A DNA stretch of 24,277 nt from a virus: positions 1 through 24,277 of IMG/VR virus record IMGVR_UViG_3300030388_000600. One strand, given 5' to 3'. A program made the translations under genes and the position numbers. Below, in pieces: positions 1 to 24,277 of the stretch. Numbering within the stretch: position 1 is the first letter of the stretch; each line of letters starts with the position of its first letter. The notes below the pieces were generated by a model. That model made no database searches. It was not told where the DNA came from and saw only the letters and a program-made list of their open reading frames with translations.

Positions 1-497
1 AAGGAATAGATAACGGTGGTTTAGCTTTTGACACAGGAAACAACGCTGGCGGTATTAACAGCAACGCAATGTTTATTGACAACGCTGGAAAAGTCGGGAT
101 AGGAATAACTAATCCTCAAGATAAACTTCATGTCAATGGAGATGCTATAATAAGTTCTACAAGGCATGGTGATTTTTCTGTTGGTAGTTTAAATACTACA
201 GGGTATGCTATTGCAAACGTTGCTGCATCTACAAACGGTTCAAGTGCTATTGTTGAATTTGTTGCATCAGGTGGTAGCGGAGCTTATTACAATGTTGTTT
301 ATTCTTGTTACAATGGAGGTGGTGCTTGGTATTATACTAAGAATGTTGTTGGTTCTGGTGGTAACATTGAGGTTGCAGAAACTAATGGATCTGGTAGTTC
401 TGCTTTAGTTTTTTGGTTTAGATCAACATCAGGAAGCGCAGCATATACACCTAGAGTAATGATGAAAGCATCACCCTATAATCTTGTTACTTTATAA
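1..497 (+). CDS. Tail fibre / adhesin protein, C-terminal part (5' end outside the window)
   Basis: The reading frame is open from base 3 to the TAA at 495-497 with no start forced inside the window. The Met at 69 lies in the middle of a fibre motif, so the true start is upstream. The visible part (about 164 residues) begins with an Asn/Gly-rich segment. It continues with VGIGITNPQDKLHVNG (bases 93-143), the repeat commonly found in long phage tail fibres just before an S74 domain or a tip. The remaining ~115 residues are rich in Ser, Gly, Val and Tyr and look like a beta-sandwich tip. There is no SDxRLK motif, so unlike two of its neighbours it does not end in a self-cleaving chaperone. It probably binds a host surface receptor, but the receptor cannot be inferred. 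It is followed after 10 nt by another fibre gene. Confidence 0.75.
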   Translation, partial: GIDNGGLAFDTGNNAGGINSNAMFIDNAGKVGIGITNPQDKLHVNGDAIISSTRHGDFSVGSLNTTGYAIANVAASTNGSSAIVEFVASGGSGAYYNVVYSCYNGGGAWYYTKNVVGSGGNIEVAETNGSGSSALVFWFRSTSGSAAYTPRVMMKASPYNLVTL

Positions 498-507
498 ATA
501 AAATAAT

Positions 508-2250
508 ATGGCAAACTTATCAAATATAAATAACATATTACGAATATCAAGTTCAGGAGTAGGTTTAAATAAAGATAACACAGGACCAAGTGAATTAGAT
601 ATTGAATCAGCTGGAGCTGATATGATTGATATGACTAGAACTGATCTTAAAACATATAGATTTGCTATATCTGGTTCTAGTGATTTTAGTATTTTCGACG
701 TTGCAGCAAACGATGATAGATTAACTATTTCAAGCGCTGGAAATGCAACTTTTGCAAATAGAGTATCAGCAGGAGAAAGTTTTAATTCTGTTAAAGATGG
801 TGCAGATACAGTTGCAGATGGACCTTTCTTTGCTTTAAAAAATGCAGCAGGAACAAGACAATACATAAATCAATTAGATGCTTCTAATAATATAGATTAT
901 TGGTATTATAATGGTAGTACTTGGACACAAACTATAAGTTTGCTAAATGATGGTGGCGCAACTTTTGCTGGCTCAGTAAGTGCTACTAATTTTATTGGTC
1001 CTGGGCAGGGATTAGATAATTTATTACCTCTTGGTGTTTATTCTACAGTGCCTGGAACAGCTGGTGTTTTAATAGCAACAAATATAGTATCAAACAATTA
1101 TGGTTTTTTATTTGGTACTATTAAATTAGAACAATTTAATCAAACCAGTAAACAAACAATTGAATTTTCCGCTACTGTTGGTACTACTGGAAATGTAATA
1201 ACAAAAGCGGCAACTGCTGATATTGCTATAACAATGAAACTTTTTAATGTAGGAGGTTACTGGTATATACATTTACCAATGCCTAGTACTTATGTTACGG
1301 TTTCTGCTTATATATATACAGGATCTGGATACCAAGGACAAGGAAAAGGTTTTAATGAGATTAGTAGTATAACAATGAATCCTGTTCCTGCTAACCCTGT
1401 AGGTTCTGCTGATATTGTTGCAAATGTTTATTTAACAACGGGAGGTTCATCTCCTTGGTTTAAAAATGGTAACGATATATATAATAGTAATTCTGCAAAT
1501 GTCGGAATTGGAACATCTGGCCCTATAGAAAAACTTCAAGTCAGAACCAATATCACAACAGATAATTCTTTTCAAGGTATTAATGTAAATAATTTTGGTC
1601 AAACCGGCACAAGAGCAGGTATAAGTTTTAAATGTTATGACTGGGTACAATCAGCTATTTGGCATGGAAGAGGTGCTTCAGCTGCTTATAATGGTGCTTT
1701 AGTTTTAGGAACAAATCCTAATACATCTGATTTAACAGTTGGTGGTGTTACAGGTAGAATGTGGATATTAAATAATGGTGATGTAGGTATTGCAACTGAT
1801 CAACCTACCGCTAAACTAGATATTAATGGTACGGTTAGATATAGAGGCAGTATTTATAATCAACTTTCGTATCAAGTTACTGGTAGCTATTCCGCTAACA
1901 CTTGGTATGATTTTGCTACTAGTGCTACCTTAACTCAAAACGGTATTTATATTATAGTAGCTTATATAGAAGATTTTACGGCTGGTGGTGGTAATTATTA
2001 TACGTATGTTGCATCTACTAATTTTTACTGGAGTACAATAGGAACTAACAGACCCACTGCATTTAATTTTCCACCCATGCTAGGTACTGGTCACGCTACA
2101 GGAGTTATACCTTCAATTAGAGTAACCCAAGAATTAGGCTCTTCAGGAGCGTTGTCTAGACTTCAGTGGCAAAGCTCATACACATACACTAATTTACAAA
2201 ATGCCGGTGGAAAAATATTAAGATTTGATTTAAAAAGAATTGGAGCATAA
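508..2250 (+). CDS. Tail fibre / adhesin protein without S74 domain (580 aa)
   Basis: Long, low-Cys, Ser/Thr/Gly/Asn-rich protein typical of a trimeric phage fibre. The N-terminus (MANLSNINNILRISSSG) closely resembles that of the next gene (MASLSNINGIFDVHSTG), suggesting a shared attachment or assembly segment. Fibre repeats of the VGIG type lie near residue 332 (NVGIGTSGPIEKLQV) and residue 426 (DVGIATDQPTAKLDINGTV). The last ~130 residues, from about 450, are Tyr/Thr-rich beta sequence ending in ILRFDLKRIGA and probably form the tip. The usual C-terminal S74 chaperone is absent. The ATG at 508 follows an A/T-only spacer with no Shine-Dalgarno, as elsewhere in the window. The fibre class is well supported by composition and repeats. 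Host specificity, and whether this is the tail tip or a side fibre, cannot be told. Confidence 0.8.
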   Translation: MANLSNINNILRISSSGVGLNKDNTGPSELDIESAGADMIDMTRTDLKTYRFAISGSSDFSIFDVAANDDRLTISSAGNATFANRVSAGESFNSVKDGADTVADGPFFALKNAAGTRQYINQLDASNNIDYWYYNGSTWTQTISLLNDGGATFAGSVSATNFIGPGQGLDNLLPLGVYSTVPGTAGVLIATNIVSNNYGFLFGTIKLEQFNQTSKQTIEFSATVGTTGNVITKAATADIAITMKLFNVGGYWYIHLPMPSTYVTVSAYIYTGSGYQGQGKGFNEISSITMNPVPANPVGSADIVANVYLTTGGSSPWFKNGNDIYNSNSANVGIGTSGPIEKLQVRTNITTDNSFQGINVNNFGQTGTRAGISFKCYDWVQSAIWHGRGASAAYNGALVLGTNPNTSDLTVGGVTGRMWILNNGDVGIATDQPTAKLDINGTVRYRGSIYNQLSYQVTGSYSANTWYDFATSATLTQNGIYIIVAYIEDFTAGGGNYYTYVASTNFYWSTIGTNRPTAFNFPPMLGTGHATGVIPSIRVTQELGSSGALSRLQWQSSYTYTNLQNAGGKILRFDLKRIGA

Positions 2251-2253
2251 ATT

Positions 2254-4404
2254 ATGGCATCATTATCTAATATAAACGGGATATTTGACGTTCACTCTAC
2301 TGGGGCTATACTTTTTAGTACATCTCATGGAACTTCTGGACAGATATTAAGATCAAATGGTAATGCAGCTCCAACGTGGATACCACAAAGTGATATTGTA
2401 GGTGCATACCTACCTTTATCTGGAGGCACACTTACAGGAGCTACAGCTACAGCTTCTGGTATATCATTTACTGTTGGTGGAGCTTTAACCGTAAGTGGAA
2501 CTTCAACTCTGAGCGGCGGTCTTAAAGTTATAGGTCCAGGCAGTTACAATACTATTAGATCTGCAAATGATTACACACTAGGTTTAGATGATTCAAATGG
2601 AGTTAGTCAGTGGTGGTTTAAAGCTTATACTAATGGAGGTTTTGCTTTACATGAAAATACTGTAGGTGATAAATTTACTATAGCAGCTGGTGGTGCAGTG
2701 ACTTTTGGAGGAAGTATAACAGCGCCTAGTGCATCGATTCCTACTATGTCTGTTAATACAAATTTTGCAGGAGATATATTTCAATATGGATCATTAAAAT
2801 TAAATAGTACATATATTAATCTTGGTGAAAATGCATTAACTAAAAAAACATTATCAACAGCTTATTTTACTAATGGTACATCTAATCTTGCATGTAATAT
2901 ACAGTTTGTTAATGCGGCAGCACAAGGTTATTATAAAATTACTTTATCTGGGTCTTATTCATATCAAGATATATCAGGTAAACTAACAAAAGTAATTCCT
3001 TTTGGATATAATCCAAATGGTAGCATATGGAGAAGCGGAAACAATCAATCAGAAATAACTATAGCAACAGGAGGAGTTTCTAATAATTTTACAATTGGTG
3101 ATTTAACTTGGGACTCAACCGCAAGTAAATTTATAATTCCTATATATAAGCTTTCAAGTAACGGTAATAGTGTAAGGGTAACTGTAGAGCACTTTGGTGG
3201 AAACGGTAATAACTTAAACTTGATGACATTATCAAGTATTTATACACAAGCAGCCCCATCCCCATTCAACACTCGTCAATATCAAAATATTCGTGATAGA
3301 CTTGGAATTGGAACGAATTCCCCTGGGTACACATTACAGGTTAATGGTAATGCATACGTCAATAGTACATTATACGTTAATGGTCTAGCAACTTTTGATG
3401 ATCAAATAAATGTAACCAGTGGTTATTCTATAAATTTTGGTACGTCAAGATTACACTCAACAGATACTTCTTATTTTTTAGGAGGTAACGTTGGGATCGG
3501 AACATCTTCGCCTGGACCTAAACTACAAGTAGTGCAGACCATAGCTGATTGGACTGGAGGATTTAAAAACTATACAGCTGGTGGATATGGTCTTAGAGTT
3601 GATATGTCAGGAGGATCAGGACAGAACGCTGCTATACAAGCATATACAGCTACTGGAACTGGGCTTATAGTTAAAAATAATGGACTAGTTGGTATTGGAA
3701 CATTTACGCCTGATTATAAATTAGAAGTTGAAAGTACTGCAGATGCAGATTTAGTTTCTATAAAAAGCACAGCTATTGCTAATAATACCCAAATGAGATT
3801 AGGTATTAGCGGTAATGATTCTGTTATTAGTGGTACAGGTGGTTCTACTGGGGCTTTAGCTTTTAAAACTTATGGCACTGAAAGAATGCGAATTAAAGCA
3901 AATGGTCAAATAGATTTTGCATCTCCTGGTACGCCTAATCAATCGGGTATTTCAATGTTCGGTGGTACTAATGGAGGTATAATGTATATGTATCGTCCTG
4001 CGGGTCAAAATGGAGATATAATTAGGTTTCAAACAGCAATTTCCTCTATATCAAGCACAAGAGTAGGTTATATAAATACAACTGGAAGTGCAACTACGTA
4101 CAACTCAGCTTCAGATTATAGGTTAAAAGAAAATGTAACAAAAATAACAAACGCTTTAGATAGAGTTAATAAATTAAAACCTAGTAGATTTAACTTTATA
4201 ATAGAACCTAAAAATACTGTAGATGGTTTTATAGCTCATGAAGTTCAAGAAATTGTTCCAGAAGCCGTGACAGGTGTTAAGGATGATATTGATGAAAATG
4301 GAGACAATCATTATCAAGGTATGGATAACTCTAGATTAGTTCCATTATTAACCGCTGCGATACAAGAATTAGAAGCTAGAATAAAACAATTAGAAAATAA
4401 ATAA
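2254..4404 (+). CDS. Tail fibre with C-terminal S74 intramolecular chaperone (716 aa)
   Basis: The N-terminus is paralogous to the preceding fibre. Three VGIG-type repeats occur near residues 350 (LGIGTNSPGYTLQVNG), 413 (VGIGTSSPGPKLQV) and 479 (VGIGTFTPDYKLEV), about 65 residues apart. The C-terminus is a Peptidase_S74 domain. It contains SDYRLKEN at 620-627, VDGFIAHEVQEIVPEAV, then LVPLLTAAIQELEARIKQLENK as the closing coiled coil. In this family the domain folds the trimer and then cuts itself off. The Ser and Lys five residues apart (S620 and K625 here) match the catalytic pair of phage K1F endosialidase, so cleavage is predicted just before S620, releasing about 97 residues. It starts 3 nt after the previous stop, probably in the same transcript. 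Fibre role and S74 domain are confident; cleavage is predicted from motif conservation. Confidence 0.9.
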   Translation: MASLSNINGIFDVHSTGAILFSTSHGTSGQILRSNGNAAPTWIPQSDIVGAYLPLSGGTLTGATATASGISFTVGGALTVSGTSTLSGGLKVIGPGSYNTIRSANDYTLGLDDSNGVSQWWFKAYTNGGFALHENTVGDKFTIAAGGAVTFGGSITAPSASIPTMSVNTNFAGDIFQYGSLKLNSTYINLGENALTKKTLSTAYFTNGTSNLACNIQFVNAAAQGYYKITLSGSYSYQDISGKLTKVIPFGYNPNGSIWRSGNNQSEITIATGGVSNNFTIGDLTWDSTASKFIIPIYKLSSNGNSVRVTVEHFGGNGNNLNLMTLSSIYTQAAPSPFNTRQYQNIRDRLGIGTNSPGYTLQVNGNAYVNSTLYVNGLATFDDQINVTSGYSINFGTSRLHSTDTSYFLGGNVGIGTSSPGPKLQVVQTIADWTGGFKNYTAGGYGLRVDMSGGSGQNAAIQAYTATGTGLIVKNNGLVGIGTFTPDYKLEVESTADADLVSIKSTAIANNTQMRLGISGNDSVISGTGGSTGALAFKTYGTERMRIKANGQIDFASPGTPNQSGISMFGGTNGGIMYMYRPAGQNGDIIRFQTAISSISSTRVGYINTTGSATTYNSASDYRLKENVTKITNALDRVNKLKPSRFNFIIEPKNTVDGFIAHEVQEIVPEAVTGVKDDIDENGDNHYQGMDNSRLVPLLTAAIQELEARIKQLENK

Positions 4405-4405
4405 T

Positions 4406-7400
4406 ATGGCAATAATATATTCGTATCCTCAATTTGCTCCTAAACCGGAAGATTTACTTATTGGAACAGTGACATTAGATGAAAATGCAGTTGTACCAAT
4501 ATATGATAATCCTACAGTTAGTTTTACAATACAGAGCTTATTAGATATGATTGCACCTATAACAGGTGCTCAAAACTTACAACAAGTAACCAACATAGGT
4601 GCCACAACATCTAATGCAGTTACGTTTACTAGTGATATAAAAGTTACAGGAAGATTTTATGATTCAGGAGGATCACCCGGTGCAGCTGGCCAAGTGTTGT
4701 CATCAACAGTAACTGGAACTTCATGGATAGTTAATGCACCTGCATCAGTAACTAGTGTTGGTCTTACTATGCCTGCAGCTTTTTCTGTAGCTAATTCACC
4801 TGTTACAACAGCTGGGGTTTTAACAGTTACAGGAGCAGGAACAGCTCTTCAATATGTAAATGGTTTAGGTAATTTAGTTACTTTTCCAACAATACCTACA
4901 CAATATGTATTACCGCTTGCTGCTTCTGGCACTAGAGGAGGTATACAAATAGGATATACATCAGCTGGTAAAAACTATGCAATACAATTATCCTCAGAAA
5001 AAGCTTTTGTTAATGTTCCTTGGACTGATACATCTTATACTTTGCCAGCAGCTACAAATGCAGCATTAGGTGGTATAAAAATAGGTTATACAGATAATCT
5101 TAAAAATTATGCTGTAGAATTAGATGGTGATAGTGAAGCCTATGTTAATGTTCCTTGGACAGACACAGCTTATACATTGCCTTTAGCTGCTGACGGAACT
5201 AGAGGTGGTGTACAGATTGGTTATACTCAAGCTTCAACAAGAGATTACCCAGTTACATTAACTAGTGAAAAAATGCTTGTTACTGTACCATGGACTGACA
5301 CTCAAAATGCAAATCAAACTATTACAGGTGTTGGATCAGACAATACTGATTCTGGTATAATATTAAGTGCTAGTGGTGGAACTGTTTTAGTACTAGGAGC
5401 TGGTAGTGTTACAGCTGCACAAAGTGGTAATACAATAACATTAACTGGTACAGATACTGATACCGGTGTAACTGGGGTAACTGTAGCTATAGCAGATTCA
5501 ACAGGTGCGCCTCTTTCAGAAAGTATAACAAACAGAGAATTAACATTAACATCACACAAATATGTTGGTGGTACTAATGTAGGTTATGTACCGGAAGGTG
5601 GAACTGGTGATTTATATTTAAAAGGTGATGGAACTTGGGCTGCAGTACCTACAGGGCTACAGTTCAAAGGAACATGGGATGCAAGTAGTGGTGGTGGTGG
5701 AAGTCCAGATTTAACTTTAGCTGCTAATCAAGGTGATGGTTTTTTATGGATTACAAGTGTTGCTGGTACAGCATATCCAAATGGAGGTTCGGCAGCACCT
5801 AGTACATGGAACGTAGGAGATTGGGCTGTTTACGTTGGGGCTGCAGGATCTGGTACTTGGACAAGAGTACCTGCTACAAATTCTGGCGTAACTAGTATAA
5901 CTACAACTGATGGAACATATGTTGATTTAACACCTAACGCAGCAACAACTGGCGCTGTGACTGTTACAGCTGACCTAAGTGCTGCTGATGGTACTTCTGA
6001 TGTTAACACAAAGTTTTTAAGTAAAGATAACACCTGGGATGTCCCTAGCTACACAGGAGCAGGTGTAACAACTTTTACAAGCGTAGAAGGAACATATATA
6101 GATATAACTGATAACACAGCTGCAACTGGAGCTGTAGGTTTAGGAACTGTAGATTTAAATGCAGTTAATGGAACTTCTGTTGTTGGTACAAGGTTTTTGA
6201 GTAAAGATAATACGTGGGACGTACCTAGTTATACTACAAACACAAATACAACCTACGATTTTTTAGCTATTGAAGCTGTGCCAACAGCTACGGTTAATAC
6301 CACACCACCTATGGGTACAGGATACACCTCAGCTGTAAACGCAGCAACTACAGGTGGAAGTGGAAGTGGTATGACAGTTGATACAGTAGTTGCATCAGGA
6401 GGAGTTCAAACCGTTATAATAAATAAACCAGGTACTGGATATGTAATAGGTGATAATAATATAGTGATAAGTGGTGGAAACGGAAATGCTATAATAACTT
6501 TAGCTGGATCTGTTGGAAATATTAATCCTAATTTAAGACTTATAGATCAAGCTTTTGGGTTTGATGATATAAAACTAACTGGAGCTGGCACTACAACTAT
6601 AACTAGGACAGCTGACACTGGTATAACTTTTACATCAACAGATACCCAGGAAAATACAACTTGGTATGTAAGAGATTCTGCAGACGCAGATAAAACAGTT
6701 AATAATTCAAAATATTTAAAGTTTGTTACAGCAACAGGAGCATTAGGTACAGCTCTTACAGGTACGGGTACCACAGGTGATCCTTATTTAATGACGCTTA
6801 AATCACCTGATACAAACACTCAACTAGGCGTTGCAACAAGTTCAGCTTTAGGTGGTATAGAACTAGGTAGTAATACAGCATTAACACAAACGTATGAAAC
6901 AGGCGTAACAGGTGTGGCAAATAGAACATATCCAGTTCAATTAAATGCCGCTCGTCAAGCTGCTGTAAGTGTACCTTGGCTAAGCGGTGGAACATATAAT
7001 TGGGATGTAAGAGACAATGCATCTACGCCTGTAAATAAAACTTTACTTACTGGTGAAGTTTTACAATTTAAAACTGCAACTGGAGCTTTAGCTACTGGAG
7101 TAGCTGGAACAGGTACAAGTGCAGATCCTTATGTAATGACATTAACGTCACCAAATGATAATACAACATATTCTGATTTCATTGCTTCAACTGCTGGTGC
7201 CGTAGGAACCGCTGGTTTAGTACCTGCTCCAGCCGCTGGAACACAAGGAGGAACATATTATTTAAATGGTAACAAAAGCTTTAGTGTACCACCTGATACT
7301 ACTTATAGTAATTTTACAGCAGCAACTGCCGCCGCCGCTGGATCACCAGGTTTAGTACCAGGTCCAGCAGCCACTTATCAAAATAGATTTTTAAGAGGTG

Positions 7401-9790
7401 ATGCAACTTGGCAAATACCTGATACTGGACCAAATGATAATACAACTTATAGTATAGATGTCCCAAGTTCTACAACTAATATAAATTTAAAAGGAGCAAA
7501 CCCTAGTAGTAATGATGCTATAGCTTTAACATCTGGTACATACGTTTCTGTAACAAGAAATAGCGCTAGTCAATTAACGTTTGATTTATCAGCTGTTAAT
7601 GGAACTGATACTTTTGGAACAAGATTTTTAAGTAAAGACAATACGTGGGATGTACCTACTGCAACAAACATAGAAGTTATAGTTACACAAAGCGGTTTGA
7701 AATTTTACTTAAATGGAGTAATACAAGCTGACAATACTTTAATGTCTGGTTTTACATATAGATTTAACCAAGAAGACTCAACAAATAGCGGCCATCCTTT
7801 TAGGTTTTCCACTAATGCAAACAATAGCCCTGCTGCACCTTATACAACAGATGTAACAACAAACGGAACACCTGGATCAGCTGGAGCATATACTCAAATT
7901 ATTGTTACTAAAACAACACCAAATTTATATTATTATTGCAATGTTCATTCTAACATGGGTGGTTCAGCACCGAGAGAAACAACTTTCATTAGCTTAACAA
8001 CTACAGGAACTACAGGCACTTCAACTTTATCGAATGGTGTTTTAAATGTACCTAACTATGCGGATAGTAATGATAATTATTATGTAACAGCTGCTTCATA
8101 TACAACTGGCACACTAACTTTAACTAGAAATGGTGGCTTAGGAAGTTTAACAGCAACAGGATTTTTACAAGTAGGCACAGCTGCTACAGATGCTTTAGCT
8201 GGTGATACTACAACAATAACGGCGGCTCAAACTACAGCTATAACGGCTAACACAGCTAAAGTAACTGATTCTGGTTTACCAGCAATATTAAGTAATGGTA
8301 CAGTACCTTCTTTAAATACAAATATTACTGGCGCAGAAGTTAGAACACTTATTGGCGCTGGAACTGGAGATGGTGATGGAGACGTAACTTTAACAGGTGT
8401 GCAAACATTAACTAACAAAACGTTAACTATACCTAAAATTGATGTTATTGAACCATCTGCAGCTGTATTAACAATTAAAGGTACTGGATCATTAGGAGGA
8501 GATGCTAAAATTATACTTAATTGCTACGTTAATTCACACGGTCAAACATTAGCTGCACAACCTCATAGCGCTGGTGTTACTAATACAATGTTATTACCAA
8601 CTGGAGCTAACTCAACATTAGTAGCTGAAACAACATCAACTTTAGCTGGTGTTACCGGCAGAGGAGCAAGCACATCTACTGCTTCAACTTTTAGTGGAGG
8701 TATAAATTCCGGAGTTTTAAACGTTAATGGAAGTGGTAGTAATGGTTACTTATATGTAACTGGAAATTCTCAGGGAAATCAACCTACCAATAATCAAGGT
8801 ATGGCTTTTTCTTATAATAATAATGCAGGACTTAGAGAAAATGAATTATTTTGGAACCCTGGAATTCAAACAGCCGCAGAAAATGCTACTAAAAGTTTTA
8901 TAATAATAAATCAATATTTAGATTCAGCTAACTCAAATGCCAGAGTTACAGATAGTTTATTTAAACTTTATGGTAATGGTAATCTAGAATTAACTGGGCC
9001 AACAGCAACTTCAACTATTGCTAACACTTATTGGAGAATGCCAAAAGTAGCTGGTGCAGCTGGTCAGATTTTAGCAAGAGCCAGTTCAACTATAGATTTA
9101 GTTTGGACAACGCTAGCTACAGGAGACATAACTGGTGTAACGGCTGGAACTGGTATGACTGGTGGTGGAACAAGTGGTAATGTTACTTTAAACGCTATTG
9201 GTGGAAATGGTATTACAGCTAATGCAAACAATATAACAATGTCTGGTTCTTACACCGGAGATCTTACTGTTACTGGAGATATTGTTCCTGATTCTTATAG
9301 ATTTAGAGCTAATCTAGCTAATCCTACAACAAGCACAGCTACATTATATGATCAATCTAGTGTAGGAGCTACAATATCAGCTTATAGATTTGCTGTAAGA
9401 AATTCTGATGGTACAAACATGTTAGCATCTGCATTGTTTACAAATACATCTTTAACAGTTGTAGGTGATGTTATTGCTTTTGGTAGTCCATCAGATATTA
9501 GATTAAAAGAAAATATTAAGCCAATAGAATCTGCTTTAGACAAAGTAAGCAAATTACAAGGTGTTACTTTTAATTGGAAAAAATCAGATAGCATATTAGA
9601 TATAAAAGAAGATATAGGTTTTATTGCTCAAGACGTACAAAAAGTTTTACCTGAACTTGTAAAAGAAAATAAAGATGGTATACTTTCTATGAGACATCAG
9701 GGTATTGCCCCAATATTACTTGAAGCTATAAAAGAGTTAAAAGCTGAAATAGAAGAGTTAAAGTTAAACAAGTGTAATTGTAATAAATAA
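4406..9790 (+). CDS. Giant modular tail fibre with internal repeats, cupredoxin-like segment and C-terminal S74 domain (1794 aa)
   Basis: Largest gene of the window. The N-terminal ~50 residues (MAIIYSYPQFAPKPEDLLIG, then VPIYDNPTVSFTI) resemble a leader I recall from marine phage fibres, and differ from the LSNIN start of the two upstream genes. Next come three 44-45-residue repeats ending in VPWTDT (residues 169-299). The motif FLSKDNTWDVP occurs at 537, 597 and 1074, with looser versions (YLKGDGTW, FLRGDATW) between. A duplicated WxVRD module starts at 753 and 866. A cupredoxin-like segment spans about 1090-1190 (H1130, C1178, H1181, M1184). TLTNKTLT lies near 1334 and GDITGVTAGTGMTGGGTSG near 1574. 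The S74 domain has S1696 and K1701 in SPSDIRLKEN, then DIGFIAQDVQKVLPELV, a helical tail and KCNCNK. Self-cleavage before S1696 is predicted. It is likely a long trimeric fibre; the modules suggest growth by shuffling and duplication. Confidence 0.9.
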   Translation: MAIIYSYPQFAPKPEDLLIGTVTLDENAVVPIYDNPTVSFTIQSLLDMIAPITGAQNLQQVTNIGATTSNAVTFTSDIKVTGRFYDSGGSPGAAGQVLSSTVTGTSWIVNAPASVTSVGLTMPAAFSVANSPVTTAGVLTVTGAGTALQYVNGLGNLVTFPTIPTQYVLPLAASGTRGGIQIGYTSAGKNYAIQLSSEKAFVNVPWTDTSYTLPAATNAALGGIKIGYTDNLKNYAVELDGDSEAYVNVPWTDTAYTLPLAADGTRGGVQIGYTQASTRDYPVTLTSEKMLVTVPWTDTQNANQTITGVGSDNTDSGIILSASGGTVLVLGAGSVTAAQSGNTITLTGTDTDTGVTGVTVAIADSTGAPLSESITNRELTLTSHKYVGGTNVGYVPEGGTGDLYLKGDGTWAAVPTGLQFKGTWDASSGGGGSPDLTLAANQGDGFLWITSVAGTAYPNGGSAAPSTWNVGDWAVYVGAAGSGTWTRVPATNSGVTSITTTDGTYVDLTPNAATTGAVTVTADLSAADGTSDVNTKFLSKDNTWDVPSYTGAGVTTFTSVEGTYIDITDNTAATGAVGLGTVDLNAVNGTSVVGTRFLSKDNTWDVPSYTTNTNTTYDFLAIEAVPTATVNTTPPMGTGYTSAVNAATTGGSGSGMTVDTVVASGGVQTVIINKPGTGYVIGDNNIVISGGNGNAIITLAGSVGNINPNLRLIDQAFGFDDIKLTGAGTTTITRTADTGITFTSTDTQENTTWYVRDSADADKTVNNSKYLKFVTATGALGTALTGTGTTGDPYLMTLKSPDTNTQLGVATSSALGGIELGSNTALTQTYETGVTGVANRTYPVQLNAARQAAVSVPWLSGGTYNWDVRDNASTPVNKTLLTGEVLQFKTATGALATGVAGTGTSADPYVMTLTSPNDNTTYSDFIASTAGAVGTAGLVPAPAAGTQGGTYYLNGNKSFSVPPDTTYSNFTAATAAAAGSPGLVPGPAATYQNRFLRGDATWQIPDTGPNDNTTYSIDVPSSTTNINLKGANPSSNDAIALTSGTYVSVTRNSASQLTFDLSAVNGTDTFGTRFLSKDNTWDVPTATNIEVIVTQSGLKFYLNGVIQADNTLMSGFTYRFNQEDSTNSGHPFRFSTNANNSPAAPYTTDVTTNGTPGSAGAYTQIIVTKTTPNLYYYCNVHSNMGGSAPRETTFISLTTTGTTGTSTLSNGVLNVPNYADSNDNYYVTAASYTTGTLTLTRNGGLGSLTATGFLQVGTAATDALAGDTTTITAAQTTAITANTAKVTDSGLPAILSNGTVPSLNTNITGAEVRTLIGAGTGDGDGDVTLTGVQTLTNKTLTIPKIDVIEPSAAVLTIKGTGSLGGDAKIILNCYVNSHGQTLAAQPHSAGVTNTMLLPTGANSTLVAETTSTLAGVTGRGASTSTASTFSGGINSGVLNVNGSGSNGYLYVTGNSQGNQPTNNQGMAFSYNNNAGLRENELFWNPGIQTAAENATKSFIIINQYLDSANSNARVTDSLFKLYGNGNLELTGPTATSTIANTYWRMPKVAGAAGQILARASSTIDLVWTTLATGDITGVTAGTGMTGGGTSGNVTLNAIGGNGITANANNITMSGSYTGDLTVTGDIVPDSYRFRANLANPTTSTATLYDQSSVGATISAYRFAVRNSDGTNMLASALFTNTSLTVVGDVIAFGSPSDIRLKENIKPIESALDKVSKLQGVTFNWKKSDSILDIKEDIGFIAQDVQKVLPELVKENKDGILSMRHQGIAPILLEAIKELKAEIEELKLNKCNCNK
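4910..5302 (+). repeat. Three in-frame 44-45-residue protein repeats in the giant fibre
   Basis: Units begin at residues 169, 213 and 258 of the 1794-residue fibre. The shared pattern is LPLAA-x-GTRGGIQIGYT, then about 10 variable residues, then V-x-VPWTDT. The VPW positions (202, 247, 292) are exactly 45 residues apart. A fourth, more diverged copy (GGIELGS... VSVPW) lies near residues 815-858. The DNA copies have drifted, so this is an old protein-level duplication rather than a recent DNA repeat. Confidence 0.85.
6662..7153 (+). repeat. Duplicated ~50-residue module (WxVRD ... TATGAL ... MTLxSP) in the giant fibre
   Basis: Copy 1 covers bases 6662-6808 (residues 753-801) and copy 2 covers 7001-7153 (residues 866-916). 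Both read W-Y/D-VRD, about 15 variable residues, L-x-F-x-TATGAL, then TG-x-GT and DPY-x-MTL-x-SP. They are separated by the diverged fourth copy of the VPW repeat, so the duplicated unit may have been larger. Confidence 0.8.
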
Positions 9791-10299
9791 TGGCAGTACC
9801 AACTTCAGGATCTTTGTCTATGGAAAAAATGGCTAGAGAAGCTAAACATGCGGATTATAATGGTAATCAAAATATGGGTACTATATCTATGTATGACATG
9901 ATGAATGGTGGTAATACTAAAGGTTCAACCGTTAGTTATCCAACATTAAATACAAGTTGTAATCCTAATCCTGTAGGTACATTGTCAAATCCAACAGAAG
10001 TAACTATACTTAGTTGGCCTTACAATGTTGGTGGTTCCGGAGGAACTTATCCAAATGTTTTGTTTCAAGCTTGGTACGAAGGAACTGCTGGAAATGGAAC
10101 TATATTTTATGCAAACCCATGCGGCACAGAAACTATAGATGATGTTAATCCGCCAACAGCTGGTAATACAACAGTTAGGTATTGGATTTCCCCTATTGAA
10201 GCTTCCGCAAGTACTCCAATGGGTTGTGGAACCGATTGTGTTGCTTTTGATTTAAACACGAGTAGCGCTGTAAGTAATATATTTTGCGGATGTCCTTAA
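9790..10299 (+). CDS. Probable virion protein, Cys-containing (169 aa)
   Basis: It starts one base inside the stop codon of the giant fibre (TAATG), indicating coupled translation and an associated structural role. The first ~35 residues (MAVPTSGSLSMEKMAREAKH, then DYNGNQNMG) resemble openings I recall in small structural proteins of marine phages. The rest is Pro/Gly/Thr-rich with beta character. It contains about seven cysteines in Cys-Gly or Cys-Asn settings (TSCNPN, NPCGTE, MGCGTDC) and ends in FCGCP. There is no signal peptide or membrane segment. The Cys-rich end may form disulphides or bind metal in the mature particle. Exact role unknown; a tail-fibre accessory is my best inference from position. 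Confidence 0.6.
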   Translation: MAVPTSGSLSMEKMAREAKHADYNGNQNMGTISMYDMMNGGNTKGSTVSYPTLNTSCNPNPVGTLSNPTEVTILSWPYNVGGSGGTYPNVLFQAWYEGTAGNGTIFYANPCGTETIDDVNPPTAGNTTVRYWISPIEASASTPMGCGTDCVAFDLNTSSAVSNIFCGCP

Positions 10300-10309
10300 A
10301 AATTAAACT

Positions 10310-10645
10310 ATGCCTATAATTCAACCTTATGCTTTTGGATGCTGGTACGGATATGACCAAGATTGTGCATCATTAACCCCATTTTTAGTTGGAGCTGGAA
10401 TAGTACAAAGTGGAAATACATCTTGTGCAACATTAGGATCTTCTTTTACCTATTATCATGATGGAACTGGTACTTATCCTGCCGTTAATGATATAGTTTA
10501 TCAAGCCGATCAATCAACTCCAGCCACAGGCGGTACTGGAACAAATTATGCGGTGTTTGGTCCTGGTGCGCCACAACCACCAATATCTTATTTTAGAATA
10601 ACAGGAAGTACTGGATCAGTACAGGCAATTGGAACCTGCCCTTAA
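10310..10645 (+). CDS. Hypothetical small virion-like protein ending in TCP (111 aa)
   Basis: It begins MPIIQPYAFGCWYGYDQDCA and is rich in Gly, Thr, Tyr and Pro, with four cysteines (11, 19, one near 39, and the penultimate residue). It ends GTCP, echoing the CGCP end of the gene before it, 10 nt upstream. No family is recognised. The aromatic/Gly-rich composition, lack of charge and position directly behind the fibre genes suggest a small structural protein. The start is the first ATG after an A/T-only spacer, without Shine-Dalgarno. Confidence 0.5.
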   Translation: MPIIQPYAFGCWYGYDQDCASLTPFLVGAGIVQSGNTSCATLGSSFTYYHDGTGTYPAVNDIVYQADQSTPATGGTGTNYAVFGPGAPQPPISYFRITGSTGSVQAIGTCP

Positions 10646-10674
10646 AAATAAATTAATAAATTAAAATAATAAAA
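10646..10674 (+). promoter_or_regulatory. A/T-only leader before the 120-aa gene
   Basis: All 29 bases between the stop at 10645 and the ATG at 10675 are A or T, in short TAAATTAATAA-like units. There is no Shine-Dalgarno. Such leaders suit Bacteroidetes ribosomes, which favour A-rich, unstructured start regions. It could also hold a promoter, but no clear consensus is visible. Confidence 0.3.
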
Positions 10675-11037
10675 ATGGCAATTACTTACAAATGGACAAT
10701 TAATCAAATGAATGCACATATCCAAGCTGAAGGCGAAGATAATGTGATTTTTACAGTACACTGGACTTATTCTGGATTAGAAGAAATTAGTGGACAAACT
10801 TATCAAGCAAGTCAAATAGGTGCTCAAAGCTTCACTTATGTGGCTGGAGAACCTTTTATACCATACGCAAATACTGAAGCTTTTGAAGCTGTAGTTATTG
10901 GATGGCTAGAAGGAGCTTTAGATGTTGATTCTATGAAAGCTAATATTGATGCTCAAATAGCAAAACAAATCACACCAATAAATGAAGACTTATATTTTAC
11001 ATGGATGAATCCACCTATACCACCAGTTGAAGTGTAA
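10675..11037 (+). CDS. Conserved phage protein, DUF7936-like (120 aa)
   Basis: It opens MAITYKWTINQMNAH and continues with a beta-rich segment (VIFTVHWTYSGLEE), then YVAGEPFIPYANTEAFEAVVIGWLEGAL and a helical C-terminal part ending in a Pro-rich tail. This matches a small family I recall from marine myoviruses and related phages (MAITY-x-W, a VHW-type strand, and a closing W[LI]E helix). I believe it is DUF7936, but the accession is from memory. Its role is unknown; in other phages it sits among structural genes, as here. It closes the fibre block; a ~100 nt gap follows. Confidence 0.5.
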   Translation: MAITYKWTINQMNAHIQAEGEDNVIFTVHWTYSGLEEISGQTYQASQIGAQSFTYVAGEPFIPYANTEAFEAVVIGWLEGALDVDSMKANIDAQIAKQITPINEDLYFTWMNPPIPPVEV

Positions 11038-11128
11038 GTTTGTAAAAAAACAAGTGATACTATAACTAAGGATACCCGAAAATAAAGTTTAACCCTAAAA
11101 ACCAAAACACGATGACTTATTTTTATTC
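11038..11128 (+). promoter_or_regulatory. Spacer before the chaperonin block, candidate promoter region
   Basis: After a long run of touching genes this is the largest spacer of the window (74 nt to the first ATG, or 104 nt if translation begins at 11142). It separates fibre genes from the chaperonin genes, so a new promoter is reasonable. I see no clear -10/-35, no Bacteroidetes TAxxTTTG box and no hairpin terminator. The candidate rests on position only. Confidence 0.25.
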
Positions 11129-11411
11129 GTTGAGCTCAACTATGAGCCAACCACAAACACCACAGATTACCGAAGAAACTATTAAAGTATGGAAACATTT
11201 AGCCGAGAAGAAAAACTGGCGAATTGTTCAACTACCTAATGGTTATTTTCAAACCGAACACCGTGACCTAGAAGTAAAAGACAAATGGTACGATGTAACA
11301 AGGCGTGAAACTATGGAAGCCGCAGAGATTGCAATTGATGGTAGTGTTGATCACTATGCAAAAAAAGTAGATTTCTTAAAAGGGCCTAAGGTAGTTAAGA
11401 CGTTTAAATAA
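11112..11411 (+). CDS. Hypothetical small protein upstream of groEL (99 aa, or 89 aa from the second start)
   Basis: Small charged protein with the core ITEETIKVWKHLAEKKNW, then IVQLPNGYFQTEHRD and a helix with METMEAAE-like spacing (RRETMEAAEIAIDGSVDHY). It ends in a Lys-rich tail. The Trp/Tyr pattern suggests a compact alpha/beta fold; I do not recognise the family. Two starts are possible. The ATG at 11112 gives a 10-residue Ser-rich leader (MTYFYSLSST). The ATG at 11142 gives MSQPQTPQITEE and lies directly behind a perfect 12-bp palindrome. I favour 11142 slightly. It lies 32 nt upstream of groEL and may be cotranscribed with it. Confidence 0.55.
   Translation: MTYFYSLSSTMSQPQTPQITEETIKVWKHLAEKKNWRIVQLPNGYFQTEHRDLEVKDKWYDVTRRETMEAAEIAIDGSVDHYAKKVDFLKGPKVVKTFK
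11129..11140. promoter_or_regulatory. Perfect 12-bp palindrome GTTGAGCTCAAC
   Basis: This palindrome has no spacer and ends one base before the alternative ATG at 11142. A zero-loop palindrome suits a dimeric DNA-binding protein better than an RNA hairpin. A winged-helix candidate is encoded about 2 kb downstream. It could also be chance within the first codons of the 99-aa reading. Confidence 0.3.
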
Positions 11412-11443
11412 TATCAATCAATCAAATCAAATTAAATTAAATT
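11412..11443 (+). promoter_or_regulatory. Repetitive A/T-rich leader of groEL
   Basis: The leader consists of short tandem units: ATCA repeated, then AAATC/AAATT repeated, ending in AAATTAAATT just before the ATG. There is no Shine-Dalgarno and no G. This is expected to be unstructured and fits efficient Bacteroidetes-type initiation of a highly expressed chaperonin. Confidence 0.35.
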
Positions 11444-12994
11444 ATGTCAAACGCAATCGTTAAGAATTTAAACTTCGGTTTAGATGCTAAGGATCAAGTG
11501 TTTGCTGGTATTACAAAACTTACACAAGCTGTTAGCTCCACTCTTGGAGCTAGTGGTAAGTGTGTTATGTTAGAAGATGCCAATGGCAAACCTGTGATTA
11601 CAAAAGATGGTGTAACAGTAGCTGAAGCTATAACACTATTAGATCCTGTTGAAAACATGGGAGCAACACTTTTAAAAGAAGCTGCTAGAAAAACAGTTAA
11701 AGAAGCTGGTGATGGAACTACAACAGCTACAATTTTAGCTCATGCTATTTTAGAAGAAGCTATAAAAAGAGATAACATAAGTACTAGAGACTTAAAATTA
11801 GGTATTAACACAGCTGTTGATGCTGCTATAGAATATTTAGAAGCTGTAGCAATACCTGTTAAAGGTGAAATGATTGATCAAGTAGCCACTATATCTACAA
11901 ACAATGATCCAGAGCTTGGTAAGATTATAGCCGATGCATTTAGATCTGTTGGTGAACATGGTGTAGTAATGATGGAGACAACAGAAATGTCAGAGACAAG
12001 TTTTGAAGTTATTGATGGTATACAGTATGATAAAGGATTAAAGAATATACATTTTGTAACTAATCAAGATATTAAAACAGCGGAGTTAGATAATCCATTA
12101 GTTTTACTGGTTGAATCTCAAATAGATAATATTAGAAAAATACAAGGTATACTAGAGTATGTTATTAAAAATAACAAGTCTTTATTGATTATAGGTGATG
12201 CGGAACCACAAGTGATGTCTGCATTAGCTATGAATAAAATTAAAGGCAATATAAAAGTTAATATAATTGATGCACCTACATATGGTATTAGTAAAAAAGA
12301 AACACTACGTGATCTTGCTTTGCTAACAGGAGCTACAATTATAAATGAAGACTTAGGTGATGATATAGATTTAATACAACCAGAACAGTTAGGTAAGTGT
12401 TTAAAAGCTGTATCTAGTGAAGCAGAGACAATTATACAAGTAGGTGAAACAACGCAAGAAGTAAAAGATTTAATAAAAGAAATACAAAATACTATTGCTG
12501 AAACTAAAATACCTGCTATTATAATTAAAAATGAAAAAAGATTAGCTAGACTATCTGGTAAAGTTGCTATTGTTCAAGTGGGCGCTAATTCAGAAATTGA
12601 ATTACAAGAGAAACGAGATAGAATAGAAGACGCTATATGTGCTACTAAAGCAGCAATTAAACAAGGTATTGTTCCTGGTGGAGGTGTTGCGCTACTAAAT
12701 GCTTCTAAAATATTTCCACATAGTGAAGGTCAAAAGGTTTTATATGCAGCAATTCAAGCTCCGTTTAAAATAATTTTAAGTAACGCTGGTATCACAGACT
12801 ACCAAGTGCCAAAAGAATTAGGAGATGGAATTAATGTAGTTACAGGAGATATGGTAAATATGGTAGAAAAAGGTATAGTTGATCCTTTGTTAGTAACTAA
12901 AAGTGCTTTAAGGAACGCTGCCTCGGTAGCAACAACTATTCTTTCTACTGATTGTGTAATTAATAATTTAAGAATTAATGAAAGCAATAGGTAG
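11444..12994 (+). CDS. groEL: Phage-encoded GroEL-type chaperonin (516 aa)
   Basis: Group I chaperonin subunit: forms a ring that encloses unfolded proteins and refolds them using ATP. Nucleotide-site motifs are intact: TLGASGK at 33-39 (E. coli has TLGPKG), TKDGVTVAEAI with D55, GDGTTTAT with D90 (E. coli D87), and IEDAICATKAA with D396 (E. coli D398), followed by VPGGGVALL. The apical domain is present but diverged from bacterial GroEL. LARLSGKVAIVQVGANSE marks the return to the intermediate domain. At 516 residues it is about 30 shorter than the usual ~545, and the C-terminal GGM tail is missing; it ends NNLRINESNR. It overlaps the groES gene by 17 nt. Its divergence and setting between virion genes point to a dedicated viral chaperonin, probably for capsid or fibre proteins. 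Clients are inferred. Confidence 0.96.
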   Translation: MSNAIVKNLNFGLDAKDQVFAGITKLTQAVSSTLGASGKCVMLEDANGKPVITKDGVTVAEAITLLDPVENMGATLLKEAARKTVKEAGDGTTTATILAHAILEEAIKRDNISTRDLKLGINTAVDAAIEYLEAVAIPVKGEMIDQVATISTNNDPELGKIIADAFRSVGEHGVVMMETTEMSETSFEVIDGIQYDKGLKNIHFVTNQDIKTAELDNPLVLLVESQIDNIRKIQGILEYVIKNNKSLLIIGDAEPQVMSALAMNKIKGNIKVNIIDAPTYGISKKETLRDLALLTGATIINEDLGDDIDLIQPEQLGKCLKAVSSEAETIIQVGETTQEVKDLIKEIQNTIAETKIPAIIIKNEKRLARLSGKVAIVQVGANSEIELQEKRDRIEDAICATKAAIKQGIVPGGGVALLNASKIFPHSEGQKVLYAAIQAPFKIILSNAGITDYQVPKELGDGINVVTGDMVNMVEKGIVDPLLVTKSALRNAASVATTILSTDCVINNLRINESNR

Positions 12995-13238
12995 AAATTT
13001 ACTAGTCAACATGACAAGAGTAGGAGTATCTGAAACAAAAGGAGGCTTACTACTAGGAGAAAAACAAAGAGAAGATATAAGGTATGCTGAAGGAACTGTA
13101 TTATCAGTTGGATCAGATGTTGTAGGTATAAATGAAAAAGACCTTATATATTTTGATAAAAATAATTCACATCAAATTTTAATAGGACAAGAATTATATA
13201 ATGTGGTTCGTATGGATCACGTTGTAGTTGTGTTATGA
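12978..13238 (+). CDS. groES: GroES-type co-chaperonin (86 aa)
   Basis: Lid partner of the chaperonin encoded just upstream. It has the first strand GRNLLVNMTRV, a mobile loop with the hydrophobic GroEL-binding segment GGLLL at about residues 22-26 (GGIVL in E. coli), then EGTVLSVG and the second barrel half GINEKDLIYFDKN, closing with VVRMDHVVVVL. Length (86 versus ~97) is slightly short, mainly in the loop and roof regions. The start ATG lies inside the 3' end of groEL (17-nt overlap), so translation is probably coupled and stoichiometry linked. Gene order (EL then ES) is the reverse of the bacterial operon, which argues against recent capture of a host groESL. A four-base ATGA overlap joins it to the next gene. 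Confidence 0.9.
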   Translation: MKAIGRNLLVNMTRVGVSETKGGLLLGEKQREDIRYAEGTVLSVGSDVVGINEKDLIYFDKNNSHQILIGQELYNVVRMDHVVVVL

Positions 13239-13678
13239 GAATAGAGCCTAAAGATGTTAGATCATCTAATCTATTAAAACACTATCGTATTATTAGAAAA
13301 TGGGCTTGCAAGAATTATAATTTAAACGATGCAGATTTAGAACTACTAATTTACTTCGATTGCATGGATCTTTTTACAAGAGAAGATTTTAAAATCGGTA
13401 CATATTCTTATAGTTGGGACAACAGACGCTGGAACAGATTACTTAAAGAAGGTTGGATAACGGTATGGAGACAACATAATCGGACAACCCAAAAGTATAA
13501 TATCTATAAAGTTTCCTTTAAGTGTAAGCAACTAATAAGTCGGATGTACCGTATTATGCTCGGAGAAGAAGACATACCTACTTCTTTACATCGTAATAAA
13601 ATAATGAAAGGTAAAACCTATATGGATAAAGTAATGATAACATCCATAGACAATGTTAATAAAGATAAAAACAGATAA
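13235..13678 (+). CDS. Probable winged-helix (MarR-like) DNA-binding protein (147 aa)
   Basis: Mostly helical, basic protein. It runs LLKHYRIIRKWACKNYNL, then NDADLELLIYFDCMDLFTREDF, a helix with WDNRRWNRLLKEGWI, and TVWRQHNRTTQKYNIYKVSFK as a beta hairpin. This order (long helix, helix-turn-helix, recognition helix ending in a hydrophobic xLLKEGWI turn, then a beta wing) is the layout of MarR-type winged helices. The C-terminal ~45 residues are Lys-rich and probably disordered. It overlaps groES by ATGA. It might regulate late genes or bind DNA in the particle. The family assignment is from pattern reading, and I know no exact homologue. Confidence 0.55.
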   Translation: MRIEPKDVRSSNLLKHYRIIRKWACKNYNLNDADLELLIYFDCMDLFTREDFKIGTYSYSWDNRRWNRLLKEGWITVWRQHNRTTQKYNIYKVSFKCKQLISRMYRIMLGEEDIPTSLHRNKIMKGKTYMDKVMITSIDNVNKDKNR

Positions 13679-13680
13679 TC

Positions 13681-13785
13681 ATGGCAAAAAAAGAAAAAAA
13701 AGTAGAAGAAAAAGACTACTCTAGAATTGACAAAAAGATTGATGCTTTAAAAAGTATTATTAAAAAATTAGAAGCTAAGAAATAA
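13681..13785 (+). CDS. Lys-rich mini-protein (34 aa)
   Basis: This small frame lies between two larger genes. It begins MAKKEKKVEEKDYSRIDKK and continues with a helix IDALKSIIKKLEAKK. It starts 2 nt after the previous stop, and its TAA shares a base with the next ATG (TAATG), the same coupling used by neighbouring genes, which supports translation. The heptad-like I/L spacing suggests a short amphipathic or coiled-coil helix. Function unknown. Confidence 0.6.
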   Translation: MAKKEKKVEEKDYSRIDKKIDALKSIIKKLEAKK

Positions 13786-14189
13786 TGATGAATCCTTCTA
13801 ACCCTAATAAATTTATTGGTTTTCAAGACCAACAAACTATGGGTCAATTAAATGATCCATTAGAAGCTGAGCAAAATTTTTTAGCTAACAGAATGTCTCA
13901 GCCAGTTAAGCCACCAATGGAACAAACACCATTGATGCAAACTAATTATCCTCACGCGGGTTCTAAATATAAACCTGTTAATGTTCAAGATTTAGAAGAC
14001 ATGGGTCGTATTAAAAAAGATAAAATAAGTCAATACGTTGTTAACTCTGATGAAATGAAAACAGGGACATCTAAAGACACGTTGAGACTACCTAAAAACG
14101 CTAAACACTATTCAGGTAAAGATTATAAAACAGGTCAAATGATTGATGAATCTGATTTTGAAGATTTTACTAAACAGTACAATAAATAA
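13785..14189 (+). CDS. Hypothetical hydrophilic protein (134 aa)
   Basis: Rich in Asn, Gln, Lys and Asp, with almost no long hydrophobic stretch and no Cys. It starts MMNPSNPNKFIGFQDQQTMG; either of the first two ATGs could be used, and the first overlaps the previous stop (TAATG). The middle (VNVQDLEDMGRIKKDKISQYVV) may fold as a short helix-strand unit; the rest looks disordered. The end reads DESDFEDFTKQYNK. Not recognised. Its place at the head of the basic small-protein island suggests a virion or assembly accessory role, as inference only. Confidence 0.6.
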   Translation: MMNPSNPNKFIGFQDQQTMGQLNDPLEAEQNFLANRMSQPVKPPMEQTPLMQTNYPHAGSKYKPVNVQDLEDMGRIKKDKISQYVVNSDEMKTGTSKDTLRLPKNAKHYSGKDYKTGQMIDESDFEDFTKQYNK

Positions 14190-14193
14190 TATC

Positions 14194-14538
14194 ATGGCAA
14201 TATATAATTCTAATTCCCCTTTTAACATGAACTCTCCTTTTCATAATAAAGAGAATAGAGCTGAAGTTAAAGCTGCTAAAGAAGGTAAATCAGGTAAAGA
14301 AAAAAGACAAGCAGCTAGAGAAGTTAGGAAGAAACAAAGATCAGAAGGTAAAAGAGGTATTAAAAAAACAGTTAAAAAAGTAAAAGAAACTGTTGAAAAA
14401 GTTAAAAAATCTAAAGTTTATAAAGTAGCTAAAGGTGTTTCTGATACTGTTTCTAATATTAAAAAAGGAAAAATAGCAGCTGCAATAAAATCAGGTAAAA
14501 AAACTGTTGCTGATATTAAAGAAAAAAAGGCAACGTAA
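14194..14538 (+). CDS. Highly basic, Lys-rich protein (114 aa)
   Basis: About 30% Lys plus Arg. After a 20-residue N-terminus with two SPF motifs (NSNSPFNMNSPFHNKENR) comes a long helical region of KK-V and K-E repeats (GIKKTVKKVKETVEKVKKSK), then AAIKSGKKTVADIKEKKAT. The composition resembles histone-H1-like or DNA-condensing tails. The frame is open further upstream to 14143, but that part lies inside the previous gene. The ATG at 14194, 4 nt after the previous stop, gives the better gene and starts MAIYNSNSPF. It may bind nucleic acid in the capsid or during packaging; this is inferred from charge alone. Confidence 0.65.
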   Translation: MAIYNSNSPFNMNSPFHNKENRAEVKAAKEGKSGKEKRQAAREVRKKQRSEGKRGIKKTVKKVKETVEKVKKSKVYKVAKGVSDTVSNIKKGKIAAAIKSGKKTVADIKEKKAT

Positions 14539-14549
14539 AAAAAAATATT

Positions 14550-14753
14550 ATGGCAAAACAACCAGGACAATACGGACAAAATGTAATATGGGACGCAGGT
14601 CTTAAACCTAGTAATTTAGTACCAGGCAATTCAAGATACGGTAGCAATTGTATGAAAGTATCTCAAGCACCAGTACCTTATAGCCCAGGCCCAGTTACTA
14701 GAAGGGCTCAAGCTAACAACGGCGGAGGCGGAATACATATATCATTAAAGTAA
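14550..14753 (+). CDS. Hypothetical small protein (67 aa)
   Basis: Gly/Pro/Gln/Asn-rich and uncharged compared with its Lys-rich neighbours. It reads MAKQPGQYGQNVIWDAGLKP, continues with SRYGSNCMKVSQAPVPYSPG and ends NNGGGGIHISLK. It has one Cys and is likely disordered. The regular spacing (11 nt after the previous stop, 12 nt before the peptidase gene) and an A/T leader support expression. No family recognised and no function proposed. Confidence 0.5.
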   Translation: MAKQPGQYGQNVIWDAGLKPSNLVPGNSRYGSNCMKVSQAPVPYSPGPVTRRAQANNGGGGIHISLK

Positions 14754-14755
14754 AA

Positions 14756-14773
14756 ACTCACTAAAATGAGTGA
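14756..14773 (+). promoter_or_regulatory. Small inverted repeat over the peptidase start codon
   Basis: ACTCA (14756-14760) can pair with TGAGT (14767-14771), which includes two bases of the start codon. A shifted alternative pairs TCACT with AGTGA. Either would partly hide the start of the M15 peptidase gene. The stems are only 5 bp, so a regulatory effect is speculative. Confidence 0.25.
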
Positions 14774-15230
14774 TAGAATAAGTGAACACATATCGCTTAA
14801 AGAAGGAATTAAATCTCATACGGCCACCAGGTTAAGTATTAACAATACACCTCGTGATTTAGATTTAATTAACATGAAAACTATTGCTGAAGAAGTCTTT
14901 GAACCTCTACGTAAATGGGTAGGTGGTCCAATATCTATTAATAGTTTCTATCGCTCACCCAAATTGAATTCTGCTATTGGCGGAAGTACAACCTCTCAAC
15001 ACTGTATAGGTTGTGCAATTGACATAGACGATAACTATGGTTATAAGACTAATGAAGAAATGTATCATTATATACAAGAAAACTTAGATTATGATCAAAT
15101 GATATGGGAGTTTGGTGACTTAAATAATCCGGACTGGATACATGTAAGTTACTTATCGGAAGACATTAATCGTAGAAGATGTTTAAGAGCTTATAAAAAA
15201 AATGGTAAAACTAAATACGAAATAATATAA
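14766..15230 (+). CDS. M15-family peptidase, putative endolysin (154 aa)
   Basis: Zinc peptidase predicted to cut peptidoglycan stem peptides or cross-bridges. The family's zinc-site pattern is present: SQHCIGCAIDID supplies H79 and D86 (H-x6-D), and PDWIHVSY supplies D123 and H126 (D-x2-H). Upstream, NSFYRSPKLNSAIGG at about 59-73 is the conserved substrate-side segment of small single-domain M15 proteins (Peptidase_M15_3 type). Length fits a one-domain enzyme with no cell-wall-binding domain. There is no signal peptide, so export would need the holin encoded about 3.8 kb downstream. Lysis is the most likely role; virion-associated entry peptidase is the alternative, given the surrounding virion-like genes. 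Cys80 and Cys83 flank the zinc His. Confidence 0.88.
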   Translation: MSDRISEHISLKEGIKSHTATRLSINNTPRDLDLINMKTIAEEVFEPLRKWVGGPISINSFYRSPKLNSAIGGSTTSQHCIGCAIDIDDNYGYKTNEEMYHYIQENLDYDQMIWEFGDLNNPDWIHVSYLSEDINRRRCLRAYKKNGKTKYEII

Positions 15231-15385
15231 TGAGATCACCTTTACTTAAGAAAATGATGAAGGGGCCAAGTTGCTGGAAAGGTTACAAAGCTCAAGGAAA
15301 GAAAAAATCTCCAAGTGGAAAGAAAAATCCTGATGGAAGCCCTAAGATGGTTAATAATTGTGTTAAAATAGGTAAGAAAAAATAA
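15230..15385 (+). CDS. Small basic protein with Cys-Trp-Lys-Gly-Tyr motif (51 aa)
   Basis: Short frame joined by one-base TAATG overlaps on both sides. It reads MRSPLLKKMMKGPSCWKGYK, then AQGKKKSPSGKKNPDGS and KMVNNCVKIGKKK. The pattern C-W-x-GY-x3-G-KKK ... G ... V-x-NCV is one I recall as a recurrent motif in marine phage structural proteins, and the two Cys could form a disulphide or a metal site. About a third of residues are Lys or Arg. No assigned function. Both junctions and the known motif make it a real gene rather than noise. Confidence 0.65.
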   Translation: MRSPLLKKMMKGPSCWKGYKAQGKKKSPSGKKNPDGSPKMVNNCVKIGKKK

Positions 15386-15660
15386 TGGCTTTTAATCTAC
15401 CAAGCGGTCCGTTAGACATGAGAAAGACTACCAAAGGTAAAGGTAGAACTTTTAGAAGTGCAGATGAAGGAGCTGGTATGACTAAAAAAGGAGTCAAACA
15501 ATATAGAGCAGAAAATCCAGGTAGTAAATTAAAAACTGCAGTTACTGGTAAAGTTAAACCAGGTAGCAAGGCAGCTGGAAGAAGAAAATCGTTTTGTGCG
15601 AGATCAAAAGGTTGGACTGGTGAAAGAGGTAAGGCTGCTAGAGCAAGATGGAAATGTTAA
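15385..15660 (+). CDS. Small basic conserved phage protein, DUF6321-like (91 aa)
   Basis: The C-terminal half contains KVKPGSKAAGRRKSFCARSKGW followed by GERGKAARARWKC, and the N-terminal half has MTKKGVKQYRAENPGSKL. This matches a domain common in marine phages (G-x-x-x-Y-x-x-x-NPGS-x-L ... AAGRRKSFCAR ... R-x-WKC), which I recall as DUF6321; the number is from memory. In most members the motif is RRKSFCARM-x-G. It is strongly basic, with two Cys. It overlaps the previous stop (TAATG) and is followed by an A12 run. The role is unknown; nucleic-acid binding is an inference from charge. Confidence 0.7.
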   Translation: MAFNLPSGPLDMRKTTKGKGRTFRSADEGAGMTKKGVKQYRAENPGSKLKTAVTGKVKPGSKAAGRRKSFCARSKGWTGERGKAARARWKC

Positions 15661-15679
15661 AAAAAAAAAATAAAACATT

Positions 15680-16450
15680 ATGATTAGAAATTATTACACT
15701 GAAGCATATAAAGGCGGGATAACACCCGTTGTAAGTGCTACACAATTAGTCGATGGCACGGTTAAAATAACAGAGTCTGTTGCTCAAGCAGGCGTTGTTA
15801 ATGCAGCTACATCTAGAACATTTGTTCTAACTAACGTTAACTTGATTATAAAAAGAGGTATGTATATTACCGCTACAGGTGGTGCTGGAGGTGTACCTGC
15901 TATTTCAATCAATGATAATGTTATTGTTGAAGCAGTTGTTTATGGAACAGCAACAACAACTGTTACATTAAATAAACCTAAACAAACTGCGTTAAACCAA
16001 GCTTTAACCTTTTTTAGTATAGCACAAAGCTCGTGGAACGAGTACAATTTATATATAGGTTCATCACCTGCTAATTTTCAGTCAGGCGTTGGCTCTAAAG
16101 TTACTCAAGGTATAGCAGATGCTGGAACAGCTGGAACTACTTTAGAAATTAAAACAGCTAATGCTTTAGTTGCCGCGGGTCAATTAATATATGATGATGG
16201 TGTATTAATAGGTACTGTAGTAAGTATAGCAGCTAACGATACAACTATCACAACAACTGCAATACCAGTTGTAGCTGATCTTTCGGTTATTAACTTTGTT
16301 AATCCTGGTCCTGCTAGCGTATCTGTTTTAACTGCTGCTAACCAAACAATGACATTTGTTAATCCTGCTGAAGGATTTGTGTTACCAGTATCGGTAGTTC
16401 AAGTAACTGCTGTAGCAAATGGATTAAGTAACTTAATAGCATTAGATTAA
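15680..16450 (+). CDS. Probable virion structural protein (256 aa)
   Basis: Beta-rich, low-charge protein, unlike its basic neighbours. It starts MIRNYYTEAYKGGITPVVSA and continues with many Val/Ile/Thr strands separated by Gly/Asn turns (for example VIVEAVVYGTATTTVTLNKP). The ending is similar (ANQTMTFVNPAEGFVLPVSV). There is no Cys, signal or membrane helix. A segment near residues 90-130 carries aromatic residues (SWNEYNLYIGSSPANF). Composition resembles capsid decoration or tail proteins. No specific family is recognised. It is preceded by an A-rich leader and shares its last base with the next gene's ATG. Confidence 0.55.
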   Translation: MIRNYYTEAYKGGITPVVSATQLVDGTVKITESVAQAGVVNAATSRTFVLTNVNLIIKRGMYITATGGAGGVPAISINDNVIVEAVVYGTATTTVTLNKPKQTALNQALTFFSIAQSSWNEYNLYIGSSPANFQSGVGSKVTQGIADAGTAGTTLEIKTANALVAAGQLIYDDGVLIGTVVSIAANDTTITTTAIPVVADLSVINFVNPGPASVSVLTAANQTMTFVNPAEGFVLPVSVVQVTAVANGLSNLIALD

Positions 16451-16803
16451 TGGAACCAACAAGAAAAGAAATAAGAGAGGCCAACAAACAAAGACGTCAG
16501 TCTAGAAGAGCTAGAAAAAAAGAAATAAAAGAAGTTGGTGTAGAAAACTATTCGCAAGACGGGTATCACAAAGGAGAGTTTGATAAACAAGGTAGAAACA
16601 AACAATATCCTGAAAAAAGATATTCTAAAAAAAATCCACCTTTGCAAAAGAAAACACCTTTTTACAAAACAGGATTTATGGGTATTAATCCAGATCACAA
16701 AGGATATTGTACACCTATGACAAAAGCAACATGCACTCCTCCTAGAAAAGCATTAGCTAAAAGACTAAAACCTGGAGGAGACTTATATAAAGGAAAAAAA
16801 TAA
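16450..16803 (+). CDS. Basic protein with C-terminal GYCTPMTKATCTPPRKALAK motif (117 aa)
   Basis: The first ~30 residues are a strongly charged helix (MEPTRKEIREANKQRRQSRR). The middle is Lys/Asn/Tyr-rich and probably disordered. The last 40 residues contain GINPDHKGYCTPMTKATC, then TPPRKALAKRLKPGG. The motif YCTPM-[ST]-K-x-TCT-x-x-RKALA is one I recall in small proteins of Bacteroidetes phages. The two Cys eight residues apart may form a metal site or disulphide. It starts on the TAATG overlap with the previous gene. Function unknown; the conserved motif suggests a specific role rather than only charge. Confidence 0.65.
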   Translation: MEPTRKEIREANKQRRQSRRARKKEIKEVGVENYSQDGYHKGEFDKQGRNKQYPEKRYSKKNPPLQKKTPFYKTGFMGINPDHKGYCTPMTKATCTPPRKALAKRLKPGGDLYKGKK

Positions 16804-16815
16804 AAAAACTATATT

Positions 16816-16974
16816 ATGCCAAACATTAGCAAGAAAACAGCTTACGACGTAAAAGAAGCTAGTAACCAGTCACTTTCAAAAGGTGCAAGAAAACATTACG
16901 CAGAAAATGCACAAGCAGGTTCTAAATCAGATTCAAAAAAAGGTTCTTGGGTCTCTAAACATTTTAAACATTAA
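16816..16974 (+). CDS. Small basic hypothetical protein (52 aa)
   Basis: A short frame filling the gap between two genes. It reads MPNISKKTAYDVKEASNQSL, then SKGARKHYAENAQAG and GSWVSKHFKH. It is Lys/Ser/Ala-rich, with a helical N-terminal half. It lies 12 nt after the previous stop and 2 nt before the next ATG, and the same strand and A/T leader style support it. No family recognised. It belongs to the basic small-protein island. Confidence 0.55.
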   Translation: MPNISKKTAYDVKEASNQSLSKGARKHYAENAQAGSKSDSKKGSWVSKHFKH

Positions 16975-16976
16975 TT

Positions 16977-17345
16977 ATGGGATTTTCAATGAACAAGCCT
17001 AATATGAATATAACATATGGAGGCGAATCGAACAAACAACAAAAAAGTAACTTGATGAAAGATAATCCAGTTGCTAAACATGCATCAGCAATGAATATGG
17101 GTAAAAAAACTCCTATGTATCAACAAGAGGAAGAAACTCCATTGGAGGTAACAGCTGGAGCTCAAAAAAAAATAGCTGCTAGTGGTGCTAATGATGCTTT
17201 TAAAAAAGCTATAGCAGCGGAAAAACCGTCTCCAGTAAAAATGGACGAAGACCCTAAAAAAATAAAGACTAAAATTGCAAAGGGTAAAAAGAAAGCTATG
17301 GATAAAAAAAATACATCGCCAGTAGCTAAATATAAAAAACATTAA
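16977..17345 (+). CDS. Lys-rich hypothetical protein with SPV motifs (122 aa)
   Basis: Opens MGFSMNKPNMNITYGGESNK and is Lys-rich throughout. It contains NPVAKHASAMNMGKKTPMYQ in the first half and a helical Ala-rich stretch (VTAGAQKKIAASGANDAFKK). The tail carries SPVKMDEDPKK and ends TSPVAKYKKH. The NPVAKH and SPVAKY similarity hints at an internal repeat. Probably mostly disordered. No catalytic motif seen. It continues the basic island; packaging or virion-interior roles are speculative. Confidence 0.55.
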   Translation: MGFSMNKPNMNITYGGESNKQQKSNLMKDNPVAKHASAMNMGKKTPMYQQEEETPLEVTAGAQKKIAASGANDAFKKAIAAEKPSPVKMDEDPKKIKTKIAKGKKKAMDKKNTSPVAKYKKH

Positions 17346-17347
17346 TC

Positions 17348-17698
17348 ATGGGTAAACCAGGTACAAACAAATATCCAAAGATGTTTAATTTAGGATCTCC
17401 ATTTAAATTAGATCCTAATAAGCGAATGGATAAGCTATCAGCTAAACATAAAGAACTTTATGATAAGTTTGAAATGGGTCAGACAAGTGAATCTGAAGAG
17501 GCTAAAATGCATCGTCTAGAAGATCGCATGGATAGAGTAGGTAAAAGAATAGAAAAGAAAAAACCTTCACCCGCATCTTTAACTGATCCAAAAAAACCTA
17601 AAACAAAAAAACCTGTTGAGTTTTACGTTGGAAAAAAACCGAAACTTACAGATGCTCAAAAAGAAAAACGTAGACAAAATGAAAAAAACAGGGGTTAA
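17348..17698 (+). CDS. Basic coiled-coil hypothetical protein (116 aa)
   Basis: It starts MGKPGTNKYPKMFNLGSPFK; the GSPFK element echoes the SPF motifs of the basic protein at 14194. Residues ~27-70 form a charged helix (KLSAKHKELYDKFEMGQ, then EEAKMHRLEDRMDRVGKRIE) with heptad-like spacing, so a short coiled coil is likely. The last 45 residues are Lys/Pro-rich (KKPSPASLTDPKKPKTKKP). The gene begins 2 nt after the previous stop and ends the island; a 75-nt leader follows. Function unknown. Confidence 0.55.
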   Translation: MGKPGTNKYPKMFNLGSPFKLDPNKRMDKLSAKHKELYDKFEMGQTSESEEAKMHRLEDRMDRVGKRIEKKKPSPASLTDPKKPKTKKPVEFYVGKKPKLTDAQKEKRRQNEKNRG

Positions 17699-17773
17699 TT
17701 AAGCTCTAAAAAATATAAAAATTAAAAATAAATAAATACAAATTAACAAATTAACAAACTAAAAATTAAAAAA
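17699..17773 (+). promoter_or_regulatory. A/T-rich leader with 8-bp tandem repeat, candidate promoter/translation leader
   Basis: This 75-nt spacer has only three G or C bases after position 17705 apart from those in the repeats. AAATTAAC occurs twice in tandem at 17740-17755, followed by AAAC. There is no Shine-Dalgarno. It is the longest spacer in the second half of the window and precedes a likely abundant virion protein, so a promoter here is plausible, though no consensus box is convincing. Confidence 0.3.
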
Positions 17774-18157
17774 ATGGCAAAATTTATTTCTATCAACGTA
17801 GTTGGTAACGCAGGAAGTGGTGTTGGTGGTGCTTCTCAATTTGGAGAAGGCGAACACTTAATCAATGTAGACAAAATCATTGAAATCACACAAACAGACG
17901 TAAGTACTTTAACGGTATTATTAGACTCACCAGTAGGTGCAGCTGATGTTATAACGTTAATTGCTTCAATCTTTGACACAGGAGCTGCAACAGGAGCTGG
18001 TAGAATTCCAGTAACTCCAGCTGGAGCACCTCTAAAAGATGCATTAAACTATTCACTTACTGCTAACCCAGGTGGTGTTAAGTCTAAATGTGTTTTAGGA
18101 TTTGATCAAGCAACTCCAGCAAACAGAATGTACTGGAGATCATTCGTACAAGCGTAA
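17774..18157 (+). CDS. Probable virion protein (127 aa)
   Basis: It starts MAKFISINVVGNAGSGVGGA and continues with a beta-type core (EHLINVDKIIEITQTDVSTL, then TVLLDSPVGAADVITLIASI), a Gly/Ala loop and a C-terminal region ending NRMYWRSFVQA. It is low in Lys, unlike the preceding island, and has one Cys. The separate long leader and better-balanced composition suggest high expression, as for a capsid-associated or head-decoration protein. I do not recognise a named family, and it is too small to be the major capsid protein. The last base of its stop is the first base of the next ATG. Confidence 0.5.
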   Translation: MAKFISINVVGNAGSGVGGASQFGEGEHLINVDKIIEITQTDVSTLTVLLDSPVGAADVITLIASIFDTGAATGAGRIPVTPAGAPLKDALNYSLTANPGGVKSKCVLGFDQATPANRMYWRSFVQA

Positions 18158-18306
18158 TGAACAGAGGCTTAGGTGATAAAATAGAGTCTTTCACTAGAGC
18201 AACTGGTATTAAAAAAGTTGTTGATGCAGTGTCACAGGGTTTAAACATACCCTGTGGCTGCCAACAACGTAAAGAGGCTCTAAATAAAATGTTTCCAGGA
18301 AAATAA
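18157..18306 (+). CDS. Conserved mini-protein with Cys-Gly-Cys and LNKMFPGK end (49 aa)
   Basis: Short frame joined to both neighbours by TAATG overlaps. It reads MNRGLGDKIESFTRATGIKK, then VVDAVSQGLNIPCGCQQRKE and ALNKMFPGK. The pattern GLGD-x-I-x-x-x-T-x-ATGIKK-x-V ... C-x-C-x-x-R-[KR]-x-x-LNK-x-FP is one I recall from Bacteroidetes-phage small proteins, usually near packaging and lysis genes. The N-terminal half looks helical; the paired Cys may bind metal. A strong hairpin is embedded in its coding sequence. Function unknown. Confidence 0.7.
   Translation: MNRGLGDKIESFTRATGIKKVVDAVSQGLNIPCGCQQRKEALNKMFPGK
18231..18258 (+). other. 10-bp stem-loop inside the 49-aa gene
   Basis: GTCACAGGGT (18231-18240) pairs with ACCCTGTGGC (18249-18258) with one G-T wobble and an 8-nt loop (TTAAACAT). 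The inner 8 bp are a perfect match. Half the stem is G/C in a very A/T-rich region. No T-run follows, so it is not a standard rho-independent terminator. It may be an RNA-processing or pausing element, or be dictated by the IPCGC codons. Confidence 0.45.
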
Positions 18307-18617
18307 TGGCATTTAAACTCAACAACCCTCCGTATACTTATGACAGTACACCTATTTACAATGTAAGTATGGAAGAAGGTGTGTTAGGTAAAGCCAATAA
18401 TAATGGAACAATTATTATAAATAAAGATATTAAAGATCCTAATCAGATAGAAGACGTTATAAATCATGAATCAATTCACATAGATCAAATGAAAAGAGGT
18501 GATTTAGACTATGATGATAGCGCTGTATATTGGAAAGGAAAAACATATTCAAGATCTAAAATGGAAGAAGGTGCTAAAAATCTTCCATGGGAAAAAGAAG
18601 CTTATGCCAAATCATAA
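18306..18617 (+). CDS. HExxH zincin-like mini-protein (103 aa)
   Basis: Contains VINHESIHIDQMKRGD with H54, E55 and H58, the zinc and catalytic residues of HExxH metallopeptidases. LPWEKEAYAK near the C-terminus places E98 as a likely third ligand, about 40 residues on, as in compact gluzincin-like proteins. The N-terminal half (GTIIINKDIKD) gives the edge strand that usually precedes the active-site helix. It is much shorter than secreted proteases, with no signal peptide. It starts on a TAATG overlap and overlaps the holin gene by 14 nt, so a role in lysis or virion maturation is plausible. Activity is unproven. I recall similar proteins in flavobacterial phages. Confidence 0.75.
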   Translation: MAFKLNNPPYTYDSTPIYNVSMEEGVLGKANNNGTIIINKDIKDPNQIEDVINHESIHIDQMKRGDLDYDDSAVYWKGKTYSRSKMEEGAKNLPWEKEAYAKS

Positions 18618-19059
18618 GAAAAAATTTAAAGATACTAAGGTAGGAAAATTTCTATTAGGTAAATCGGGTATTATAAATGTAATAAAAGATATACTGCCTG
18701 ACCGTGGTGCACTAGGCATGGTTAAAAATCTTATAAATAAAGATACAGAATTACCACCACAAGATAAAGAAACTGCTCTTATGTTACTAGAGCAAGATAT
18801 GATTGAATTACAAGAGGTTACAAAACGCTGGTCAAGCGATATGAAGTCAGATTCATGGCTTAGTAAAAACACAAGACCAATGGCTTTAATATTTTTAACA
18901 ATATCTCTTATAGTTTTTATCTTATTAGATGGGTTTGATATAGCTTTTAGTATTGATACTGGCTGGATCGACCTTTTAAAATCACTTTTGATAACCGTTT
19001 ATGTTGCTTATTTTGGTTCTCGAGGTGCAGAAAAATTTAAAGCAATAGGCAACAAATAA
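18604..19059 (+). CDS. Holin, 3TM gene-transfer-agent-holin-like (151 aa)
   Basis: Membrane protein expected to open the inner membrane at lysis. The soluble N-terminal half holds RGALGMVKNLINKDTELPPQ and a helix of about 20 residues. Next come RWSSDMKSDSWLSKNTRPM at about 75-93, then hydrophobic segment 1 (residues 92-112) and segment 2 (about 121-139, ending YVAYFGSRGAEK). The SDSWLSKN-x-RP and YFG-x-RG-x-EK motifs match the family I recall as GTA_holin_3TM (PF11351). The frame stays open upstream to 18511, inside the HExxH gene; the ATG at 18604 gives a 14-nt overlap and the proper N-terminus (MPNHKKKFKDTKVG). It partners functionally with the M15 peptidase encoded about 3.8 kb upstream. 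Confidence 0.85.
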   Translation: MPNHKKKFKDTKVGKFLLGKSGIINVIKDILPDRGALGMVKNLINKDTELPPQDKETALMLLEQDMIELQEVTKRWSSDMKSDSWLSKNTRPMALIFLTISLIVFILLDGFDIAFSIDTGWIDLLKSLLITVYVAYFGSRGAEKFKAIGNK

Positions 19060-19073
19060 TTAAATTTAATAAA

Positions 19074-19328
19074 ATGAGTGAAGTAAAATCAATGATTACC
19101 AAAGACCAATTAGAAAAGATTCAAGGCTTTCAGAAAGAACTTAACAAGATCTTAAATGAAGTTGGATTTTTAGAAGCCCAAAAAGCCGCAGTATTAGGAA
19201 AGTTCCAGGAAGAAAACAAAAAAACTGAAGACTTCAAAAAAGAACTAGAAAAAGAATATGGCTCTATCAATATTAATTTAGAAGATGGAACATATGAACC
19301 TATTGAAAAAGAAGAAGATAAGAAATAA
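19074..19328 (+). CDS. Conserved coiled-coil phage protein (84 aa)
   Basis: Almost wholly helical: ITKDQLEKIQGFQKELNKIL, then NEVGFLEAQKAAVLGKFQEE, a second charged helix (TEDFKKELEKEYG) and a short end INLEDGTYEPIEK. The order helix, short turn (NEVG), helix, then YG-x-[IV]-NINLEDG is recurrent in marine phage genomes as I recall it. It resembles a two-helix hairpin such as a prefoldin or scaffold fragment. Possible roles are scaffold or packaging accessory; none is proven. It is 14 nt after the holin gene and overlaps the next ATG by one base. Confidence 0.65.
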   Translation: MSEVKSMITKDQLEKIQGFQKELNKILNEVGFLEAQKAAVLGKFQEENKKTEDFKKELEKEYGSININLEDGTYEPIEKEEDKK

Positions 19329-19555
19329 TGTCTTCAATTATTAGAAAGATAAGTATTGGTTCTGACTATAAAACCGATGCTATGCACTACTCGATAGGGC
19401 AGTCGGTATATGGTGGTCATACAATATCACATATACTTTCTGATAAAGAAGATAAGTCTTATAATATTTTTATCAAAAAACAAGACGAGGTATTGCCGTG
19501 GAAGAAATTCAATTCTAACATGGCTATATCCGTTGAGTATGATTTAGAATATTAG
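19328..19555 (+). CDS. Conserved small phage protein (75 aa)
   Basis: Reads MSSIIRKISIGSDYKTDAMH, then YSIGQSVYGGHTISHILSDK and a C-terminal part with WKKFNSNMAISVEYDLEY. The pattern IRKISIG-x-DYK-x-x-AMHY-x-[IV]GQ ... W ... EY is familiar to me from marine phages. It looks like a small beta barrel. No function is known to me. It is coupled to both neighbours: TAATG at its start, TAGTG at its end. Its position just before the tandem GroES-like gene and the terminase is consistent with head assembly. Confidence 0.65.
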   Translation: MSSIIRKISIGSDYKTDAMHYSIGQSVYGGHTISHILSDKEDKSYNIFIKKQDEVLPWKKFNSNMAISVEYDLEY

Positions 19556-20160
19556 TGAATAGCTTATTTGATTTTATCGTTGAGCCAGTAGGCCAGCGAT
19601 ATTCTAATGATGTAAAAGTAGGTGACAAAAGCCTTATAATTAACACTAAAATTGAAAGTTTTAAATCTGTTAATAATATTGCTAAAGTTATTTCTGTTCC
19701 TAAAGCTTTTAAAACGCCTATTAAAAAAGGTGATTTAATTATGATACATCATAATGTCTTTAGAAGATTTTATGATATGAAGGGTAGGGAGAAAAACAGT
19801 AAGTCTTATTTTAAAGACAATATGTATTTTGTTCAGCTTGATCAGGTTTATTTATATAAATCTAAAAGTAAATGGTTAGCTCTTGGAGATAGATGTTTTC
19901 TAGCTCCTATAAAAGATTTTAACGATATAGACACAGGTTTAGAACAAAGACTCATTGGTATAGTCAAATATGGAAATAGCTCATTAGAAGCGCTAGGAAT
20001 CAACGAAGAAGATTTAGTTGGTTTTAAACCTTTTGGAGAGTTTGAGTTTGTTGTCGACGGCAAGAGACTTTATTGTATGAAATCTAATGATATTGTAATT
20101 AAATATGAACGTCAAGGAAACGAAAAGGAACATAATCCTAGCTGGGCACAAAGCAGTTGA
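19555..20160 (+). CDS. Tandem GroES-fold (co-chaperonin-like) protein, GTG start (201 aa)
   Basis: Reads as two GroES-like barrels. Module 1 (about 4-102): LFDFIVEPVGQRY as first strand, DKSLIINT (24-31) at the mobile-loop position (GGIVLT in E. coli GroES), IAKVISVP (42-49), and IKKGDLIMIHHNVFRR (56-71) for the barrel core. Module 2 (about 108-185): LGDRCFLAPIKD as first strand, IGIVKYGN (134-141), GINEEDLVGF (148-157), and KRLYCMKSNDIVIKYE as closing strands. GINEEDLVGF nearly repeats GINEKDLIYF of the GroES encoded at 12978. Module 2 lacks an obvious hydrophobic mobile-loop tripeptide. The start is a GTG in TAGTG overlap with the previous stop; the first internal ATG (residue 63) would cut off the first barrel half. 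It may act as an alternative lid for the phage or host GroEL, or use the fold structurally. Confidence 0.7.
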   Translation: MNSLFDFIVEPVGQRYSNDVKVGDKSLIINTKIESFKSVNNIAKVISVPKAFKTPIKKGDLIMIHHNVFRRFYDMKGREKNSKSYFKDNMYFVQLDQVYLYKSKSKWLALGDRCFLAPIKDFNDIDTGLEQRLIGIVKYGNSSLEALGINEEDLVGFKPFGEFEFVVDGKRLYCMKSNDIVIKYERQGNEKEHNPSWAQSS

Positions 20161-20380
20161 GGAACTTATCAAGGTGGCTAAAGAAGCTATCGTAGATTCT
20201 GCTGACGATATATCTGCTGATAAATTAAAAAATGCTGCTGCAACAAAGAAGCTAGCTATATTTGATGCTTTTGAAATACTTAGCCGTATTAAAGAAGAAG
20301 AAGATATGTTAAATGAAAAACCAAAAGAAGAAGTTAAGACTCAAGCTTTCGGAGGTTTTGCAGAAAGAAGATCTAAATAA
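20105..20380 (+). CDS. Conserved helical protein, candidate small terminase subunit (91 aa)
   Basis: Helical and charged: IILAGHKAVEELIKVAKEAI, then DISADKLKNAAATKKLAIFD, AFEILSRIKEEEDMLNEK and a basic end AFGGFAERRSK. The LKNAAATKKLAIFDAFEIL block is a strong pattern I recall directly upstream of TerL in related phages. Length and position suit a small terminase, but I see no clear helix-turn-helix, so the role is inferred from context. The ATG at 20105 overlaps the previous gene by 56 nt, the largest overlap here; the conserved GHKAVEEL is itself encoded in the overlap, so a later start is unlikely. It is joined to TerL by TAATG. Confidence 0.65.
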   Translation: MNVKETKRNIILAGHKAVEELIKVAKEAIVDSADDISADKLKNAAATKKLAIFDAFEILSRIKEEEDMLNEKPKEEVKTQAFGGFAERRSK

Positions 20381-22590
20381 TGTATAAGCAGACTTTATAT
20401 AAAGTAATTGATCACATAAAACCACATGTAATAAGTAGATTAAACAAATCTAAAAAGTGGGACTACGGTTATAACAAAGAATATGATATGATTGTTATAT
20501 CTAGAACTGGTCAAATAGGTGAAGTATACGAGATACAAAATTTAAAAATAGCTTTACCAAAAGAAAACAATGTTTTTAAAGAAGCTGACAAGTGGCAGGT
20601 ACATGAGTATCCTAAAACTTTAAGAAAAATTAAAACAATATTTGATTGGAAACAATATCCTGATGATTTTAAAGAAAAATGGTATCCTTATATTGATAGA
20701 GAGTTTGCTAAACGCCACGAAGGCTATTGGTTTATTAATCAAGGTAAACCTACCTATATTACTGGTACTCACTACATGTATTTGCAATGGTCAAAGATTG
20801 ATGTTGGGCAAGCAGATTTTAGGGAAGCAAACAGATTATTCTTTATATTCTGGGAAGCTTGCAAAGCAGATACAAGATGCTACGGAATGTGCTATCTTAA
20901 AAACAGACGTTCAGGATTTTCTTTCATGGCATCAGGCGAGGCTGTTAACATGGCCACAATATCAAGTGATGCTAGATTCGGTGTATTATCAAAATCAGGG
21001 TCTGATGCAAAAAAAATGTTTACAGACAAGATTGTTCCAATCTCAGTTAACTATCCTTTCTTCTTTAAACCTATCCAAGATGGTATGGATAGACCAAAAA
21101 CAGAACTTGCCTATAGAGTTCCTGCAAGTAGATTTACAAGAAGAAAATTAGATAGTAACGAAAAGCTAGAAGAGCTTGAAGGATTAGATACAACTATTGA
21201 CTGGAAAAATACAGGAGACAACAGTTATGATGGTGAAAAATTAAAGCTACTAGTACATGATGAAAGTGGTAAGTGGGAAAAACCTGACAATATACTAAAT
21301 AACTGGAGGGTTACAAAAACTTGTTTACGATTAGGTTCTAGAATTATTGGTAAGTGTATGATGGGGTCAACGAGTAATGCTCTTGACAAAGGTGGTAGAA
21401 ACTACAAAAAAATATACGATGATTCAAACGTTACCAGAAGAAACCGCAACGGGCAGACTAGCTCGGGATTATATAGCTTGTTCATTCCTATGGAATGGAA
21501 CTACGAAGGATACATTGATTCTTATGGGATACCTGTCTTCGAGACACCCACAGAGAAAAAAGTCGGACCTGATGGCTTCCCGATTGAAATAGGTGTAATT
21601 GAGCACTGGGACAATGAAGTAGATGGTCTTAAGGAAGACCCTGATGCACTTAATGAATTATATAGACAGTTTCCACGTACAGAAAAACATGCCTTCAGAG
21701 ATGAGACAAAAGCTTCTCTGTTTAATCTAACTAAAATTTACGAACAAATAGATTTTAATGAAGATATAAAACACTCTGCAGTATTAACACAGGGTAATTT
21801 TCAATGGGAAAGTGGGATTAAAGATACAAGAGTAGAGTTTACTCCTAGCAAACAAGGTAGATTTATGATCTCTTGGTTTCCTGAAAGCAGTCAACAAAAT
21901 AGACACATAATAAAAAATGGTGTAAAGTATCCTGCTAATCAACACATGGGTGCATTCGGTTGTGATAGTTATGATATATCAGGAACTGTAGACGGCAGAG
22001 GATCAAAAGGCTCGCTACATGGTTTAACTAAATTTACAATGGATGATTGTCCAGCTAATTTGTTTTTTTTAGAATATATAGCTAGACCTCAAACAGCAGA
22101 CATATTTTTTGAGGATGTACTTATGGCATTACATTTTTATGGCATGCCAATACTTGCAGAAAATAATAAACCCAGATTATTATATTACTTAAGACGTAGA
22201 GGTTACAGACAATACTCTATGAATAGACCAGATAAAACAATGTATAAGTTATCTGTAACTGAAAAAGAAATAGGTGGTATACCTAATTCAAGTGAAGATG
22301 TGAAGCAAGCTCACGCAGCAGCTATAGAATCTTATATAAATAGTTTTGTAGGTTATAACAATGAACAGTATGGTACAATGTATTTTCAACGTACATTAGA
22401 AGACTGGGCTGCTTTTGATATAAATAATAGAACTAAACATGATGCATCAATAAGCTCGGGCTTAGCTATCATGGCTTGCAACAAAAACAAATATAGACCA
22501 ACAGTTGAAGTTATTAAAGAAAAGGTTTCGTTAAACTTTACTAAATATAACAACGATGGTAATAATTCAAAAATTATAATAGATGATTAA
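20380..22590 (+). CDS. terL: Terminase large subunit (TerL), DNA-packaging ATPase/nuclease (736 aa)
   Basis: Motor protein that drives DNA into the prohead and cuts the concatemer. ATPase: deviant Walker A KNRRSGFSF at 174-182, with the Lys at its first position as in lambda gpA (KSARVGYS). The Walker B is KLLVHDE with D294 and E295, and coupling motif C is MMGSTSN at 328-333. RNase-H-like nuclease: FGCDSYD with D529 and D532, MPILAEN with E594, and TKHDASISSG with D688, giving the expected acidic triad. Length is somewhat above the usual 450-650, with about 165 residues ahead of the Walker A that hold WYPYIDREFAKRHEGYWFIN and TGTHYMYLQWSKI. It overlaps its neighbours (1 nt upstream, 8 nt with the portal gene). 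Confidence 0.95.
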   Translation: MYKQTLYKVIDHIKPHVISRLNKSKKWDYGYNKEYDMIVISRTGQIGEVYEIQNLKIALPKENNVFKEADKWQVHEYPKTLRKIKTIFDWKQYPDDFKEKWYPYIDREFAKRHEGYWFINQGKPTYITGTHYMYLQWSKIDVGQADFREANRLFFIFWEACKADTRCYGMCYLKNRRSGFSFMASGEAVNMATISSDARFGVLSKSGSDAKKMFTDKIVPISVNYPFFFKPIQDGMDRPKTELAYRVPASRFTRRKLDSNEKLEELEGLDTTIDWKNTGDNSYDGEKLKLLVHDESGKWEKPDNILNNWRVTKTCLRLGSRIIGKCMMGSTSNALDKGGRNYKKIYDDSNVTRRNRNGQTSSGLYSLFIPMEWNYEGYIDSYGIPVFETPTEKKVGPDGFPIEIGVIEHWDNEVDGLKEDPDALNELYRQFPRTEKHAFRDETKASLFNLTKIYEQIDFNEDIKHSAVLTQGNFQWESGIKDTRVEFTPSKQGRFMISWFPESSQQNRHIIKNGVKYPANQHMGAFGCDSYDISGTVDGRGSKGSLHGLTKFTMDDCPANLFFLEYIARPQTADIFFEDVLMALHFYGMPILAENNKPRLLYYLRRRGYRQYSMNRPDKTMYKLSVTEKEIGGIPNSSEDVKQAHAAAIESYINSFVGYNNEQYGTMYFQRTLEDWAAFDINNRTKHDASISSGLAIMACNKNKYRPTVEVIKEKVSLNFTKYNNDGNNSKIIIDD

Positions 22591-24277
22591 TACGAGTACT
22601 AATAGTTCGTTTCCTAATCAGGTGGTACCTGAAGCGGAAAAGCGAAGCTGGGAATATGGCTTACTTGTTGCGCGTGCAATTGAATATGAATGGTTTAGAG
22701 GTGGTAGAGTTAATAACAGTCGTTGGAATAGTGGTTATCAAAATTTTAATAGACTAAGACTTTACGCTAGAGGTGAACAACCTATACAAAAATATAAAGA
22801 TGAATTATCTATAAATGGTGATTTATCTTACTTAAATTTAGACTGGAAACCAGTACCTGTTATACCTAAGTTTGTTGATATAGTGGTTAATGGTATTGCT
22901 TCTAAAAATTACGATATAAAAGCTTACGCTCAAGATCCGTTTTCACAAAAGCAAAGAACTAATTATGCTAACGGTGTTATGAAAGATATGATGGCTAAAC
23001 CATTGATTGACAGCATACAACAAAACCTAGGAGCTACACTTTATAATTCTTTAGACCCTGCAAATTTACCTGGATCAAAAGAAGAACTAGAGGTACACAT
23101 GCAACTTAGCTATAAACAATCTGTAGAGATTGCTGAAGAAGAAGTTATTAACAATATACTAGATTTTAATAAATATCATTTAACTAATAAAAGATTAGCA
23201 GAAGATATTACCACTATAGGTATTGGAGCTTGTAAAACAACGTTTAACAAAGCTGAAGGCGTTACTATACAATATGTTAATCCTGCTAATTTAGTTTATT
23301 CATTTACAAATGATCCTAATTTTCAAGACATATATTATGTTGGTGAAATTAAGACCATGACAATACCAGATCTTAAAAAGCAATTTCCTGATCTAGGTGA
23401 AGAGCAATTAGAAAAAATAGCTAAATACCCTGGAAGAGAAGGTTATATGAAAGGGCCAAATAATAACAATGATTTAGTTCAGGTTTTATTTTTTGAGTAC
23501 AAAACTTACATTGATCAGGTGTTTAAAATTAAAAGAACTGATACAGGTTTAGAAAAAGCTTTAGAAAAGCCTGACTTTTTTGCACCACCACCAAGTGATA
23601 ACTTTGATAGAGTATCAAGAAGTATAGAAGTATTATTTACAGGTGCTAAAGTAATGGGTGTAGACGAAATGCTTAAATGGGAAATGTCTGAGAACATGAC
23701 AAGACCTAACAGTGATTTAACTAAGGTTAATATGAATTACTGTATTGTTGCTCCACACATGTATCAAGGACGTATTGATTCACTAGTAAATCGTATAACA
23801 AGTTTTGCTGATATGATTCAATTAACATCGTTAAAATTACAACAAGTAATTGCAAGGATGGTTCCAGACGGTGTATTTGTAGATGTTGATGGTTTAGCTG
23901 AAGTTGATTTAGGTAATGGTACTAATTATAATCCGCAAGAAGCTTTAAACATGTATTTCCAAACTGGTAGTATAGTTGGTAGAAGCTTAACGCAAGATGG
24001 TGATCCTAACAGAGGTAAAATACCTATACAAGAATTACAAACGTCAAGTGCAAACGGTAAAATACAATCATTAATTAATACTTATCAGTATTATTTACAA
24101 ATGATAAGAGATGTAACAGGACTTAATGAAGCTAGAGATGGTAGTTTACCTGACAAAAGCACATTAGTAGGGTTACAGAAGCTAGCCGCTAATGCATCCA
24201 ATACCGCAACTAAACACATATTAGATGCTAGTTTATATCTAACTCTTAGAACGTGTGAAAACGTATCGCTTAGAGTA
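22583..24277 (+). CDS. Portal protein, N-terminal 565 residues (3' end outside the window)
   Basis: The frame is open from the ATG at 22583 to the window edge. It overlaps the TerL stop by 8 nt, as expected for the gene following TerL. It begins MINTSTNSSFPNQVVPEAEK, then has an early WNSGYQNFNRLRLYARGEQP segment and VPVIPKFVDIVVNGIASKNY (about residues 92-111), typical of the helical wing entry of portal proteins. The region IQYVNPANLVYSFTNDPNFQ and, near the end, MIRDVTGLNEARDGSLPDKS plus TLVGLQKLAANASN match portal stem and crown-entry motifs I recall from Bacteroidetes and marine phages. It forms the dodecameric channel of the capsid vertex and docks TerL. No frameshift seen. The C-terminal barrel is beyond the window. 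Confidence 0.85.
   Translation, partial: MINTSTNSSFPNQVVPEAEKRSWEYGLLVARAIEYEWFRGGRVNNSRWNSGYQNFNRLRLYARGEQPIQKYKDELSINGDLSYLNLDWKPVPVIPKFVDIVVNGIASKNYDIKAYAQDPFSQKQRTNYANGVMKDMMAKPLIDSIQQNLGATLYNSLDPANLPGSKEELEVHMQLSYKQSVEIAEEEVINNILDFNKYHLTNKRLAEDITTIGIGACKTTFNKAEGVTIQYVNPANLVYSFTNDPNFQDIYYVGEIKTMTIPDLKKQFPDLGEEQLEKIAKYPGREGYMKGPNNNNDLVQVLFFEYKTYIDQVFKIKRTDTGLEKALEKPDFFAPPPSDNFDRVSRSIEVLFTGAKVMGVDEMLKWEMSENMTRPNSDLTKVNMNYCIVAPHMYQGRIDSLVNRITSFADMIQLTSLKLQQVIARMVPDGVFVDVDGLAEVDLGNGTNYNPQEALNMYFQTGSIVGRSLTQDGDPNRGKIPIQELQTSSANGKIQSLINTYQYYLQMIRDVTGLNEARDGSLPDKSTLVGLQKLAANASNTATKHILDASLYLTLRTCENVSLRV

Follow-up and report, generated by a model that had tools for sequence, protein, structure and literature searches.

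Can a phage tail fibre contain a copper protein? The question is raised by a segment inside a 1794-aa fibre encoded in a viral record of 24,277 bases, which was analysed as a whole and is referred to here as the window. Portal, terminase, holin and M15-type endolysin genes are recognised in it. As the terminase is closest to those of phages of Flavobacterium, Cellulophaga and Tenacibaculum, the host of the phage is probably a marine Bacteroidetes.

The fibre and its cupredoxin-like segment

An initial annotation of this DNA had described fibre residues 1090–1190, which map to window positions 7673–7975, as cupredoxin-like, with H1130, C1178, H1181 and M1184 as possible copper ligands. The residue numbering was found to be exact, and the four codons are located within positions 7793–7957. 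The features that are relevant for the analysis are the following:

2254–4404, + strand: second fibre with an S74 domain, 5′ of the domain-bearing fibre (PF13884, E 2e-12)
4406–9790, + strand: tail fibre of 1794 aa carrying the domain (ORF; tail-fibre PHROGs)
7658–7978, + strand: cupredoxin-like domain, aa about 1085–1191 (HMM envelope, alignments, AlphaFold2, Foldseek and VIA-align, boundary in fibre relative L268)
7793–7795, + strand: H1130, putative first copper ligand (invariant in eight relatives; profile alignment with copper-bind proteins)
7937–7939, + strand: C1178, putative thiolate ligand, strand-terminal in the model (conservation; AlphaFold2 model; profile alignment)
7946–7948, + strand: H1181, loop residue and putative second His ligand (conservation; profile alignment)
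7955–7957, + strand: M1184, putative axial ligand (conservation; profile alignment)
9491–9664, + strand: Peptidase_S74 intramolecular chaperone domain, fibre aa 1696–1753 (PF13884, E 1.3e-20)

The C-terminus of the fibre passes PF13884 with 73.8 bits (cut-off 22), and the protein is hence an S74-terminated tail fibre. The two S74-terminated fibres, 2254–4404 and 4406–9790, stand in tandem. Shortly past the fibre region, a GroEL-like chaperonin gene is present at 11444–12994 (phrog_5725, 2.8e-131; PF00118, 2.6e-59); no GroES was recognised in the window, and ORF 11112–11411 has no Pfam match.

The whole fibre contains merely four Cys and six His. The pattern C-x2-H-x2-M is found in it once, at residue 1178, whereas 0.00013 occurrences are expected from composition. 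This expected count, together with the conservation of the pattern among relatives, rules out a chance motif.

Fibre relative L268 aligns with residues 1–1084 and stops where the domain begins. The closest fibres have the N-terminal part in common and several of them also the S74 end, but the domain is missing, and among relatives of the first 698 residues it is absent in all 77 loci. Being absent from the closest relatives, the domain is an exchangeable module. An element, FLSKDNTWDVP, is present three times in the fibre, before residues 544, 604 and 1081, and the domain is inserted right after the third copy; these repeats may be recombination points. Phage structural proteins also have exchangeable beta-sandwich insertions of other kinds, such as Ig-like domains and further accessory domains; unlike the fibre domain, these have no conserved metal ligand set.

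Predicted fold and links to copper proteins

An AlphaFold2 model computed with 47 relatives in the alignment is all-beta, with eight strands (pLDDT 85.4, pTM 0.79), and its confidence drops beyond aa 1190. In the model, C98 (equivalent to C1178) closes strand 94–98, the His and Met that follow lie in loop 99–105, and H1130 immediately precedes strand 52–55. The predicted structure hence combines a beta-sandwich of about 100 residues, a mid-domain His and a strand-end Cys followed by a His/Met loop, in agreement with cupredoxins, which have a Greek-key sandwich of 7–8 strands with the Cys closing the penultimate one.

When the model was compared with the PDB by Foldseek, the top matches were a three-domain nitrite reductase (2dv6), rusticyanin, AcoP and multicopper oxidases. 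Cupredoxins account for most of the best matches, some rows corresponding to the unrelated SO1698 peptidase; the best E value was 1.2e-3, with no match below 0.001. The best structural match is the N-terminal copper domain of 2dv6, the Hyphomicrobium denitrificans nitrite reductase (VIA-align Z 9.9, 107 residues, rmsd 4.0, 14% identity), followed by rusticyanin (Z 8.5, 105 residues, rmsd 3.0). Unlike the fibre domain, that of 2dv6 is the partner domain of a catalytic enzyme.

The first 36 Foldseek rows include azurin loop variants CAAHAAM and CTPHPFM as well as a pseudoazurin with an amicyanin loop, all of them with the spacing C-x2-H-x2-M; the titles of PDB entries 2fta ('CTPHPFM') and 2ux6 identify it as the amicyanin spacing. 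As these engineered loops share the fibre pattern, the latter reads as amicyanin-like, and neither as CuA-like nor as an intermediate between plastocyanin and CuA. The initial annotation had considered H-x2-M to be closer to CuA, a view that has to be abandoned: the domain contains one Cys, and CuA sites need two bridging Cys, in a C-x3-C arrangement. A binuclear site like that of cytochrome oxidase subunit II would account for the H-x2-M spacing at the motif end; with a single Cys in the domain and no second conserved Cys in the relatives, its probability is negligible and we rejected it.

The likeness to amicyanin, and to azurin and pseudoazurin with engineered loops (2fta, 3fs9, 2ux6), comprises the C-x2-H-x2-M loop, an upstream His and a single-domain cupredoxin fold. 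There are also differences. Amicyanin is a periplasmic electron carrier, whereas the present domain sits inside a phage fibre. Typical type 1 proteins have Asn or Ser next to the first His (Asn in amicyanin), where the window's fibre has Pro, a point against the copper reading; the loop of the fibre domain also lacks the Pro of C-T-P-H.

Direct sequence searches of Pfam and the PDB with the window's copy gave no match. The copy does not reach the cut-off of PF00127 Copper-bind, the plastocyanin/azurin family, and is hence not classed as a member, whereas a relative from Woeseiaceae does (L147, 21.4 bits, cut-off 21.2; a second one, L150, scores 20.4). The Woeseiaceae match covers positions 16–98 of the 99 of PF00127. 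Both relatives (L147:3393-5279 and L150:3411-5291) are lipoproteins with a cadherin-like domain followed by a C-terminal family copy, and the middle part of L147 holds a zinc-protease-like motif, HEYFHVH.

Profile comparisons point in the same direction. A profile of the bacterial/pelagiphage branch (A3), aligned by hhalign with 31 copper-bind proteins of bacterial genomes, gave a probability of 73% (P 3e-5), while 60 column shuffles reached at most 2.3%. In this alignment both His ligands and the Cys coincide with those of the copper-bind proteins, and the Met lies within about one residue of its counterpart. A profile including the window's branch gave 27%, against at most 1.3% in 100 shuffles. 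In the PDB, profile A3 finds plastocyanins at E 0.034–0.37, its two top matches being rejected as repeat artefacts. With profile A1 the matches are mainly heavy chains of antibodies, none better than E 0.4, plus one pseudoazurin. Weak matches to PF02018 CBM_4_9 were obtained with 4 of 47 copies (best 1e-4). Taken together, the predicted fold, the homologues that bridge to PF00127 and the comparison with copper proteins uphold the description of the segment as cupredoxin-like.

A family of its own among marine phages, and the fate of its ligands

The initial annotation had pointed to similar segments in other marine phages, and tblastn and profile searches do find many. With a 120-aa query, tblastn identified relatives in at least 225 phage records, mainly of Synechococcus and Prochlorococcus phages and also of Pelagibacter and Methylophilales phages; a profile scan of IMG/VR confirmed at least 553 relatives among the 600 matches listed. 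Each of 21 phages searched genome-wide has one to six copies. The matching PHROGs comprise tail fibres and a tail-fibre connector as well as baseplate wedge proteins and structural proteins of the virion, and the domain corresponds to unannotated parts of phrog_30742, phrog_693 and phrog_27200. Neither Pfam nor NCBIfam has a family of its own for it. The domain is best read as a new cupredoxin family that is used as a virion module.

Copies are also present in sequences assigned to bacteria. In a SAR86 genome, a stand-alone lipoprotein of 161 aa (L146:4893-5378) consists of a lipobox and a single copy of the domain; its gene adjoins dehydrogenase genes and not phage genes, and the protein is a candidate for an undescribed blue-copper lipoprotein of a marine bacterium. 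A host-chromosome origin was discarded for the SAR11 copies, as L143 at least is phage: on this contig, assigned to Pelagibacter, a T7-like tail fibre (L143:3333-5441; PF03906, 7.5e-33) contains a copy. L143 would be a prophage or a co-captured phage. Outside these groups, the Marseillevirus/Pithovirus 'Beta-sandwich proteins' A0A481YVH3, A0A481Z6J5 and A0A481Z7Q7 of BFVD match the model with E about 1e-5, and may possibly be family members.

Six positions (H, P, C, H, M, G) do not vary within a first set of eight diverse relatives. Some of these relatives were found with patterns that contain ligand residues, which biases conservation in such sets. The set of phage records, obtained by tblastn and profile search with no motif required, is more trustworthy. 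It includes 37 fully aligned copies: 31 have H/C/H/M, one has H/C/H/Q, and five lack the Cys and the second His. When all copies with the four positions aligned are considered (n = 192), the corresponding numbers are 182, 2 and 8.

Free loss of H, C or M in homologues that keep the fold would, according to the initial annotation, refute its reading. Ligands are indeed lost, in 8 of 192 copies, one of which is predicted to have the same fold, but Cys and second His go jointly: they agree in 192 of 192 copies, both being present in 184 and absent in 8 (Fisher 2.5e-14, with kinship ignored). When the ligand columns were left out of the tree, about six changes were required to explain the loss, two of them on well-supported branches. 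Two independent comparisons are too few to reach significance, and relatedness is thus not fully excluded as the source of the joint loss.

The ligand-less copy of SAR86, with N, S, A and M at the four positions, is predicted to adopt the same fold (pLDDT 88.5, from an alignment that includes ligand-complete relatives), and its model best matches 2dv6 (Z 7.8) and rusticyanin (Z 7.7). The ligands are hence dispensable for the predicted fold, which makes their retention elsewhere more telling. It also follows that the domain can exist, and be of use, in the absence of copper. ORF130 of phage S-CREM2 (L341), for which 24 unique peptides were detected in the virion proteome (PMC10665884), likewise contains a copy devoid of the ligands. 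We discarded these data as proof that the ligand-complete domain is in virions; since the copy lacks the ligands, they show just that a family member is part of a protein detected in the virion.

These copies, the SAR86 one by its predicted fold and the S-CREM2 one by its detection in a virion protein, favour the idea that a copper-protein fold now serves, in the manner of Ig-like domains, for adhesion or as a spacer, with the ligands as empty ancestral leftovers. We regard this as very unlikely, as 31 of the 37 motif-free copies retain all four ligands in spite of their divergence in sequence, and leftovers should decay singly, whereas Cys and second His are lost together.

His2-Cys-Met sites are able to bind Zn under copper scarcity, and free copper is very low in the cytoplasm, where the fibre is made. 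The same fold and site could therefore hold zinc or another metal as a structural staple, with no redox or copper-specific role. The sequence evidence is equally compatible with such a staple; against it, an axial Met that can be exchanged for Gln is typical of type 1 copper sites, and we consider the staple rather unlikely. The exchange occurs with C and H kept in two copies (L202, and the L145 copy at aa about 1502). A Met-to-Gln replacement is the natural axial exchange in stellacyanin (PMC4059628). A partial copy in L173 has the Cys, the His and then, after a longer loop, a Glu.

A proposed copper-loaded module on the fibre

The retention of the ligand set under divergence, the amicyanin spacing, the axial exchange in the style of type 1 sites and the joint loss of Cys and His make copper binding likely, and the metal bound by the fibre domain is probably copper. 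We accordingly favour, as fairly probable, the interpretation that the S74 fibre carries a cupredoxin module of about 105 residues with a full type 1 ligand set, surface-exposed and exchangeable, which is loaded with copper and serves as a contact patch. The module would be synthesised metal-free in the host cytoplasm and displayed at the surface of the fibre. It would acquire one copper ion, presumably from seawater or at the time of lysis. This ion would then fix the ligand loop, and the barrel end with C-x2-H-x2-M would form a rigid patch that contacts the host surface, a role that we infer from the location of the module.

Metal sites in tail fibres have a precedent. The HxH motifs of T4 gp37 bind iron, and fibres of Alteromonas phage R22Y are predicted to do likewise (PMC11705849). 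The fibre domain has in common with them that it would be a tail-fibre metal site; it differs in that their iron is coordinated by HxH motifs that are paired within the trimeric fibre, whereas here the ligands are His2-Cys-Met in a beta-sandwich. The Trojan Horse proposal made for the iron sites (PMC11705849) suggests a parallel in which the loaded copper site is bound by an outer-membrane receptor of the host for copper or cuproproteins, and thereby serves adsorption. The presence of the domain in fibres and baseplate proteins fits this mechanism. No receptor is known, however, hosts as different as cyanobacteria and probable flavobacteria have no known receptor in common, and some copies belong to structural proteins without fibre annotation, so that we judge it quite unlikely. 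In the literature searched, fibre metal is discussed just for iron at HxH motifs, and a type 1 ligand set conserved among cyanophages, pelagiphages and a probable flavophage, in their structural proteins, would widen the Trojan-horse metal idea to copper.

Returning to the copper-loaded contact module, the recurrence of the domain in structural proteins of marine phages suggests that the particles carry copper. A more tentative extension, for which we would claim less than an even chance, is that many marine phages have one to several copper-loaded cupredoxins in fibres or baseplates, their virions being copper proteins with a metal-dependent adsorption step. If true, part of the copper in the sea would be tightly bound in virions as a pool of its own, and copper domains would be common to phages and bacterial blue-copper lipoproteins, partly lost where unneeded.

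Type 1 copper proteins as such are not new to phages: cyanophages carry petE, encoding plastocyanin, as an auxiliary metabolic gene (PMC3037559). The petE product is a separate soluble electron carrier of photosynthesis, whereas the domain described here is built into structural proteins. A search of the literature, limited to open papers, returned no description of a cupredoxin domain recurring in phage fibres. Cupredoxins being already known, what is new with respect to the open literature searched is the recurring insert in phage fibres; a very common domain, at present annotated as 'tail fibre' or 'hypothetical', can thus be given a name.
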